Assembly (NCBI RefSeq): GCF_019704315.1
Contig: NZ_AP024597.1
Span: forward strand, 620,001-684,000
Direction: 5' to 3'
Source: Stygiolobus caldivivus
GTDB taxonomy: Archaea; Thermoproteota; Thermoprotei_A; Sulfolobales; Sulfolobaceae
DNA: 64,000 bases
A program made the position numbers and the translations under genes. Of the stretch, positions 1-64,000 are shown in pieces; the first letter of the stretch is position 1, and each line of letters starts with the position of its first letter. Below the pieces are notes generated by a model. It had not been told where the DNA came from, ran no database searches, and saw only the letters and a list, made by a program, of their open reading frames with translations.

Positions 1-1
1 T

Positions 2-2377
2 GCGGGTGCGTCAATAACTGAACTTGAAGAGCGTGATATAGAAAAGTTAGGAGGCTTATACTTAGTGTCCCCCCTACACTCGACCTTAGCATTTATTGGA
101 CTACTTAACATCCTAGGGCTTCCTCCTTCGATCGGCCTCGTTAGCGAAGTACTCCTCTTATTGGCTGTAGGGCAAATGGCTGGTATAGTAGGTTTAGGCT
201 GGCTCATAGTCCTTGTGGCGTTGTTGATGATAGCTATAGGTATTTCGTCAGCTTACGGTACCTACCTATTTAAGAAAGTTTACAGCGGGCTGAAAGAGGT
301 AAAAGTAGACCTTGACAAGGCGGTCGAGTATTCAATACCTATGGTTATAATCGCTGTAACAAGCGTCTTTTTCTTCTTCTTCCCACAATTCCTAGTACAC
401 TCCCTCAACAATTTTATACAGAGTACGCAAGGTTCCGCCGTTTCCTTATTCCTTATAACTACACTACCCGCATTAGGCTCCCTAATAGTACTAGTCTTAC
501 CTAGGTCGGTTAACCAGGACTTGAGAGGTGCAATAGTGACGCTTCTGATAGGTATTTCAATGGTCTTATCAGTCTCATCTCTTATATCATCAGTTGGTAG
601 CCCCCTATTTACCCAAACACAGTCTTACACTTTATTCGGTTATTTTGACTACAGTTCTTCTCTCCTCCAGAGCATTATCGGTCTTTTCGTGTCAGGGCTA
701 GCTTTCTTCATTTCCCTCTATAGTATAGGCTATATGAAGGAGGACAGTGTATTAAGAAGGTATTGGGGGTTCTTTGGATTCTTCGTGTCTTCTATGTTAA
801 CTGTAGTCTTTGCTGACAACGTACTACTATTTTTGGCAGGCTGGGAAGGGACAAGCCTTGCATCTTATGGTCTAATAAGCTATTGGTTAGACGATAACGA
901 GAGAAATGTAGTAGGGGACTTCGGGAGAAAAGTCCTAGGTATCGAGTACTTGTCCAGACCTACGACGAGCGGAATAAGGGCTATGATATTTACGAGATTG
1001 GCTGACGTAGGTCTTATAGTGGGACTCGGTTACTTGTTATTACTGACTACTGGTACCCACTACGCCGGGGTAACCCTCCTTTATCAAGGGTTATTTACCG
1101 CTATCCACACAGTTTACTTCTTACCTTACGGTTGGGTCATACTCTTCCTCATCCTTTTAGGAGGGTTAGGGAAGAGTGCGCAATTCCCCCTGACACAGTG
1201 GCTTTTAACTGCTATGACAGGTCCAACTCCGGTGAGTGCTCTCATACACGCTGCTACTATGGTAAACCTAGGCGCTATTCTAACCTTCTTAATATATCCC
1301 TATTTCCTCTACCCTAACCCACAGACCACAGTCCTGATGGGTATAATGGTGGGGGTAACCGTGTTTACAGCTATCTATACTAGTACTGGGGCCCTAGCAG
1401 CTAACGAGCAGAAGATAATCTTAGCTTACTCTACAGCCGACCAGATATCTCTAATGATACTGTCATCGTCGGTAGGTGCTCTCCTAGCTTCCACTACAGG
1501 TAACCTAAGCTTTTTGAGTTCAGGAATTATTGTTGGTCTAATTCAGATGATAGCCCACGGTTCTTATAAGGCGTCGCTTTTCATGAACGCGGGGAGCGTT
1601 ATCCATTACACTGAGAACAGATACGTAGGTGTATTTAAATCACTGTATAAGAGGTTGCCCGTAGTCTTTGTACTACAGTTAATAGCTGCGTTAAACTTAG
1701 CCAGTATTCCTCCGCTTATAGGTTTCTGGGCCCATAACCTAATAGGAAACTTAGTAGCCAATACCAGTCTTATTACGCTGTACGCGTTAGTGGAGTTCCT
1801 CGGTGGGATATACATTATAAGGTATATTGTAAAGACGTTCACTTGGAGAAGAGGTGAAGATCTCCATGAAGAAGGCCATGTACACTTACTTATGGTAGTG
1901 GCCCCTACATTTACGGTACTAGCTTCTATTATTTTAGGAGGTGTTTTTGCGTTTTATCTACAGCCCTATTTTATCCACTTAGGTCTTTCACCTTCTCTAA
2001 CCTCGATTGATTTCATATCATTAGCCGGTGCATTAGTAGGTGTCATAATATCTTTCGGCCTATACTTTAACGGGGCCGATCTGGGTAAGACACCGCTAAG
2101 GCCTTTAACAGATTTCTTATACTATGGCTGGTATGTTAACCCTATAATGGACATAATAGGGATCTCCGGGTTTAGGTTTGCACAAGGTGTCTACAACAAG
2201 TTCGAGCACGGGCTCATAGACATGGGGCTGAACGTTAAATTACCTCAAGGTATTATCCAGGTAGGGAATAGCTTGGTTAAGGGCACAGACACCGGGATAT
2301 TAAGAGATTATATTTTACTCTACTTGGGCGGTTTCGCGTTACTGATCTTTATTTTAATAATAATAATGGGGGTGTAA
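2..2377 (+). CDS. nuoL: Complex I NuoM-NuoL fusion subunit, 5' truncated by window edge
   Basis: Membrane subunit of the NADH-quinone-oxidoreductase-like complex (proton-pumping antiporter-type subunits). The frame is open from base 2, so the GTG at 65 is probably not the start and the gene begins left of the window. The first ~150 residues match the C-terminal end of a NuoM/MrpD-type subunit (RDIEKLGGLY, then GLPPSIGLVSE). Without any stop or good internal start, a full NuoL-type subunit follows (LPALGSLIVLVLP onward), with the typical AGWEGTSLASYGLI, AMIFTRLADVGLIVG, GKSAQFPLTQWL and GPTPVSALIHAATMV motifs and the long C-terminal lateral helix region. Many membrane segments. Downstream nuoN starts 5 bases after the stop, so they are co-transcribed. 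The fusion reading is inferred from frame continuity; a frameshift error is the alternative. Confidence 0.9.
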   Translation, partial: AGASITELEERDIEKLGGLYLVSPLHSTLAFIGLLNILGLPPSIGLVSEVLLLLAVGQMAGIVGLGWLIVLVALLMIAIGISSAYGTYLFKKVYSGLKEVKVDLDKAVEYSIPMVIIAVTSVFFFFFPQFLVHSLNNFIQSTQGSAVSLFLITTLPALGSLIVLVLPRSVNQDLRGAIVTLLIGISMVLSVSSLISSVGSPLFTQTQSYTLFGYFDYSSSLLQSIIGLFVSGLAFFISLYSIGYMKEDSVLRRYWGFFGFFVSSMLTVVFADNVLLFLAGWEGTSLASYGLISYWLDDNERNVVGDFGRKVLGIEYLSRPTTSGIRAMIFTRLADVGLIVGLGYLLLLTTGTHYAGVTLLYQGLFTAIHTVYFLPYGWVILFLILLGGLGKSAQFPLTQWLLTAMTGPTPVSALIHAATMVNLGAILTFLIYPYFLYPNPQTTVLMGIMVGVTVFTAIYTSTGALAANEQKIILAYSTADQISLMILSSSVGALLASTTGNLSFLSSGIIVGLIQMIAHGSYKASLFMNAGSVIHYTENRYVGVFKSLYKRLPVVFVLQLIAALNLASIPPLIGFWAHNLIGNLVANTSLITLYALVEFLGGIYIIRYIVKTFTWRRGEDLHEEGHVHLLMVVAPTFTVLASIILGGVFAFYLQPYFIHLGLSPSLTSIDFISLAGALVGVIISFGLYFNGADLGKTPLRPLTDFLYYGWYVNPIMDIIGISGFRFAQGVYNKFEHGLIDMGLNVKLPQGIIQVGNSLVKGTDTGILRDYILLYLGGFALLIFILIIIMGV

Positions 2378-2382
2378 GGAGT

Positions 2383-3777
2383 ATGGAACTCTCCATATAT
2401 TTACCTATAGTAATACCATCGGTAATTATGGTAGTAACGTCTATAGCAGTACTCTACGTAGATAACGGAAAGACTGAGGGCTTTTTAAGGGCTCTTTACT
2501 TTGCCCTTGCTTCGCTAATAGTATCCCTTATCCTGTTTGTGGTATTTTTCACCCTAAAGTACTATGGATACGGGTTGTTCTCTTATTCCATTCACCTAAC
2601 GCCTTTCGGCTACTTTATAGCGATAGCTTCCCTTTTAGCGTCTATAATAATAATCATAGGGGGCATAAACGAGTTAAGGGACTGGGACAATAGGAGTTCC
2701 TTCTTGTCCCTAGTCATACTGACCAATTTGGGAGTCCTATACCTAGCGTTTGCCTATAATGTGTTGACGATATTTGCTTCTTGGGGTATTGCATCAGCAG
2801 CTACTTACGTTATAGCTATGCTAAAGAAAGACTATAACTCTACCGAAGCCGGAGTCAAGTACTTAGTCATGGGGCTTTTATCGAGCTCTCTAATGATAGT
2901 AGGTTTGGCGTTTTACGTCCTAGGGATCAACAGCCTATCCTTAGACGCTACCGTTTCCTATACGTCTCTAGTCGTTGTGGGTATTCTGTTCTTTTCCGTA
3001 GCGTTCTTGTTTAAGATCGGTGCCTTCCCGTTCCAAGGCTGGCTTCCTGACGTGTACTCCATGGCTGACAGGGTGTCCGTAGCCTTCGTCTCCAGTGTAG
3101 GTAAAATAGTAGGGATAGCCCCTTTAGTAGTAATCCTCTACTATATCCAACCCATGAGCTCTACACTTTCACTGACCGTCTTTGTCCTCTTCGTAATAAT
3201 ATCTATTGCAAGTCTGGTATTCGGTAACATTTCGGCATTTTCAAGAAAAGACTTTGCTGCTATGTTGTCCTACAGTAGTATAACTCAAGTAGGCTTTATG
3301 TTAATAGCTATTGCAATGTTCCCTTATGACGAGACTGTCGCTCTGGCCGGATTAATGGTCTACCTTATAGCTTATTCGGTAGCACAAGCAGGTCTATTCC
3401 TTGCTCTATCACATGTAGAGAAGATATCTGGGACTAGTAGTTTCGAGGGGTTTAGGGGGATAGGCAACGGGGACAAGGCGTTAGCTTTTGCTATATCTAT
3501 ATTATTACTTAGCCTCCTTGGGTTACCGCCTATTTTAGGTTTCTGGGCTAAGCTCTTCGTACTTGAGTCCTCTTTCTCACAACCTTGGTTGACTATTATA
3601 GGGTTCTTAAACAGTGCCATAGCTGCGGGTTATTATATCCCTCCGATAAGGGAAATGTTCAGAGAAGGCAGTTTTGAAGCTGTAAATTCTCCAGAGAGGA
3701 GTTCGACAATAATAGCGTCAATCTTAAGTATAATATTGGGAATATTAGCTCCATTAATTTTCGGGGTGTTAATTTGA
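2383..3777 (+). CDS. nuoN: NADH-quinone oxidoreductase subunit N (NuoN)
   Basis: Third antiporter-like membrane subunit of complex I, 464 residues with about 14 predicted membrane helices. Recognisable motifs are the conserved lysine region [18 protein letters not shown] (about residues 209-226), a second one at [21 protein letters not shown], and [18 protein letters not shown] near residue 385. The ATG at 2383 follows the nuoL stop by 5 bases with a purine-rich GGTGTAAGGA before it. Its TGA overlaps the start of the next gene, so the complex I operon appears to read through into the inositol-phosphate synthase gene. In Sulfolobales complex I lacks the NADH-binding module; the electron donor is not visible here. 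Confidence 0.93.
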
Positions 3778-4829
3778 TAAGAGTAGCTATTGTAGGTGTA
3801 GGGAATGTAGCAAGTGCCCTATTGCAGTCTTTAGAGTGGGTAAAGCAGGGAAAACCTATATACGGTATTCTGACTTCTCTTCCTTACAGGCCAGAGGAAA
3901 TTGAAGTCGTAAGTGCTTTTGATATAGATAAAAGGAAGGTCGGAAAGAAATTATCTCAGGCTATATTTGAAAAACCCAATGTGGTGCCCAAGCAAGTAGA
4001 CGTCAAAAATGACGTAATTGTATTAAGAGGAGAAACACTAGACGGTAGGGAGGGCGTCTTGGAGAGGATTGTAGAGGAATCCGATGAAACACCGGTTGAC
4101 ATAATCAGTGAGTTAAAGAAGAATAAGGTAGATGTAGTGGTTAACTTACTACCTACGGGAGCACAGAAGGCTACAGAATTTTATGCTGAGAAGTCGTTAA
4201 ATGCATTTTCAAGTTTTATTAACACTACCCCCTCTTCAGTTGTCGAGAAATTTGACACTAAATTCAAGGAATCTCACATTCCCCTTATGGGCGATGACCT
4301 TTTAAGTCAGATAGGCGGGACTGCCTTACATACCGGTATTATTGAGTTCCTGAAGAGCAGAGGGGTTAGGGTAACTAGGACTTACCAAATAGACATCTCA
4401 GGTACGACAGAGACTTTAGTGACTCTTGAAGACTGGAGGAAGGAACTAAAGAAGGATATAAAAAGCCAATACATTTCCAAACATTCCAACGGGACTAATG
4501 TTGTAGCAGGTACCTCAGACTATGTAGAGTTCTTGGGAGATAGGAGGGTCAGTTACATGGTTATTGAGGGGGAATATTCTATAGGGATACCAGTTAGGGT
4601 TGATATATCCTTTAAATCGTATGATTCATTCAATGCTGTAGTCCCTTTAATCGACCTGATCAGGCTAGCTAAGTCATTAAAAGATAAGGGCATAGGAGGT
4701 TCTGTCCCTGAGATCTGCGGATATTACTTTAAAAAACCTCCAGTTATATATGATAGCATAGAGGAATCGAAGAAGGTTCTAATGGATTACGTTAATAAAG
4801 TGATGACAGAACCCCGGCTTGATAGATGA
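3774..4829 (+). CDS. ino1: myo-Inositol-1-phosphate synthase
   Basis: Converts glucose 6-phosphate to L-myo-inositol 1-phosphate with NAD, the entry step for archaeal inositol phospholipid head groups. The N-terminus has a Rossmann motif ([14 protein letters not shown], residues 4-17). [15 protein letters not shown] and [14 protein letters not shown] match the family's NAD and substrate sites. At 351 residues it has the short archaeal length; the eukaryotic enzyme is about 500. The start is a TTG whose last two bases overlap the nuoN TGA, implying translational coupling. It is the last gene of the run: the next gene is convergent. Lipid biosynthesis linked to a respiratory operon is notable but may only reflect position. 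Confidence 0.9.
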
Positions 4830-4929
4830 TATAACCGTATGAGAGCTGAGGTATCATGATAGGATCACAACAAGGTTGGGAATAAACTCCAAATTCTGGT
4901 TTTCCCCTTTAACCTCATCTATGCTTTCC

Positions 4930-6039
4930 TTACACCTCTAATACCTCTGCATGGTCTAGTAAGTCTTTATAGTCAATGTTTATGTCTTTTTCATTGTCTA
5001 GGACTTCACTTAATCTTGCCCTTACAGTACTTTTAGAGGAAATTATACAATATTCAGGCATCTTAGAAGATAACTCGTAAGTCCCTATTTTTCTAGATAT
5101 GGAGACTATCTCTTCTTTGTCCATACCTATTAAAGGTCTAAAAACAGGCCTGTTTATCCCGTACTCGCTGACGAAAAGGTTCTTCATAGTCTGAGATGAT
5201 ACTTGGGAAAGTGATTCCCCGGTAGTTATTGAGTACGCACCGGTTTTTCTTCCCAAAAAGTCTGCTAGCTTATACATTATCCTTTTTAAAGTGATAACTC
5301 TGAGGAACTTATTTACGTTAGATAGATAGGTAGAGATCTTAAGTCCGTCTACAAAGTAGACCTTTAGCTTTTCTCCTCCACTCCATTTACTGAGGACTTT
5401 TATTTCATCAATTACCAAGTTCTTTTGCAATTCTCCACCTAACTTTACGTTTAGGAGTATAGGCTTTGCACCCCTCTTCATCATCATCCACGTAGCTACT
5501 GGAGAGTCAAGTCCACCGCTGAATAATACTACAGTTTTTCCCGTAGTCCCCACGGGGAAACCGTTAGGCCCCTGATGTTCCTCCGAATAGAGGTATGCAC
5601 GGTTCTGTATTACGTCAATGTGAACTATCGCTTCTGGGTTTTCTAGATCTACACCTGCACTAAAGGGTAGAAGCAGTTTTCCAACCTCCCTAGCTATGTC
5701 CATACTCGTAAACTCATGCTCCCCAGTCCTCCTCACTCTAACAGCAAACTTCTTACCTCTAACCAATTCAGCGAACTTTTCCACAGCTGCATGAGCGAGC
5801 TCTTGGATCGTCGAGAAGTTTATCTCTTCAGCTACGTAAAAATAAGAGATACCAAACACGTAGGAAAGCCTAGACACGTCACCTTCAGTCTCTAAAATAA
5901 TGTAACCTTGGTCTACTCTCCATTTACTTACTGTTATCTGAGTTGAAATATTTTTAACTAATTTCCTGATAAAGATCCTCCTCACATAGCTCGACTTAAT
6001 TGCCAGTTCTCCTGAAGGTCTAACAATAATAATTCCCAT
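4930..6039 (-). CDS. thiI: tRNA 4-thiouridine synthase ThiI (no rhodanese domain)
   Basis: Adenylates U8 of tRNA for sulfur insertion and is linked to thiamine thiazole synthesis in some organisms. An N-terminal ferredoxin-like plus THUMP region (about residues 1-165) precedes a PP-loop ATPase domain with VVLFSGGLDSPVATW near residues 170-184. MPEYCIISSK near residue 325 carries a cysteine at the place of the catalytic cysteine of bacterial ThiI. The protein ends at 369 residues, so the C-terminal rhodanese domain of E. coli ThiI is absent, as usual in archaea; the sulfur donor must be another protein or sulfide. Divergent from the phosphoesterase, with 55 bases between the two starts. Confidence 0.92.
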   Translation of the reverse strand: MGIIIVRPSGELAIKSSYVRRIFIRKLVKNISTQITVSKWRVDQGYIILETEGDVSRLSYVFGISYFYVAEEINFSTIQELAHAAVEKFAELVRGKKFAVRVRRTGEHEFTSMDIAREVGKLLLPFSAGVDLENPEAIVHIDVIQNRAYLYSEEHQGPNGFPVGTTGKTVVLFSGGLDSPVATWMMMKRGAKPILLNVKLGGELQKNLVIDEIKVLSKWSGGEKLKVYFVDGLKISTYLSNVNKFLRVITLKRIMYKLADFLGRKTGAYSITTGESLSQVSSQTMKNLFVSEYGINRPVFRPLIGMDKEEIVSISRKIGTYELSSKMPEYCIISSKSTVRARLSEVLDNEKDINIDYKDLLDHAEVLEV

Positions 6040-6094
6040 TACTATCTACTATCCGATCTTTTACTTTTATCCCAAAAAGTCAACTTACATACTG

Positions 6095-6652
6095 ATGTTT
6101 AAAAAAGTCGAGGGAAAGATACTAGTCCTCTCTGATATACATTACCCGCACTGTAATGAGAAACTAATAACCCATATAACACGAGCCGAGAACCCTGACT
6201 TACTTGTACTCCTAGGGGATATAGTCACCGAGCTTAACTCAGGATATAGGACATTTTTAGATAGTTTATCAGCAAACGAAGTAGTGTACGTCAAAGGAGA
6301 CGGGGATGTGCTTGAAGGAGATACTGAAGTCCTCGAAGTAGAAAACAACAAAAAGAAGTTCCTATTCTTTCACGGACACCAGGTCTTAAAAGAACGAACA
6401 CAATACTCATTAGCAAAAACTCTGAAGAAGCTAAATTACTATTTACCCCCCTTAGGGTTTTGTGTTTTAGCGAGAGTGGTAAAGGCTGACTTCTCGCGGT
6501 ATATCATCTTGGGGCATTCCCATGCCCTTGTGTACTTTCATGGAATCCGGTGCGCAAACGCGGGTACTATGAGCTCAGTTGAAAACCTATATAATGACAG
6601 AGGTTATATAAGAATAGTTGACGGGAAAATAGAGATAATACGTATAAGTTGA
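6095..6652 (+). CDS. Metallophosphoesterase, YfcE/MJ0936 type
   Basis: Small 185-residue calcineurin-like phosphoesterase. Metal-ligand motifs are visible in order: LVLSDIHYPH (residues ~10-19), LLGDIV (~40-45), VKGDGD in place of the usual GNHD/GNCD, FFHGHQ and the C-terminal ILGHSH. The family hydrolyses phosphodiesters or phosphomonoesters with two divalent metals; the substrate cannot be told. The asparagine of motif III is replaced (GDGD), a ligand change also tolerated in some MJ0936-like proteins. It is divergent from thiI. No signal peptide, so it is cytoplasmic. Confidence 0.8.
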   Translation: MFKKVEGKILVLSDIHYPHCNEKLITHITRAENPDLLVLLGDIVTELNSGYRTFLDSLSANEVVYVKGDGDVLEGDTEVLEVENNKKKFLFFHGHQVLKERTQYSLAKTLKKLNYYLPPLGFCVLARVVKADFSRYIILGHSHALVYFHGIRCANAGTMSSVENLYNDRGYIRIVDGKIEIIRIS

Positions 6653-6772
6653 CACCTATAAAAACTTGATAAGACCAGCTCAGCTACTATCCCGCAGATA
6701 ACTAACTTATCCAACTATATATAAGTTTTAGCTGTTTAGTAACTTTTATTCCTTTGGAGGGCTATTTATATC

Positions 6773-7144
6773 GTGGCAATAAAATACGAGTTTGCAAATG
6801 ATGTAAAGGAACTGGCCAACAGAGTTAACCAAATAGGTGAGCTCGGGCTCGATATGACCAGGATCCAATTTATTAGGAGCTATAATTCAAGGAGCAACGC
6901 GATAGCCAGAGTGATTATGATGCCCTCACAGTGGAGGTTCATACTACATCCCCAGATACTATATGTCGTAGAAGTAATTTCGGAAAAATACGATATCTTA
7001 AGCTGTGAAAAAAGAGTTGAGGTCATATTTCATGAACTCACTCACATACCTATGGGAATGACGGGAGGTCTAAGAGGCCATAATGCCAAGGAATTTAGAC
7101 ACGCAAAGAGAAAGAGCTTAGAAATAAGTAAAAAAATTTGTTAA
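6773..7144 (+). CDS. Small putative zinc metallopeptidase (HELTH motif)
   Basis: A 123-residue protein with a perfect zinc-protease signature HELTH (HExxH) at about residues 89-93, followed by GGLRGHNAKEFRH whose histidine could be the third zinc ligand. It resembles the short phage-type putative metallopeptidases rather than large secreted proteases; no signal peptide or membrane helix is seen. The start is a GTG with a GGAGGG ribosome-binding site at 6756-6761. A TATA-like ACTATATATAAG lies around 6713-6724. Convergent with the large surface protein gene. The target is unknown; activity is inferred only from the motif. Confidence 0.7.
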   Translation: MAIKYEFANDVKELANRVNQIGELGLDMTRIQFIRSYNSRSNAIARVIMMPSQWRFILHPQILYVVEVISEKYDILSCEKRVEVIFHELTHIPMGMTGGLRGHNAKEFRHAKRKSLEISKKIC

Positions 7145-7160
7145 AAACTTTTGACTTATT

Positions 7161-9494
7161 TTATGAACCCCAATAACCTACTGTGGAGGAATACGTAGTA
7201 GAGGAGAGAGTCGATGATGACATTGAAGACATCGTAGACGTTGTGGACACCGGTAATGTTAAGATCCATGGAACCGGTCTGAAGAACGTTAAGTTCACTA
7301 CTATCCCGTTTCCGACAAGTATTGGATCCATAAAAGCATAGCCATTAGCTAACCAAGTATACATCTTAGCTCCCTGTGACGTTGTCATTATGACTGTTAT
7401 CCATTGTTGAGTAGAATAGTCCTTCGGACCTACATAACCGTTTATAGCATAAGCAAACGCAATTACCGGTGTACCGTTCTGGTAATTCTGTATATTATTT
7501 AGCTGATAGAATATTACGGAGAAATTATATGTGGTCAAGTTCATAGGAGTCCCGGTAGAATTAGCGACTACATAAGATCCGGGCTTTATAACGGTTATAA
7601 TGTTACCTGCTTGTATTACTCCGCCATACTTCGCATTTACCTCGTATGTGTAACTGGCTATTGGGTTTAGCCCAAACACCGGAGATACTTGCATGGAAAC
7701 TGGTGTAGGTGCTACTCCTACCGGCGTAGGAGAGGACTCAAAGATCCACAATACAGGTTTAAAGAACTGTACATTAGCCATTACATCCTGTCCATACACC
7801 CACGTATCTGCAAATTTATAGCTACCTCCTACATATGTCGTACCATTGAAAGTCCCGCCGAACCATGTCCAAGACGTCCAATACGGATTACCTCCTAGCA
7901 CTATCGTGTATGCAGGATTAGGTTTCATTGCGTTCGTTACTAGACTCCATATTGGGGTGATCTGTCCGTTTATTGCGAATGCAAAAGCATATAGTGGGGT
8001 TAAGTTTGTATTCTCAGGAGCATATACTCCGGTCATACTGAATATAATTAAGGAGAAATTATACACGCTAAAAGTCTTGTTTAATTTCATATTATATGCG
8101 TAAGTCCCGGGCTTTATTACAGTTATAATGTTGCCCGCTTGTAACACAGCACCCTGGCTTGCGTTCACGGTCACGGTATCTTCTGTAACTACGTGGAATG
8201 TAGCAGGCCCTAACGGGTAATAAACTGTGTCAGATGGGATCGGTACTTCTTGCACATTCCAAGTCTGGTTCTCTATCTCCCATTGCATTACGGTGGAATT
8301 GTACACTAAGTAAGTAGTTACGCTTACGTGCATATCGTAAATTGCAGGGAAGCCCGGTACACCTTGGTTTAAGAACCCGAATAATACAGTATCATTAACT
8401 ACTAGTGTCGCGTTAGCACCGTTAGGTGATAAGTTAACTTGCACTGTAGGGGGTATTGCGGCTCCGCTAGGTGTTAAGTCTTGTAAGTAATCTAGCACAA
8501 AGATAAAGTTATTGTCCCACTGATTAAAGAAGTTCTCTATGTTAGCTATTCCACTATATGTCCCGTTCTTTAGTGCAGGGGGTAAAACGCCGTTAATTTG
8601 TAATACGGCGTTAGGAGAGAAGTACTTAGCAGTTACATTTCCGGGGAACTCTGCACCCAGTGAGTTGACCTCCCATAAGTATTCCTCTAAGATCTGGTTA
8701 GCTTGTAGCTGGTGCTGTGACGGATATCCCACAATTACCGTAGAAGGCGGGACTTCATTACCTTTCCACATGAGTTGTGTGATCAATAGTTTTCCGTTTA
8801 TGTCTTGGACAGTTATTGTGTTTGACGCGTTGAACACTTGTAAATAGACCGGGTCGTTTGTAGGAGCTACAAAGTACTGTACTACATCGGTTACCTGATA
8901 AGTACCGTTAGAAATCATGGTTATTGTAGGTAGTGCAGTGGTATAGAAGTATACTGTCTCATAATTCCCGAAGAATTGACTTAACCAAGTGGAATTAAAC
9001 GTCATGTAATTATATGTGCCGGGGAACGGTGTCCCAGTTATTGTCGCTGTAAAGTTGGGAGCTAAGAACGGTAATACATCGGAGTGACACTCAATAGCTA
9101 TTCCGTCGTAGAACTCCATTACAGCTGCTAGAGCTCCGCCCTCGGAAGGAGAGATTGTTATTGGTACTGATGTAGAAGTAGCTGTCTGTGTTGCGGTAAT
9201 AGTTTGCGTCGCGGTCACTGTCTGAGTCGATGTGGTCGTTTGTGTTGTAGTTACTGTAGATGTAACAGTCTTTTGCATTAATGAAGAGTACATCTGCTCT
9301 AGGACTGTGTAGTTGTGGGATAATTGGCTGTAGCTGCTTTCCAGAGCTGCCGAACTGGAGCTCAGTGCTGACAGAGAGGACTCTGCTGAGGAATAATTGC
9401 TATTTGCTACGGAGTATTCATAAAAACCTAGCGCAGCTACTATTAATAAAATTACAACTACTATACCGAAAGCTATAGCTGAACCTTTCGCCAT
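7161..9494 (-). CDS. Large N-terminally anchored surface protein with NTF2-like and repeated C-terminal domains
   Basis: A 777-residue extracytoplasmic protein of unknown function. One membrane helix (about residues 6-28) is followed by a Ser-rich coiled-coil-like stretch (30-72) and a Thr/Val/Gln linker (75-110) typical of glycosylated Sulfolobales surface proteins. Two consecutive regions (about 113-252 and 258-400) both have the look of NTF2/SnoaL-like domains (AVMEFYDGIAIECHSDVLPF; NQILEEYLWEVNSLGAEFPG). Then come two diverged copies of a ~150-residue domain, marked by LQAGNIITVIKPGTY and IQAGNIITVIKPGSY and ending FFKPVLWIF and FFRPVPWIL. A Ser/Thr tail closes it. There are many N-x-S/T sites. 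Single gene with its own promoter; the binding or structural role is inferred. Confidence 0.75.
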   Translation of the reverse strand: MAKGSAIAFGIVVVILLIVAALGFYEYSVANSNYSSAESSLSALSSSSAALESSYSQLSHNYTVLEQMYSSLMQKTVTSTVTTTQTTTSTQTVTATQTITATQTATSTSVPITISPSEGGALAAVMEFYDGIAIECHSDVLPFLAPNFTATITGTPFPGTYNYMTFNSTWLSQFFGNYETVYFYTTALPTITMISNGTYQVTDVVQYFVAPTNDPVYLQVFNASNTITVQDINGKLLITQLMWKGNEVPPSTVIVGYPSQHQLQANQILEEYLWEVNSLGAEFPGNVTAKYFSPNAVLQINGVLPPALKNGTYSGIANIENFFNQWDNNFIFVLDYLQDLTPSGAAIPPTVQVNLSPNGANATLVVNDTVLFGFLNQGVPGFPAIYDMHVSVTTYLVYNSTVMQWEIENQTWNVQEVPIPSDTVYYPLGPATFHVVTEDTVTVNASQGAVLQAGNIITVIKPGTYAYNMKLNKTFSVYNFSLIIFSMTGVYAPENTNLTPLYAFAFAINGQITPIWSLVTNAMKPNPAYTIVLGGNPYWTSWTWFGGTFNGTTYVGGSYKFADTWVYGQDVMANVQFFKPVLWIFESSPTPVGVAPTPVSMQVSPVFGLNPIASYTYEVNAKYGGVIQAGNIITVIKPGSYVVANSTGTPMNLTTYNFSVIFYQLNNIQNYQNGTPVIAFAYAINGYVGPKDYSTQQWITVIMTTSQGAKMYTWLANGYAFMDPILVGNGIVVNLTFFRPVPWILTLPVSTTSTMSSMSSSTLSSTTYSSTVGYWGS

Positions 9495-9523
9495 TTTAAT
9501 TCAAAATCAGCTAACGAGAAAAG

Positions 9524-9533
9524 GTTTATAAAC
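9524..9533 (-). promoter_or_regulatory. TATA box of the 777-residue surface protein gene
   Basis: GTTTATAAAC, centred ~34 bases before the ATG at 9494, preceded on the minus strand by an A-rich BRE-like stretch. It implies a transcript with only a few untranslated bases. Confidence 0.6.
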
Positions 9534-10241
9534 TTTTTACCAAATTATGGTTTTGTTTAAACCAACTGTAAGGGGATAACAAGGCCTGTCTATCCCTCAT
9601 TTTAAAACTATTATAATGGGGCTAGCCGTTAATTTCTTGAATATACTCACAGTGTAGTCGTTAATCTATAAATTGTGCGTGGGGGGACCTTATCCTTAAG
9701 TGGCGGTATAGGACAAGGACTTTATATACATTTCTATGAGGGTGCTTTACAGCTCAGTGACAACTCTGTGAATTTAGCGAATCTTATTTAGCGTTAGAAT
9801 ATTACGACAAGGTTAATAGATAGATTTTATTAGGTAAGAAAGAAGGTTAAAAAGTCATTAAAAGTCTTAGCGCCATTATTTTTTCCTGGCTTTATAGATA
9901 AGATATCATTAAATTCATAGGAAAAAAAGAGCTTGCAATTTACACATAGTTGGTTATAGTTTGAAAGGGGCTAATTCTTAAAAACGTCTCGTTTATAGAT
10001 GTGGAGACTTTACAGTTTAAGGTCTTAAGGAGTATATCTTGCCGGTCTTAATTCGAGAGTGTTCTTAAACTATATTCCTTATCTCGCAAGGCAGACTTCT
10101 TCTAGTCCTTAAAAATCATTTGAGCTCGACTTTATACCTTCGGGAGCTTTAACGGATAAAAACCTTACTGTAATTCAGTATAGGTTTAACACGATTTCTG
10201 TATATCATTACCTTTAAGACCACCGCCGAAAATGACGTAAT
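9534..10241. other. Gene-free stretch with no convincing ORF
   Basis: About 700 bases with frequent stops in all frames. TATA-like CTTTATATAC at 9718-9727 precedes only an 11-codon ORF (ATG at 9736). At 10055 a GAGAGTGTTC sequence resembles the left terminus of the transposable elements found at 11.4 and 15.4 kb, but no partner end was found. The stretch may be decayed element DNA. Confidence 0.5.
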
Positions 10242-11162
10242 ATGATGTTAAGGTTTTATAACGTAGTTTCGATAGCCATCTATGCTATAGCTCTAGTGCT
10301 AGTATACATGCTTGGTATACCTCTTATTAATATGCTGTTCTACCTAGCCTCGGTTTCCCTCAACTCTATCCCTTACTTTACTAGGCATGAAATAAAGGGT
10401 ATTAAAATTAAACATAAAGTCGATAAAGTTAAGGACGTGATACTAATCCCTTCTAAAAAATACATGGGTCTTTATGTACCATATAGTAAGAGAATGTATA
10501 TATCGTCGATAGCTTATGATATGCCCGACGTTTTTCTCTATATAAAATATCATGAGGAAGGGCACTCAAAACAGCCTTTCGACATAACGTATCACGTTTC
10601 TAGATCCTTATCCCCCTTTGCGCTAGCTTTCTCCTTGAAAGGTATCCTGGAAACTCACAGAAAATATAAGCTATTAATTAGGTTCCTTTCGACGGTTCAG
10701 CTAATCCTTTTTATTTCTCTCTTTATAGGGCCCTCATTTCTAGTGTCTTTATTTTCTGGGTCTATAATTACTATTTTAATTTTTGCCGTGGTTGAAGTAA
10801 TTCTCTTTTTATTAATAAATCATTTAGAATTTATATACAGTTTTTTCCTTTTTATTTTAATCTTTTTGGGGACTACCTACATAGGGCTCGTATCTTTAAC
10901 TGTCCTTCTGTTTTATATAGGGTATACTCTGCCTAGCCTGGCTTATGAAATCGACGCCGATAACCACGCCGCCATGAACCTAGAGGAAAGGATCCTTATA
11001 AGTTATCGATTATTTTCAGGAAATGAAGAGATCAAAACAAGCTTCCTAACATACGTATTATCCTTACTTTTCATGTTATCATCTACACACCCGTTTATTG
11101 GATACGAATATTCAAGGTTTTCAAAACTCGTGAAAAAGAGACAGAGTTCGCGGGGTGTTTAA
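10242..11162 (+). CDS. Divergent polytopic membrane metallopeptidase (M48/HtpX-like motifs)
   Basis: A 306-residue membrane protein. Helices are seen at about residues 8-40 and several between 140 and 235. KYHEEGHSKQP (about residues 105-115) carries an HExxH zinc motif. It is followed far downstream by YEIDADNHAA (about 236-245), matching the ExxxD zinc-ligand region of M48 peptidases, and STHPFIGYEYSRF near the end resembles the SDHPHPAKR signature of HtpX. The YSKRMYISS stretch before the zinc motif also fits the family. The rest is unlike the true HtpX at 58 kb. Two adjacent ATG codons (10242, 10245) could both start. It is an orphan in a gene-poor zone; the protease role is inferred from motifs. 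Confidence 0.65.
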   Translation: MMLRFYNVVSIAIYAIALVLVYMLGIPLINMLFYLASVSLNSIPYFTRHEIKGIKIKHKVDKVKDVILIPSKKYMGLYVPYSKRMYISSIAYDMPDVFLYIKYHEEGHSKQPFDITYHVSRSLSPFALAFSLKGILETHRKYKLLIRFLSTVQLILFISLFIGPSFLVSLFSGSIITILIFAVVEVILFLLINHLEFIYSFFLFILIFLGTTYIGLVSLTVLLFYIGYTLPSLAYEIDADNHAAMNLEERILISYRLFSGNEEIKTSFLTYVLSLLFMLSSTHPFIGYEYSRFSKLVKKRQSSRGV

Positions 11163-11404
11163 TATCCCTTCACGATCTCTATTTTCTCTAGCTAGATCAA
11201 ACTGTAATTATTATTTCTAATTTACGTTACTAAATATATTCAAAGTTATTATTATTTCTCATATACCTAAGAGATAAGCGAAGTCGTAAATCTCATGTCT
11301 CTGCGTCTACAATTGTAAAGAATTATTTTATTATATTAACGTTAAAACTAAGAAGAAGGAGTGTAGGGTTTAAACGTTTAGATGTATTTTACTAAACGCT
11401 ACGA

Positions 11405-11412
11405 GGTTATTA
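11405..11412 (+). repeat. Left target-site duplication of element 1
   Basis: GGTTATTA, directly before the element terminus GGGAGTGTTC; an identical 8-mer follows the right terminus at 11735-11742. Confidence 0.85.
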
Positions 11413-11734
11413 GGGAGTGTTCTCAAACAGTCATCAAATTCGATAAGTATTTGTAAAAATATTAGAGTATTTATAAAAATTATTTTTACTATCTTGAACT
11501 ATGGAAAAGTCCTAGAATTGTAAAGGGAAAATATTGTTTTATGAAACATTATATGTATGAAGGTTATGGTGTCCTCGTAGGTGAGTCTAAAAAGCACAAG
11601 TTATTTACCCTTGTGTCTCCTTGAGAGGGGACACCCTTAAATGAGTTCATTTGAAGACGATTAAACACACTGCGTTAATTTGATATAATATTACAAATAA
11701 TTTTCAAATTTCGTGACTGCATGAGAACAGTCCC
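11413..11734. mobile_element. MITE-like non-autonomous element 1 with ~50-bp inverted repeats
   Basis: A 322-bp element. The left end begins GGGAGTGTTCTCAAACAGTC and the reverse complement of the right end begins GGGACTGTTCTCATGCAGTC. The two arms are identical at 40 of the first 50 positions. The element is bounded on both sides by a perfect 8-bp direct repeat, GGTTATTA. The interior has no transposase but holds a short ORF remnant. It lies between the membrane metallopeptidase gene and the 478-residue orphan. The ends and duplication are direct observations; which transposase family moved it is not determinable here. Families making 8-bp duplications (for example IS6, ISL3, IS66, IS256) are candidates. 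Confidence 0.85.
11541..11624 (+). pseudogene. Short ORF remnant inside element 1, HerA-like HAS-barrel start (tentative)
   Basis: A 27-codon ORF opens with ATG at 11541 and reads GYGVLVGESKKHKLFTLVSP before TGA. After the stop the same frame continues EGTPLNEFI and then stops again. This resembles the N-terminal HAS-barrel of HerA/VirB4-like ATPases (pattern G-V-V-G-E, then strand, then loop and YV), so it may be a captured and broken gene start. The match is by eye, and the segment is too short to be sure. Confidence 0.3.
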
Positions 11735-11742
11735 GGTTATTA
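11735..11742 (+). repeat. Right target-site duplication of element 1
   Basis: GGTTATTA, identical to 11405-11412 and directly after the terminal TCCC of the element. Confidence 0.85.
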
Positions 11743-11966
11743 CTCTAAAATCTTACATTATCTTGTAATACTTTTCCAGGTTTTTACTAGTCTAACATGA
11801 AGTAGAGCATACGTCATTACTATGGTATTTATATTTCCTACTCTCATACAAGGACTTATAAGACTTTTCCCAAGCATCTTCTCATTGCAGAGACTTTTGT
11901 TAATGAATAAATTTATACCCTATTGAAGATACTATGAGTTCCCGTTGCCCTTATTTATGGAAAAGA

Positions 11967-13403
11967 TTATACATACTCTGCACATCGTTCTGTCTGGTTT
12001 AATAATTCTTCGTATGTTATGTTGGGGTTTTCAAGGATTATTTCCCTCACACAGTTTTCAACCCTAGTCTTAAACTCATACCACTCGTCGTACAAATACC
12101 TATCAGTTATTGAAGGCGGCTTACCGGCTAACTCGTTTACGACTTTCTCATATATCTCCTTTAACTCCTTTGCCCTCTCCTCAGCCTCCTTCAAACCCTC
12201 CTCATAAGAGACCTCGACCCAAGCCACATATAGGGAAGCGGCCGTAGCGATAAATTGCGGAAACGCAACAGAAAGGTCAGAAACAGCCTTTTTAAACTTC
12301 TTACCCGCTTCAAATAACACGTTTAACGTATCGTAGACGTTCATTTCCTTAGCCCACTCGATAATATGGTTAGTGGTGAACTGCGAAGGTGGCTGTGCAA
12401 TCCTCAAATAGACCAGTTGGAGTCCCTTAATTGTTATTCTAGAGACACCGAGAATTAACCCAGCTAAACCGAACTGAGAACATGAAGACCCGCACGGTAA
12501 TGCAGTGTAAACAGGTGCACCAATGTCAATATCGTTAAACTCTATATAGTTTAAGAAATCCGGAGAAGAACACTCGTAATCAGTCATTATTTGGTGACAT
12601 ACTGATTGAACTTCTTTGGTAACCGTATCAAATGTGAAACCTGGATAAACCTCCAGCCCATGCGTTTTTGCGACTACCGGATTGGTACCGAAAGCAAAGT
12701 AAATATAAGGGTAATCATCTGATGCTTTCCTCATTATATCGTTCTTTGCAATAGCCGACAGATAGTAATGGCCATCTGCCTCATATGTCAGTTCTAGTTT
12801 TCTTAGGCTTTCTGTTTCCAGCTTTATTCTAAATAACAGGGAAGGTGTATGAGAAGTTACAGCTAAAATTCCCCCTTGAAATTCTGATAATAAGTCCCAG
12901 AATAGACCAAAACCACCTTGGCAGTCTCTAAACAACGCCGGATTATACCACACTTGAGGTTCCCTTTTCTTAAATAACGGGATCACTCCGAGACCTCCCG
13001 ACTTATCTATAAAGTCGTCATATATCCCTTTGGTTACTTTGCCTTTCGAGGTAGCTTCTGACCCTCCTTTATAAACTATGAGATTCCCTCTAGACCAATA
13101 AGGCGATATCCCCCCTATATAATACCATTCCCCCGTATCGGTAGTCTTTACCAATACCCCTTGCCTAAAGATCTTCTCCGGCGAGTTCGCAGCTGCACTT
13201 GATACCCTATCACTTGATGCAATTGCTGGATAGATTTCGTATTGCTGTGCTTTGTTATCTACCATTAATCTGTAGTATCTCTTTAAATTCTCGACTACAC
13301 AGCCCGCCTGTTGCTCATCTAGTAATATTTCCCCTCCTATTATACTGCCAATTATTCCACCAATAGTTAAAAGTGAAGGTAATGGTTTAGTTCCAGTTGG
13401 CAT
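11967..13403 (-). CDS. Orphan 478-residue protein, possible degenerate trypsin-like fold
   Basis: Not recognised as a known family. A glycine/isoleucine-rich N-terminal segment (SLLTIGGIIGSIIGG, about residues 10-24) could be a membrane or fusion-type helix. The middle part contains NDIDIGAPVYTALPCGSS followed by GLAGLILGVSR near residues 297-330. This resembles the serine-nucleophile region of chymotrypsin-like proteases (GDSGAPVY...G.V.G), but isoleucine stands where the catalytic serine would be. It has about nine cysteines. The C-terminal ~100 residues are charged and helical (YEEGLKEAEERAKELKEIYEK). A TATA box lies 27 bases before the ATG, so the gene is expressed leaderless. It sits in the accessory zone beside a transposable element, suggesting a mobile or viral origin. 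Function unknown. Confidence 0.6.
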   Translation of the reverse strand: MPTGTKPLPSLLTIGGIIGSIIGGEILLDEQQAGCVVENLKRYYRLMVDNKAQQYEIYPAIASSDRVSSAAANSPEKIFRQGVLVKTTDTGEWYYIGGISPYWSRGNLIVYKGGSEATSKGKVTKGIYDDFIDKSGGLGVIPLFKKREPQVWYNPALFRDCQGGFGLFWDLLSEFQGGILAVTSHTPSLLFRIKLETESLRKLELTYEADGHYYLSAIAKNDIMRKASDDYPYIYFAFGTNPVVAKTHGLEVYPGFTFDTVTKEVQSVCHQIMTDYECSSPDFLNYIEFNDIDIGAPVYTALPCGSSCSQFGLAGLILGVSRITIKGLQLVYLRIAQPPSQFTTNHIIEWAKEMNVYDTLNVLFEAGKKFKKAVSDLSVAFPQFIATAASLYVAWVEVSYEEGLKEAEERAKELKEIYEKVVNELAGKPPSITDRYLYDEWYEFKTRVENCVREIILENPNITYEELLNQTERCAEYV

Positions 13404-13425
13404 AATAGCCTATTCAAACCGTCAA

Positions 13426-13434
13426 TATTTATAG
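13426..13434 (-). promoter_or_regulatory. TATA box of the 478-residue orphan gene
   Basis: CTATAAATA centred 27 bases before the ATG at 13403; the spacing predicts a leaderless mRNA and supports that start. Confidence 0.65.
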
Positions 13435-13552
13435 TTATTCATGGTAGTTTAACATAGAACTGATAAATTAAAAGTAACTATTTAGAAAGCAGATCTTAAG
13501 TTATGAATAACGTTTTCAGTTAAGAATTAGACCAGCTTATACAATTAACTAC

Positions 13553-13562
13553 CTTTTTAAAG
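13553..13562 (+). promoter_or_regulatory. TATA box of the DsrE-like gene
   Basis: CTTTTTAAAG centred about 26 bases before the ATG at 13583, the leaderless spacing common in Sulfolobales. Confidence 0.6.
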
Positions 13563-13582
13563 GCGGGATAAAAGGTTTTGGT

Positions 13583-13915
13583 ATGGCAAAAGTTTTATTC
13601 CTAATAATGTCCGACGACTCAAAGTTCGAGATGGGACTAAGGATGGCGTATAATAGTTATATGAAGAAGAGGTACGAAGACGTGAAGGTAGCGTTTTTCG
13701 GGCCTAGTCAGAAGAGGCTCCCAAAACTCGAAGGAGAAATGAAGGAAATGCTCCAAAAACTACTTGATGAGCACGTAATCGACTCCGCTTGTATAGGAGT
13801 TGCCAAAAATGAGCAGCTGATCGAAGCCCTGACTGATATGGGCTTAAGGCTTGAGCCTATGGGGGACAGAGTGGCACATTATGTAAACCAAGGATATATA
13901 GTAATAACTTTTTAG
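13583..13915 (+). CDS. DsrE-family-like small protein
   Basis: A 110-residue alpha/beta protein. The start AKVLFLIMSDDSKFEMGLRMAYNS and the later VAFFGPSQKRL and IDSACIGVAKN follow the DsrE/DsrF-like fold (P-loop-like first strand, then a middle strand ending FGP, and a cysteine in the ACxGVA position). Relatives include sulfur carriers and the peroxiredoxin-like DsrE/TusD proteins of sulfur metabolism. The single cysteine (about residue 73) sits where sulfurtransferases carry theirs, so a persulfide role is possible but not shown. It is transcribed alone toward the tRNA-Asn gene. Confidence 0.65.
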   Translation: MAKVLFLIMSDDSKFEMGLRMAYNSYMKKRYEDVKVAFFGPSQKRLPKLEGEMKEMLQKLLDEHVIDSACIGVAKNEQLIEALTDMGLRLEPMGDRVAHYVNQGYIVITF

Positions 13916-13950
13916 AAGAGTATAGAAGAGGTGAGAGAAAAGTTCTAAAA

Positions 13951-14045
13951 TGGCGCCGCGGGGAGGACTCGAACCTCCGACCACCGGGTTTCTGTAGCAA
14001 ACCGGGCTTAACAGCCCGGCGCTCTGCCAACTGAGCTACCGCGGC
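13951..14045 (-). tRNA. tRNA-Asn (GTT) with intron, CCA encoded
   Basis: On the minus strand the gene reads GCCGCGG acceptor, GCTC-AGTTGGCA-GAGC D arm, CCGGG anticodon stem with loop CTGTTA, a 19-base intron, then A-CCCGG, variable TGGTC, GGAGG-TTCGAGT-CCTCC T arm, CCGCGGC, discriminator G and an encoded CCA. All stems pair perfectly once the intron is removed. The anticodon GTT reads AAC/AAU (Asn). The mature length is 76 with CCA. Without splicing the anticodon stem also pairs with the intron copy GCCCGG, which forms the bulge-helix-bulge exon-intron helix expected by archaeal splicing endonuclease. Confidence 0.95.
13990..14008 (-). other. tRNA-Asn intron, canonical 37/38 position
   Basis: Minus-strand AGCCCGGTTTGCTACAGAA, 19 bases, between A37 and A38. 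Its GCCCGG pairs with exon CCGGGC. The boundaries follow from restoring the 5-bp anticodon stem CCGGG/CCCGG. Confidence 0.85.
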
Positions 14046-14284
14046 ATCTGCGTTATTTAATTCACAAGTTTTCACTTTAATTTTTTTCGATAAGCTTTGC
14101 CCTAAACCAGACCGTCATCACACTTACACGCGGTGAAAATGACATATTTAGAATTTTAAAGACGTCACTGATGATCCCTAAATTTTAACTATTAGAGAGT
14201 AATTATCCTGAATCTACAGTTTATAGCACACGGACACCTAAAATAGGGATTGATGGGTTCCGTAAACGTGGTAAGCAATAGGAG

Positions 14285-14384
14285 ATGGGTAAGCCTATTG
14301 AAGAGAGAGTAAGAGGGGGATCCGATAAATAAGTATGTTGAGGAAAGCGTTAAGGACTTAAAGGAGGTGAATAAAAAACTCTGA
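14285..14384 (+). pseudogene. Decayed ORF relic, frameshifted
   Basis: ATG at 14285 opens MGKPIEERVRGGSD and meets a stop; one frame over the reading continues KYVEESVKDLKEVNKKL to TGA at 14382. The charged helical pattern vaguely recalls PaREP1/HEPN-type small proteins, such as the intact one 500 bases further on, but the similarity is weak. A broken gene fragment is the safest reading. Confidence 0.35.
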
Positions 14385-14535
14385 GTTAACCAGAGAGGGC
14401 AGAAAAGGTCGATATTAGACCCATCTGCAAAAGCTTTATCCTTTTTTGATAATTTTACGAATAAAATGCACAAATAATAAAAAACAACGCTAGCAAGAGG
14501 TTGGGAACACGGGATCTGGCATTTGTACGAATAGC

Positions 14536-14801
14536 ATGGAAAAGGACAGTCAGCAGAGAATAAGGAAGTTGTATCAAAACAGTTAAGTAATTCAAGCAGT
14601 CTTATTGAAAATTCTCATGACGTAATATGTCTAAAGTATCTTGTGGTTAACGCTATTGAACCGGCAGTAGATGAAAAACTACCTTTTTACCATTCAGTAT
14701 TCCTTGAGAGAAAAGCCTAAGCTTTTATCCACATATCTGAAATTTTTAATAGAGTTAACGACAAGCTTAGGAAATACATACTAAGTTTGGATCCGAATTA
14801 G
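14536..14801 (+). pseudogene. Decayed ORF with one frameshift and one in-frame stop
   Basis: ATG at 14536 reads MEKDSQQRIRK. With a frame change near 14569 it continues through LKYLVVNAIEPAVDEKLP to the stop after SVFLERKA, then AFIHISEIFNRVNDKLRK to TAG at 14799. About 85 codons stay protein-like across the two lesions, which is more than chance suggests, so this is a dead gene. No family recognised. Confidence 0.45.
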
Positions 14802-14856
14802 AATAAGTACTGTAGAAATAGGAATACACTGTGCTTAAAATTAAATGTGAGCAAAT

Positions 14857-15342
14857 TTACGATAAATCAGGAAATTTCCTCAAGAGTTTCTCTACCTCTT
14901 CTAAGATTAAGAAAATATCATTTTTTGCGGACTCGTCGCTTGAGTATGGACTTAGTATTCCTTCCTTATCTGGTCCGTTATACTGGTATTGGTGGATTAA
15001 TAGCGCAACGTTCGTATAAAGGTTTATTTCACCGCCTATTACCTGCGATACGAGCTTAATTGACGTGCTCGGCATTACGGCAATTACCCAATCAACTTTA
15101 TCTACCTTCTTTCCCCCTTTTATCTTCACTGTCCCGGTAAACGTGGACTTTAATTTATCCTTATAATCTACAGCGTATGCGGCAACTAATGCCTTCCATG
15201 CTTGATAAGCCTTTCCCACAGCGTTCCTAATTAATCCGTCGTCAAGGAAACGTTTCGCTAACTCAGCCTCATACTTAGCCTCTAAAAGTCTGGTCTTCTT
15301 ATATCTTTCCTTATCAAACCAAGGCTTTGGTAGCTCCTGCAT
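14857..15342 (-). CDS. PaREP1-family protein (HEPN-like)
   Basis: A 161-residue protein. The opening PKPWFDKERYKKTRLLEA and the GLIRNAVGKAYQAWKALVAA segment (about residues 36-55) are typical of the archaeal PaREP1 family, which adopts a HEPN-like helical fold. The later ALLIHQYQYNGPDKEGILSPY is also a family hallmark. Copies are multiplied in crenarchaeal genomes; the function is unproven, with proposed links to toxin-antitoxin or RNA-binding roles. A TATA box lies 25 bases before the ATG. A transposable element is inserted directly upstream of that box. The neighbours are dead ORFs, so the context is an accessory island. Confidence 0.8.
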   Translation of the reverse strand: MQELPKPWFDKERYKKTRLLEAKYEAELAKRFLDDGLIRNAVGKAYQAWKALVAAYAVDYKDKLKSTFTGTVKIKGGKKVDKVDWVIAVMPSTSIKLVSQVIGGEINLYTNVALLIHQYQYNGPDKEGILSPYSSDESAKNDIFLILEEVEKLLRKFPDLS

Positions 15343-15362
15343 AGTTGGTATTTTGCCTCGGA

Positions 15363-15370
15363 ACTTATAG
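15363..15370 (-). promoter_or_regulatory. TATA box of the PaREP1 gene, abutting element 2
   Basis: CTATAAGT on the minus strand, centred 25 bases before the ATG at 15342. The next seven bases upstream (AAAAAGA on the minus strand) are the BRE position and are also the duplicated target of element 2. Confidence 0.6.
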
Positions 15371-15377
15371 TCTTTTT
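15371..15377 (+). repeat. Left target-site duplication of element 2
   Basis: TCTTTTT, repeated at 15651-15657 after the right end. With the preceding G (15370; also 15650) the match is 8 bases, GTCTTTTT. Confidence 0.7.
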
Positions 15378-15650
15378 GGGAGTATTCTCATGCAGTCGAT
15401 AATATGACAATACTATACCTAAATCTGATATTATCGTAATATCACCAAATAAGCCTCTTTGAATGGTGTTCTTTACTTAATGTAAAGCATAGCGCTGATG
15501 ATATTTAAAACGGTATTATTTAGCGTTCTCTAAGTCCCTGCCTCCTTATTAAATTAACGAAACTAATTATTGCGAAAAGAAAGCGTTTCTAGTCATACTA
15601 AAATTCCCGCTACTACTTATCGAATAAGGTGACTGAACGAGAACACACCG
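15378..15650. mobile_element. MITE-like non-autonomous element 2, same family as element 1
   Basis: A ~273-bp element. Its left end GGGAGTATTCTCATGCAGTC is nearly the same as the right end of element 1. Its right end, read inward on the minus strand, is CGGTGTGTTCTCGTTCAGTC and continues with ATTCGATAAGTA, also found in the left arm of element 1. A direct repeat of 7-8 bases (TCTTTTT) flanks it. The exact right boundary is 15649 or 15650, depending on whether the shared G belongs to the element. The interior differs from element 1 and has no transposase; a 34-codon minus-strand frame without a start lies inside. It is inserted just upstream of the PaREP1 promoter. Confidence 0.78.
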
Positions 15651-15907
15651 TCTTTTTTATAAATAGAGAATAATTACGTGTTCAACATGAAGTGATGATT
15701 GGACTAATAGCGTCTATTGGCTGAATTAATTCCCTTTGTATTTAAATTTTCACGGTTAGAAGCTAACCTTCCATAAGTGCCTGGGCACTTTATAAAAAGA
15801 TTTAAAGTATGTAAGAGCGCGCGATGTGTAATTAGTGTGAATAACTAAATAAAGTGAAAAGTTATAAAACATGTTTACCTAACTAATGATATTAATTAAT
15901 GAAATCT
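15651..15907. other. Gene-free stretch with a promoter-like site and C/D-box-like motif
   Basis: The right duplication of element 2 (15651-15657) runs into a TATA-like TTTTTATAAATAG (15653-15665). About 26 bases on, a box-C match GTGATGA (15692-15698) is followed by a 7-bp hairpin CTAATAG-CGT-CTATTGG and a box-D match CTGA (15721-15724). The C-D spacing of 22 bases is too short for a standard double-guide sRNA and too long for one half, so no RNA gene is called. Nothing else is seen. Confidence 0.3.
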
Positions 15908-16009
15908 CTAACCTAGTATTCTTTCAAACCATCTCTTCTTAGCAGTTTTTAACGCTAGTTTTCTGCTCATCATCATATAGTATCTCGACCTCATATAATA
16001 CCTCCATTT
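15908..16009 (-). CDS. Small 33-residue leaderless protein, unknown
   Basis: ATG at 16009 reads MEVLYEVEILYDDEQKK, continues with KTAKKRWFERILG and ends at TAG (15908). It is acidic in the first half and basic at the end. A very good TATA box (GTATAAATC, 16029-16037) lies 24 bases upstream, so the ATG would be the first base of a leaderless mRNA. The promoter spacing is the main evidence, since the ORF alone is too short to trust. Divergent from the MFS carrier gene. Function unknown; it could be a small regulator or a chance ORF in a non-coding transcript. Confidence 0.45.
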   Translation of the reverse strand, partial: KWRYYMRSRYYMMMSRKLALKTAKKRWFERILG

Positions 16010-16028
16010 ACCGATATGGTAAAGTCGC

Positions 16029-16037
16029 GATTTATAC
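16029..16037 (-). promoter_or_regulatory. TATA box for the 33-residue ORF
   Basis: GTATAAATC on the minus strand, 24 bases from the ATG at 16009. It matches the archaeal consensus better than its plus-strand reading. Confidence 0.55.
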
Positions 16038-16103
16038 CCCATCTTGAAAACCTACCAACAACCGAATATAAAACTTTGTTATAAAATAGAAGTAAGGGGT
16101 CAA

Positions 16104-17225
16104 ATGGTTAGGGGTAAAACGATCCTCGTAATAGGGTTCGTTATAATGTGCTTTAACTCTCTATACCAGTATGCATGGAATGCCCTACTCCCTCTCTTTA
16201 AGTCGGGCTTTGGCGTGTCTCTCGTCGAGGTCGAGCTGGCGTTTTCTCTCTTTACTGTCTTTTCGACCACTTTTCAGATAGTCGGAGGGAGTATTGCGGA
16301 CTACAGGGGCCCAAGGCTAATCGGGGTCATCTCGTCATTGCTCTCTGGAATAGGTTTTTTAGGGACTTCCTTCAGTAGCTCGATCTATGAGTTTTATACC
16401 TTCTGGTCTTTGGGCAGTATAGGAGAAGGTATACTTTACGGTATAGCTGCTAACTTGGCTGTGAAGTGGTTCCCTAGTAAGAGGGGCTTCGCCACCGGGT
16501 TTGTTTCCCTGGGCTTCGGTCTGGGTTCTGCTATAGCAAACCCGTTTATAGCGTCTTCTTCGTCCTTTAGGGCCCCTACTTTAGTTATAGGGCTGGTCGA
16601 AATAGTTATCCTACCGCTTCTCCTTTATGCCATAGATTACCCTAAAAAAGTGAAAGGGGATAGGCCTACTACAGTTATAAGGACCGTTACTTGGTGGTTG
16701 ATTTACGTATCCTTTTCTACCTCTGCCGTCCCATTAACAGTCCTGTCTTCGTCTCTTTCTGTCTTATCTCCTAAAGACCTCTTAGTCCTCCTCGTAACTG
16801 TCTTCCCGTTACTCAGCGGGGCCAGTAGACCGATTATAGGTTATTTGTCTGACAGCTTCGGGAGGGTAGGCACTACTTCGGCGGTTCTTTTCGCGATGAT
16901 TATAGGTAGTACTTTTTTCCTATTGGGTCTTATAGTCCCTTCAGTTGTAATAATAGGGTTTTTCGGTGGTTCTATGATTACCTTGTTTTTTGCGTTATCT
17001 GGAGATATATTCGGTGAAAAGTACTCAACTGCTAATAACGCAATCCTATATACTGGTAAAGCATTAGCGGGTGTTCTAGGTAGTACTGTCTTTAGCCTTC
17101 TCTTCTTGTATAATCCCCTTTATGCTAAAGTATTCGTGTTGGCAAACGCTGTAGGGGGGTTCATCTTGATCGTTTCTGTATTGTTGTTAAGTAAAAGGGG
17201 TAAGTCTAGTGTTGGGGTTCATTGA
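16104..17225 (+). CDS. MFS transporter, oxalate/formate antiporter-like
   Basis: Major facilitator carrier with 12 membrane helices, 373 residues from the chosen start. The cytoplasmic loop 2-3 signature GSIADYRGPRLIG (matching GxLADRxGxR) and GYLSDSFGRVGTTS between helices 8 and 9 place it in the MFS, and the short loops resemble the OFA (oxalate:formate) branch. The substrate is unknown. The upstream ATG at 16044 is unlikely: TATA-like sites at 16031-16036 and 16065-16073 would start transcription beyond it, and ATG 16104 has an AAGGGGT ribosome-binding site. The 3' end overlaps the convergent next gene by 20 bases. Confidence 0.82.
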   Translation: MVRGKTILVIGFVIMCFNSLYQYAWNALLPLFKSGFGVSLVEVELAFSLFTVFSTTFQIVGGSIADYRGPRLIGVISSLLSGIGFLGTSFSSSIYEFYTFWSLGSIGEGILYGIAANLAVKWFPSKRGFATGFVSLGFGLGSAIANPFIASSSSFRAPTLVIGLVEIVILPLLLYAIDYPKKVKGDRPTTVIRTVTWWLIYVSFSTSAVPLTVLSSSLSVLSPKDLLVLLVTVFPLLSGASRPIIGYLSDSFGRVGTTSAVLFAMIIGSTFFLLGLIVPSVVIIGFFGGSMITLFFALSGDIFGEKYSTANNAILYTGKALAGVLGSTVFSLLFLYNPLYAKVFVLANAVGGFILIVSVLLLSKRGKSSVGVH

Positions 17226-17733
17226 AGGTTGAAGCTACTTTTAGTGCAATATCTTCTTGTTCACTTATTATTTTGAAATATAAGGACAAGCCTCGGATTA
17301 CGTTTTCTATTCCCGACTTCAAACTCTTTGCGTCGCTCTTTAGTGAGAGGCACCCGTTTTCGTTTTCCTCAAATTGGAAGTCCTTAATTATGTCGTTGAC
17401 TAAGTCTAGCCCCGGGAAGGGGGTTAGGCACAGTTCTTCTGTAGTAGATAAGGTATCGTCCTTTAGTTCTAATGTAAGTACGTATTTTACATTACCTGGT
17501 TTTTCTAGCACTTCTGCCAACCTTTCCAGTTTTACTTCTTCTAGCTCTTTTAGTTTATTTGATGGAAAGTCTTTGCTCACAAGGATAACGTAATTACCTA
17601 TTTGTTTATATAAGTACTGACCTTCTATTCCGGTAATGTTATACCAGCCGTCCTCATTAATATCTCCAAGGATATATCTTGATATAGAATTTCTGAACTC
17701 AAGTAAGTTTGTATAAATTTCGATCCTTGCCAT
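17206..17733 (-). CDS. Conserved-looking hypothetical protein, 175 residues
   Basis: Soluble acidic protein without signal peptide or membrane helix and without a family I recognise. Predicted strands at the start (ARIEIYTNLLEFRNSISRYI, then GNYVILVSKDFPS) are followed by charged helices and a hydrophobic helix near residues 145-160 (GIENVIRGLSLYFKIISEQE). The ATG at 17733 is the first good start. The gene overlaps the 3' end of the MFS gene by 20 bases. It stands alone, and no role can be inferred from the neighbours. Confidence 0.6.
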   Translation of the reverse strand: MARIEIYTNLLEFRNSISRYILGDINEDGWYNITGIEGQYLYKQIGNYVILVSKDFPSNKLKELEEVKLERLAEVLEKPGNVKYVLTLELKDDTLSTTEELCLTPFPGLDLVNDIIKDFQFEENENGCLSLKSDAKSLKSGIENVIRGLSLYFKIISEQEDIALKVASTFNEPQH

Positions 17734-18033
17734 GTGTGTAGTTGTGTTTTCATCAGTGTAAAATCTTGTGTTTTAACTTGTGCTCTGTGTTTTCTCAATA
17801 TCCTTATTTTCAACATAGAATTTCAAGTTCATTATCTTATATGTCTTAATAATATTTATCGTAGTATGCTGATCAGTGTTTAATTACTTGTTTTATATAA
17901 TACACATTTTTAGTAACTAATTACCATTACTTTTTAAAGAGTTTATCTTTACAGAATTTAATTAAGGCTTTCCCTACGTGTATTTGAAAAGTTAAGTTTA
18001 ATAGCACAGCGATAACGCGTGAAGAATGGAGAA

Positions 18034-19626
18034 ATGACCCAAGAGAATAAATCCTTATTCCTAAGGGAGAGCTCCGGGCTAGTAAGAGAGGTGAGCCCAT
18101 GGGCTTCTATGTCAGCCACGTTTGGACTTGTGACGGGAGGTGTACCTATTCTAATCCTTTCGTGGTTATTTACAGCTCCCGGAGCTAATTGGATACTTTC
18201 TTTTTTACTCATGTTACCTGCAACCCTAGGTATGGCTTTCCTATTTTATGTTGCAGGGGTGTCCATGCCCAGGGCGGGAGGCGACTATGTGTTTAACAGT
18301 AGGGCAGTTCACCCTGCTGTAGGTTTCGTGAACTACTGGGGTCTATTCATAGGGTTTGCCCTATCCCTTGGTTACTATAGTTATCTAGCTGCCCAGTGGT
18401 TTGCCTATTTATTTTCAGGGATAGGCCTCGCATATAATAACTCTTACTTCTTGTCTATAGGGAACTTTTTAGGTACGACAGAAGCAGAAGTCCTGTTGGG
18501 TACAGTAGTCGTTATAATGTCCACCCTATTGGGGGTCTTTACCCGTTTTCAGTGGAAATTCGTGCTTTACGGGGGTCTGATATCCTTAATAACTTCAGTT
18601 GTAATGTTCGGTGCTTTAGCGACTATACACCCTGCTAACTTTGCTACAGCCCTAGCCCAGAATACCGGAGTCCCAAATGCATATAACGAAGTGATAAATG
18701 ACGCAACGTCAAACGGGTTATCTTTCTATCCTGCTGCGTATGCTACCGTCTTAGCTGGCCCGGTGGTCTGGTACTACTATACTTGGTATAATTTACCTGC
18801 ATCTTGGAGCGGTGAGATGAAAAAACCAAAGCTTAACATACTATATGCCACTATAGTTTCTATATTACTTATAGCAATTTACTACATTGTATTTACGTAT
18901 TTAAACTTAAACGCTTTTGGTTATAAATTCCTTACTGCGTGGAGCTACATATCTAATAATGGGGTTAATGATACTGTCTACAATGACCTGCAGAGCATAG
19001 GTACTTTCACACCTTATTTCGCGTTTATTGTTACTCACAGTTTACCCCTCTTCATTATAATGTTTATTGCACTATGGTTACCCAATTTTTACAGCAATCC
19101 ACCTTTAGTAGTAGCCTTAGTGAGGTACTTGTTTGCTTGGTCATTTGACCGTCTTATGCCGTCTTGGTTAGCTGATGTTAACGATAGAGTAAAAGCACCG
19201 GTGAAGGCTACGATATTAGTGGGTATACTAGGCGAATTGGGCGTATTACTTTATGCGTTTAATACCCCTATAGCTATTGTTGACACTACAGTAGTCTTTG
19301 AGATAGGTTACGCGGTGTTTGCACTGTCTATAGCGTTAATGCCTTTTGTAAGAAAGAACTTGTTCAAAAACGCCGTTATGTACAGGCAAAGTATAGGCAA
19401 AATGCCTATAGTTAGTGTAATAGGTTTCTCCATATTTGCCTTCTTAGTTTATATTCTAAGTATAACATGGGGTAATCCAATATTGTTACCGGTAAACTTC
19501 CCGACCTTATTATCTCTAGCTATAATATATGCCTCTGGGGCTATGATATATTTCGCATCGTATATATATAATAAGAGTAGAGGGATAGACTTAAGTATCC
19601 TATTTGAAGAAATACCTCCAGAGTGA
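18034..19626 (+). CDS. APC-family amino acid permease
   Basis: Amino acid/polyamine/organocation transporter, about 530 residues with 12 helices. The N-terminus [21 protein letters not shown] is the characteristic unwound helix 1 region, followed by [39 protein letters not shown] matches the conserved loop after helix 6. The substrate is not predictable. ATG 18034 is preferred; an in-frame GTG at 18019 adds five residues, but the TATA-like AGTTTAATAG (17995-18004) would place the transcript start after it. A TTTCCTTTTTT run after the gene may terminate it. Confidence 0.85.
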
Positions 19627-19640
19627 TTTTATAAGTAATA

Positions 19641-19651
19641 TTTCCTTTTTT
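19641..19651 (+). terminator. Pyrimidine-rich terminator after the APC permease
   Basis: TTTCCTTTTTT, 14 bases after the stop codon and before the convergent antiporter gene; U-rich tracts end transcripts in Sulfolobales. Confidence 0.4.
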
Positions 19652-19700
19652 CCAATTTATTCATTTAATAACTTATTATTTTAAAAATCCATTTAACTTA

Positions 19701-21197
19701 TTATTCTGTTATTTTTCTTAATAATTCTCTTTCATAGACTACTCCCGATAATTTACCCTCCTTATCGACCACTGCGATCACTGAAGTCTCCGTTTCCCTG
19801 AACTTTCTTAATACGTCAATGACCCTTGTATTTTCGTCTACTATCTCAACGTCCTCAAGACCTACGTCGCATACTTTAAGTTCCTCGTAGTCATTAGGGT
19901 CAATTTCCAGTAAGGTAGTCATGGTAATCATTGAGGTCGGTCTACTTTGGTCATTAATTACTACGAAAGCCCTAACCTTCTTCTCGTTCATAAGGTCTAC
20001 CACTCTCCTTAAATTGTCCTCACATGTTACAAACACTTTTTCTTCTATTACGTTCTTTATAGGCATAGTCAAGTTTACCTTTTTCTTTTCTCCCCTTGGC
20101 TTACCATACCTCAGCCTAAACATTAAAGGAAAGAAGAGTGCCGTATAAGTAATAGCCAACGTGGAGAAAGAGTATTGGAAAGGAGTAATTATTGAAGACG
20201 CTAAAGCTGTAATGAGGAGCGAAACGTCCACCCCTCCTTTGACTGAAGTCCCTAAGCCATTAAGTATTTCATCTATGTCCTGAGTTTTAGCAACTAGGAA
20301 CCCAGATGCGAATTTGCTTAGTACAGTGGCTGAAAAAAGTATAGCTGACAAAAGTAGTAGGTCAATACTTATCTTTACAAAATATAACCCTATACTGACA
20401 AAAAATAAAGGTTCGAAGAACCCATACGTGAATGCATGAAGCCTTTCCTTTAAATGCGGTCTGTCTGAGAAATAGTCTCTGAGTAAAAAGCCGAGAAATA
20501 GGGCCGCTATCGCCGAGTTAAAGCCATAAATTTCAGCCAAGAAGCCTACAATTAAAATTATGGAGATTGTGGTTGCGAATTCTATTTCTCTGACCTTAAA
20601 GTATCCTTCAATTGCCTCCAGTATTTTAGCTATGTATTTCCCTGATACTGTGATCAAAATCACCAATAGTAAAGTCCCTATAAACTGAATAACGGAAAAG
20701 TGAGTTATTATCGAAAAAGTAAAAATTGAGATAATTTCGTTAAGTACGGACTGGTTGAAAATTTTTATACCTAGCCTTTCCTTTGCGATCCCTATATCTG
20801 AGAGCAGTCTCGTCAAAGGCCCTACACTGGTCATTGCGAGCGGGATTATTATGACTAGGTTAAATTCACCTACGTAATACAAGGTTAACCCTACAGCCAC
20901 TATCGGTATTATTAACTCTAAGATAGATGCTAGTAAGTCTTTCTTATCGACACTGAATTTTTCTCCTATTTCCTCAACGCCAGCTAAGAAGAGTAGAAAT
21001 ACTATCCCCAGTGAGGCAATAAAGGAAATTATGTCGTTCAGTTTTATAACGCCTAAGACACCCGGGCCTAGTATAATTCCTATGAGTATCGGTCCGACAA
21101 ATTTAACGAGACTTAACCTTCCGAATAATTCTTCCATTAGTTTCGCTCCTAGCAGCATTATTCCTAAGAACAGTAGACTAATAAGGGCGGCATTCAT
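19701..21197 (-). CDS. CPA2-type cation/proton antiporter with C-terminal CBS pair
   Basis: A 498-residue protein. The first ~370 residues form a Kef/NapA-like monovalent cation:proton antiporter with about 12-13 helices (LLGAKLMEELFGRL, GPILIGIILGPGVLG, GFNSAIAALFLGFLLRDY, FEPLFFVSIGLYFV). The last ~110 residues carry two CBS motifs (MNEKKVRAFVVINDQSRPT and FRETETSVIAVVDKEGKLSG), which usually sense adenine nucleotides and gate transport. The classical ND pair of the CPA2 core is not obvious, so ion specificity is open. In an acidophile it likely serves pH or potassium homeostasis. It is divergent from the DedA gene with only ~35 bases between starts. Confidence 0.85.
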   Translation of the reverse strand: MNAALISLLFLGIMLLGAKLMEELFGRLSLVKFVGPILIGIILGPGVLGVIKLNDIISFIASLGIVFLLFLAGVEEIGEKFSVDKKDLLASILELIIPIVAVGLTLYYVGEFNLVIIIPLAMTSVGPLTRLLSDIGIAKERLGIKIFNQSVLNEIISIFTFSIITHFSVIQFIGTLLLVILITVSGKYIAKILEAIEGYFKVREIEFATTISIILIVGFLAEIYGFNSAIAALFLGFLLRDYFSDRPHLKERLHAFTYGFFEPLFFVSIGLYFVKISIDLLLLSAILFSATVLSKFASGFLVAKTQDIDEILNGLGTSVKGGVDVSLLITALASSIITPFQYSFSTLAITYTALFFPLMFRLRYGKPRGEKKKVNLTMPIKNVIEEKVFVTCEDNLRRVVDLMNEKKVRAFVVINDQSRPTSMITMTTLLEIDPNDYEELKVCDVGLEDVEIVDENTRVIDVLRKFRETETSVIAVVDKEGKLSGVVYERELLRKITE

Positions 21198-21232
21198 AGC
21201 AAAGAACTTTTTATGCTCTACGATTTAAAAGT

Positions 21233-21823
21233 GTGTCGATGTACGTATTTAAAGGTATTTCGGGCTACTTAACTATCCTTGCATTAATGATATTAGAAGG
21301 GATAGGTTTTCCAGTCCCCAGTGAGGTGATAATGCCCCTAGTAGGTTACTTTTCTAAACTTGGATACTTAGACCTGCTAGGAGGTGTTTTAGTAGGTACT
21401 TTAGGTAGCCTTACGGGGTCAATAGTTGACTACTATCTTGCCTTAAAGTTAGGCCCTACTTTTGTGAGAAAATTCGGTAAGTACGTGATGTTAGATACTG
21501 AAAAAGAGGCAAAGCTCGTGAACTGGTTTAACAGACACGGTATACTGGCTGTTTTTGGGTTCAGGTTTGTCCCAAAATTTAGGGCGTTAATATCTTTTCC
21601 TGCAGGGTTAGCGAGAATGAATTTTGTAATCTTCATTGTCTTTACTTTTCTTGGACATTTTATATGGGATATTTCATTAGCTTACGCTGGCTTTTCACTC
21701 TACAATAACATAAATTATATTATCATGCTAGCGGAGAAGTTCTCAGAAGTATTATTAATTGTAACACTGGTATTAATCGCTATTTACGTCATATACAAAT
21801 ACAAATTTACTTCCCGCTCTTAA
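21233..21823 (+). CDS. DedA/SNARE-associated family membrane protein
   Basis: A 196-residue integral membrane protein of the DedA family (lipid scramblase-like proteins). Family motifs are EGIGFPVPSEVIMPLVGY (about residues 21-38), GTLGSLTGSIVDYYLALKLG and FNRHGILAVFGFRFVPKFRALISFPAG, with the F/G-R-F-x-P-x-x-R element typical of DedA, then HFIWDISLAYAGF. GTG 21233 or ATG 21239 may be the start; a TATA-like CTTTTTATGC about 25 bases before favours ATG 21239 on a leaderless mRNA. Convergent, overlapping the MscS gene end by 17 bases. Confidence 0.87.
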   Translation: MSMYVFKGISGYLTILALMILEGIGFPVPSEVIMPLVGYFSKLGYLDLLGGVLVGTLGSLTGSIVDYYLALKLGPTFVRKFGKYVMLDTEKEAKLVNWFNRHGILAVFGFRFVPKFRALISFPAGLARMNFVIFIVFTFLGHFIWDISLAYAGFSLYNNINYIIMLAEKFSEVLLIVTLVLIAIYVIYKYKFTSRS

Positions 21824-22700
21824 TTTGCCAGTAAGCTTGGTCAAACGCCCTATTTACTAAGTTAATCAAGTCGTTTAGTTCGTTCACGTTTGTAAGGCGT
21901 ATAATTACGGTAAATACGTTAGTCCCTCCGTTCTTGTTCGAGAAAATTATTTGCGGCATCTGGGTATTATCTTTGATATAGTCCTTTAGTATATCTTTAG
22001 CCCTTTCCATAACCTTTACACCTTCTACGTCAGCGTTTAGGGAGACTTGTAATGGGTATACTAGTCCTCCTTCACTTCTTTCTAGTTTCTGAAAAACAGT
22101 ATTGCCGAGAAAGGCGGAGTTGGGTATTTTTACTAAGTTCCCGTAAATTGTCAGTACTTCAGTAAAAAGTATCGATACTTTTCTAACTTCCCCTATAATA
22201 GGGTTACCCCAGATCCATGAAATTAATGACACTGCGTCACCTGGGCTTAGAGTCCTGCTTGATGTCACAAGTACTCCGGACAAGATATTCTGTGCAACTG
22301 TTTGGACCGCGAGGCCTATTATGATACCACCAACAGCACCCCCTACTACCACTCCGGTAAGGTTTATGTGCAAGGCTGTCAGTATAGCTAGGACTAAGAC
22401 AGTATACAGTACAACATCTAAGGAGAACTTTATTATGTTAGCTACTCCCCGTTCTAGTTTGGTTAGGACCGTCATCGAGAGTATCTTTTGTATTATGTTT
22501 ATAATGAGGTATCCTCCAACTGCTATTAAGACTATATCTATCCCGGTTATTATTTCCGATTCGAAGGTAGAGATATCCGTGCTAATGGGAGTTGGGAGTA
22601 TTGTTATCAGGACTTTTAGGATCACCTTTAAGAGGAAGTATATTATAGCTACCACGACTAGTATTATTAAGATCTTAATTAGCTGATTCCTCCATTGCAT
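21807..22700 (-). CDS. mscS: MscS-family mechanosensitive channel
   Basis: A 297-residue small-conductance mechanosensitive channel that releases solutes at hypo-osmotic shock. Three membrane helices come first. The pore helix is glycine/alanine-rich (VVGGAVGGIIIGLAVQTVAQNILSG, about residues 118-142), followed by the MscS beta domain (LSPGDAVSLISW, GEVRKVSILFTEVLTIYGNLVKIPNSAF) and a short C-terminal alpha/beta domain. It is the last gene of a four-gene minus-strand run with a glycosyltransferase and two unknowns, 30 bases after the preceding gene. Confidence 0.92.
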   Translation of the reverse strand: MQWRNQLIKILIILVVVAIIYFLLKVILKVLITILPTPISTDISTFESEIITGIDIVLIAVGGYLIINIIQKILSMTVLTKLERGVANIIKFSLDVVLYTVLVLAILTALHINLTGVVVGGAVGGIIIGLAVQTVAQNILSGVLVTSSRTLSPGDAVSLISWIWGNPIIGEVRKVSILFTEVLTIYGNLVKIPNSAFLGNTVFQKLERSEGGLVYPLQVSLNADVEGVKVMERAKDILKDYIKDNTQMPQIIFSNKNGGTNVFTVIIRLTNVNELNDLINLVNRAFDQAYWQIKSGK

Positions 22701-22730
22701 ATTTGTGATAACGTGCTATTAGTAAAAAGA

Positions 22731-23174
22731 TTAACGTGACTTTATCCTTCTATATAATCTATAAAAAAATACTATAAGTGCTATCTGACCGAAATCGAGT
22801 ATTAATTCTGGTGGTGCTGAGCCGTACTTTACATAGAAAAATAGGGGTAGGACATAAATTTCTGGCTTCCATATTGTATAGATTAAGTAAAAATTAAGGT
22901 AATTTAAAATAGCGAAAGAGAGAGCGGAAGAATCTATTATTGAATTTACCAGCATGCTCTCAGACCCCCAGAACAGCACTGTCACGATAATAAAGACAAT
23001 AAGTAATATAAACCCCGAAAAAGAAAGACCTACCGGTATTTCTAAGTCGTAGTTTGGGAAGTGCGTAGGTTCGTCAATAGGTGCTAGCGGCCCTAAAGCT
23101 AACGCGACTATTATGAACAATATTGTAAGTGCTATAACGTAGGAATAGTAATTTATGAGTTTGCTAAAACTCAT
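22731..23174 (-). CDS. Hypothetical membrane protein, four helices
   Basis: A 147-residue protein with helices near residues 10-30, 50-70, 78-98 and 118-138, ending in a basic tail (RLYRRIKSR) that should be cytoplasmic. No family recognised. Its ATG overlaps the stop of the preceding 171-residue gene by 4 bases, and MscS follows after 30 bases, so it is translated in the same operon. The extracytoplasmic loop (LAPIDEPTHFPNYDLEIP) is acidic. A role in the envelope or with the channel is possible from context only. Confidence 0.62.
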   Translation of the reverse strand: MSFSKLINYYSYVIALTILFIIVALALGPLAPIDEPTHFPNYDLEIPVGLSFSGFILLIVFIIVTVLFWGSESMLVNSIIDSSALSFAILNYLNFYLIYTIWKPEIYVLPLFFYVKYGSAPPELILDFGQIALIVFFYRLYRRIKSR

Positions 23175-23686
23175 TCAATACCCTCTTCTTTGAGTTTTAA
23201 TAAAACTTTTCCTACCTCGTCGACCAAGTCTTTTAACGAAGAATAAGCTTCTCTAACTTGTTCTTCTCGAGGGCCGTAAATCGCAAACTCTCCGCTAGAT
23301 ATACAGTATTGTGGTAAAAGCAAGCCATAGTTACCGCAAAACCTCGTAAAATTAATTTGTGGCTTGTCTTTGAGTTTTAATAGCTTAACTTGAGTATCTA
23401 TATGTATTATAGCTTTTTTATTATTATATTCAAGGACTTCGTTACTACTCCTTCCTAGGACGAAGTATAAGGCTTTGAGTAAATTTAGGTCTTCGTTATT
23501 AAAGGGCAACTCTAAACTTAGTCCTTTAAATTTGAGGGTATTACCTTCAATTGAAAACTTTGTTTCAAAACACCACAGACTAGAGTATGTTTTCCTTATG
23601 GTATTATTTTTTAAGTAAATTATTTCGTTTTTCTTGTTCTTGACTCCTACTTCTCTACTAGTTGTGGTGCATATTTCTACCTTCAA
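23171..23686 (-). CDS. Hypothetical protein in the GT2-MscS operon
   Basis: A 171-residue soluble protein, unrecognised. Mostly beta-rich at first (IIYLKNNTIRKTYSSLWCFE, LKFKGLSLELPF), then a C-terminal helix (EAYSSLKDLVDEVGKVLLKL). Four cysteines (one in each of CTTT, WCFE, FCGN and YCIS) could bind metal, but the spacing is not a known finger. The start overlaps the upstream glycosyltransferase gene by 29 bases and the stop overlaps the next gene by 4, so it is tightly coupled. No function inferred. Confidence 0.62.
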   Translation of the reverse strand: MKVEICTTTSREVGVKNKKNEIIYLKNNTIRKTYSSLWCFETKFSIEGNTLKFKGLSLELPFNNEDLNLLKALYFVLGRSSNEVLEYNNKKAIIHIDTQVKLLKLKDKPQINFTRFCGNYGLLLPQYCISSGEFAIYGPREEQVREAYSSLKDLVDEVGKVLLKLKEEGIE

Positions 23687-24581
23687 CTTCTTCTTTCAAC
23701 CTCTCTCTAAATTTTTCAGGAGGTAATTTATCTTCAATCCCTTCTATAGCTAAACCAATCCCTATTTTTTCCTCCTCCTCGGTCACTATACTATGCAATT
23801 CTTTCAGGAGGTCTAAGTCTATAGGGAAAATGTAATTAAACATGTAAGGGGATGTAAATTTTTCTATACGTAGTGCCATATCGTCTTTTATCGGTCTTGA
23901 TAAAGAGTCATTATCTAGGTGGACTACCTTTGCTATTTTTGCTTTCATTGAGGAGTAACCCAGCTTTATTGAGTTAACGGCTAAGAACGATTCATTATAG
24001 CTCCCCCTTAAGCTGTAAGTTAAAACCCTTGAATTGCTATATACTTCTTTCTTCATGCTCATGTTTACTCCAGCTATAGCAATACTTTTACCGTAGCCCG
24101 TCTCTCTATCTACGCTAAACCCGGTCTTGGTTAAGTATGCCTTATACTCCTTGAAAGAATGTGAGTATTCCTCCATAAATTTAGTCCCCTTTAGCTTTTC
24201 ATACAAAAAGTTAGGGTAATTTGTCCACATTCTTCCTTCAACTTCTCCCGTGACTATCCCTACGTCTTTATTATTTTCATGGAACTCAGTGTGCTCTAGC
24301 ACCCAGTTTTTAGCTGGCATGGCGTCATCATCAGTAGTTAAAAGGATTTTACCTCGGGCGTTGCTCAGAATTAGGTTAAGTGCTTCTTCAAAAAGTCCCG
24401 TATCTTGTTCTATGAACCGTATCGAAAGTTGCTTTTCATATTTTTCGAATTCGCGTGTCAAGTTGCCCCTATAAGTTATCAAGACGTCGAAGTCGTCCTC
24501 TGACTGCTCTATTAGTGCCCTTAAAGTCTTATGTAGGGACTTTCTTAATAGGCTTGGGATCCCTACTGTGGCTTTGCCCAT
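23658..24581 (-). CDS. Family 2-like glycosyltransferase
   Basis: A 307-residue GT-A fold enzyme without membrane helices. It opens KATVGIPSLLRKSLHKTLRALI, typical of GT2. The nucleotide/metal motif is LTTDDDAMPAKNW (DxD, about residues 81-93), and NARGKILL precedes it as usual. The sugar and acceptor are unknown. It leads the operon GT-hypothetical-membrane protein-MscS and is divergent from a small exported protein, so surface glycan synthesis is the likely theme. The start is ATG 24581, with only 33 bases to the divergent gene. Confidence 0.8.
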   Translation of the reverse strand: MGKATVGIPSLLRKSLHKTLRALIEQSEDDFDVLITYRGNLTREFEKYEKQLSIRFIEQDTGLFEEALNLILSNARGKILLTTDDDAMPAKNWVLEHTEFHENNKDVGIVTGEVEGRMWTNYPNFLYEKLKGTKFMEEYSHSFKEYKAYLTKTGFSVDRETGYGKSIAIAGVNMSMKKEVYSNSRVLTYSLRGSYNESFLAVNSIKLGYSSMKAKIAKVVHLDNDSLSRPIKDDMALRIEKFTSPYMFNYIFPIDLDLLKELHSIVTEEEEKIGIGLAIEGIEDKLPPEKFRERLKEEVEGRNMHHN

Positions 24582-24614
24582 ATCTTTTAAAGTAGGTCTT
24601 AATAGTATTTATAT

Positions 24615-25061
24615 GTGAATACTAAACTGCTCGCTGTTCTTTTAATAATTTCCGTCTTAGCTAATGTTTACTTAGCTTACCTTCTCTCTCATGTTATACA
24701 GACTCAATATTTAGGTTTCGCTAAGAATTCTTCAACTGTATCCCAAACTAGTCCTACTTCGGTTAAATCCGAGACGCTATCTTTCACAAGGTCTTTTATT
24801 TTAGTCCTAAAGCATGATTCAAGAGTGAGTTTTAATTTAGTTACTGACAGTAACGTGACGTATGTTTTAGTCATAATAACACTAATACATGAGGGCCATC
24901 ATAAAGAGGAACTACTAATTTTGACAAACCATAATACGTCAGTCATAAAAGAATTTGATAAGGGAGTTTATAAAGTAAGTGAAGAGTTCAGTATAGTATA
25001 TTCTGGTTATCTAAATGAAAGCCAAATTTATGTAAACATACAAGTAAATCCTAATGATTGA
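24615..25061 (+). CDS. Small exported protein, unknown
   Basis: A 148-residue protein starting with GTG. A hydrophobic helix at residues 5-28 (LLAVLLIISVLANVYLAYLL) serves as signal or anchor, followed by a Ser/Thr-rich linker (SSTVSQTSPTSVKSE) and a beta-rich ~90-residue domain with several N-x-S/T sites (NVTY, NTS, NES). This is the layout of Sulfolobales surface proteins. HEGHHKEE in the middle is histidine-rich but is not an HExxH motif. It is divergent from the glycosyltransferase operon. No family recognised. Confidence 0.6.
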   Translation: MNTKLLAVLLIISVLANVYLAYLLSHVIQTQYLGFAKNSSTVSQTSPTSVKSETLSFTRSFILVLKHDSRVSFNLVTDSNVTYVLVIITLIHEGHHKEELLILTNHNTSVIKEFDKGVYKVSEEFSIVYSGYLNESQIYVNIQVNPND

Positions 25062-25214
25062 TGACAAGTATTGTAATATTATGACCCAGCTGAGCGTATG
25101 TTTTCTATATCATTATAGGTATTAACCCTAGGTACTAATCCTAATATAGTTAATCTCTTATTTTCTTATTATACGGCTGTTTAACCTAAAAACTTTTCAT
25201 TGTAACACATATAT

Positions 25215-25598
25215 TTATTTTCCTAATATTAAAGGTAATAGGAATATAGCGAACATTAAATTAAAGAATACTATAATCGTAATAATTGTGTATAATTTAT
25301 TTCTCTCTGAAGCGAACTGAATAATTCCGAGGAATACTCTAACTACTGGTGTCGCTATTAGGATCATCAGGCCTAGGTATACATAGTCTAGGGGTCTAAG
25401 ATCGGGCAACCCTGATACTATTTCTGAGGGTATAAAAATAGAACTATTTACTATAGAGTTTGGTGAAGCTATTTGTTCAATACTGAAACCATTGGAACCC
25501 TGAAAGGTAAATAGCAATATTACTCCAATAATTATAAGTACTGCACTTATTATGACTCCTATCCTTAAAGCATAACCTATAATATCATTAAAATCCAA
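25215..25598 (-). CDS. DUF1634 membrane protein, partner of TauE (copy 1)
   Basis: A 127-residue protein with three helices (about 10-32, 72-92, 100-122). It begins IGYALRIGVIISAVLIIIGVIL and has PLDYVYLGLMILIATPVVRV, the hallmark of DUF1634. It lies directly downstream of TauE copy 1, overlapping it by 11 bases, the usual family arrangement. It probably assists or regulates sulfite/sulfonate/anion export, but this is unproven for the family. The second copy is at 27810. Confidence 0.83.
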   Translation of the reverse strand: MDFNDIIGYALRIGVIISAVLIIIGVILLFTFQGSNGFSIEQIASPNSIVNSSIFIPSEIVSGLPDLRPLDYVYLGLMILIATPVVRVFLGIIQFASERNKLYTIITIIVFFNLMFAIFLLPLILGK

Positions 25599-26448
25599 AC
25601 CCTAATCCCCTCAATACCATTTGGATCCCTAAGAATATCAGAATTGCTGTGAAGATATATCTTATAGTCTTATTGGTAATTCTCACCAGTATTTTAGTCC
25701 CTATATAAGCTCCTATGAGTACACCTACCGCAGTTCCAGCTGCTAAAAACGGTTGTATATACCCAAATAGCCAATAGATAGAACTACCTGTAGCTGCGGT
25801 AACTCCTATCATGAAATTACTAGTCGTGGTACTGACCTTCATAGGTAAGTTCATAGCCCAGTCCATACCCAATACTTTTAACGCTCCCGAGCCGATGCCT
25901 AATAGTCCCGATATAAACCCAGCGAAGAACATGATTATTTCACCTAGCCACCACCTTATACCTATATATTCAACTTGCTTGTGCAAGGCAGCGTCGTAAT
26001 ACTTTCCATATAGACCAAACACTTTAGTAGTCCAGTCTGGTTTAACGGGTTTTGGCAATTCAAATTTAGACTTAATTAATTGTACATAGACCTGGGAAAG
26101 TAGTACAATCCCAAAAATAATGTATATTATAAATTGTAAGTGGTGCGAATATATGTATGCGACTGTAAGGGAACCGGCTATTGAACCAGAAGTAGTTGCT
26201 ATTTCTAACCCCATGCCTATTCTAATATTTGTTATCCTGTCCTTGATATAGGCACTCGCAGCTCCGCTCGAAGTCGCTATGGTGGATATTAAACTGGCAC
26301 CTGAGGCATATACAATTGGAATACCCATGTATAAGGTATATATTGGAACTAGAAATGTAGCACCGCCTAGACCCGTAAGGGAACCTAAGATGCCAGAAAG
26401 TGCACTAACAAGTATTATTGCAATAAAAAACTCTAGTGGTTGTAACAT
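25588..26448 (-). CDS. TauE/SafE-family anion permease (copy 1)
   Basis: A 286-residue transporter with about eight helices. It has the family's duplicated motif: LSGILGSLTGLGGATFLVPIYTL (residues ~17-39) and ISGLLGIGSGALKVLGMDW (~179-197). The family exports sulfite, sulfoacetate or other organosulfur anions. A ~45-residue soluble loop (PVKPDWTTKVFGLYGKYYDA) is shared with copy 2. The TATA box ATTTTAAAAC sits about 26 bases before the ATG. It forms a transcription unit with DUF1634. The mirror-image paralogous pair starts 520 bases away. Confidence 0.87.
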   Translation of the reverse strand: MLQPLEFFIAIILVSALSGILGSLTGLGGATFLVPIYTLYMGIPIVYASGASLISTIATSSGAASAYIKDRITNIRIGMGLEIATTSGSIAGSLTVAYIYSHHLQFIIYIIFGIVLLSQVYVQLIKSKFELPKPVKPDWTTKVFGLYGKYYDAALHKQVEYIGIRWWLGEIIMFFAGFISGLLGIGSGALKVLGMDWAMNLPMKVSTTTSNFMIGVTAATGSSIYWLFGYIQPFLAAGTAVGVLIGAYIGTKILVRITNKTIRYIFTAILIFLGIQMVLRGLGFGF

Positions 26449-26968
26449 AAGGTTATATTAAGTTCCATTAGTTTTAAAATTGTCACTCTCTTATCGACGT
26501 AACTAGCGGTAAAATATTTATTAAAATGGAGAATTTATATTACTAAATAATTTGATATATATTAGAAAAAGAATTTTAAAATTAAAGTATCAATAGTATG
26601 ATTTCGTTTTATAAAACTTACAGTTATTGTTAGTTGCGTTAAACTTTTTTATACTTGGACATAGTCTGGACCAAAATAAATCCTCTAAGACCGCTTGGTT
26701 TATCATATGAGAGATATTTATCCTATTAAAGTTTTAGTAAAGACGGTGTTATTATAAAACATTCTAATGAGTGTTTCTCAGTTAAACTACGTATTTAGCT
26801 AAGATCTAATAGCATGATAAGTTCTATGCCTTATCCGATCTATAAAAATAATTTATTTCGGAAATCTTATATAACTTTTAGGTATCTTTTTTAGTTCCGG
26901 GCCGTCTTTAATGTTTTTACCTGGTAATAAAAAACTTTAATTTATGAATAAAAAGGAATGTTCTGGCA
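26449..26968. other. 520-base divergent intergenic region between the two TauE cassettes
   Basis: AT-rich and without a convincing gene. A TATA box for copy 1 is near 26470-26479. TATA-like CTTTTTTATAC at 26645-26655 is followed by TTGG..(12)..CCAA, but there is no matching ORF (only 16-26 codon frames, e.g. ATG 26707). An AACTTTAATTTATG near 26932 may serve copy 2. The size suggests regulatory sites or an untranslated RNA. Confidence 0.4.
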
Positions 26969-27826
26969 ATGATATTAGAAGTCTTCCTTGCTCTACTATT
27001 CGTAGCATCGGTACTTGCAGGGTTACTAGGTAGTCTAACAGGCTTAGGAGGAGGAGTAGTATTAACACCGATATTAGTCCTATTTCTAGGAGTACCCGTC
27101 CCTTATGCAGTGGGAACTAGTTTGATTTCAACTATATCCACGTCAGCTTCATCTGGGTCTAGATATCTTAGTGCAGGTATAGCTAATATGAGGATTGCGA
27201 TATCCCTAGAGATTGCTACTACTTCAGGCGCTGTAACAGGTTCTTTTCTTGAATTTTTAATAGAAAAATATAAATTATTTACAGTATTAGATATAATATT
27301 CGGTATTGTTCTGATATTCTCTACTATTCCTAATTTTATTAGAATGGCAAGTGAAGTTCCGGTGTTCAAGGATCCGGATGGACTTTCTAAATTTATGAGG
27401 TTACAAGGGGAGTACTACGATGAAGCCTTAAAGCAGAAGGTTAAATATCACGGTGTAAGATACCCTATAGGTCTCCTTATAATGTTTACGGCTGGTCTAG
27501 TATCAGGGCTTTTAGGTATTGGTTCGGGAGCATTAAAAGTACTAGCCATGGATCTAGGGATGAACTTGCCCTTTAAGGTAAGTACAGCTACCAGCAGCTT
27601 TATGATAGGTGTAACTGCAGCAACCAGTTCCGGAGTATATTGGGCTTTGGGTCTCATAGACCCGATAATTGTAGCTGCTACAGTCCCTGGAGTTTTCCTA
27701 GGCTCGTCGTTAGGTGCAAAGTACTTAAATAAGTTTTTAAGCAGGAGATTAAGGCAAATATTCACTTTAGTCCTAATAGCTCTCGGAATCCAATTGATTT
27801 TAAGGGGGCTTGGTATATTTGGATGA
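26969..27826 (+). CDS. TauE/SafE-family anion permease (copy 2)
   Basis: A 285-residue paralogue of copy 1, similar along its whole length: LAGLLGSLTGLGGGVVLTPILVLF at the start, LVSGLLGIGSGALKVLAMDLGMNLPFKVSTATSSF in the second half, and the same soluble loop (LQGEYYDEALKQKVKYHGVR). About eight helices. The gene overlaps its DUF1634 partner by 17 bases. Transcribed away from copy 1, giving a head-to-head inverted pair. Different substrates or expression conditions are likely, given the divergence (clearly related, not recent). Confidence 0.87.
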   Translation: MILEVFLALLFVASVLAGLLGSLTGLGGGVVLTPILVLFLGVPVPYAVGTSLISTISTSASSGSRYLSAGIANMRIAISLEIATTSGAVTGSFLEFLIEKYKLFTVLDIIFGIVLIFSTIPNFIRMASEVPVFKDPDGLSKFMRLQGEYYDEALKQKVKYHGVRYPIGLLIMFTAGLVSGLLGIGSGALKVLAMDLGMNLPFKVSTATSSFMIGVTAATSSGVYWALGLIDPIIVAATVPGVFLGSSLGAKYLNKFLSRRLRQIFTLVLIALGIQLILRGLGIFG

Positions 27827-28160
27827 GAAGAAAGTTATAAGCACCACGCTCAGGGTCGGTGTAATAATTTCCACTATTTTAATAGTTGGTGGTATGTTGA
27901 TCTTTGTTGGCCTCCATTCTAGTTCTAAGGACATATATTCTTACAATACGAGTGTTAGTGTAAGCCTTTTATACTACAAGGACCCGTTGACCATATCCCT
28001 ATATGGTTTAATTGTCCTTATTCTAATCCCCGTCCTTATAGTAGCGGAGCAAGTAGCTATTTACGCTTATGAAAGGGATAAGGTCTATCTTATACTTAGC
28101 CTTATCGTGCTTTCTATCATGTTATTTGCGATCTTAGTCATGCCGAGGATATTACACTAG
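27810..28160 (+). CDS. DUF1634 membrane protein (copy 2)
   Basis: A 116-residue, three-helix protein: STTLRVGVIISTILIVGGMLIF, PLTISLYGLIVLILIPVLIV and a last helix ending MPRILH. It is homologous to the copy at 25215. The start is TTG 27810 or TTG 27819, inside the end of the TauE gene, so translation is coupled. It is followed at 58 bases by the membrane-anchored regulator, which may control this cassette. Confidence 0.8.
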   Translation: MVYLDEKKVISTTLRVGVIISTILIVGGMLIFVGLHSSSKDIYSYNTSVSVSLLYYKDPLTISLYGLIVLILIPVLIVAEQVAIYAYERDKVYLILSLIVLSIMLFAILVMPRILH

Positions 28161-28218
28161 ACATTTTTGTATCTTCATGCCGTGTTAAATTTAATTTCCG
28201 TTTAGGCTATTATAGCAT

Positions 28219-29046
28219 GTGAGATTACTACTATTGCTATCGCTCTTATTATTTCTAGTATTTGCTTCTTCACTTACACTAAATTCTAGTTCATCTGTTG
28301 TAGAGACTATTTATTATAACGGTACTGTCGTGATTAGAACTTATAACCAATCAGAGGTCTATCTCCCGTTACAGAATATAAGTAAATTACAGAGTTCATC
28401 TACCTTGCTTTTTCGGAATGGTTATGTAGTATTGAAAAACCCTTCTTCAGTTATTATATACGAGAGTAAAATTGATGGTGTCATAAAAGTTCTCCAACCG
28501 TATAATTCCACTATATGTATAATCTTACCTTATGAGTCTCGACTTCTATACCTATATCCTGCTCCACAAGCCTCGACTATAACCCAAAACGGGCTCTTGA
28601 ACCTCACTTTTTATGGGTCGAATTTGACAGTAGTGTTTTCCCCTCCTCCCTACACCGCTCACCCTACTTCTACGGCTAATAACAGTAATAATCTGTTAAT
28701 TATCCTGATTATTCTTTTAGTTATTAGCACAATTTCAACTGGGACTCTCGTTTATCTCTTCATCAGCAACCTTAGGAAAAAGGTACCTGAAGAGAGGATA
28801 GAAGAGACAGAAGTAGTTATCGATACCAATAAGTTGGACGATAGGGATAAAGTAGTCTTGGAAGCGATAAGGCAAGGTGCAGACACCTTGGCTAAAATTA
28901 GCAGGATGACCGGCCTACCAAGGACAACAGCATATAGAAGGGTCAAAAAACTGGTCAGCTTGGGTTACGTCGAGGAAATACGTGAAAGGAATAAAATAAG
29001 ATACATAGCAAATAAAAATGTAGGGGAGAATGATAGTAACATATGA
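28219..29046 (+). CDS. Membrane-spanning winged-helix transcription regulator with extracellular sensor
   Basis: A 275-residue protein. A signal-type helix (residues 1-20, LLLLLSLLLFLVFASS) precedes a ~130-residue beta-rich outside domain with many N-x-S/T sites. A membrane helix follows (~156-180, LLIILIILLVISTISTG), then a basic stop-transfer and a cytoplasmic winged-helix DNA-binding domain (~205-265: DRDKVVLEAIRQGADTLAKI, then RMTGLPRTTAYRRVKKLVS, GYVEEIRERNKIRYI). The recognition helix is clear. This makes it a one-component membrane transcription factor. It overlaps the CBS gene by 4 bases (ATGA). The likely targets are its neighbours, the TauE cassettes or the CBS/sulerythrin genes; this is inference. 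Confidence 0.78.
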   Translation: MRLLLLLSLLLFLVFASSLTLNSSSSVVETIYYNGTVVIRTYNQSEVYLPLQNISKLQSSSTLLFRNGYVVLKNPSSVIIYESKIDGVIKVLQPYNSTICIILPYESRLLYLYPAPQASTITQNGLLNLTFYGSNLTVVFSPPPYTAHPTSTANNSNNLLIILIILLVISTISTGTLVYLFISNLRKKVPEERIEETEVVIDTNKLDDRDKVVLEAIRQGADTLAKISRMTGLPRTTAYRRVKKLVSLGYVEEIRERNKIRYIANKNVGENDSNI

Positions 29047-29438
29047 AAGTAATTCAACTTGTTAACCGAAAGCCAGTTACCGCAAGTTCAGACATAACTA
29101 TAAAGCGGGCAGCTGAGTTAATGAAAAAGGAGGGTATAGGTTCTATTGTAATTTCCGACAAGGAGTATAACCCTTTGGGTATCGTAACTGAAAGGGATAT
29201 AATCTATGCTATAGCGGATAATGTCCCTTTGGACTCACCTATTGACCAGATTATGAGCCAGAACCCCGTCACTATTGATAGTGAAGCCGACATCAGCGAG
29301 GCAGTGGCATTAATGAGTTCACGCGGCATAAGGCACTTAGTAGTAGTTAATAAAGATGGGAAAGTAGTCGGTGTCATATCGATTAAAGATGTGGTAAAGG
29401 CAGTAGGTAGTATAGCACTAGACCTTGCCTTTTGGTAA
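29043..29438 (+). CDS. CBS-domain-pair protein
   Basis: A 131-residue protein made only of two CBS motifs: AAELMKKEGIGSIVISDKEYNPLGIVTERDI (residues ~20-50) and the second with ISEAVALMSSRGIRHLVVVNKDGKVVGVIS. CBS pairs bind adenine nucleotides or related ligands and act as energy sensors. Its ATG overlaps the stop of the membrane regulator gene (ATGA), so the two are translated together and may form one sensing unit. A similar stand-alone CBS protein is at 57158. Confidence 0.87.
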   Translation: MKVIQLVNRKPVTASSDITIKRAAELMKKEGIGSIVISDKEYNPLGIVTERDIIYAIADNVPLDSPIDQIMSQNPVTIDSEADISEAVALMSSRGIRHLVVVNKDGKVVGVISIKDVVKAVGSIALDLAFW

Positions 29439-29479
29439 TTAGAACTATTTTTAATTAGAAATAAACTTTAACTAGAAAA

Positions 29480-29489
29480 GTTTTTATAT
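29480..29489 (+). promoter_or_regulatory. TATA box of the sulerythrin operon
   Basis: GTTTTTATAT, about 29 bases before the ATG at 29514. Confidence 0.55.
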
Positions 29490-29513
29490 TCTAGTTTCAA
29501 TATTCTACTAACC

Positions 29514-29948
29514 ATGGCAAACCTGAAAGGAACTAAAACAGCTGAAAACCTAAAGAACGGCTTTATAGGGGAGTCAATGGCAAACAGGAGGTACCTATAC
29601 TTCGCAAAGAGGGCTGATGAAGAAGGCTATCCTGAAATAGCACAACTACTTAGGAGTATAGCAGAAGGAGAGACAGCCCATGCTTTTGGTCATTTAGACT
29701 TCATAAGACAAGGCGGACTGACAGATCCGGCTACCGATAAGCCTATAGGGACATTAGAAGAGATGTTAGAGTCAGCAGTCGCAGGAGAAACATATGAGTT
29801 TACTCAGATGTATCCAGGCTTTGCAAAGGTAGCAAGGGAAGAAGGGTTTAATGAAGTAGCTGAATGGTTTGAGACACTAGCTAGAGCAGAGAAAAGCCAT
29901 GCTGAAAAGTTCCAGAACGTTTTGAAGACTCTTAAGGGAGGACAATGA
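29514..29948 (+). CDS. Rubrerythrin without rubredoxin domain (sulerythrin type)
   Basis: A 144-residue ferritin-like diiron protein. Ligand motifs are visible: the first helix glutamate ([23 protein letters not shown]), E..H in [14 protein letters not shown], then [16 protein letters not shown] and [12 protein letters not shown]. The C-terminal rubredoxin domain of classical rubrerythrin is missing, exactly as in sulerythrin of Sulfolobus tokodaii, and the length is the same. The family reduces peroxide at the diiron site. The electron donor is probably the next gene's Fe-S protein, which overlaps by 4 bases. Confidence 0.93.
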
Positions 29949-31141
29949 GGATAGTTCTAAATCCAGAAGATAAATCTTTTTTTGATACTTCTCTAATTAC
30001 TTCCGAGTTCGTTAGGCAGGCTTCGATCTGTCACGGTTGCAGGCTTTGCTTTAATTATTGTAACGCTTTCCCAAAGCTCTTCAACCTTACCGACAGTAAA
30101 GGTCCCAAGAACCTAACCTATGAGGACGCAGTAGATGTAGCGTCAGAGTGCTTCCACTGTAAGATGTGTTACACAAATTGTCCTTATACTCCACCCCACG
30201 AGTTTGAAATGGACTTCGCAGACCTGATGGAGTGGGTCTGGTTAAGCTATAAGGGTAAAAGGCCCTTGACCCTGAAAGAGTTCTTAAATGAAATGCTGGA
30301 TTACACTAAAATCGGGAGGGATTTAATAGTCAAGGCATACCCCCACACTAGGAGGCTAATGGGTATAAGCGATGACGCACCCATGCCAGAGTTGAAGAGA
30401 GAAGCGTTTACGTCAATAGCTAAGCCTGTAAAAGTTGAGAAGCCGTTAAAGAAGGTCGCTCTGTTTCATACATGTTTGGTAGAGAATTTTAATCCTGAAA
30501 TTGGGGAAGCACTACTAGAGGTATACGGGAAATTAGGTATAGAAGTAAAAGTAGTTAAAGAGTTTAAGTGTTGCGGTGCACCTATGCTAGATGTAGGTGA
30601 TGTAAAGAGGCTAAAAGAGAACGCTGAGCACAATTACGCATTGATGCAAAAATTAGTTAATGAAGGTTATGATATAGTATCCCCCATACCGACGTGTACT
30701 TTAATGTTATACAAAGAATATCCCTTAATATTAGGTAAAGAAGAGATAAAAGTGTATGACTCATTGGAGTACTTGTTGAAGCTCGAACGTGAGGGTAAAA
30801 TAAAGATCAAGGGAAAGTTCCCAAGGTCTATATTTTACCACCCCCCTTGTCACTTAAAATACCTTAAAGTCGGATATAGTGGTGTTAATATTGTAAGGAG
30901 AATGGGAGCTAAAGTGGACATCTCCGATAAAGGGTGCTCAGGGATAGATGGAGGTTGGGGTTTAAGGAACTATGAGAAGGCCAAGAAGGTTGGCTATAAG
31001 ATGATGGCCGCGTTTAGAGAGAGTAGCGCTGACGTATTTATGACTGAGTGTCCTTTAGCTGGTCTTCAGATAACTAAGGCAAGCGGTAAAAGGCCTTTAC
31101 ACCCCTTGGAAGTAATTAAAGAGGGGATGAAAAACGAGTAA
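29945..31141 (+). CDS. Fe-S oxidoreductase, HdrD/GlpC-like, sulerythrin-linked
   Basis: A 398-residue protein with two [4Fe-4S] motifs, [11 protein letters not shown] (about residues 29-39) and [12 protein letters not shown] (~74-85). A CCG-type domain follows: CLVENFNPE then [10 protein letters not shown] (~207-216). The second CCG domain is [10 protein letters not shown] then [12 protein letters not shown], where the first cysteine pair is reduced to CSG. CCG domains bind unusual Fe-S clusters or heme in heterodisulfide reductases and quinone-linked enzymes. It overlaps the sulerythrin gene (ATGA) and probably passes electrons to it. No membrane helix. Confidence 0.85.
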
Positions 31142-31160
31142 GATTACAGTTTCGGATATT

Positions 31161-31697
31161 ATGCCTTGGAAAGACTATGAGAAAGTTAGGATAAATAAGG
31201 TTAGAGAGATTGTAAAGATTAAGAGCAAGAGGAGGATAGAACTAGGAGATAGGTTAACCTTACTTTTTGAGAATAGAGACACAGTCCTCCAGCAGATCCA
31301 AGAAATGGTTTACCTAGACAGGCTAGAGAGGAAAGAGGATATAGAAAGAGAAATAAAAATCTATAGTGACCTTTTACCTTGTAATGGTAAATTAAAAGCT
31401 ACTTTGTATATAAACGCTTATGACCAAGCCGACTTAATGAGGGTATTTAAGGAGCTCAAGGGTATTTACAACTCAGTCTTCTTAAAAGTGGGTGATAAGT
31501 TAATACAAGGCGTACCCGAAGCAGGGAGAGAACAAGGAGATACGTTTAGTACAGTCCAGTACCTGACCTTCGACTTAGAGGGCGTGACGAGTAATAATAT
31601 AGAAGTTCACGTAATTCATGAGAACTATAGGGTTTCGAAAAAGTTAGATGCTGAGTTTGCACAAGAGCTTATCAGGGAAGCATATGAAGAATGTTAA
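31161..31697 (+). CDS. DUF3501 family protein
   Basis: A 178-residue soluble protein. Its start (PWKDYEKVRINKVREIVKIKSKRRIELGDRL) and LFENRDTVLQQIQEMVYLDRL (~36-56) are typical of DUF3501, which regularly follows rubrerythrin and an Fe-S oxidoreductase in bacteria and archaea. The function is unknown; the conserved trio implies a part in peroxide defence or maturation of the Fe-S partner. The ATG is 19 bases after the previous stop. One late cysteine lies at the very C-terminus. Confidence 0.85.
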   Translation: MPWKDYEKVRINKVREIVKIKSKRRIELGDRLTLLFENRDTVLQQIQEMVYLDRLERKEDIEREIKIYSDLLPCNGKLKATLYINAYDQADLMRVFKELKGIYNSVFLKVGDKLIQGVPEAGREQGDTFSTVQYLTFDLEGVTSNNIEVHVIHENYRVSKKLDAEFAQELIREAYEEC

Positions 31698-31795
31698 ATT
31701 TTATCTATTTTTTAGGGCTTATCGTGGCGTTATGAGTAAAAATTGGCTACTTTTTCAGTGGAGTATTTAAATAATTTTTACTAAAATCCCCTCAA

Positions 31796-31806
31796 TATTT
31801 ATATAC
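31796..31806 (+). promoter_or_regulatory. TATA box of the universal stress protein gene
   Basis: TATTTATATAC centred about 26 bases before ATG 31828; leaderless spacing. Confidence 0.6.
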
Positions 31807-31827
31807 TATTTTGGAAGATAATAGGCT

Positions 31828-32220
31828 ATGAGATATGTAGTGGCATATGACGGGTCAGAACACTCAAGAAAAGCGGTTATGTTTCTTTTAAAAATATTAA
31901 AGAAAGAAGATGAAGTCCATCTAGTCACAGTGGTGAAAGAACCTCCTAAATCCCCTGAACAGAAAATAATAGAAGAAAGGAGTAAAGCTGAAGAAATGCA
32001 AAAGGAAATACAAAAAGATCTTTCTGATTTTTCTGTCAAGTTAAATATTCTTGAAAGCCTCGATGTGCCCGAGGCTGTTATAGAATACTGTGAAAAGGTT
32101 AACTGTGATGTTATAGTGACTGGCAGTAGAGGCCTTACGGGTCTAAAAAAGATCGTTATGGGGAGCGTATCTGAGGCAATTTTAAACAAGTCTCACGTCC
32201 CAGTCCTAATAATAAGGTGA
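31828..32220 (+). CDS. Universal stress protein (UspA family)
   Basis: A 130-residue alpha/beta nucleotide-binding protein. The N-terminal MRYVVAYDGSEHSRKAV has the family's DGS and the C-terminal GSRGLTGLKKIVMGSVSEAI matches the ATP-binding G-x2-G-x9-G-S motif, so it is likely the ATP-binding type. Leaderless promoter. It follows the sulerythrin operon on its own unit, consistent with stress response but not proof. Confidence 0.93.
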   Translation: MRYVVAYDGSEHSRKAVMFLLKILKKEDEVHLVTVVKEPPKSPEQKIIEERSKAEEMQKEIQKDLSDFSVKLNILESLDVPEAVIEYCEKVNCDVIVTGSRGLTGLKKIVMGSVSEAILNKSHVPVLIIR

Positions 32221-32316
32221 GAGTACCTAGGAAAAGTTAAAGGTAGAGTCTTTTAAAAATTCCTATGATCTACTAGTTTTAAAGTTATTTTTTGGGTTAG
32301 TAAGATAAATCTTGAT

Positions 32317-32766
32317 ATGACCGAAATAGAAATTCGGACCCATACTGCACTTCATGTAGTGAAAGGTGCTTTAAGAAAGGTCTTAGGAGCTAAATGGACA
32401 GCTAGTACGTACGTTAGCGGTAATCACGGACGGATTACGGTGGTCGCTAATTCAAAACCTAGTGAAGATGATATGAACAAAGTGTTTGAACTATCTAATT
32501 CTAAAGTAGTTGAAAACTTGCCTATAGTTATAGAGGAACTCCCTAGAGAAGAAGCAGAAAAGAAATACGGAGATGAAATTTACGACTTATTCCCCGTCCC
32601 CCAAGAAGTGAAAGTTCTGAAAATTATAATTATACCTGAGTGGAATATCAATGCGTGTAATAAGTCGCATACTAAAACTACAAGTGAGATAGGTAAGATA
32701 GTTTATGATTATTGGCGTTATAGGAATTCAAAGAAATTACTAGAAGTTGCGTTCAACATAGAATAG
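32317..32766 (+). CDS. AlaX-like alanyl-tRNA editing protein, short form
   Basis: A 149-residue free-standing editing domain that hydrolyses mischarged Ser/Gly-tRNA-Ala. Zinc-binding [11 protein letters not shown] (HxxxH, residues ~8-18) and [14 protein letters not shown] (CxxxH, ~114-127) match AlaX. It is the short form without the C-Ala extension. [15 protein letters not shown] corresponds to the middle strand region. Transcribed alone. Confidence 0.85.
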
Positions 32767-32861
32767 CAGAAATATAACGTAGAAACAGTCTATAACAAGT
32801 GTATATCCAATATTGTATCAATCAACCGCAATTCCATGCTATTTCCATAGGGCTACGATCA

Positions 32862-32880
32862 TCTAATTTTTAAAATTAGA
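32862..32880. promoter_or_regulatory. 19-bp perfect palindrome upstream of the phosphate-type MFS gene
   Basis: TCTAATTTT-T-AAAATTAGA, about 90 bases before ATG 32969. It may be a regulator operator or, as RNA, a short hairpin. Function inferred only from symmetry. Confidence 0.35.
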
Positions 32881-32968
32881 TAAACTATATAGTTGAAAAT
32901 AGCCTATATTGTTAACTATAAACTACTTACGTTAATATTATAAGACAAATAGTCTACATACACTCGAA

Positions 32969-34438
32969 ATGTCCAATAATCCCTTTAAGGGCATCGATTC
33001 GTTAAAATTAACGTTTAACCACATTAAGATATGGTACACAGCTGGAATGGGTTTTTTCACGGACGCATACGACCTCTTAATCATATCGTATATTATTGCA
33101 ACATTTACCGACTCGTATAAATACTACGGGCTATCAATGCCTGGCTTTACTGATTACCTGACAGGACCCAGTGCAGACTTCTGGACTGGTTTGTTGGCTT
33201 CATCTGCTATTATAACAGCAATTCTAGGCCAACTAATATTCGGCTTCTTAGGGGACAAACTGGGAAGAAAATCAGTATATGGAATAGAGGCATCTCTATT
33301 AACAATTGGTGCTCTCCTTAGTGCTTTTTCGTGGAACCTACCTTCACTAATATTCTTTAGGTCTATAATGGGCTTAGGGATTGGAGGAGACTACCCTATA
33401 TCAGCTACTATAATGAGCGAATATGCAAACGTTAAAGACAGAGGAAAATTAATAGCTTTAGTATTTTCTAACCAGGCTTTAGGTTCTGTAGCTGCGTTAG
33501 CTATAGGTGTTATATCTGCAAGTGTATTCACACCAGATATAGCTTGGAGGGTAATGGCAGGTGTAGGTGCAATCCCGGCTGCCACTGTAATTTATCTGAG
33601 GAGAAAAGTACCAGAGACTCCAAGATATTCTTTACTAGTAAAGGGGGATCATGAAGAAGCTAAGAAAGCTGCAAAGTTTTTAGGGACAGATATAGAGGCT
33701 TCATCGAATGTAAAGAGCGGAATGAGGGGTATAGGGGAGTTTTTGTCTTCGTACTTACCAATATTAATAGGTACAGCAGGTACATGGTTTATCTTAGATA
33801 TAGCGTTCTACGGTACTGGTGTTTACTCTTCGTCTGCCCTTGCGCCTGTATTTGGAAGCCCGTTTCCGTCTAAAAGTGCTATGTTAACGCTTGGTGAGTT
33901 CCAGTCGGATCTCGCAAAAGCCTTGTTCTTAGGAGGAGTTCCTTTCTTAGTAGGGTTCCCAGGTTATTTCACAGCGGTAGCGTTGCTCGATAGATTAGGG
34001 AGAAAGTGGATACAAGCGCAGGGGTTCATCGCAATGGCAATAATATACGCTATTGTTTCATCGGTGATGATAGTTAAGGGTACTAAAGTCATAGGATTTA
34101 CTATTGCCCCTACTCTAGCATTTATTATCTACTCATTATCGTATTTCTTCATAGATTTCGGTCCCAATACAACTACTTTTGTGATCCCCGCTGAAGTTTA
34201 TCCTACAAAATATAGGACAACAGGACACGGAATATCAGCAGCTTCCGGGAAAGTCGGAGCCGCGATTACGACCTACCTCTTCCCTGTTTTAATTGCGGGG
34301 ATCGGAATAAAGGAGATAATGATAATGTTAGCAATACTTAGCGTTATAGGTGCCGCCCTTACTTTTGCGTTTGTCCCAGAACCTAAGCTAAAGTCGTTAG
34401 AAGAAGCTTCGAGAGAAAAACTAGAGGTATCACAATAA
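32969..34438 (+). CDS. MFS transporter, PHS (phosphate:proton symporter)-like
   Basis: A 489-residue carrier with 12 helices. It begins KIWYTAGMGFFTDAYDLLIISYI, typical of the PHS group. Signatures GQLIFGFLGDKLGRKSVYG (~90-108) and LGIGGDYPISATIMSEY (~134-150), and SFFIDFGPNTTTFVIPAEVYP (~388-410), match archaeal phosphate or sugar-phosphate transporters of this group. Substrate is likely phosphate, but other acids are possible. TATA-like TAATATTATAAG lies about 29 bases before the ATG. A T-run follows the stop. Confidence 0.85.
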   Translation: MSNNPFKGIDSLKLTFNHIKIWYTAGMGFFTDAYDLLIISYIIATFTDSYKYYGLSMPGFTDYLTGPSADFWTGLLASSAIITAILGQLIFGFLGDKLGRKSVYGIEASLLTIGALLSAFSWNLPSLIFFRSIMGLGIGGDYPISATIMSEYANVKDRGKLIALVFSNQALGSVAALAIGVISASVFTPDIAWRVMAGVGAIPAATVIYLRRKVPETPRYSLLVKGDHEEAKKAAKFLGTDIEASSNVKSGMRGIGEFLSSYLPILIGTAGTWFILDIAFYGTGVYSSSALAPVFGSPFPSKSAMLTLGEFQSDLAKALFLGGVPFLVGFPGYFTAVALLDRLGRKWIQAQGFIAMAIIYAIVSSVMIVKGTKVIGFTIAPTLAFIIYSLSYFFIDFGPNTTTFVIPAEVYPTKYRTTGHGISAASGKVGAAITTYLFPVLIAGIGIKEIMIMLAILSVIGAALTFAFVPEPKLKSLEEASREKLEVSQ

Positions 34439-34439
34439 G

Positions 34440-34445
34440 TTTTTT
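34440..34445 (+). terminator. T-run after the MFS gene
   Basis: TTTTTT right after the stop codon, followed by further T-rich DNA to 34453; typical U-tract terminator. Confidence 0.4.
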
Positions 34446-34660
34446 ATATTTTACTCAGTTATAGCCTATGAAAATTATCTCTTTATAAAAATTAACTTCA
34501 TATAAATTTCTAAATGATTAATATTTTTATTTATTTGTTGATTTTATTTAATTAGTTGTTAGAAGATTAAAAATAGTATATCTTATATCATCTATGCATC
34601 TAAGTCTCCCCTCTAAAAAGAGTAAATATTTAATTTTACACTAGGTTATCAGGTTTAACG

Positions 34661-34669
34661 TTTTTATAT
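34661..34669 (+). promoter_or_regulatory. TATA box of the protease-glycoamidase operon
   Basis: TTTTTATAT, about 29 bases before ATG 34694; supports that ATG over the earlier GTG 34685. Confidence 0.6.
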
Positions 34670-34693
34670 CACTAAGTTTAAATTGTGTATGAT

Positions 34694-37600
34694 ATGATAA
34701 AAACGCATTCTGTCATACTTTTAATACTTTTTATGATAAACGCGTTAGTGTTCCTAGGGATAAGCACTTCAGCTTATGCGACTTATGTTGGTCCTAAAAT
34801 AGATAATTCGCAGTTTATAGGTCAATTAAATCCGCAACAAATGATCTGCATAGGAGTTTTAATTCCGCCTAAGAATATGAACCAACTGTACCTACTAGCT
34901 CAAGAGGTCGCCTACCATCAAATTAAGCCTATTCCGATGAACCGACTTATTTCCATGTTTGCACAGACCTATAAGGAGGGTCAAATTATTAGTTTTCTTG
35001 AGGATAACGGTCTCCAGATCGTATACAAGAGTCCTTTTGCTATAATAGCACAAGGATACGTTTATCAGGTTAATAATGCATTCCACGTTACTTTAGGGCT
35101 TTATAAAGACGGTAATATAATATTCTACATGCCCACTTCTAAACCAGAAGTCCCACCCGTTTTTTCAGGTGTAATGTTACAAGGGCTGACCAACTTTACT
35201 TCTGCTTCTCTCCAGTTAAACCTCATAAAGTTGGGAAAAGTGGAAGGGAACTCTATAATACCTGACGTAAATCCCCTCATAGAAAACCTGACCGGCTTTA
35301 AGTACTTGTCCTTCGCTGCTAATATGTATTCTCCTCAGGATTTAGTAGGTGCTTATAATATAACTCAAGGAGGTAAGAACGTCAGTATAGCTATAATAGA
35401 TGCCTACGGAGACCCCACAATTTTACAAGATGTGAAATTATTTGACCAGAAATTCCATTTACCGCCTGCCAATATATCTATAATACCAATAGGCCCTTAC
35501 CACCCTATTTTTGGGATTTTTGAGGGTTGGTGCGCGGAAACTGCACTAGATGTCGAAACTGCACATGCAATAGCGCCTTATGCTCACATAGACCTAGTCG
35601 TCCCTTCCAGTACGCTATTTATTCCTGAGGCTATAGACTATATTGTCTCTAATGATATAGCCCAAGTAGTCTCAATGAGCTTTGGGATCCCAGAAAATGT
35701 ATTAGGTGATACTGGTTTATTTTACGTTTACCAAGGTACAGCTTATCCTAACACCCCCTATTGGGACTATTACTTTGCGTTAGGTACTGTAGAGGGTATA
35801 ACTTTCTTAGCATCATCGGGTGATAGCGGTGCAACCGCAGAGGGTCTGTCTACTTATAGCGGAGTATCATATCCAGCTACGAGTCCCTTTGTGACTGGTG
35901 TTGGTGGGACTACATTATTCGTTAATGTCACATCAGGTTATCTCTCGCAAGAGAACTCTACAGCAACTTATGGTTACGAAACGGCATGGTCTGTAGACAA
36001 TATGTTCTACTTCCCTTATGTGGCATCTGATGGAGGTTATAGTGAGCTCTATCCTAAGCCTTGGTACCAATATGGTATTAACGGCACATTAAGGGCTAGC
36101 CCAGACGTAGCGGCTGATGCAAACCCCTATACTGGCGAAATAATCTATGTGTTAGGCCAAGAGGAGGTAATAGGGGGAACAAGTCTAGCTTCACCGCTAT
36201 GGGCTGGAGTCGTAGCTGACGTGATATCGCAGACACATAAACCAGTAGGGCTACTAAACAATATCCTTTACTGGATATACTCAAATTCCTCATTATATCA
36301 AAAAGTGTTCCATCAGGTCGATTTTGGGTTTAACGGTCTATATACTGCCCACAAGGGGTATAACCCAGTTACCGGTCTAGGGACTCCCGACTACTACTGG
36401 CTATTAAAGGCCGTAGAGGCTTACGAGAAAATACCGAAATTATCGGTCTCTGTTACCGTGTCCGAACCTGGTGTACAATACCCGTGGTTTATGTACAATT
36501 CTACATTTACTATTATCGCTAAGATATCTTACCCGAATAGTACTCAGGTCACTAGCGGGAGTTTTACGGCGTATATCTACACCACCCAAGGTCTGTTAAC
36601 CTCTATGCCAATGATATTTAACGGGACTTATTGGGAAGCTGTATATACCATCAAACCCGGTAGCCCGCCGAATATTTGGTATGTCGTAGTTAACGGTACT
36701 TCAGGAGGAATTAGCGGATCGGGGGCATACGAGATCGATGTAGGCTTGTCAATAGATATAATATCTCCCACGCCGTTCCCATACGCCCTTTCAATACCGC
36801 CTAATACTCCTTTCTCTATACTCGCATGCGTATATTACCCAAATCTAACACCGGCAATTGTACCTTTACATGCATATTTTGTCCAAGACGGGAAAATAGT
36901 GTATAATGTCACCCTTCTGCCTACCTCCGCAGCAGGCCTATACAAAGGGACTTTCGCAGTCTTAACTCCTAGCAAGGAAGGGGTATTCATTATGTTTGTG
37001 AACGACTCCTATGGTTCAGCCTTTTCCTATGAGACGATAGGCGGGATTAATGAAGAAGTCTTGGTGTTCACTCCTATAGATGATGGTTTCCCATCAATTA
37101 CACCCGGTGAGAACGTGACTATAATCTCATTTACTTATGATCAGTCCGGCTTAGGGATCTTTACTTCCAATGTTACCGCGTATGTATATTCTCCCGACGG
37201 TAAGTTAATAGGGGCAGTCAATTTGACTCCAGCCACTGAAATAACCCAGTTCGGGGTGTATAACCTATTCGGATACCATGAAGGCAATTTTACTATCCCA
37301 AGTAACGCGTCGAGCGGGTTCTATACTGTAGTGGTCGAGGCATCATATAATAGTTCAATAGGGCTAGAGGAGATGAACTATACTACTTTCTTTTACGTTG
37401 CTCCTTCAACCGCGTCAGTCCAAGTTAGATCGTTAAATGAGGTCTTTGAAGGAGAATACGTGAAAGTATACGCTAATATAACATATCCGAATGGTACTGA
37501 AATAACTACGGGAATATTTACCGTCACTTTAATTCCTTATCAAAATGAGAACCAGCAAATACTCTTGGAATTCGATAACGGAGTACCCTTGCAGTATAAT

Positions 37601-38602
37601 TCTACTCTCAGAGAATGGGTAGGGCTATTAAGAGCTCCGGGAGGAATTAATGCGACAGTATATCAAGGTAATCCAATATATTCACTTACCGGGCCTTGGA
37701 AAGTAGCTGTAGCCGGTACTAGCTATTCAGGGTATAATTCGTTATCTATAGGAGGTTATGTCGAGGTCATGCCTTATGTCTATCTTCCGCCCCTGAATTT
37801 AACGCCGTCAACTCTTGTGAACCTTCCACTTGTATTATCAGTTAATAATAGTTATACTATCCAAGGAGTTTACGCCCCATCTTTAAGCTTATCTAACGGT
37901 AACTTTACTATCCAAGGGTCTATTCTAGGGACTCTATATATAAGTAATGCTACGGTCACCATAGAGGGTTCTACGATCTCTTCGATTAAAGTAATAAACT
38001 CCCAACTCGTATTAATTAACAGTAAGATTGAAGATAGTAATATCGGTATTTATTCCGTGAATTCTAATGTGACTTTAAGCACTGTTACATTTAACAATGT
38101 AGATTTAGCAATAGATTATGTGCACAGTAATATCGAGAACTATGACGTGAGTTTCGTCCATGTTACTAAAATGAGCGAGTACCCAGTGCCAAAGTTACTC
38201 TATCCTTTCCAGATTACCTCTTTAACTTCATATATAACTGTAAACATTACAAACTATAATACCTCTACGTTAAAGATAATGAAAGTTACTGTTGACGGTA
38301 GGCAAGTTAATTACACCGTTACTCAAGGGAATAACGGGATAGAGGTTAGGATCCCGTTCAACTCTTCAGAGATACCTTCCGGCGAGAATATGGTATCCAT
38401 TGAGGCTTATAACGGTATGCATTATAATTTATCATTTAGTGTTGATAACGAGTATCCTTTGTCGAGTTTGACGTCTTCAGTCTCTTCTGCCGTAAATTCC
38501 ACCAGGACTCTTTCCTTGGCATTAGGGTTAGTAGCTATAATTCTGTCAGTTTTAGCAATAATTATTTCCTTCAGAAAGGGAGGTGGTAAGAATGTTAAAT
38601 AG
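34694..38602 (+). CDS. Giant secreted sedolisin-family (S53) serine-carboxyl protease
   Basis: About 1302 residues. A signal helix (residues ~3-28) is followed by an S53 pro-domain (~45-190) and the catalytic domain (~210-575). Catalytic residues are visible: E and D in CAETALDVETAHAIAP (about E282, D286), the oxyanion Asp in ASSGDSGATAEG (~D377) and the nucleophile in GGTSLASPLWAG (~S497). Ig-like beta modules follow (~580-1080), then a repetitive beta-helix-like region (~1085-1185), and a C-terminal membrane anchor (~1273-1293) with a basic tail. There are many N-x-S/T sites. The enzyme class works at acid pH, fitting the acidic exterior. Overlaps the PNGase A-like gene by 11 bases. Confidence 0.9.
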   Translation: MIKTHSVILLILFMINALVFLGISTSAYATYVGPKIDNSQFIGQLNPQQMICIGVLIPPKNMNQLYLLAQEVAYHQIKPIPMNRLISMFAQTYKEGQIISFLEDNGLQIVYKSPFAIIAQGYVYQVNNAFHVTLGLYKDGNIIFYMPTSKPEVPPVFSGVMLQGLTNFTSASLQLNLIKLGKVEGNSIIPDVNPLIENLTGFKYLSFAANMYSPQDLVGAYNITQGGKNVSIAIIDAYGDPTILQDVKLFDQKFHLPPANISIIPIGPYHPIFGIFEGWCAETALDVETAHAIAPYAHIDLVVPSSTLFIPEAIDYIVSNDIAQVVSMSFGIPENVLGDTGLFYVYQGTAYPNTPYWDYYFALGTVEGITFLASSGDSGATAEGLSTYSGVSYPATSPFVTGVGGTTLFVNVTSGYLSQENSTATYGYETAWSVDNMFYFPYVASDGGYSELYPKPWYQYGINGTLRASPDVAADANPYTGEIIYVLGQEEVIGGTSLASPLWAGVVADVISQTHKPVGLLNNILYWIYSNSSLYQKVFHQVDFGFNGLYTAHKGYNPVTGLGTPDYYWLLKAVEAYEKIPKLSVSVTVSEPGVQYPWFMYNSTFTIIAKISYPNSTQVTSGSFTAYIYTTQGLLTSMPMIFNGTYWEAVYTIKPGSPPNIWYVVVNGTSGGISGSGAYEIDVGLSIDIISPTPFPYALSIPPNTPFSILACVYYPNLTPAIVPLHAYFVQDGKIVYNVTLLPTSAAGLYKGTFAVLTPSKEGVFIMFVNDSYGSAFSYETIGGINEEVLVFTPIDDGFPSITPGENVTIISFTYDQSGLGIFTSNVTAYVYSPDGKLIGAVNLTPATEITQFGVYNLFGYHEGNFTIPSNASSGFYTVVVEASYNSSIGLEEMNYTTFFYVAPSTASVQVRSLNEVFEGEYVKVYANITYPNGTEITTGIFTVTLIPYQNENQQILLEFDNGVPLQYNSTLREWVGLLRAPGGINATVYQGNPIYSLTGPWKVAVAGTSYSGYNSLSIGGYVEVMPYVYLPPLNLTPSTLVNLPLVLSVNNSYTIQGVYAPSLSLSNGNFTIQGSILGTLYISNATVTIEGSTISSIKVINSQLVLINSKIEDSNIGIYSVNSNVTLSTVTFNNVDLAIDYVHSNIENYDVSFVHVTKMSEYPVPKLLYPFQITSLTSYITVNITNYNTSTLKIMKVTVDGRQVNYTVTQGNNGIEVRIPFNSSEIPSGENMVSIEAYNGMHYNLSFSVDNEYPLSSLTSSVSSAVNSTRTLSLALGLVAIILSVLAIIISFRKGGGKNVK
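38578..38585 (+). promoter_or_regulatory. Strong ribosome-binding site deciding the glycoamidase start
   Basis: GGGAGGTG six bases before ATG 38592, lying within the protease 3' end. It argues against the in-frame GTG at 38583 and shows operon translation. Confidence 0.65.
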
Positions 38603-40373
38603 AGAAAAAGGTGTCTTAGTCCTAATCTTTATTTCTCTGCTCTTTGTTTTTTCACCTATCTACTATTCAGTCCCTATCTTGGCTATGTATAGTATGAGTT
38701 ACAGAAATATAACACCCTCCTTACTTTACAACATCACTTCCCCTCTGCTTAATGGGTTCACCGACCCGAAGTATTATTCATTCCAAGCTTACGGTATTAA
38801 ACCGCCTAATGTAACACCCACAATTATCCACGTTGCTACTAATGCTATATTTAACGATACCGGGCTTACTCCGGAAAACTTTACGGTCTACGTCCCAAAC
38901 GGTAACTATAGTATGATACTTATGAATGTTAGTATCGCTGAGACTAACGGGACTCAATATGATAGGCAGGCCTATATATTTGCTAATGGGATACCTCTAT
39001 TTTGGGGTTCTACACAAGAAATAAACAATTCTACAGCATCTGTAGATTTAACGATGTTCGAAAATATGATAGTAGGTAAGAATGTGACTTTTCAAGCAGT
39101 AATCGAGAACTTCTACGACGCCAAACTAAATATTACTGGACTCTACCACCTGAACGTAACGCTCTTACTCTATCCCGGTGATAAACCAGAAGGGTTACCG
39201 AATATGTTTATACCCCTTTTCGTGTCCAAGTATAATTACTCTTATGTCGTCCTAAACCCGTTAAACCCGTCAGTTAGTCAGTGTGTAGAGATACCTAACG
39301 GGACGTATATGATGAAGATGTTGCTATATGAAGAAGGAGGAGGGCTAGACGAGTTCTGGTATGCAAATGAACCTGCTACTAGAAGCATCCAAGTATATTA
39401 TAATAATAGCCTCGTAGGGATAGTTAATCCTTATGAGACTATCTATACTGGTGGAATAGATCTATTCTGGTGGAAGCCTATGCCTTCTATTAATACGCTA
39501 GCTTTTCATACTCCTTATATAATTGATTTAACCCCCATGTTAGCTTTAGGGAATAAGGCTGAAATATCGGTTCATGTCACAAACCTGGAAGAGGCCTACC
39601 AATTAACAGGTTCTACGGCATTTGATTGGGATATTTCAGGCGTCTTAATGTTATGGGTGAACAGCTCCAATCCTCTAATCTCAGGGAAACTGCTGGCAAG
39701 CTACTCGAGGTTTATAGATTCAACTCCTATATTCACAAGCGGGTATTCCGCTACTTATTACCAAGAATCAGGCAACTACCTAATAAACTACTCTGCTACA
39801 CTGGACTTTAAGAGCGGGACTGAGTATTCCCAGGTTACTCAGGAAGGTAGGTTTATAGCTTACCAGACATTTAATAGTATATATCAAAAAGCCTACTTAG
39901 ATGAAGAATTTAATGAATATTCATTAGAAAGAGGAATTGTAAATTCTTCTATGGTAATTCATGGGAATTACCCCGTCCTATTACAGCTTTCAGCCTTTGC
40001 AACTCCTATAACTAACCCAAGTGTAATTCCTTATAATATGACCTATCTACAGAACGGTACTTTATCCTTAGGCCTTTACTACTATTATAGTAATACCTAT
40101 TCTAACTATAACTATACTACGTGGATTAATGAAAACGAGACAAGTCAAGGAGGATTTAGCGGGATTTTGGAGATAATAAACAAGTACGGTGGAGCTCTTC
40201 TAGTTAGTCTGACCTCAAATAATGCATTAACACAGAAAACATTAACAGCTGTAACTTTGGTAAATGACAAAGGTTATGAAGAGGTGTTTAATGCAGAAGC
40301 CATTCAAAATACTACGGTTAAACCAGTAGGTTACTATATTAAAATATCAGTCAGTTATATACCGATATCGTAG
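38592..40373 (+). CDS. PNGase A-like glycoamidase, membrane-anchored
   Basis: About 593 residues. An N-terminal hydrophobic helix (~7-28) exports or anchors it. The region NFTVYVPNGNYSMILMNVSI through FANGIPLFWGSTQEINNSTA and MFIPLFVSKYNYSY resembles peptide-N4-(N-acetyl-beta-glucosaminyl)asparagine amidase A, with two jelly-roll halves; the motif IPNGTYMMKMLLY and the WYANEPAT segment fit the second half. The family removes N-glycans from proteins at acid pH. It overlaps the S53 protease gene and has a strong ribosome-binding site, so both are made together. Archaeal members are poorly studied, and activity is inferred from similarity. Confidence 0.75.
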   Translation: MLNREKGVLVLIFISLLFVFSPIYYSVPILAMYSMSYRNITPSLLYNITSPLLNGFTDPKYYSFQAYGIKPPNVTPTIIHVATNAIFNDTGLTPENFTVYVPNGNYSMILMNVSIAETNGTQYDRQAYIFANGIPLFWGSTQEINNSTASVDLTMFENMIVGKNVTFQAVIENFYDAKLNITGLYHLNVTLLLYPGDKPEGLPNMFIPLFVSKYNYSYVVLNPLNPSVSQCVEIPNGTYMMKMLLYEEGGGLDEFWYANEPATRSIQVYYNNSLVGIVNPYETIYTGGIDLFWWKPMPSINTLAFHTPYIIDLTPMLALGNKAEISVHVTNLEEAYQLTGSTAFDWDISGVLMLWVNSSNPLISGKLLASYSRFIDSTPIFTSGYSATYYQESGNYLINYSATLDFKSGTEYSQVTQEGRFIAYQTFNSIYQKAYLDEEFNEYSLERGIVNSSMVIHGNYPVLLQLSAFATPITNPSVIPYNMTYLQNGTLSLGLYYYYSNTYSNYNYTTWINENETSQGGFSGILEIINKYGGALLVSLTSNNALTQKTLTAVTLVNDKGYEEVFNAEAIQNTTVKPVGYYIKISVSYIPIS

Positions 40374-40782
40374 AGTTAACTAGCTGGAAGTGATTTAAAT
40401 TTTTTATTTGTTTGAATGCAAATAAAATTATCCTTTACTCGTTTTAGACCTTCTTTTTTTCCTCACTTGGTGTAACAACCAAAACTGCTACAAATTTTAC
40501 GATTAGTCTTCTGATCAAAGGTGACCTACTAGCATTTATTGAAAAATCGTAGTAGCTGAGTATTACCCTGAACACTTACGTGAGCACTTATACTTCATTT
40601 TACATTAAATACTCAAGAGCCCTAAACCATAATTGCGATATGTAGTAGCACACTGCTAATTAGTAGAAAATCATACGTTAGGATTTTACGTAAAAATTCT
40701 ATACATAAATTGCTAAAACCTATTTTCTTCACTTCTTCCCTCTTTTGACAAATTTTAAAATATTCGGAAGCTATAACACACT
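40374..40782. other. Intergenic region before gnaD
   Basis: About 400 AT-rich bases with short frames only (19 codons at 40415 without a well-placed promoter). T-runs near 40400 and 40452 may end the upstream operon. The gnaD TATA box is at the right end. Nothing else seen. Confidence 0.5.
40752..40762 (+). promoter_or_regulatory. TATA box of gnaD
   Basis: ATTTTAAAATA, centred 26 bases before ATG 40783; leaderless spacing. Confidence 0.6.
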
Positions 40783-41976
40783 ATGTCTAAGATTTCTCAA
40801 ATAGAACCTATAGTTTTAGCTCAAACAGAAAAGGGAAGTGCTACTTGGGCATCTGTGATGATCCTGGTTAAAGTTACGACTTCGGATGGAATGACTGGAT
40901 ACGGTGAAGCAGTCCCGACTTTAAGGGTAATTAACGTTTATAACACTATAAAACAAGTAGCCAAAGGGTATCTGGGTAAAGAGGCTGAAGAACCTGAAAA
41001 GGACTACCACGAATGGTATAAGCAAGACTTTTACTTAGCTAGGTCATTTGAATCAGCTACGGCTACGAGTGCAATAGACCAAGCTTTATGGGACATAATA
41101 GGAAAAGAGCTAGGTGCACCGATCTACAAACTCCTTGGTGGGAAAGTGAGGGATAGGATCCCTGTCTACGCTAATGGCTGGTATCAAGATGCCGTATTTC
41201 CTGAAGACTTTGCAGAGAAAGCAAAGCGGGTAATTAGTATGGGATATAAAGCACTGAAGTTTGACCCTTTCGGACCTTATTATGACTGGATCGATGAGAA
41301 AGGCTTGAAGGAAGCTGAGGATAGGGTTAAAGCCGTCAGGGAGGCGGTGGGGGGAGAAGTGGATATATTAATTGAGCATCATGGCAGGTTTAATGCTAAC
41401 AGTGCCATTGCGATCGCTAAGAGGTTAGAAAAATACAACCCGATCTTTATGGAAGAGCCGGTACACCATGAGGACATAGAAGGTTTAAGAAAGTACAAAA
41501 AGGCTATAACTACCCTAAAGGTCGCGCTTGGCGAGAGGCTTATCAGCCTTAAAGAAGCGATGTTTTACATCCGTGAGGGCCTAGTTGATATTATCCAACC
41601 CGACCTATGCAATATTGGTGGGATCACGATTGGTAAGAAAGTGGTGTCACTGGCCGAAGCTAACGATGTCGAAGTGGCTTTCCATAATGCCTTCGGTTCA
41701 GTCCAAAACGCTTACTCTTTACAGCTCAGTGCTACAGTAAATAACCTTTACCTTCTGGAGAACTTTTATGACTGGTTCCCGCAGTGGAAGAGGGATATAG
41801 TATATGATGAAACGAAGGTTGAACAAGGTCACGTTAAAGTCCCTGAAAAACCCGGTATAGGCGTCTCCATTAACGAGAAAGCTATTGAGAATATGAAAAT
41901 AGAGCCTAAGGAATTAGATGTGCTAGAGGAACCGGTATGGGTAGTAAAAGGTACGTGGAAGCACTTTCAGCCTTGA
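40783..41976 (+). CDS. gnaD: D-gluconate (galactonate) dehydratase
   Basis: A 397-residue enolase-superfamily enzyme that dehydrates D-gluconate and D-galactonate to the 2-keto-3-deoxy acids in the promiscuous branched Entner-Doudoroff pathway of Sulfolobales. Motifs: [12 protein letters not shown], the base [14 protein letters not shown] (~165-178), metal ligands in [23 protein letters not shown] and ALGERL, and the catalytic histidine in [12 protein letters not shown]. It is close in sequence to the characterised S. solfataricus GnaD as I recall it, including the [13 protein letters not shown]-like end. Single-gene unit. Confidence 0.93.
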
Positions 41977-42104
41977 TATACCTAGAGACAGAAAACCCGA
42001 AAAGTTAAGGTAAACTAAAACATTGATAAAAATTTTTATCTAATGGTTAATTTATAAAACGTCTAGGTAAAATACAGTTTTTACCGCGTATCTTGAAGCC
42101 AATT

Positions 42105-42995
42105 TTATAAACCACCTACTTCGTAAACCGTTTTGTCTTGGGCGATTAGTATTCTCTTTATTTCGTCACCGTTAATATACAAGATACCTGCCGATTGCCC
42201 ATGGTATATACTTGAAAATACAGTAATCACTTTTTTATCAATATCCACTCTAAAGCCATCTACAGCCTCATGTCCTCTAATTATCCCTTTTAATCCGGTT
42301 TGTGACAGGAACTGGTCTACCACTTTCTTGCCGAAATAATATGTACCTTCTCCCCTTATATTAGGGACGAATGTGAGTTCTTCGAGTCCTTCTCTTGGGT
42401 CATTCCATAGGATCTGCATTGCAATACTATCTGAGGGTTCTACATCTGGATATGTTAGTTTCTTTATGTCGTCTATACTATTTATTCCGAGGACTAAGTT
42501 TCCGTCATTATCTACTCTAGAAGGTAAACCTCCATGGACGCAAAGGTAACCGTTGACTACGGCTGCATAAGGCATATAGGAGAATAGGTCCTTAAATTTT
42601 TCATATACTGATTCATCCCCAAATTTCTGTTTAACCTCTTCTACGAATCCGTAGTAATAGTTTGTTAACGGGCTCTCGTGGTTCCCTCTCAATACTAGAA
42701 CTTTTTTAGCATCTGTCTCAACCATTTTTTCTAGTATAAACTGTAAGTTCTCTACGCCTAAAGGCGGGTACCTGTCTACATAGTCCCCTAAAAATACCAT
42801 CAGATCCACTTTGTCGTAGAATTTATCGAAAGCATATTTCGTAATTTCAAGTGCTCCATGAGTGTCCCCTATGAACACGACTTTCTGTGCGTTATATTCT
42901 CCTAGGAAGGTACCGTGTTGTTTAAATATATCTTTAGATTTTTCTAATAATTCGAAAATCTTCTCTTCTCCCATTTTTTCTTGTTCATTTGACAT
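42105..42995 (-). CDS. PP1/PP2A-type serine/threonine protein phosphatase
   Basis: A 296-residue PPP-family phosphatase with all metal motifs: GDTHGALE (~43-50), GDYVDRYPPLG (~71-81), RGNHESP (~102-108), then HGGLPSR and a late GHEA. It matches the archaeal PP1-arch group of S. solfataricus and the PP2A of S. acidocaldarius, the latter linked to archaellum and stress control. It is cytoplasmic. Upstream, 78 bases away, is the same-strand APC permease gene, so they may be co-transcribed. Confidence 0.92.
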   Translation of the reverse strand: MSNEQEKMGEEKIFELLEKSKDIFKQHGTFLGEYNAQKVVFIGDTHGALEITKYAFDKFYDKVDLMVFLGDYVDRYPPLGVENLQFILEKMVETDAKKVLVLRGNHESPLTNYYYGFVEEVKQKFGDESVYEKFKDLFSYMPYAAVVNGYLCVHGGLPSRVDNDGNLVLGINSIDDIKKLTYPDVEPSDSIAMQILWNDPREGLEELTFVPNIRGEGTYYFGKKVVDQFLSQTGLKGIIRGHEAVDGFRVDIDKKVITVFSSIYHGQSAGILYINGDEIKRILIAQDKTVYEVGGL

Positions 42996-43073
42996 ACTAT
43001 ATGATTTGTATAAAGTATATTTTAAAGGTTTAAGGACTCTTATTATAGATGGAGTTAAAGCAGAGAAAATGTA

Positions 43074-44489
43074 TCAAGATGCCCTTGCAGTCTGTTTATA
43101 CCTTTTTAGATATTCATCGATAGTTATAACTTCATTATTTTCATCAACGACTAGTGTCCCCGGCTTACCGAACCTACCCTTCACGATATACCACATTGTG
43201 GCGAGTAGTAGTATCACAATTACGGTGATAGTCTGAAACATATCCGGTAATTGTATAGATAGTCCAATCCCCACGAGGTTGATAAGCCCAGAGGCTATTG
43301 GTATAACAGCTGAAGATATACTAAGCCTGCCTATAACCCAGTATAAGACCGGGACTCCGAAACCGTCTATTATCCTCCCTGTTAGCCAAAATATACTTGT
43401 TATAACGCTTATCTCGGTAAAAGCGTTCTCTACGGACCCAGTAATAACTAATGGTATTATTGTGAATAACGCCGATATAATTCCTACTGCCATTGTGGCG
43501 ACAATAGGCTCATTTTCCTTGTTAATCTTCTCAAAAATATTCGGCATTACTTTCTCCCTAGCTAAATTAAACAACACCCTTGCTGCCCCTACTGTAGTCC
43601 CTATGTTAGAAGCTAGCAAGCTATTAACAGACATTAACAGTCCTAGCATGACTATAGGTAGTCCAAATCTGAAAAGTTCATAGAGTAAAGGTTGGGCACA
43701 ATTAGATAGGGATGATAATGACCCGTTCCAAAGTGCTACTAAACCGTATGTACCAGCAAGTATTGCACCACCACCTAAGATTAGAGATAACCATATTCCC
43801 GCTGTTATATTCTTTGTAGGGGTTTTAGTCTCTTCTCCCAAGTAAGTGGCCGCTCCAGCCCCGGATATGCTCACGATAGAAAGTATCATTGCGGTACCTA
43901 TAGCGCCAATAGAGGTGTGTGAAGATGGTATAAAGTAAGTTGGATTAAACCCTTTAGTCGCTACTGCATAAATAAACAAGGCAAATAGGAAAAGTACTTC
44001 CAGTGTAGCGCTTACACTGACTATATAGCTAAGTAGCCTTCTGATGTGTATAAGGTATGACGCCAAGGTAGGGTAAGCTAAACCTAATAAAATTGTAAGT
44101 ATCAGGGCATAAGAAGGTAGCGAAATATTTAGCTGTTGTAATATGGTTTGTAAGATTAAGTAAATAGTAAAAGCGTTTACTGCGTTTAAACTAGAATATG
44201 CGATAATTTCAAATATTGCTTCATAGTAGGCTACAGTCTTACGCCTCCATGCTGCAGCACCGTAGGTATAAAATCCTCCAGCTGAGGCAAGTTTTGAGGA
44301 ATATCTGGTTAACGTATAGACCCATAAAGCGCTTCCTATTAGAGCTAAAATGGTAGCGAAGACAACTGACCGTCCGGCATATGCTATTGCAGCTGTAGTC
44401 GTAGAGACTACACTACCTAATGGTGCTGTAACTGCCATAGCTTGACCATAAGCTTCTCTTAGTGATAATGAAGCTTTTGAGAGCCCCAT
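43074..44489 (-). CDS. APC-family amino acid permease
   Basis: A 471-residue, 12-helix transporter. Helix 1 region LREAYGQAMAVTAPLGSVVSTT, SKLASAGGFYTYGAAAWRRK and helix 6-7 SGAGAATYLGEETKTPTKNIT are family hallmarks. The protein is only distantly like the APC permease at 18 kb. Its C-terminal tail is charged (GTLVVDENNEVITIDEYLKRY). The substrate is unknown. An inverted-repeat region lies directly upstream (44499-44574) and may be regulatory. It is followed by the protein phosphatase. Confidence 0.85.
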   Translation of the reverse strand: MGLSKASLSLREAYGQAMAVTAPLGSVVSTTTAAIAYAGRSVVFATILALIGSALWVYTLTRYSSKLASAGGFYTYGAAAWRRKTVAYYEAIFEIIAYSSLNAVNAFTIYLILQTILQQLNISLPSYALILTILLGLAYPTLASYLIHIRRLLSYIVSVSATLEVLFLFALFIYAVATKGFNPTYFIPSSHTSIGAIGTAMILSIVSISGAGAATYLGEETKTPTKNITAGIWLSLILGGGAILAGTYGLVALWNGSLSSLSNCAQPLLYELFRFGLPIVMLGLLMSVNSLLASNIGTTVGAARVLFNLAREKVMPNIFEKINKENEPIVATMAVGIISALFTIIPLVITGSVENAFTEISVITSIFWLTGRIIDGFGVPVLYWVIGRLSISSAVIPIASGLINLVGIGLSIQLPDMFQTITVIVILLLATMWYIVKGRFGKPGTLVVDENNEVITIDEYLKRYKQTARAS

Positions 44490-44498
44490 ATAACTTCC

Positions 44499-44574
44499 CT
44501 ATAAGCTTTACTGTCCTAAACTGTTTTTAAAATTATCTGATTTTTGTGCCTTTCAGATCAGCAAAGCTTATAAG
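44499..44574. promoter_or_regulatory. Inverted repeat upstream of APC permease
   Basis: CTATAAGCTTTACTG (44499-44513) and CAGCAAAGCTTATAAG (44559-44574) are inverted copies matching at 13 of 15 bases. A smaller pair, ATCTGA and TCAGAT, is nested inside. It may be a two-site operator; a half-site-like GGCTTATAGGG recurs near 44599. Confidence 0.35.
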
Positions 44575-44679
44575 AAGATGCGTAGTACAATGTTAAGTAG
44601 GCTTATAGGGTTAGAAAAAAGTGTTTAATATTCGATGTGTACAGCTAAAAATAAAATTTTCATTAAAACTAAAAATAAT

Positions 44680-45009
44680 TTACATTTTGTTATCTTTTTT
44701 ACCCAGTTCTTCTATTGCTTTCTTAATATTTTGCTTTACTTCCTCAAACCTTACTTTTGTATCTGGTGGAAACGGTTTCTTAGGACTTATAGAGTTCAGA
44801 ATGTTAAGTGCTTCATTTAGGAGGTTTAATGATAAAGCCTCGTTTGGAAGCTGTTTATATGCCTCTTTTACTTTTTTCGTAGCTTCGATCCATGCTTTAA
44901 GGTCTTCTTCAGTAATCGCACCATCTTTAATTAGGTAAGTCGTGAAGTCATCATTTGCTAGAGGGATATCATTATCAATGAGACGCCATAAAATATCTCT
45001 TACTTCCAT
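44680..45009 (-). CDS. Hypothetical helical protein, 109 residues
   Basis: An all-helical, charged soluble protein (VRDILWRLIDNDIPLANDDF, then LKAWIEATKKVKEAYKQLP and VRFEEVKQNIKKAIEELGKK). No family recognised. A TATA box 26 bases before the ATG supports a leaderless gene. The helical, HEPN-like size invites comparison with small toxin/antitoxin proteins, but no partner gene is next to it. Confidence 0.6.
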   Translation of the reverse strand: MEVRDILWRLIDNDIPLANDDFTTYLIKDGAITEEDLKAWIEATKKVKEAYKQLPNEALSLNLLNEALNILNSISPKKPFPPDTKVRFEEVKQNIKKAIEELGKKDNKM

Positions 45010-45447
45010 TAAGTTTGATCAACAGTGATAGTTATAAAGAATTAACTGATTATTGCGTGCTTACAAAATTAAGAGTTATCAGCTTAGCTTCTTGGGGCGG
45101 AGCGGGTAGTTGTTGATGGTAATATTGTACTCGTTCACGCTTTAACAAGTAAGACCTTTTTTCTACAATACATAATTTTTGGTATATGTAACTATGAGAG
45201 GCACTACACGTTAACGCGTCTAACAAACTTGGGTTTATAACCGTGGGAGGCATAGCCGCCCTTTACGGCTGGCTGAGTATATTAGTAACTAGTGGGGTCT
45301 TTAAACGTTATATCAGGAAACAGTTTAATCTCATCACTTATTTAACATGCGAGTACACTACTTTTACCTTATTTAAAATAGAAATAAATGCGTAAATACT
45401 GTATATCCAGAATTTTTTAATTTGATCTCTCTTATGAATAATAACGG
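45010..45447. other. Intergenic region with weak ORFs only
   Basis: About 440 bases. On the minus strand a 67-codon frame from ATG 45253 (MPPTVINPSLLDALTCSASH) has a TATA-like CTAATATAC about 25 bases upstream and could be a gene. On the plus strand a GTG at 45243 opens a frame with a hydrophobic stretch (GGIAALYGWLSILVTSG). Both overlap and neither is convincing. The rest is promoter DNA for the flippase gene (TTTTTTAA at 45413-45420). Confidence 0.4.
45031..45039 (-). promoter_or_regulatory. TATA box of the 109-residue gene
   Basis: CTTTATAAC, centred 26 bases before ATG 45009 on the minus strand. Confidence 0.55.
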
Positions 45448-46950
45448 ATGGAAAAACAAGGTACTTCAGAGACTAAAGGAGTAAGAATGATCTACACCGG
45501 ATTGGTGAACCTTAGTCTGAAATTACTTACTTCTCCTTTATCATTTATCTTTATGTATCTTGTAGCTCACTACTTAAGTAATCTCAAGAACGGTATAGTA
45601 CTGTTTGCAACTTGGCAATCGATATTTGTCTTGATAATGGGATATTTTACGATACCGTCAGATATTTTCTCCCTTTTGACCTCAAGGTATTCGGCAGAAA
45701 ATAAACCAGTTGGGGGTGCCTTAATCGTAAATTTAGTATCAGGTATAGCTTCTACTATAGTTTATATTATTCTCGTCCCGTACTTTATGCAGACATTAGG
45801 ATATTATGATCCACTTGCTTTCTTAGTTTCCTCATTACTTATAGTAACATTCTATATCAATAAGGTAGTCACTGCAATAACTAGGGGGAGAAAACCTATT
45901 GCAATCGGTATAGCGTCTAGTTTGTTTCAAATTTCTAGGTTATCATTTGTTTTATTGGCATTTTATTTTTTACATTTGACTATAGTAGGAGTAGCACTAG
46001 CATATGTAATAGGATATATAGCTCAAACGATATACAATTTATCTTACATAAACAGCAACTTAAAAATAGATTTATCTATAACTAAATCGATAATTAAGAA
46101 GTCAATTGTTACAATAATTTATTATTTACAACTTATAGTTGAGGCTTCGCTTGTTTGGCTAACCCTTCTTATAACTCATAATTCCATAATCGTTTCCTAT
46201 TTCGAGTCAGCGTTGATCATAGCTAATATTGTAGGTTGGTCGGGAGCTGTTTACGATGGTCTTATAGCTAAGTTGGGTGAAACTAAGTCTAAGCACGTAG
46301 TTGAGACTGCCGTTAAACTCTACTTCATTGCATCGGCTTTATTTTTACTCTTAACTATAGTAGAGGCCCATGCACTGTTATATCATATAAGACCGGAATA
46401 TGTACTATCTTTTTACACTATTATAATATTATCTTTATCTAATTTTGTAAGAAACTTATACACTATTTTCTATTATTCTATTTTTATGATCGATAAGACC
46501 ATGGGAGTAGAAGATGATCTTTCATTTAAGGGTTATACGGCAAGTTTAAATAAATCTAATCTTATTTTCTCGGGTTTAGGTGTATTTATCTCTATAGTCC
46601 TTGTATATTTATTTAGGGACGCACAGGCTTATATAATCTCTGCTATAATGACAATTGGCCTACTTGTTAATTCCTCATGGATGCTTTTTTCTTCTTTTAA
46701 GCTTAGTAAGAAACTGTACAATTTTAAAATCCCCAGTAGAGAAATAATCAGCTCAACAGTAACGGTACTAGTTGTTATTCTAATAATGTGGAGGCTATCA
46801 AATAATGTAAGTTATGAGTGGATGGTAATAAACGGTATTATAAGTTCTGGTCTATTCTTACTACTAACGTATCTATTGAACCCATTTGGTAGAAGCTTGG
46901 TAAAAGCCTCCCTAAGGGAAGTGAGAAAAATTCTTATGTCGAGAATGTAA
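45448..46950 (+). CDS. Wzx/MATE-like polysaccharide (lipid-linked oligosaccharide) flippase
   Basis: A 500-residue membrane protein with about 14 helices, beginning MIYTGLVNLSLKLLTSPLSFIFMYLVA and containing the MOP-superfamily-like pattern of paired helices with charged loops (RYSAENKPVGGALIVNLVSG; RGRKPIAIGIASSLFQISRL). It likely flips the dolichol-linked glycan across the membrane for N-glycosylation. It opens the glycan cluster; the aldolase gene begins 9 bases after its stop. Flippase assignment rests on topology and context, since the family diverges strongly. Confidence 0.75.
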   Translation: MEKQGTSETKGVRMIYTGLVNLSLKLLTSPLSFIFMYLVAHYLSNLKNGIVLFATWQSIFVLIMGYFTIPSDIFSLLTSRYSAENKPVGGALIVNLVSGIASTIVYIILVPYFMQTLGYYDPLAFLVSSLLIVTFYINKVVTAITRGRKPIAIGIASSLFQISRLSFVLLAFYFLHLTIVGVALAYVIGYIAQTIYNLSYINSNLKIDLSITKSIIKKSIVTIIYYLQLIVEASLVWLTLLITHNSIIVSYFESALIIANIVGWSGAVYDGLIAKLGETKSKHVVETAVKLYFIASALFLLLTIVEAHALLYHIRPEYVLSFYTIIILSLSNFVRNLYTIFYYSIFMIDKTMGVEDDLSFKGYTASLNKSNLIFSGLGVFISIVLVYLFRDAQAYIISAIMTIGLLVNSSWMLFSSFKLSKKLYNFKIPSREIISSTVTVLVVILIMWRLSNNVSYEWMVINGIISSGLFLLLTYLLNPFGRSLVKASLREVRKILMSRM

Positions 46951-46959
46951 TTTCATGCT

Positions 46960-47778
46960 ATGACCGGGTTAGAGATTAGAATGAAAAAACTCTTTGAGAG
47001 GAATAGGGCTTTTGTAGTAGCTTTGGATCACGGTCTTGTTATGGGCCCGCTTAAAGGTCTAGAAAAAATTGCTGAGGTTGCTAAAAAAATAGCTAACAGA
47101 GGGCCTGACGCGCTTCAGATGACTCCGGCTATGGTTAGGTTACTTAAGGAGAATTTCTTTTCCCGTTCTTCACCTATGTTAATAGCGAGGCTTGACACTG
47201 CAAATGTGTGGAGACAAAAATATAGAAAATATGAAAGTGGATACTATTCAGCGGTTTATTCTATCAGAGACGCGATAGAAGCGGGTGCAGATGCAGTAGT
47301 AACTTACCTTGTAGTAGGATATGGAGAGGATCAAGTGGAGGGTGTAAATATAGATTATTTGTCAGCTTTGAGGAGAGAGGCGAATGACTATGGTATTCCA
47401 TTCATAATTGAACCCTTATTTGTTTCCCCGGATAACCCTGATTCTGTAAAAGACCCCGAGCTAGTAAAATACGTCACCAGGTTGGCTTCAGAGATAGGTG
47501 CTGATATATTGAAGGTAGATTACACGGGGACTAAGGAGTCTTTCAGAGATGTGGTAAATTATGCGTTTGCACCTATCCTCATCAGGGGTGGTCCGAAAAC
47601 TAACACTAATGAAGAATTCCTCAAGATGTTAAAAGACGCGTTAGATGCTGGGGCTAAGGGCATTACTGTAGGGAGAAATTTATGGCAATCGGAGTACCCT
47701 GAAAGATTGGCTACTGCTATTTCCTATCTAGTCCATGATAACAAGGATCTTGGAGAAATCTTAAAAGTATTAGAATAG
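46960..47778 (+). CDS. DhnA/DeoC-type class I aldolase
   Basis: A 272-residue TIM-barrel aldolase. [13 protein letters not shown] (~18-30), [24 protein letters not shown] and the Schiff-base strand [10 protein letters not shown] (lysine ~187) match the FBP aldolase/ADH synthase group; [15 protein letters not shown] and [10 protein letters not shown] bind phosphate. Sulfolobales make fructose bisphosphate with the separate FBP aldolase/phosphatase, so the role here is open. Its place between a flippase and a glycosyltransferase, near UDP-sulfoquinovose synthase, suggests glycan-precursor or sulfosugar chemistry (inference). Confidence 0.82.
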
Positions 47779-47789
47779 ACATTTTCTTA

Positions 47790-48971
47790 ATGCTAAAGGA
47801 GTTCATAATAAAAAGAGCTAACCTGTTGACTGAAATAACATTAGCTATTATGGTGTTTTTATATACATATTTCACGGTAATTACTTTTGCCCCAGTAAAC
47901 GGGTATATAGGAGATGAAGTATGGTATCCTACTGCTGCTTATAATATCCTAAAACTGGTTTTCCATGTTACCCCACCGATGTACTTCCCATATTCTCAAG
48001 AGGCCAATATCCAGACTTACATCAATCCCGAGCACCCGCCTTTAGCTAAGTACATTATGGACCTGTTTATATTGCTAATGGGCTACAAACCTATAGCATG
48101 GAGGATAGGGAGCTGGATAATGGGAGACCTGATGGTTATAGTGGGCTTTTTATTAGCCAGAAAACTGGTAGGGGGAGAACTGGGAAACGTAGCGGGGTTA
48201 GTGAGTGCCTTATTAATAATGCTTTCACCTAATTTATGGTTACTCCACGGAATAGCAATGCTAGATATTTATGTAGGCTCTTTTATATTATTATCGCTTT
48301 ATTTTCTATTGAGTGACAACCTACTCTTAGCTTCTATCACTTTAGGTTTAGCCATGGCGTCTAAAGAGAGTGCTTTTCCTTTAATATTACCTTTCCTTTA
48401 TTACGTGGGTGAATTTAAAAAGAGCCCTATTCAGAGAGCGGTGTACGGTATAGGTATTCCGGCAAGTGTTTACGCTATTCTTTCAGTCCCCATCATGGTC
48501 TATTTCGGGGGAATATCCGGTTGGATCCATAATTCCTTTCTGTTTATGTTAGGTTGGGACGCTACTAACGGTCACATAGCGTTAACAGCAATTGATCAAA
48601 TATCTACGCCATGGGATTGGTTTTTAGATATCCATCCATTTTATGTTGGATACAATTTCTATGCTAGTACTAACCCCTTCATAATGTGGGCGTGGGTTGT
48701 AACCACGCCTCTAGCGTTTATAGTTAGGGACTTAAAGAGTATTATTTTAACCATGTCAGCGTGGACTATGTGGTTGGCGTTTTGTGTAGTTTATATTCTC
48801 GGCAATCACACTTTGTTTAGTTTTTATGTCACCGATTTTGCAGGAATTATAGATGTTTATGTTACAGTATCAATATTTAAATTTTATAAATGGATCTCTA
48901 CAAGGAGGACGGAGAAAGTTAATAATATAGTGAGTAAAGAGGATTTAGGGAGTTCACAAAATGTCGGTTAA
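47790..48971 (+). CDS. GT39/PMT-like membrane glycosyltransferase
   Basis: A 393-residue GT-C type enzyme with about ten helices. The first outside loop has the acidic motif [15 protein letters not shown] (~46-60), and [13 protein letters not shown] (~79-91) is the PMT signature HPPL. Such enzymes transfer a sugar from a dolichyl-phosphate donor outside the membrane. Acceptor and sugar unknown. Its 3' end overlaps the nucleotidyltransferase gene by 11 bases, giving an operon of flippase, aldolase, PMT and nucleotidyltransferase. Confidence 0.8.
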
Positions 48972-49725
48972 AAAAGCTGTAATTACAGCGGCCGGAAAGG
49001 GCAGTAGGATGAAGTACATTACCTCAGTTCTGCCTAAAGCTTTACTTCCCCTTTTTAAAGGTGAAGATGGAAAAATAGTGATGAGACCGATAATCGACTT
49101 AATTATGGAGTCCCTAAATACCGTAGGCGTGGAAAAGTTTTGCATTGTAGTAGGTAAGCACGGTAAACTCTTGATGGACTATTTATTCGAAAGGGAAGTA
49201 ACTTTTGTGTTTCAAAAGGAACCTAAAGGTTTTGGCGACGCTGTATTAAAAGCTGAAGATTTTGTAGGCTCTGACCCCTTTTTTGTACATGCTGACGATG
49301 GTGTTTTAACGGGTGGCTATAGAGAGTCTACGTCTCTCTTCAATGAGATAAAACCAGATGCAGTACTATTACTTAGGGAGGTAAAGAACCCGAAAAGGTA
49401 CGGAGTTGTAGCTGTTCAGGATAAGGGTGACTATATGGGCCACAAGCTCTTCAAAGTAGTTGAGGCTGAAGAAAAGCCTGAAAACCCGAAGTCTAATATA
49501 GCCATATCTGCGGTATACATCTTCACACCAAAGTTATTTAGATCCTTGAAGGCTGTGACGGTTGAAGGGGAAAAAGAGCTAGAATTGACTTATGGAATTC
49601 AGGGAATTATAAATGATGGAGGAGAAGTCTACGGTATTTTGTTAAAGGACGAAAAATGGCTTAACGTAGGCGATCCAGCCAGTTATCATGAGGCTCTTAT
49701 GAGGACATTTACTTCTTCCACTTAG
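48961..49725 (+). CDS. Sugar-1-phosphate nucleotidyltransferase (GalU/RmlA-like)
   Basis: A 254-residue enzyme. The signature [20 protein letters not shown] (residues ~9-28) is the NTP-binding loop; [20 protein letters not shown] and HADDGVL give the metal/nucleotide site. It likely makes UDP-glucose, the substrate of the adjacent Agl3, but dTDP- or other sugar nucleotides are possible. It overlaps the PMT gene and ends 17 bases inside the convergent agl3 gene. The start is ATG 48961. Confidence 0.85.
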
Positions 49726-50866
49726 TTTTAGGCGGTATCGCATGCCTAAATCTTTCAAGTCTTTCTTTATAAGGTAGCAAGTCTTTTATAATAGTCTTAA
49801 CTTCTTCCGGGAGTTTTTTCTTGGGATAGAACCCAAGAGACGGTAATACTTTGATTTCCGGGTTATAGTAGTGTTCTTCGGCTTCTACTCTCGGGTTGAG
49901 GTAATTTCCTATTTGAACGCTTAGACCTAGTTCGTCCCCAGCTCTCTTGACTATTTCTGCGATTTGCCTAACTGAATAGACTTCTGCGAATTGGTTGGCA
50001 AGTCTATATTCCCCTTGATTAGGTGGGTGTTCTAAAAGCAATGTTAGTGCCTGCATACTGTCTTCAAGTGACAAAAACCCTCTGGTCTGCCCTCCTTTTC
50101 CATAAACTGTAAGGGGCTGTCCTATTACGGCTTCTACGCAAAACCTGTTAACAACAGTTCCCCATACCTCATCAAAGTCAAACCTAGTCCTCAGTGTTTC
50201 TTCCGTTATCTCTTCCGTTCTAGTCCCATAGACTGGGCCTTGCATTATGTCCGTTACTGTTAGCCCTTGGATCTCGTTGAAATAAAGGAGGTAATTCGTG
50301 TCGTGGATTTTGGTTATATGGTAAATGGATCCACCTTTTCTCGGGACAACGATCCTATCCTTCTTTCCGTTAACTATAGCATCTACGTAAATACTTTCCG
50401 GTATATCAAAGGAAGGTGTACCATATTCGCCCATAGTGCCCATCTTTAGTAGGTGGATTGTAGGGTCTACTTCAAGTATTGATTGGACGACCCTTAAAGT
50501 ACCTACCTCATTATTTATAGCAGTATATACTGAGTGTTCCATATCTATCATCGAATAGGGTGCTGATCTCTGCTCTGCAAAATGTACTATTGCATCCGGC
50601 TTGTGTCTTTTCACTACCTCTTTTAGGAAGGGATAGTCTGTAACATCACCCTTATAGAATGTAATATCAACTCCTAAATGTTTCTTTGCTTCTTTAACTC
50701 TCTCCTCAGGTTCTGGTAACGGAAAAGCGGAATCTGCACCTACTTCTTGAGAAAACCTTCTGGTAGACAAGTTGTCTATTCCTATGACTTCATGTCCTCT
50801 TTTAGCGAGCCTAAGAGCTAACGGCCATCCTAAATATCCATCTATACCTAATACTAGAACTTTCAT
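49709..50866 (-). CDS. agl3: UDP-sulfoquinovose synthase (Agl3/SQD1)
   Basis: A 385-residue SDR enzyme that makes UDP-sulfoquinovose from UDP-glucose and sulfite, for the sulfated N-glycan of Sulfolobus S-layer proteins. NAD motif VLGIDGYLGWPLALRLAKRG (~4-23), then IGIDNLSTRRF, FAEQRSAPYSM, the catalytic Thr in MGTMGEYGTP and the YxxxK pair in YHITKIHD (~183-190). IMQGPVYGTRTEE and GGQTRGFLSLEDSMQAL are SQD1-specific. It is convergent with the nucleotidyltransferase and divergent from the hexokinase gene, all likely serving UDP-sugar supply. Confidence 0.92.
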   Translation of the reverse strand: MKVLVLGIDGYLGWPLALRLAKRGHEVIGIDNLSTRRFSQEVGADSAFPLPEPEERVKEAKKHLGVDITFYKGDVTDYPFLKEVVKRHKPDAIVHFAEQRSAPYSMIDMEHSVYTAINNEVGTLRVVQSILEVDPTIHLLKMGTMGEYGTPSFDIPESIYVDAIVNGKKDRIVVPRKGGSIYHITKIHDTNYLLYFNEIQGLTVTDIMQGPVYGTRTEEITEETLRTRFDFDEVWGTVVNRFCVEAVIGQPLTVYGKGGQTRGFLSLEDSMQALTLLLEHPPNQGEYRLANQFAEVYSVRQIAEIVKRAGDELGLSVQIGNYLNPRVEAEEHYYNPEIKVLPSLGFYPKKKLPEEVKTIIKDLLPYKERLERFRHAIPPKTKWKK

Positions 50867-50906
50867 TTACATAACCTTTATCAATAACGTATAAAAAATT
50901 AATACT

Positions 50907-51806
50907 ATGATCATAGTAGGAGTAGATGCAGGCGGGACTAAAACAAAGGCAGTAGCTTATAATGAGGAAGGAAACCTCATTGGAGAAGGCAATTCCGGTT
51001 CCGGGAACTACCATAATGTAGGGCTCTCGAAAGCTATAGCACACATAAAAGAGGCCATATTTAGTGCAACCCAAGGTAAAGAGCCAGACGTAGTGGCTAT
51101 GGGTGTAGCAGGGTTAGACTCGAGATATGACTGGGAAAATTTCTCTCCTTTAGCTTTAAACTTGGCTAGAAAGGTGATTATAAAGCATGATGGTGTTATA
51201 GCACTATTTTCGGAGACATTAGGACAGCCCGGTGTCGTAGTAATAGCTGGAACCGGTAGTGTGGTAGAGGGATATGATGGGAAAGATTTTTATAGACTCG
51301 GAGGAAGAGGTTGGTTACTTTCAGATGATGGTTCTGCTTATTGGGTATCTAGGAAAGCGTTAAGGAGAGTTTTACGGATGATGGACGGACTAGAGGAGAA
51401 GACATCCTTATTTAACTTAGTCACCTCCAAGATCGGTATTAGAGACCTTGATGACCTGGTTCTTTGGGCATACACTAGTAGCTGTCAAATTGATATAGTA
51501 GCCTCAGTGGCTGAAGCTGTGGACAGAGCAGCCAGAGAAGGTGACCGTGTAGCCATATCTATCTTAAAAGAAGGTGCAGAAGTCCTAGCTTCTCAGGCTG
51601 TGACTTTAGCTAAGAAATTAGGAGTTGATAAAGTGTATTTGAAAGGAGGAATGTTTAAATCCCCAATTTATTTATCCGCTTTTAAAGGTTATCTTTCACT
51701 TTATGGGATATCTGGAGATATAGGAAATAGGTCTCCAGAAATAGGTGCCGTAATATTAGCCTTTAAAGAAACCGGGCTTAACCCAAGTAAGATATTACAC
51801 AGGTAA
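50907..51806 (+). CDS. Broad-specificity hexokinase / GlcNAc kinase (BadF family)
   Basis: A 299-residue ASKHA ATPase. Phosphate-1 loop VGVDAGGTKTKAVAY (~4-18), phosphate-2 AGTGSVVEGYDG (~115-126), GGRGWLLSDDGSAYW (~132-146) and adenosine motif LKGGMFKSPIYL (~251-262) match the ATP-dependent hexokinase of S. tokodaii, of the same length, which phosphorylates glucose, mannose and N-acetylglucosamine. With the nucleotidyltransferase and Agl3 it would supply sugar phosphates for glycans. Its 3' end overlaps the convergent ggt gene by 12 bases. TATA-like CCTTTATCAA at 50875-50884. Confidence 0.88.
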   Translation: MIIVGVDAGGTKTKAVAYNEEGNLIGEGNSGSGNYHNVGLSKAIAHIKEAIFSATQGKEPDVVAMGVAGLDSRYDWENFSPLALNLARKVIIKHDGVIALFSETLGQPGVVVIAGTGSVVEGYDGKDFYRLGGRGWLLSDDGSAYWVSRKALRRVLRMMDGLEEKTSLFNLVTSKIGIRDLDDLVLWAYTSSCQIDIVASVAEAVDRAAREGDRVAISILKEGAEVLASQAVTLAKKLGVDKVYLKGGMFKSPIYLSAFKGYLSLYGISGDIGNRSPEIGAVILAFKETGLNPSKILHR

Positions 51807-53231
51807 TGATATACCTTCACTTCTAGGGTCTGCGACACCTATGTACATGTCTCCTTTTTTCTTAAGTGCTTGTACTACTCCTACTTCATTAGTAAAATAA
51901 TCTAGTTCTTGGTATGGTAGTTTCATCCGCTTTTCATGAGCGACTCTGTCCCCTAAGAACACAAACCTGGGGTAATAGACAGCATCATCTATTTCTAACC
52001 CATAGTCTACATAATACTGCAGTACTTGCGTATGTATTTGAGGACGCAAATCACCCCCAGCACATCCTATAACTAAACTCTCATTATCTCCTCTTTCAGC
52101 CCTTAGTATTGAAAGAGTATGGAGAGGCCTTTTTCTCGGCTCTGGTTTATTATGTCCCTCAGTAAACCCAAATCCTCTGTTGTTAAATACGATATTTTTT
52201 ACAGTGATCCCTGAACCGAAAGGAAAGAATAAACTCTGAATAAACCCTACCTCATTTTCACCGTCCGCTACCACGAAAAAAGTCGTGTCTCTAGTATTCA
52301 TTTGCAGGTCTTGGTTGGGGTAACTAGCAAGTCTTTTCCTTAGGCGGTCTTCAGATAGGAGGTCTTCTTCAGGGTAATAAAACCTTGGATCTGTCACGAA
52401 GTTATTCCTATCTTCGTATGCTATTGTAAAGATCTTTATTAGCTCATTTACACGTCTAGGATCGTCAAATTTGTAGTTCCATGTTTGCTGTAGTTCAGCT
52501 AGTTTTAATGATTCTAAGGTAGTAATTCCCTGACTGTTAGGGGGTAGTTCATATAATGTTAATTCTCTATAGGTAGATTTTAAAGGCTTAACGACCTTTC
52601 CCTTAAATTCTGAGAAGTCTGATACATCAACATTAACACCTTGTGTGTTAAGTCCGTCTACTAACTCATAGGTAATTTTGCTTTCGTAAAAATCCCTCGG
52701 ATCTTTTGAAATAATTTTTAAGACCTCTCCAAGTTCATTTAGCTTTAAGATGTCACCGGCTTTTTTATTGCCGTAAATCTCAGACCAGCTTTTAGGCATG
52801 TTGTTTGACCTTAAAATAGCTTTAGATAACTCTTTACTGACATAAAATCCATTAGTAGCTAAATTAATAGCGGGCCTAAGCACATCTCTCAAGTCCAAAG
52901 ACATATATCTTCTATACAAGTAGTCCCATAGGTCAACTAGACCCGGGACTAAAACGGTTGAAGGTTCTCTCATAGACTGTATCTTTTCTACGTTTAATTT
53001 TTTAGGGGACCAGCCAGATGCGTTATATGATATAATTCCTTCTGGGGTCTTTGCTAAAAGAAAACCGTCTCCACCTAGCCCGCTGGTATGGGGCATAACC
53101 ACAGATAGCACTGCACTTATACCAACAGCTGCATCAAAGGCATTACCCCCTTGTTCTAAAATTTTTGCACCAACGTAAGACGCTATGTAATTCTGGGTTG
53201 AAACTACTTTTTTTCCGAGAGCTGTTTTCAT
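51795..53231 (-). CDS. ggt: Gamma-glutamyltranspeptidase-like Ntn hydrolase, no signal peptide
   Basis: A 478-residue protein. LEQGGNAFDAAVGISAVLSVVMPHTSGLGGDGF (written here in parts: GGNAFDAAVGISAVL, HTSGLGGDGFLL) is the classical GGT start. The autocleavage nucleophile is the Thr in NTRDTTFFVVADGENE (about residue 350), with GRPQIHTQ-like VIGCAGGDLRPQIH later. ATG 53231 was chosen because it begins MKTALGKKVVSTQNYIA, as in the family; a longer upstream frame to 53600 only mirrors the divergent gene. Bacterial GGTs are secreted; here no signal peptide is seen, so a cytoplasmic location is likely. The substrate is unclear, since Sulfolobales do not make glutathione. Confidence 0.87.
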   Translation of the reverse strand: MKTALGKKVVSTQNYIASYVGAKILEQGGNAFDAAVGISAVLSVVMPHTSGLGGDGFLLAKTPEGIISYNASGWSPKKLNVEKIQSMREPSTVLVPGLVDLWDYLYRRYMSLDLRDVLRPAINLATNGFYVSKELSKAILRSNNMPKSWSEIYGNKKAGDILKLNELGEVLKIISKDPRDFYESKITYELVDGLNTQGVNVDVSDFSEFKGKVVKPLKSTYRELTLYELPPNSQGITTLESLKLAELQQTWNYKFDDPRRVNELIKIFTIAYEDRNNFVTDPRFYYPEEDLLSEDRLRKRLASYPNQDLQMNTRDTTFFVVADGENEVGFIQSLFFPFGSGITVKNIVFNNRGFGFTEGHNKPEPRKRPLHTLSILRAERGDNESLVIGCAGGDLRPQIHTQVLQYYVDYGLEIDDAVYYPRFVFLGDRVAHEKRMKLPYQELDYFTNEVGVVQALKKKGDMYIGVADPRSEGISLPV

Positions 53232-53283
53232 GTTATATTTAATTTTTAATAAGGGGAAAATAAGACAATAGGTTAATATTGAA

Positions 53284-53646
53284 ATGGATTTACCAGAGGA
53301 TGTAAAAAAACGTCTGAGTGAAGGGGTCTGCCTGATTTGCTGCGAAAATGTAGTAGCTTGTATGAGCAGAGATATTCCTAGGAGTCTAAACGTGCCGATA
53401 GACTTAGAAATAGATAGAGAAGGCGGTGAGGTAGTATTAAGGCATATAATAAGGGATGACCCTGAAAACCCGCTAACTGTTGAATACTCGATAAATAAAA
53501 AGTTTGTAGAGACAGTGTCCGAAAAAGGTGGTGAAGTGGTAGTATACTTTTTAGATGAGAATTTCAAAGAAGAAATTAGTATGAGGATAAAAATCGACAA
53601 AGAAGATCTTAAGTTGATAAGGAGGGAGATAGGCCTTGGAAGTTAA
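53284..53646 (+). CDS. Hypothetical protein upstream of MazG and TmcA
   Basis: A 120-residue soluble protein. It begins MDLPEDVKKRLSEGVCLICC with cysteines at CLICC and VACM that could form a metal site, then a beta-rich second half (GGEVVLRHIIRDD, KKFVETVSEKGGEVVVYF). No family recognised. It leads an operon: the MazG-like gene starts 11 bases before its stop and tmcA follows. It is divergent from ggt with 52 bases between starts. A role near tRNA modification is only suggested by position. Confidence 0.65.
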   Translation: MDLPEDVKKRLSEGVCLICCENVVACMSRDIPRSLNVPIDLEIDREGGEVVLRHIIRDDPENPLTVEYSINKKFVETVSEKGGEVVVYFLDENFKEEISMRIKIDKEDLKLIRREIGLGS

Positions 53647-53881
53647 ATATGTCCAAAGTAAGATGAGAGAACTATATTTAGAAAAAGATAAACAGAGAGG
53701 GCTTTTTGGTACTTTTACTTGGTTGGTGGAAGAGGTAGGAGAACTTGCTGAGGCCTTATTAAGCGGGGACAAAACTGCAGCGGAGGAAGAGTTAGCTGAC
53801 GTTATAGCTTGGAGTTTTTCTATAGCAAACCTTGTGGGAATAGACGTAGAAGAAGCTTTAAGGAAGAAATATAACATTTAA
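53636..53881 (+). CDS. MazG-like nucleotide pyrophosphohydrolase (short)
   Basis: An 81-residue all-helical protein. TWLVEEVGELAEALLSGD (~28-45) followed by EEELADVIAWSFSIAN (~50-65) has the EExxE and ExxD magnesium-binding motifs of the MazG/dUTPase superfamily, which hydrolyses (d)NTPs to monophosphates to clear damaged nucleotides. TTG start, overlapping the upstream gene by 11 bases and ending 5 bases before tmcA. Confidence 0.85.
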   Translation: MEVKYVQSKMRELYLEKDKQRGLFGTFTWLVEEVGELAEALLSGDKTAAEEELADVIAWSFSIANLVGIDVEEALRKKYNI

Positions 53882-53886
53882 CCGCC

Positions 53887-56211
53887 GTGGAAAGAGAACA
53901 GTTCTTTCAGCTTCTTAGGGAAGGAATAGAGGACGGTAGGGAGAGATATTATAGAAATTTAGTCTATATTGAAGACGCGAATAATTATGTTAGTCTGGCA
54001 AAAGAAGTACTAACACTTTATCTTACACTCAATCCTGAAGCACAAGTCGCATATGCGTTTCACCCATGGGTAAAGGGTTCCAAAGACAGGATGAAGGAAT
54101 TAAGAACGATATGTAAGAACTTTATAGACATTGATTACTCCTCTTCAGAAAGGTATTTAGGAGCTACATTTGATGTCGTAATCCTTGACCTAGTAGATAA
54201 CTTCGAGCCCAACTACGTAGGCAGACTTGTTGACTTAGCTAGAGGAGGAGGTCTTATAATACTTTATACTAACTCGTTGGCAGAAGGAAAGGTCTTCAGG
54301 AGTTCATTAATAAAGGCTGGAAAAATAAGGGATATATATGAAAGGAGGTTTATAAGGAAGTTAAACGAACACGAAGGGATATTCACTATTATTAACTCAG
54401 TCTATAATGCTAAACCATTTAAAGGTAAACTGGGCGAAAGGCCAAGGCCTGTAGTACCTAATAATCCAATCATGCCTGAACCCCTTCATAATCTTTGTAT
54501 GAGCCCTGACCAGAACCGTGTCCTTGACTCATTCATTAATTTGAGGGGAGCAAATCGTCGCGTTTTAGTGATTACGGCTTCTAGGGGAAGGGGTAAGAGT
54601 GCAATAACTGGTTTAGGACTTGCCGGGTACTTATATAAGCTATCCACAAGAGAGAGAGGAAAAAAGCTTAAAATAGTAATTACTGCCCCTTCAATTTCTA
54701 GTACTTCTCAGACAATGGAGTTCTTAAAAAGAGGTCTGGAAGTACTCGGAATTAGACATAAGGAGAAGAGGTCTAACTTAGGCTTCATAAATTCGATAGA
54801 AGGGGACTTTTTTAAGGTATTTTTTGAAGCTCCAGAAGCAGTTTTAGAAACTGAAGGTGATATGCTTGTTATCGACGAGGCTGCAGCCGTCGGCATAGGG
54901 ATAATAGACTCAGCGTTAAAGATCTGGAGAAAAGTAGTTTTGGTGACTACTGTTCACGGTTATGAAGGGTCTGGTAAAGCTTTTCTAAGGTATTTAAATA
55001 GGGTATTGAAACTCAGGAAAGCTTCAGTGTATTGGCAAGAAATGCGTAGGCCATTAAGGTATAGTGAGGGTGACCCAATAGAGAGGTGGCTTTATGATAC
55101 TCTTTTACTTGACGCAGAACCTGAAGAGCCTGACAAAGAGAAGTTATCTGTACTGGAGTTCGAGACATTGAACCAAGACGAACTATTTCAAGAAGATACT
55201 AAACTGAGGCAAGTATATAGCATTTTGGTTACCGCACATTACCGTAATAATCCCAATGACCTAATGATAATGGCAGACGGAGTTCACCATAAGTTATTTT
55301 CTCTCTCCACTGTAGACGGAGCCCCTATAGGCGTAGTCCAAGTGGCTGAAGAGGGCGGGTTACCTGAAGATATGATAGATTCCGCTTTAAAAGGAGTGAC
55401 ATTTGACGGAGATCTTATTCCAGACCGCTTGATTAAGCACTCAAGGCTCAAAGAGTTTGGGAGGATGAAGGGATGGAGGGTAGTCAGGATCGCAATTATG
55501 CAGGAACTCCAAGATAAGGGATTTGGTAGCGAGATATTAAAAATGGTTATCGAAAGCGGAAAATCTCAAGGGCTAGATTGGATAGGCTCAGCTTTTATGG
55601 GTGACGTGAGGGTCATTAACTTCTGGGTTAAAAACGGGTTTAGGATAGTCCATGTATCTCCTAAGAGAAACGAAAAACTAGGAGATTTCCCTGTCGTAGT
55701 AATCTATCCCCTTAGCGAAATAGCGAAAGAAGCTGTAGAGGTTGCATCTTACATTTTGAAAGATAAGGTCCTTAATACAATTCATGATGTGTATTTTAGC
55801 ATGGACCCAGAAGTAGCTAGAATAATAATATATGGGACGAGGGCACATAAAGAAATAAAAATTAACAAGATTTATTTAGATAAAGCAGTAGCTTTTGTAC
55901 AAGGGGTTAGCCCGTATGAATCTTCAGCGGACGGAATACATATGTTAACCCTAAAGTATTTTTGGGACTCTAAGAGGGACTGGAGCTTAACCCCTGAAGA
56001 GGAGACATTATTAATAGCAAAGGTCTTACAAGGAAGACCGTGGAGGTTTACATCTGCATCTTTAAGGTCTAACCGGACCCAAGTAAATGAAATGTTGTAC
56101 GAGATAGTTGCGCAGTTACTCATTAAATATTATGGTATAACCGCTGACGTTAAAACTGGGGTAGAGTTAAAGGATATTATAAGTGATGATATTCACAACA
56201 CGGAACAGTGA
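53887..56211 (+). CDS. tmcA: tRNA(Met) cytidine acetyltransferase TmcA
   Basis: A 774-residue RNA acetyltransferase forming N4-acetylcytidine with acetyl-CoA and ATP. It is abundant in RNAs of thermophilic archaea. Domain order: N-terminal DUF1726 (~1-200), helicase core with P-loop ASRGRGKSAITGLGLAG (~232-248) and Walker B VIDEAAAVGIG (~328-338), GNAT domain with RIAIMQELQDKGFGSEIL (~537-554), and a C-terminal tRNA-binding region. GTG start 5 bases after the MazG gene. Complete length for archaeal TmcA. Confidence 0.93.
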   Translation: MEREQFFQLLREGIEDGRERYYRNLVYIEDANNYVSLAKEVLTLYLTLNPEAQVAYAFHPWVKGSKDRMKELRTICKNFIDIDYSSSERYLGATFDVVILDLVDNFEPNYVGRLVDLARGGGLIILYTNSLAEGKVFRSSLIKAGKIRDIYERRFIRKLNEHEGIFTIINSVYNAKPFKGKLGERPRPVVPNNPIMPEPLHNLCMSPDQNRVLDSFINLRGANRRVLVITASRGRGKSAITGLGLAGYLYKLSTRERGKKLKIVITAPSISSTSQTMEFLKRGLEVLGIRHKEKRSNLGFINSIEGDFFKVFFEAPEAVLETEGDMLVIDEAAAVGIGIIDSALKIWRKVVLVTTVHGYEGSGKAFLRYLNRVLKLRKASVYWQEMRRPLRYSEGDPIERWLYDTLLLDAEPEEPDKEKLSVLEFETLNQDELFQEDTKLRQVYSILVTAHYRNNPNDLMIMADGVHHKLFSLSTVDGAPIGVVQVAEEGGLPEDMIDSALKGVTFDGDLIPDRLIKHSRLKEFGRMKGWRVVRIAIMQELQDKGFGSEILKMVIESGKSQGLDWIGSAFMGDVRVINFWVKNGFRIVHVSPKRNEKLGDFPVVVIYPLSEIAKEAVEVASYILKDKVLNTIHDVYFSMDPEVARIIIYGTRAHKEIKINKIYLDKAVAFVQGVSPYESSADGIHMLTLKYFWDSKRDWSLTPEEETLLIAKVLQGRPWRFTSASLRSNRTQVNEMLYEIVAQLLIKYYGITADVKTGVELKDIISDDIHNTEQ

Positions 56212-56270
56212 AGAAATGCACCTCAACTGAAAAATTGTGAGAATTAAAAAATAAGATGATAAAAAAGATT

Positions 56271-57053
56271 TTACGCAAATAGTAATGATACTACTACAGC
56301 TAATGACAAAAGCTGATGAAGCCCTATCAATATGCCAGGTTTCTCAGGGTTTTTGTTGATCGCTCTATATGTCAGTATACCAATAGCTGCCTCAGCTAAC
56401 CCGAATCCTAAGCTAATCCACATGTTAAGGTATATAAGTGCTATAAAGAATATTATAGCCGCTATCCCGTGTATCGCCCATGCCCACTGTAATTTATTTT
56501 TAGGCCTCCTAACATCACCAATACTTAATCTCATTCTTCTTGTCCCAGTGACTACACCACCCATAAATATGACAAAGTAGAGGAAATGGGGTGGTATTAT
56601 AGCGTTCTCCAAGAAACTTATGAAGCTAGATGCTGGAAAACCTGTAGCCAAGAGAAGGTAACTTACAAACGTAGTATAGGCAGCTATGTCGTGAAACCCT
56701 TGGAATATAGACGGGAGTTTTCCAGCTAATACGTATAGAGTAGCCATGCCTAATAAGGCCGTAAAGATTATACTTATGAAGCCTACTAATGTAATCATAT
56801 TAAAATCTGTAATCAAAAGCGTTAATGATATTAAGCCTACTAAGGTTGCAGATATCCTATGAATAGCTTCAGGATCGCCTTTAAACGCCACATCCATCAT
56901 ATTTCTGGTATAGGGCCAGTTTGTACCAAGAGATAAACCATAACCATATCCTTCTACTATTCCTCCTAGGACTATAGTCGTAGCAGCTAACCCAGAGTCC
57001 AGATATGCTAACACTGCATAGGGGAAACTTGGTATCATAGATATAAATTTCAT
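56271..57053 (-). CDS. CtaA/COX15-like heme A synthase family protein
   Basis: A 260-residue membrane protein with about eight helices in two similar halves. Four histidines stand in helix positions as in CtaA: EAIHRISATLVG (~H81), FQGFHDIAAYT, WAIHGIAAI and LIGLHQLLSLAV. These bind the two hemes in heme A synthase. Sulfolobales terminal oxidases carry modified A-type hemes, so the role in heme hydroxylation is plausible. Sequence is divergent from bacterial CtaA, and the call is by motif. Convergent with tmcA. Confidence 0.7.
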   Translation of the reverse strand: MKFISMIPSFPYAVLAYLDSGLAATTIVLGGIVEGYGYGLSLGTNWPYTRNMMDVAFKGDPEAIHRISATLVGLISLTLLITDFNMITLVGFISIIFTALLGMATLYVLAGKLPSIFQGFHDIAAYTTFVSYLLLATGFPASSFISFLENAIIPPHFLYFVIFMGGVVTGTRRMRLSIGDVRRPKNKLQWAWAIHGIAAIIFFIALIYLNMWISLGFGLAEAAIGILTYRAINKNPEKPGILIGLHQLLSLAVVVSLLFA

Positions 57054-57157
57054 AGTTAGTTTAAAAAACCTTGCACGTTTAATTAAATCGTCTTGAATTA
57101 TTTCTCTATATGAAAATTTTTAAGTGAGTACCTAAAAAGTGAGGAAAAGTTTTAAAA

Positions 57158-57553
57158 TTATTCTAGGTTTTCAAACATATCGTCTACAGCCCTAGCTATA
57201 TCTCTAATTGAAATTATGCCAGTAAGTTCTCCCTTATCATTAACTACTGGTAAGTGCCTAATATTAAATTGTCTCATTAACGCTAATGCTCCAGTAATAG
57301 GGGAATCCTCCTTGATAGTTATAAGGGACGCTGTCATAAATTCTTCCGCTTTTGTATCAAGTTTCTTACCTTTCCCTATAGCTCTAACTACATCTCGTTC
57401 TGTTATTATCCCTACCGGTTTTCCGTTTTCTACCACAATCACTGAACCTATGTTTTTTTCCGTCATAGTCTTGGCGACTTCATACAAAATAGTGTCCTTG
57501 TTTACTGTTATGACCGAGCTTTTCATATATTCTTTTACGACTTCCTCTGACAT
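57158..57553 (-). CDS. CBS-domain-pair protein
   Basis: A 131-residue protein of two CBS motifs (VAKTMTEKNIGSVIVVENGKPVGIITERDVV and ALALMRQFNIRHLPVVNDKGELTGIISIRDI). Similar in size and layout to the CBS protein at 29043 but in a different context. Binds adenine nucleotides or related ligands in the family; its partner is not identifiable here. Confidence 0.87.
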   Translation of the reverse strand: MSEEVVKEYMKSSVITVNKDTILYEVAKTMTEKNIGSVIVVENGKPVGIITERDVVRAIGKGKKLDTKAEEFMTASLITIKEDSPITGALALMRQFNIRHLPVVNDKGELTGIISIRDIARAVDDMFENLE

Positions 57554-58054
57554 GTTAAATAATATCTCTATAAAGATTAATAAAACTTCTGAGTACGATA
57601 CCGATAGTTTAAACCGCTAAAATTTCGTCAAAGCAAATTTTATGGTTACCAAGGTAAATGGGATCTTTCATAGCTATTTTGGGATTTATATTTGTCTAAA
57701 TAGAATGAGATCATTACATTAAATACACACTAAGCAATATTAACACATAGTAAGTGTAAAAGCGTAAGGCGATGAGTTAATAACTTAGTTTAGTTAGTAA
57801 TAAATTAGTTTACCCAAAATGATCTTTCGTAAACTATATTATTTGTGCATTGAATTTATTAATTTTATGGGTAAAATTATAATTCATAAAGGGCGGATGA
57901 AAGACCCTATAGAGCTAGCTTATTCACACTAATCCCAAATTACATAAAAATAAAGATATATAATAATAATGGAAATTTACTCAACTTATTTATTACTAAA
58001 AAGTTTTGATTTTTCAAATAAACTTTTTTAGAGGCGAGAGAGAAAACTAAACTT
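57554..58054. other. Intergenic region between CBS and htpX genes
   Basis: About 500 bases, very AT-rich. Only 21-26 codon frames (ATG 57642, ATG 57868), without a TATA box at leaderless spacing. T-rich DNA (AACTTTTTTAG) before htpX. Nothing else is supported. Confidence 0.5.
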
Positions 58055-59029
58055 ATGATAAAACAGCTAGTGAAATTTAGATTAGGAATGATAAGTGCGC
58101 TAATCGGTACAGTAGCTTTAGGGTTTCTACTTATTTTCGGGATTTTAGGTTATTTTCTAGGATTTTCGGAAGTTCCTTATATAATAACTGGTGCTTTAAT
58201 AATACTTACCGCAATATCTATACTACAGTGGCTTTTCGGTCCTGCGTTAATCAAGTCGATCTATAAGCTGCACCAAATTTCTCCACAAGACCCTACTTAC
58301 GGGTGGGTATATAATATCGTGCAGGAAGTCGCGGTTTATAATAGAATTTCTCCTCCAAAAGTGTACCTAGCTGACGTACCTTTTCCCAATGCTTTTGCAT
58401 TTAGCAGCCCGTTATATGGAAAGAATGTTGCCATAACTCTACCGTTATTAAGGATTTTAACTCCAGAAGAGATAAAGGCAGTTCTAGGTCATGAGCTAGG
58501 CCATCTAAAACATAGAGATACCGAGTTACTCCTTGCTGTAGGTTTAATACCTACCCTCCTTTACTGGATAGGGTACTCGCTATGGTGGAGTGGATTCTTA
58601 GGTGGGGGTGGAGGAAGAAATAATAATAGTGGTGGATCTTTATTTTTAGTAGGGATTTTGCTTATCGGGATAAGCTACTTGTTCAGTTTACTAGTATTAT
58701 TTTTGAACAGGATGAGGGAGTCCTATGCTGATATTAACGCGGCCCTTACTGTTCCGCAAGGTGCTAAGAACTTACAGACAGCATTGGCGAAAATAGTGAT
58801 ATCGAGTAACCCTAAAGTGTTAGAAAAAATGAAAAGGACAGCTGGGGGAAGTATAGGAAAGATGTTGTTCTTCTCTTCCTTAGAGGGTCAAAATATAAGT
58901 TCTTGGGATGCCGAAGAACTTATACAATATTGGAGGACACAAAAAGTAGGTATATTAAGCGATTTCTTAAGTGATCACCCTCATCCGGCTAAAAGAATAA
59001 AGATGTTAGACAAGTTCTATTTCCACTGA
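58055..59029 (+). CDS. htpX: Protease HtpX homolog (M48)
   Basis: A 324-residue membrane zinc protease for quality control of membrane proteins. Two N-terminal helices (~15-70), zinc motif [14 protein letters not shown] (~146-159), two central helices, third ligand in [13 protein letters not shown] (~222-234) and the C-terminal [14 protein letters not shown] (~305-318). [14 protein letters not shown] loop separates the middle helices. It is the regular HtpX of the genome window, unlike the divergent one at 10242. A T-run ends it. Confidence 0.93.
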
Positions 59030-59034
59030 AAGTC

Positions 59035-59042
59035 TTTTTTTT
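59035..59042 (+). terminator. T8 terminator after htpX
   Basis: Eight T residues six bases after the htpX stop, before the convergent GMP synthase gene. Confidence 0.5.
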
Positions 59043-59045
59043 ACT

Positions 59046-60167
59046 CTACTCAAACTCTATTGTAGCTGGGGGTTTGGTAGTAATATCGTATACAACCTCT
59101 TTTATATTTTTAGATATAGAAAGTATTTCATTAGATATCTTGCCCAGTAAACCCCAATCTATTTTAGCAAAGTCTGCTGTCATAAAATCTTGGGTCAAGA
59201 CAGCCCTTATGCCTATTGAGTATTTCCCTTCGTTGTAACCATCTGCGACTTTAGTTACCACATGAGTAATATCGCTTGACGTTACTTTCTCCATTACTCT
59301 TCTAAGCCTCTCATAATCTTTATAATCGCAATCAACTTTAGCAATTCTTCCATAAGCCCTAACATCACCTTTTACTCCAGTGGCTTTAGCGGTATAAGTA
59401 TATACATCGCAACCAACTTCTTTAGAGATTTCTGGATCATAATTAGAATGTGAATCAAAAATCACCGCAAAATACTGGGAATAGTCTTCCTGTTCCAAAT
59501 ATTTCTCTACTATTGATGTTGCTTTCCTAACTATTTCTAATTTCTCTCTAGATACTCCTCCAACTACTCTAACCAGTAAACCTGGTCCAGGAAAAGGTTG
59601 TCTATTGTATATCTCTCTAGGTAGTCCCAGATATCTTGCAAGGTCTCTTACTTCATTCTTGTATAAATCTGCTAATGGTTCAACTACTTTAAATCCCCAA
59701 GTTTTTTCAGTGTCAATACCTAATTGTACTAAGACGTTATGTTGTGTCTTAATACCTCCTTGGGTCTCCACCCAATCTGCAGCTATTGTACCTTGAATTA
59801 GATATTTAGCTTGATATTTTTTAACTAATTCAGATAAAGTATTATAAAATAACTCTCTGAATTTTTTTCTCTTTTCTTCAGCGTCGTCTTTCCCTTCTAG
59901 TTCTGAAAGGAATTTCTCACTAACATTAACCACTTGAAGTGGCATGAGGTCACTTACCATTGCCTTAACTTTTTCAGCTTCATTTTCCCTGAGGAAACCT
60001 GTGTCGATCATTATAGGTATAACTTTATTTCCTAAGAGCCGATATGCTAAAGCTGCAGCTGTAGTACTGTCCACGCCTCCACTCACAGCAGCTACAGCTT
60101 TTCCATCAACTATTTGTTCTAACTGGGGTTTTACTTCTTCAATGAACTTAACAGGGTCGAATAGCAT
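59046..60167 (-). CDS. guaA: GMP synthase, ATP-pyrophosphatase subunit
   Basis: A 373-residue PP-loop subunit (GuaAb) that aminates XMP to GMP, using ammonia from a separate glutaminase subunit. PP-loop [20 protein letters not shown] (~23-42), [19 protein letters not shown] (~135-153), and the dimerisation domain with [14 protein letters not shown] (~194-207), ending in the XMP-binding [11 protein letters not shown]. The glutaminase half is not attached, as is usual in many archaea, and not found nearby. Convergent with htpX. Confidence 0.93.
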
Positions 60168-60212
60168 TTATATAAATGAGTAAAGTACTCCCTATTAAAA
60201 CCTACTATTTAT

Positions 60213-61604
60213 TTACTTACCTAAGTAAATATCCCTTATCTCATCAACGTGTAGGAATTTACTAATAAAATATGATACTCTTTCTATGTCTTTCTTCGCT
60301 TCTTCCTCAAAACTATCTGTATATATTTTTATTCCAAATTTTTCTCTTAAGATCTTCTGACCTCCCTTAGAAAATAAGGAACCGTGTACACTATACCCTA
60401 GATAATTATTGCTTTCACTTCCGTCTGGTTCTGAAACTTCTTTCGAACCTCTTTTCGTTATGTAAAATAAGGGTTTCTGTGAGTTAACGTATCTAATTCT
60501 CCCCCTCCTTATTTCATAGCCATTAACTTGTGCATCGGTCTCAGTTATTGAAATAATCTTATCTTTCTCATACACAGTTTCTACGTTTAAAAAACCCAGA
60601 CCTTCCACGCTTCTTTCCTTTATTTCTACATTATACGGGTCTACAATTTTTTTCCCCATTATCTGGAACCCACCGCATATACCAAGGACTTGTTTTTTCC
60701 TTATTACATCTAGGAATTTTTTCTCGACTAAAAATTTTAAGCTCTCAAGTGTGTTTTTACTCCCGGGTAAAATTATTAAGTCACTTTTAGATATTTCAGA
60801 TGGCTTCTTTACGAACCTAACACTCGCGTTAGAGTTACGAAATGCGGAGAACTCATTAAAGTTGCTCATATAAGGGTAAGAGATCACGCTTACCTCTATA
60901 TCCCCTTCTCCGAAATCTTTAACGTTCATAGAATCTTCGGGCATTATCAGGGGCTCATCAAATAAGGGTAAATAACCCATGTACTTCATCCCGGTCTTTT
61001 CTTCCAGCCATTTTATAGCGGGCTCGAGGTACTTCTCTTCGCCCCTGAACTTGTTTATAAGAAATCCCCTCAAATTTTTCCTGACTTCAGGGGGTAGTGT
61101 AAAGTAGGCACCTAATGCAGAAGTAAAAGCTCCTCCTCTATCAATATCTAGAGTAAGTATTATAGGGATGTTAAGTTCTCTTGAAAGACGTACGGCTGTG
61201 ATATCCTTTTCGACAAAGTTCGGCTCTATACCGCCAGCGGCTTCCACAACCATCTCGTCACGTATAAGGTTCTTTATCTTAACCCACACTCTAGGGAGAA
61301 ACTCATCATAATAATAACCTGCAGGAAAGCTCCCCAAAGGTTCTCCCATAAATACTATTTCAATTCCCCTTCCGTCTGGTTTTAATAAGACCGGGTTCAT
61401 ATACCTTTCAGGGTTTAGACCCGAGGAGATAGCCTGATAGGCTTGGATAAATGCTATCTCTCCGTGATCAAGTGTCGGGTAGCTGTTTAGCGACATGTTC
61501 TGTGCTTTAAAAGGAATTCCGGAAAATAATTTAACAAGCCCTGAGACAACAGTTGATTTACCCGAATCACTCATTGTGGAAGCTATTATAATTGCCATGT
61601 TCAT
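60213..61604 (-). CDS. cobQ: Cobyric acid synthase
   Basis: About 463 residues. Amidates adenosylcobyrinic acid diamide at b, d, e, g with glutamine. P-loop AIIIASTMSDSGKSTVVSGL close to the N-terminus, Walker-type IPIILTLDIDRGGAFTSAL, glutaminase domain with nucleophile in QVLGICGGFQIMGKKI (Cys ~316) and the histidine in YLGYSVHGSLF. ATG 61604 is preferred because a TATA box lies 24 bases upstream; ATG 61598 fits the family start equally. Divergent from cobS with only seven bases between the start codons. Confidence 0.9.
   Translation of the reverse strand: MNMAIIIASTMSDSGKSTVVSGLVKLFSGIPFKAQNMSLNSYPTLDHGEIAFIQAYQAISSGLNPERYMNPVLLKPDGRGIEIVFMGEPLGSFPAGYYYDEFLPRVWVKIKNLIRDEMVVEAAGGIEPNFVEKDITAVRLSRELNIPIILTLDIDRGGAFTSALGAYFTLPPEVRKNLRGFLINKFRGEEKYLEPAIKWLEEKTGMKYMGYLPLFDEPLIMPEDSMNVKDFGEGDIEVSVISYPYMSNFNEFSAFRNSNASVRFVKKPSEISKSDLIILPGSKNTLESLKFLVEKKFLDVIRKKQVLGICGGFQIMGKKIVDPYNVEIKERSVEGLGFLNVETVYEKDKIISITETDAQVNGYEIRRGRIRYVNSQKPLFYITKRGSKEVSEPDGSESNNYLGYSVHGSLFSKGGQKILREKFGIKIYTDSFEEEAKKDIERVSYFISKFLHVDEIRDIYLGK
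61583..61592 (+). promoter_or_regulatory. TATA box for cobS inside the cobQ start region
   Basis: CTATTATAAT, about 24 bases before GTG 61612; it lies within the first codons of divergent cobQ. Confidence 0.45.
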
Positions 61605-61611
61605 CAGATAA

Positions 61612-62364
61612 GTGAGAATGAGAGTATTTAAGGCGATTTTAGCACAGCTATCGTTCTTCACAATAATTCCTGCAGTCCAAATGCCTTTAGAAGATGTTGC
61701 TGATCTGTCGTTTACTTCTCCCCTGATCGTGGGTGGAATGACCGGAATTCTAGATTTCTTCTTCTTACTCGTTATGACAAAAATTCTAGGTAAATTTACC
61801 GTAATCCTTCTTATACCTTTCGTAGAGGTGATTAGGGGGTTCCATCACCTAGACGGCCTTTTAGACTATGGTGACGCTATAATGGTTAAGGACTATGACA
61901 AAAGGATAAGAGTCCTCCACGATGTCAATACTGGCTCTGGAGCTATAGGTCTATTATTGGTATATATTTTTGTCTTCGTCGTCGCCGTATTAAACCTACG
62001 GGTCTCTCTTTTGACCCTCCTTTCAGCTGAAGTGCTCAGTAGGGCGTCCGCACTAACGTTACTCTCGGTCATGAAGCCAATAGAAGGGAGCTTTTTAGCT
62101 AAGGTATTTTACAGTAGGTCAAAGAAGTGGTGGAAAATTACCTTTATCCAAATGGAAGTTCTAATCTTTTCTACGGTACCTTTGATTATAACGTATGTCC
62201 TCCTCACCGCCTTCTTCTTTATACTAGGAGAAAGAACTCTCAAGGGGTCATCAGGGGACTACATAGGCTTCATTATAACTTTATCTTTCCCACTTTATTT
62301 ACTAGTAGCTGATAAGTATTGTTACCAGTACTCTATCTTGCAATTGCTCTTGACCTTACATTAG
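61612..62364 (+). CDS. cobS: Cobalamin synthase (adenosylcobinamide-GDP ribazoletransferase)
   Basis: A 250-residue membrane enzyme joining AdoCbi-GDP with alpha-ribazole, the last step of the nucleotide loop. Family motif RGFHHLDGLLDYGDAIM (~78-94) is clear, with about seven helices. GTG 61612 or ATG 61618 may be the start. It overlaps cbiB by 46 bases. Its promoter appears to be embedded in cobQ. Corrinoid synthesis genes are here split in two divergent units. Confidence 0.92.
   Translation: MRMRVFKAILAQLSFFTIIPAVQMPLEDVADLSFTSPLIVGGMTGILDFFFLLVMTKILGKFTVILLIPFVEVIRGFHHLDGLLDYGDAIMVKDYDKRIRVLHDVNTGSGAIGLLLVYIFVFVVAVLNLRVSLLTLLSAEVLSRASALTLLSVMKPIEGSFLAKVFYSRSKKWWKITFIQMEVLIFSTVPLIITYVLLTAFFFILGERTLKGSSGDYIGFIITLSFPLYLLVADKYCYQYSILQLLLTLH
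61624..61632 (-). promoter_or_regulatory. TATA box for cobQ inside the cobS coding start
   Basis: CTTAAATAC on the minus strand, 24 bases before ATG 61604; it overlaps cobS codons 5-7. Confidence 0.45.
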
Positions 62365-63236
62365 GCGAGCCACCAATATGGATTCACCCAGTAGTCTGGA
62401 GCGGTAAAATATCCGAGAGGTTAATTATCCCCTATAAAGGTAGAGCGTACGGAGTTTTTCTCTGGTCTTTCTCTGTTCTCCCCATCTTATTCCTGTTGTC
62501 TTTAATTTTCTTTATCCCATGTGTTGCAGTGGAGTTAATCTTAGCCGTGGTTTTCCTTAAGACAACTTTCTCTATAAAAATGCTTTATGAATTAGTGAAG
62601 AGGTCTGCTCCAGTAACTGAAGAGTCTAGGAAATATACTCAACAATTGGTTAGGCGAAATGTTTATGAACTCGACGAAGGTCACGTAATTTCGGCAGCTA
62701 TAGAGTCCCTATTCGAAAGCCTCGTAGATGGTATAACAGCTCCCTTATTTTGGTTTTTAATTTTCGGTTTCCCTGGAGCACTGTTACAGAGGTTAGCAAA
62801 CACTATGGACTCGATGGTAGGGTATAAGACTCAAGAACTAAAGGACGAGGGGTGGTTTTCGGCTACCGTAGATACCGTGCTTAATTTTATCCCGGCAAGG
62901 TTGACAGCTCTTTTTATGATACTCTCAGCATTTCTATTGGGGATTAGGGTTAATGGAGTCTTACGTGCTATAAAAGAGAGTAGAATAGAAAGCCCGAACG
63001 CTAGATATCCTATAACTACGGCCGCAGCACTTTTGGGGGTTAGGTTAGAAAAACCTGGGTACTACAGCGTAGGGGATGGAGAACTTCCTAAGGAGAGGGA
63101 CTTAATAAGGGCCCTTAGTTTGTTTAAGGTGACTTTACTCCTTTATTTATTTTTTATTTCAGTCGTATATTATTATCTTTATGGCTTGTCCCTCTTTAGC
63201 TATCCTTACGGCCTCATTGAACTGATCAAGCGGTAG
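62319..63236 (+). CDS. cbiB: Adenosylcobinamide-phosphate synthase
   Basis: A 305-residue membrane enzyme attaching aminopropanol (phosphate) to cobyric acid. The N-terminal ALDLTLGEPPIWIHPVVWSGK (written in parts: ALDLTLGEPP, HPVVWSGK), VISAAIESLFESLVDGITAPLF region and RLANTMDSMVGYKTQ are diagnostic of CbiB/CobD. TTG start within the cobS end (46-base overlap). Its 3' end overlaps the convergent alcohol dehydrogenase gene by 78 bases, an unusually long overlap in which both frames are real. Confidence 0.9.
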   Translation: MLPVLYLAIALDLTLGEPPIWIHPVVWSGKISERLIIPYKGRAYGVFLWSFSVLPILFLLSLIFFIPCVAVELILAVVFLKTTFSIKMLYELVKRSAPVTEESRKYTQQLVRRNVYELDEGHVISAAIESLFESLVDGITAPLFWFLIFGFPGALLQRLANTMDSMVGYKTQELKDEGWFSATVDTVLNFIPARLTALFMILSAFLLGIRVNGVLRAIKESRIESPNARYPITTAAALLGVRLEKPGYYSVGDGELPKERDLIRALSLFKVTLLLYLFFISVVYYYLYGLSLFSYPYGLIELIKR

Positions 63237-64000
63237 TCTGTGGGTTATTAACTTAGTTACGTCTACTTTTTTCTGTGCTATAATTTCTAAGGCTTTTCTA
63301 GTATCTTCTTCTACTGCTGCATTACTCGATATAATTGATATCTCGTTATTAAGTAACTCGCTTATATCGTAGTTCAGTATAGTACCTTTATAGGGTACTC
63401 CGAAGAGTAGCACATATCCACCCTTTCTAACAGAATATAGTCCCGAAAGTATCGCTTGGGGTGCACCCGAAGCTATGATCGCGATATCAACTCCTCTTCC
63501 GTCTGTAAGTTTTTTAGCTTCTGAAGGTATGTCTACTTTCTTCGAGTTTAGTGAGTAGTCAGAACCTATTTTTGATGCGTATTCTACTCTATATTCACTA
63601 ATATCTGACGATATTACTGTCCCTGCCCCGTTAGCCTTTGCCATCATTATATGTAGTAGTCCCATAGGTCCGGCTCCTACTACTAACACGCTGTCCCCCT
63701 TTCCTATTTTGACCCTATTCTGTGCGCGAATCACTGTAGCTAGAGGTTCAATAAATGCACCTTCGTCAAAACTTACACTATCTGGGAGTACTAGTATTCC
63801 TCCTCTAGTTACGTTCCATGCGGGGACCCTGAAGTATTCCGCGAACCCGCCTGGGTCAAGGTTAGTCCTCCTATAATGTGGACACATAGTAGGGCTTCCG
63901 TGCTTACAGTAGTAGCATTCGTAACACGGTACGTGGTGGTGGGCGAAGACTCTCTGCCCTTTATGTAAGAAGTCTACTGAAGACTCTTCAATTATTCCCG
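63159..64000 (-). CDS. Zinc-dependent medium-chain alcohol dehydrogenase, 5' truncated by window edge
   Basis: The frame is open to the right edge, so ATG 63887 is internal. The visible part starts in the catalytic domain: DFLHKGQRVFAHHHVPCYEC, with structural-zinc cysteines in CYECYYCKHGSPTMCP (C-x2-C-x2-C-x7-C). The NAD(P) domain follows with VLVVGAGPMGLLHIMMAKANG. Near the end, KKVDVTKLITHRLPLDQF is typical of the MDR sorbitol/threonine-dehydrogenase-like group. The substrate may be a polyol, sugar or alcohol. The stop lies 78 bases inside the convergent cbiB frame. Confidence 0.87.
   Translation of the reverse strand, partial: GIIEESSVDFLHKGQRVFAHHHVPCYECYYCKHGSPTMCPHYRRTNLDPGGFAEYFRVPAWNVTRGGILVLPDSVSFDEGAFIEPLATVIRAQNRVKIGKGDSVLVVGAGPMGLLHIMMAKANGAGTVISSDISEYRVEYASKIGSDYSLNSKKVDIPSEAKKLTDGRGVDIAIIASGAPQAILSGLYSVRKGGYVLLFGVPYKGTILNYDISELLNNEISIISSNAAVEEDTRKALEIIAQKKVDVTKLITHRLPLDQFNEAVRIAKEGQAIKIIIYD

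Follow-up and report, generated by a model that had tools for sequence, protein, structure and literature searches.

The window, i.e., the whole stretch of DNA analysed (64,000 bases), corresponds to positions 620001-684000 of the source genome of Stygiolobus caldivivus, a single contig of 2,958,410 bp. Two converging genes end at 11162 and 11967 of the window, and between them lies a 322-bp element (11413-11734), which is probably neutral. The element and its borders consist of the following parts.

11405..11412, no strand: left copy of the target-site duplication, GGTTATTA (sequence reading and flank scan)
11413..11462, + strand: left terminal inverted repeat, starting GGGAGTGTTCTC (repeat search and window scan; likeness to the left end of an IS)
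11685..11734, - strand: right terminal inverted repeat, GGGACTGTTCTC when read from outside (repeat search and window scan; likeness to the right end of an IS)
11735..11742, no strand: right copy of the target-site duplication, GGTTATTA (sequence reading and flank scan)

The two arms are 50 nt each with a spacing of 222 nt, and sequence reading and repeat search agree that they are complementary at 40 of 50 positions. Given the base composition of the window, the chance of complementary arms matching at 40 or more of 50 positions at one site was ~3e-15. Both copies of GGTTATTA are perfect, 8 bp long and directly adjoin the arms. Thus, the ~50-bp inverted repeats and the perfect 8-bp target duplication described in the initial annotation were both borne out. 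When spans of 250-399 bp were scanned over all 64,000 bases, the element was the sole one that combined arms matching at 36 or more of 50 positions with flanks identical at 8 of 8 positions. As single-stranded DNA, it folds much better than shuffled sequences (z = -4.95). No long reading frame was found inside the element, in agreement with the earlier statement that it contains no transposase.

The prospect of other genomic copies, raised in the same annotation, was realised in a whole-genome search, which yielded four more full-length copies with 90-95% identity to the window element as well as three divergent ones, so that five close and three divergent copies of the short form occupy unrelated sites. 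Their start positions are as follows.

1340140 (M1340), 2534028 (M2534), 2914824 (M2914) and ~1087150 (M1087): close copies
1211099 (M1211), 1306228 (M1306) and 1117852 (M1118): divergent copies, ~65-73% identity

The five close copies, including the window element, have common ends and a common middle of ~44 bp, are 322-326 bp long and show 90-99% identity. Their flanks are unlike one another, indicating that they were copied as units of 322-326 bp. Duplications of 8 bp are directly visible at two of the sister copies: M2534 lies between two copies of AAAGAATG, and AAGGTATT stands on both sides of M2914, where one end has an additional base. No duplication was visible when the flanks of M1340, M1087, M1211, M1306 and M1118 were compared. 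In addition, no identical second copy of the window element occurs in the genome, the nearest one having 95% identity, so that a very recent movement of the window copy is not indicated.

We then considered empty sites. The initial annotation had suggested looking for such a site in a relative; genome comparison gave none for the window copy, whose flanks lack close relatives among the genomes compared. Specifically, no relative of the upstream gene was found in 24 other genomes; for the downstream gene, a relative at 69% exists, yet the alignment of its flanks is not convincing. When the sequences on either side of M2534 were joined with a single AAAGAATG, a frame of 133 codons was restored, whose product aligns without gaps across the joint with intact plasmid proteins of pHVE14 (68%), pNOB8 (57%) and pB12E5 (57%), indicating that M2534 was inserted cleanly into a plasmid-type gene. 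Note that this empty site is defined at the level of homologous genes on Sulfolobales plasmids. The gene interrupted by M2534 (G000:C1:2534028-2534351; L081) is common to the three plasmids, which suggests an integrated plasmid remnant at ~2.53 Mb. No convincing interrupted gene was found at M1340 and M1087.

Full-length ISs with the same ends, on which the proposed transposition of the element depended, were found at about ten loci. In the whole-genome search, ~10 pairs of end matches were 1.13-1.17 kb apart and represent full or near-full IS copies. Perfect 8-bp duplications were present at IS1439, IS1320 and IS972 and at a nested IS at ~2,913,077-2,914,248, and four ISs in two related genomes also carried 8-bp duplications. 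The same duplication length is common to the window element, two of its sister copies, a second element in the window (described below) and IS copies of three genomes. Target duplications of ~8-9 bp are a trait of the IS1 family.

The transposase frame is uninterrupted in two IS copies, namely the one at 2726878-2728049 and the nested one. The former (G000:C1:2726878-2728049), which served as the reference, is 1172 bp long, and its coding region (IS 161 to 1126) specifies a product of 321 aa. This product scored 115.9 bits against the NCBIfam IS1 transposase model NF033558 (cut-off 100) and 36.7 against Pfam DDE_Tnp_IS1 PF03400 (cut-off 24.1), and it has an IS1-type zinc-binding domain. Hence, transposition by a DDE enzyme, as originally proposed, is upheld in that ISs with the same ends encode an IS1-family DDE transposase, and the intact genes in these two copies supply the likely mover that had been predicted to reside elsewhere in the genome.

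Two further observations concern the IS copies themselves. The five most alike (96-98%), located at ~1439645, 1320729, 1311687, 972511 and 1327467 of the genome (L010, L012, L013, L014 and L015), share a 1-base deletion at IS 424, just before the run GGAAAAAC, which splits the transposase frame. Either intact copies mobilised them in trans, or the frame is restored by a -1 slip at the GGAAAAAC run, as in bacterial IS1. The region G000:C1:2911969-2914317 (L079) contains nested IS copies, the inner of which has the duplication AGTTTTTA and lies inside the end of another IS; M2914 is ~500 bp away. This region is a hot spot for the present IS1-type and MITE family.

We next aligned the window element with the reference IS. 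The alignment divides the element into three segments.

11413..11555, + strand: IS-derived left segment (IS 1-143, which stops short of the transposase start at position 161 of the IS), aligned over 148 columns at 80% identity
11556..11599, + strand: ~44 bp across the deletion junction, not clearly matched by the IS on either side
11600..11734, + strand: IS-derived right segment (IS 1034-1172), in which the last ~30 codons of the transposase survive as a remnant, aligned over 139 columns at 70% identity

In element coordinates, positions 1-143 correspond to IS 1-143, and positions 188-322 to IS 1034-1172. The first 80 bp are 91% identical to the left end of the IS, and the last 54 bp are 85% identical to its right end. 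The likeness also extends inward from these terminal parts: the left segment beyond the terminal 80 bp scored 12, where shuffled sequences reached 3 at most, and the right segment outside the terminal 54 bp scored 14, where they reached no more than -2. The ~44 bp at the junction, compared with IS 144-187 or IS 990-1033, scored no better than shuffles. IS copies from two genomes of a different genus gave the two-piece match as well, which brings the total to three genomes. Thus, the element lacks ~890 bp of the IS (~144-1033), comprising the transposase start and the catalytic core, and has ~44 bp instead. Given the extent of the coding region, the deletion eliminated the start codon together with almost the entire protein, indicating that the element is an internal-deletion derivative. 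Taken together, we consider it almost certain that 11413-11734 is a MITE, namely a non-autonomous internal-deletion derivative of a Sulfolobaceae IS1-family IS.

Two other explanations were weighed against this one. The IS copies in this genome are at many stages of decay, and deletions in their coding regions are common, so the window element could also be the decayed remnant of a full-length IS whose middle was lost at this very site, without having moved at its present size. This is hardly credible, since the five close copies have nearly the same length and the same ends and middle (90-99% identity) at unrelated sites, and three of the short copies have their own, different 8-bp duplications; such copies indicate that the short form itself was copied.

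The size of ~320 bp also suggested a copy of SMN1, an active non-autonomous element of Sulfolobus islandicus that is 320 bp long and has been termed a MITE (PMC3718332). SMN1 and SMN2 are non-autonomous and come from the same host family as the window element, and the length of SMN1 is nearly equal to its 322 bp. However, SMN stands for "Sulfolobus mobile non-inverted repeat" (PMC3839810), whereas the ends of the window element are of IS1 type, with inverted repeats of 50 bp and an 8-bp duplication outside them. Moreover, the mobilisation of SMN2, which is related to SMN1, has been credited to an IS200-type transposase (PMC3839810), unlike what the ends of the window element point to. Identity with SMN1, set apart here by description, was therefore dropped as very improbable.

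For the IS1-derived MITE, a route of mobilisation can be proposed. A full-length IS1-type DDE transposase supplied by another copy in the same genome would bind both terminal repeats and join the MITE to a staggered target cut, and repair of this cut would leave the 8-bp duplication. The MITE was presumably moved in trans in this way, as judged from the likeness of its two ends to those of the intact IS. The cut-and-join chemistry is established for IS1-family elements generally, and by analogy it would apply to the MITE.

Relatives of the MITE were also found outside this genome. Two genomes from a single other genus (G004 and G020) contain full-length relatives with 72-76% identity, and a diverged relative of ~399 bp occurs in G024, a genome that has the plasmid gene in common with S. 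shibatae B12. G015, from another Sulfolobaceae genus, has separate IS1-ended MITEs of ~326-332 bp, one copy of which shows a readable 8-bp duplication, GTTTGGAG. The G015 MITEs resemble the window element in size class and left end, but their right end and interior are from a different IS subgroup, and the similarity is good mainly at the left end. No MITE relatives were found in G001, which belongs to the same genus as the window, and no DNA similar to the window element was found in plasmid or phage collections. Searches with a pattern of MITE length and with the transposase were also negative in a collection of genome contigs, which evidently does not contain these relatives, as the pattern does match loci of the whole genomes. 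The copies in the other genus align end to end with the window element, and the alignment takes in the middle, for which an origin from the IS is not clear. Based on this alignment, we tentatively raise the possibility, somewhat short of an even chance, that this MITE represents an old, self-standing lineage which has persisted and spread between genera; it may have been transmitted in MITE form and maintained by one local IS1-type enzyme after another, instead of being re-formed from the IS of each genome.

The window contains a second, much diverged element at 15378-15649 (272 bp), whose ends, GGGAGTATTCTCATGCAGTC ... GAGAACACACC, are of the same kind; its perfect target duplication GTCTTTTT (8 bp) stands at 15370-15377 and 15650-15657. 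No other full copy of it was found in 31 genomes of the family. Two RNA genes were also noted in the window: a tRNA gene on the minus strand at 13951-14045, 95 nt long, with an ambiguous anticodon call (gtta) and probably with an intron, and a plus-strand match to the C/D-box RNA sR18 at 4798-4851 that exceeds the Rfam gathering score.

These results provide, from a thermophilic archaeon, a clear pair of parent (an IS1-type element) and derivative (its MITE), and one of the copies has an empty site. The pair is useful for the annotation of Sulfolobaceae genomes and is a ready substrate for trans-mobilisation tests with an archaeal IS1 transposase. The window MITE is an ordinary case of a known element type, with good support, and leaves the general understanding of such elements unchanged. 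We take its parent to resemble ISC1173, of the IS1 family of Sulfolobaceae, although no mention of ISC1173 was found in the literature searched; ISs of this type have the same terminal sequences and 8-bp duplication as the MITE. MITEs and IS elements have long been known in Sulfolobus (PMC3718332, PMC10969869). Among them, the Sulfolobus MITEs SM1-SM4 (Redder et al. 2001, as cited in PMC10969869 and PMC3718332) are, as far as these citing accounts describe them, comparable to the window MITE in being short, multicopy, non-autonomous and moved by IS transposases within the same archaeal family; in size, SM3A, given there as 164 bp and ISC1058-dependent, differs from the 322-bp window MITE.
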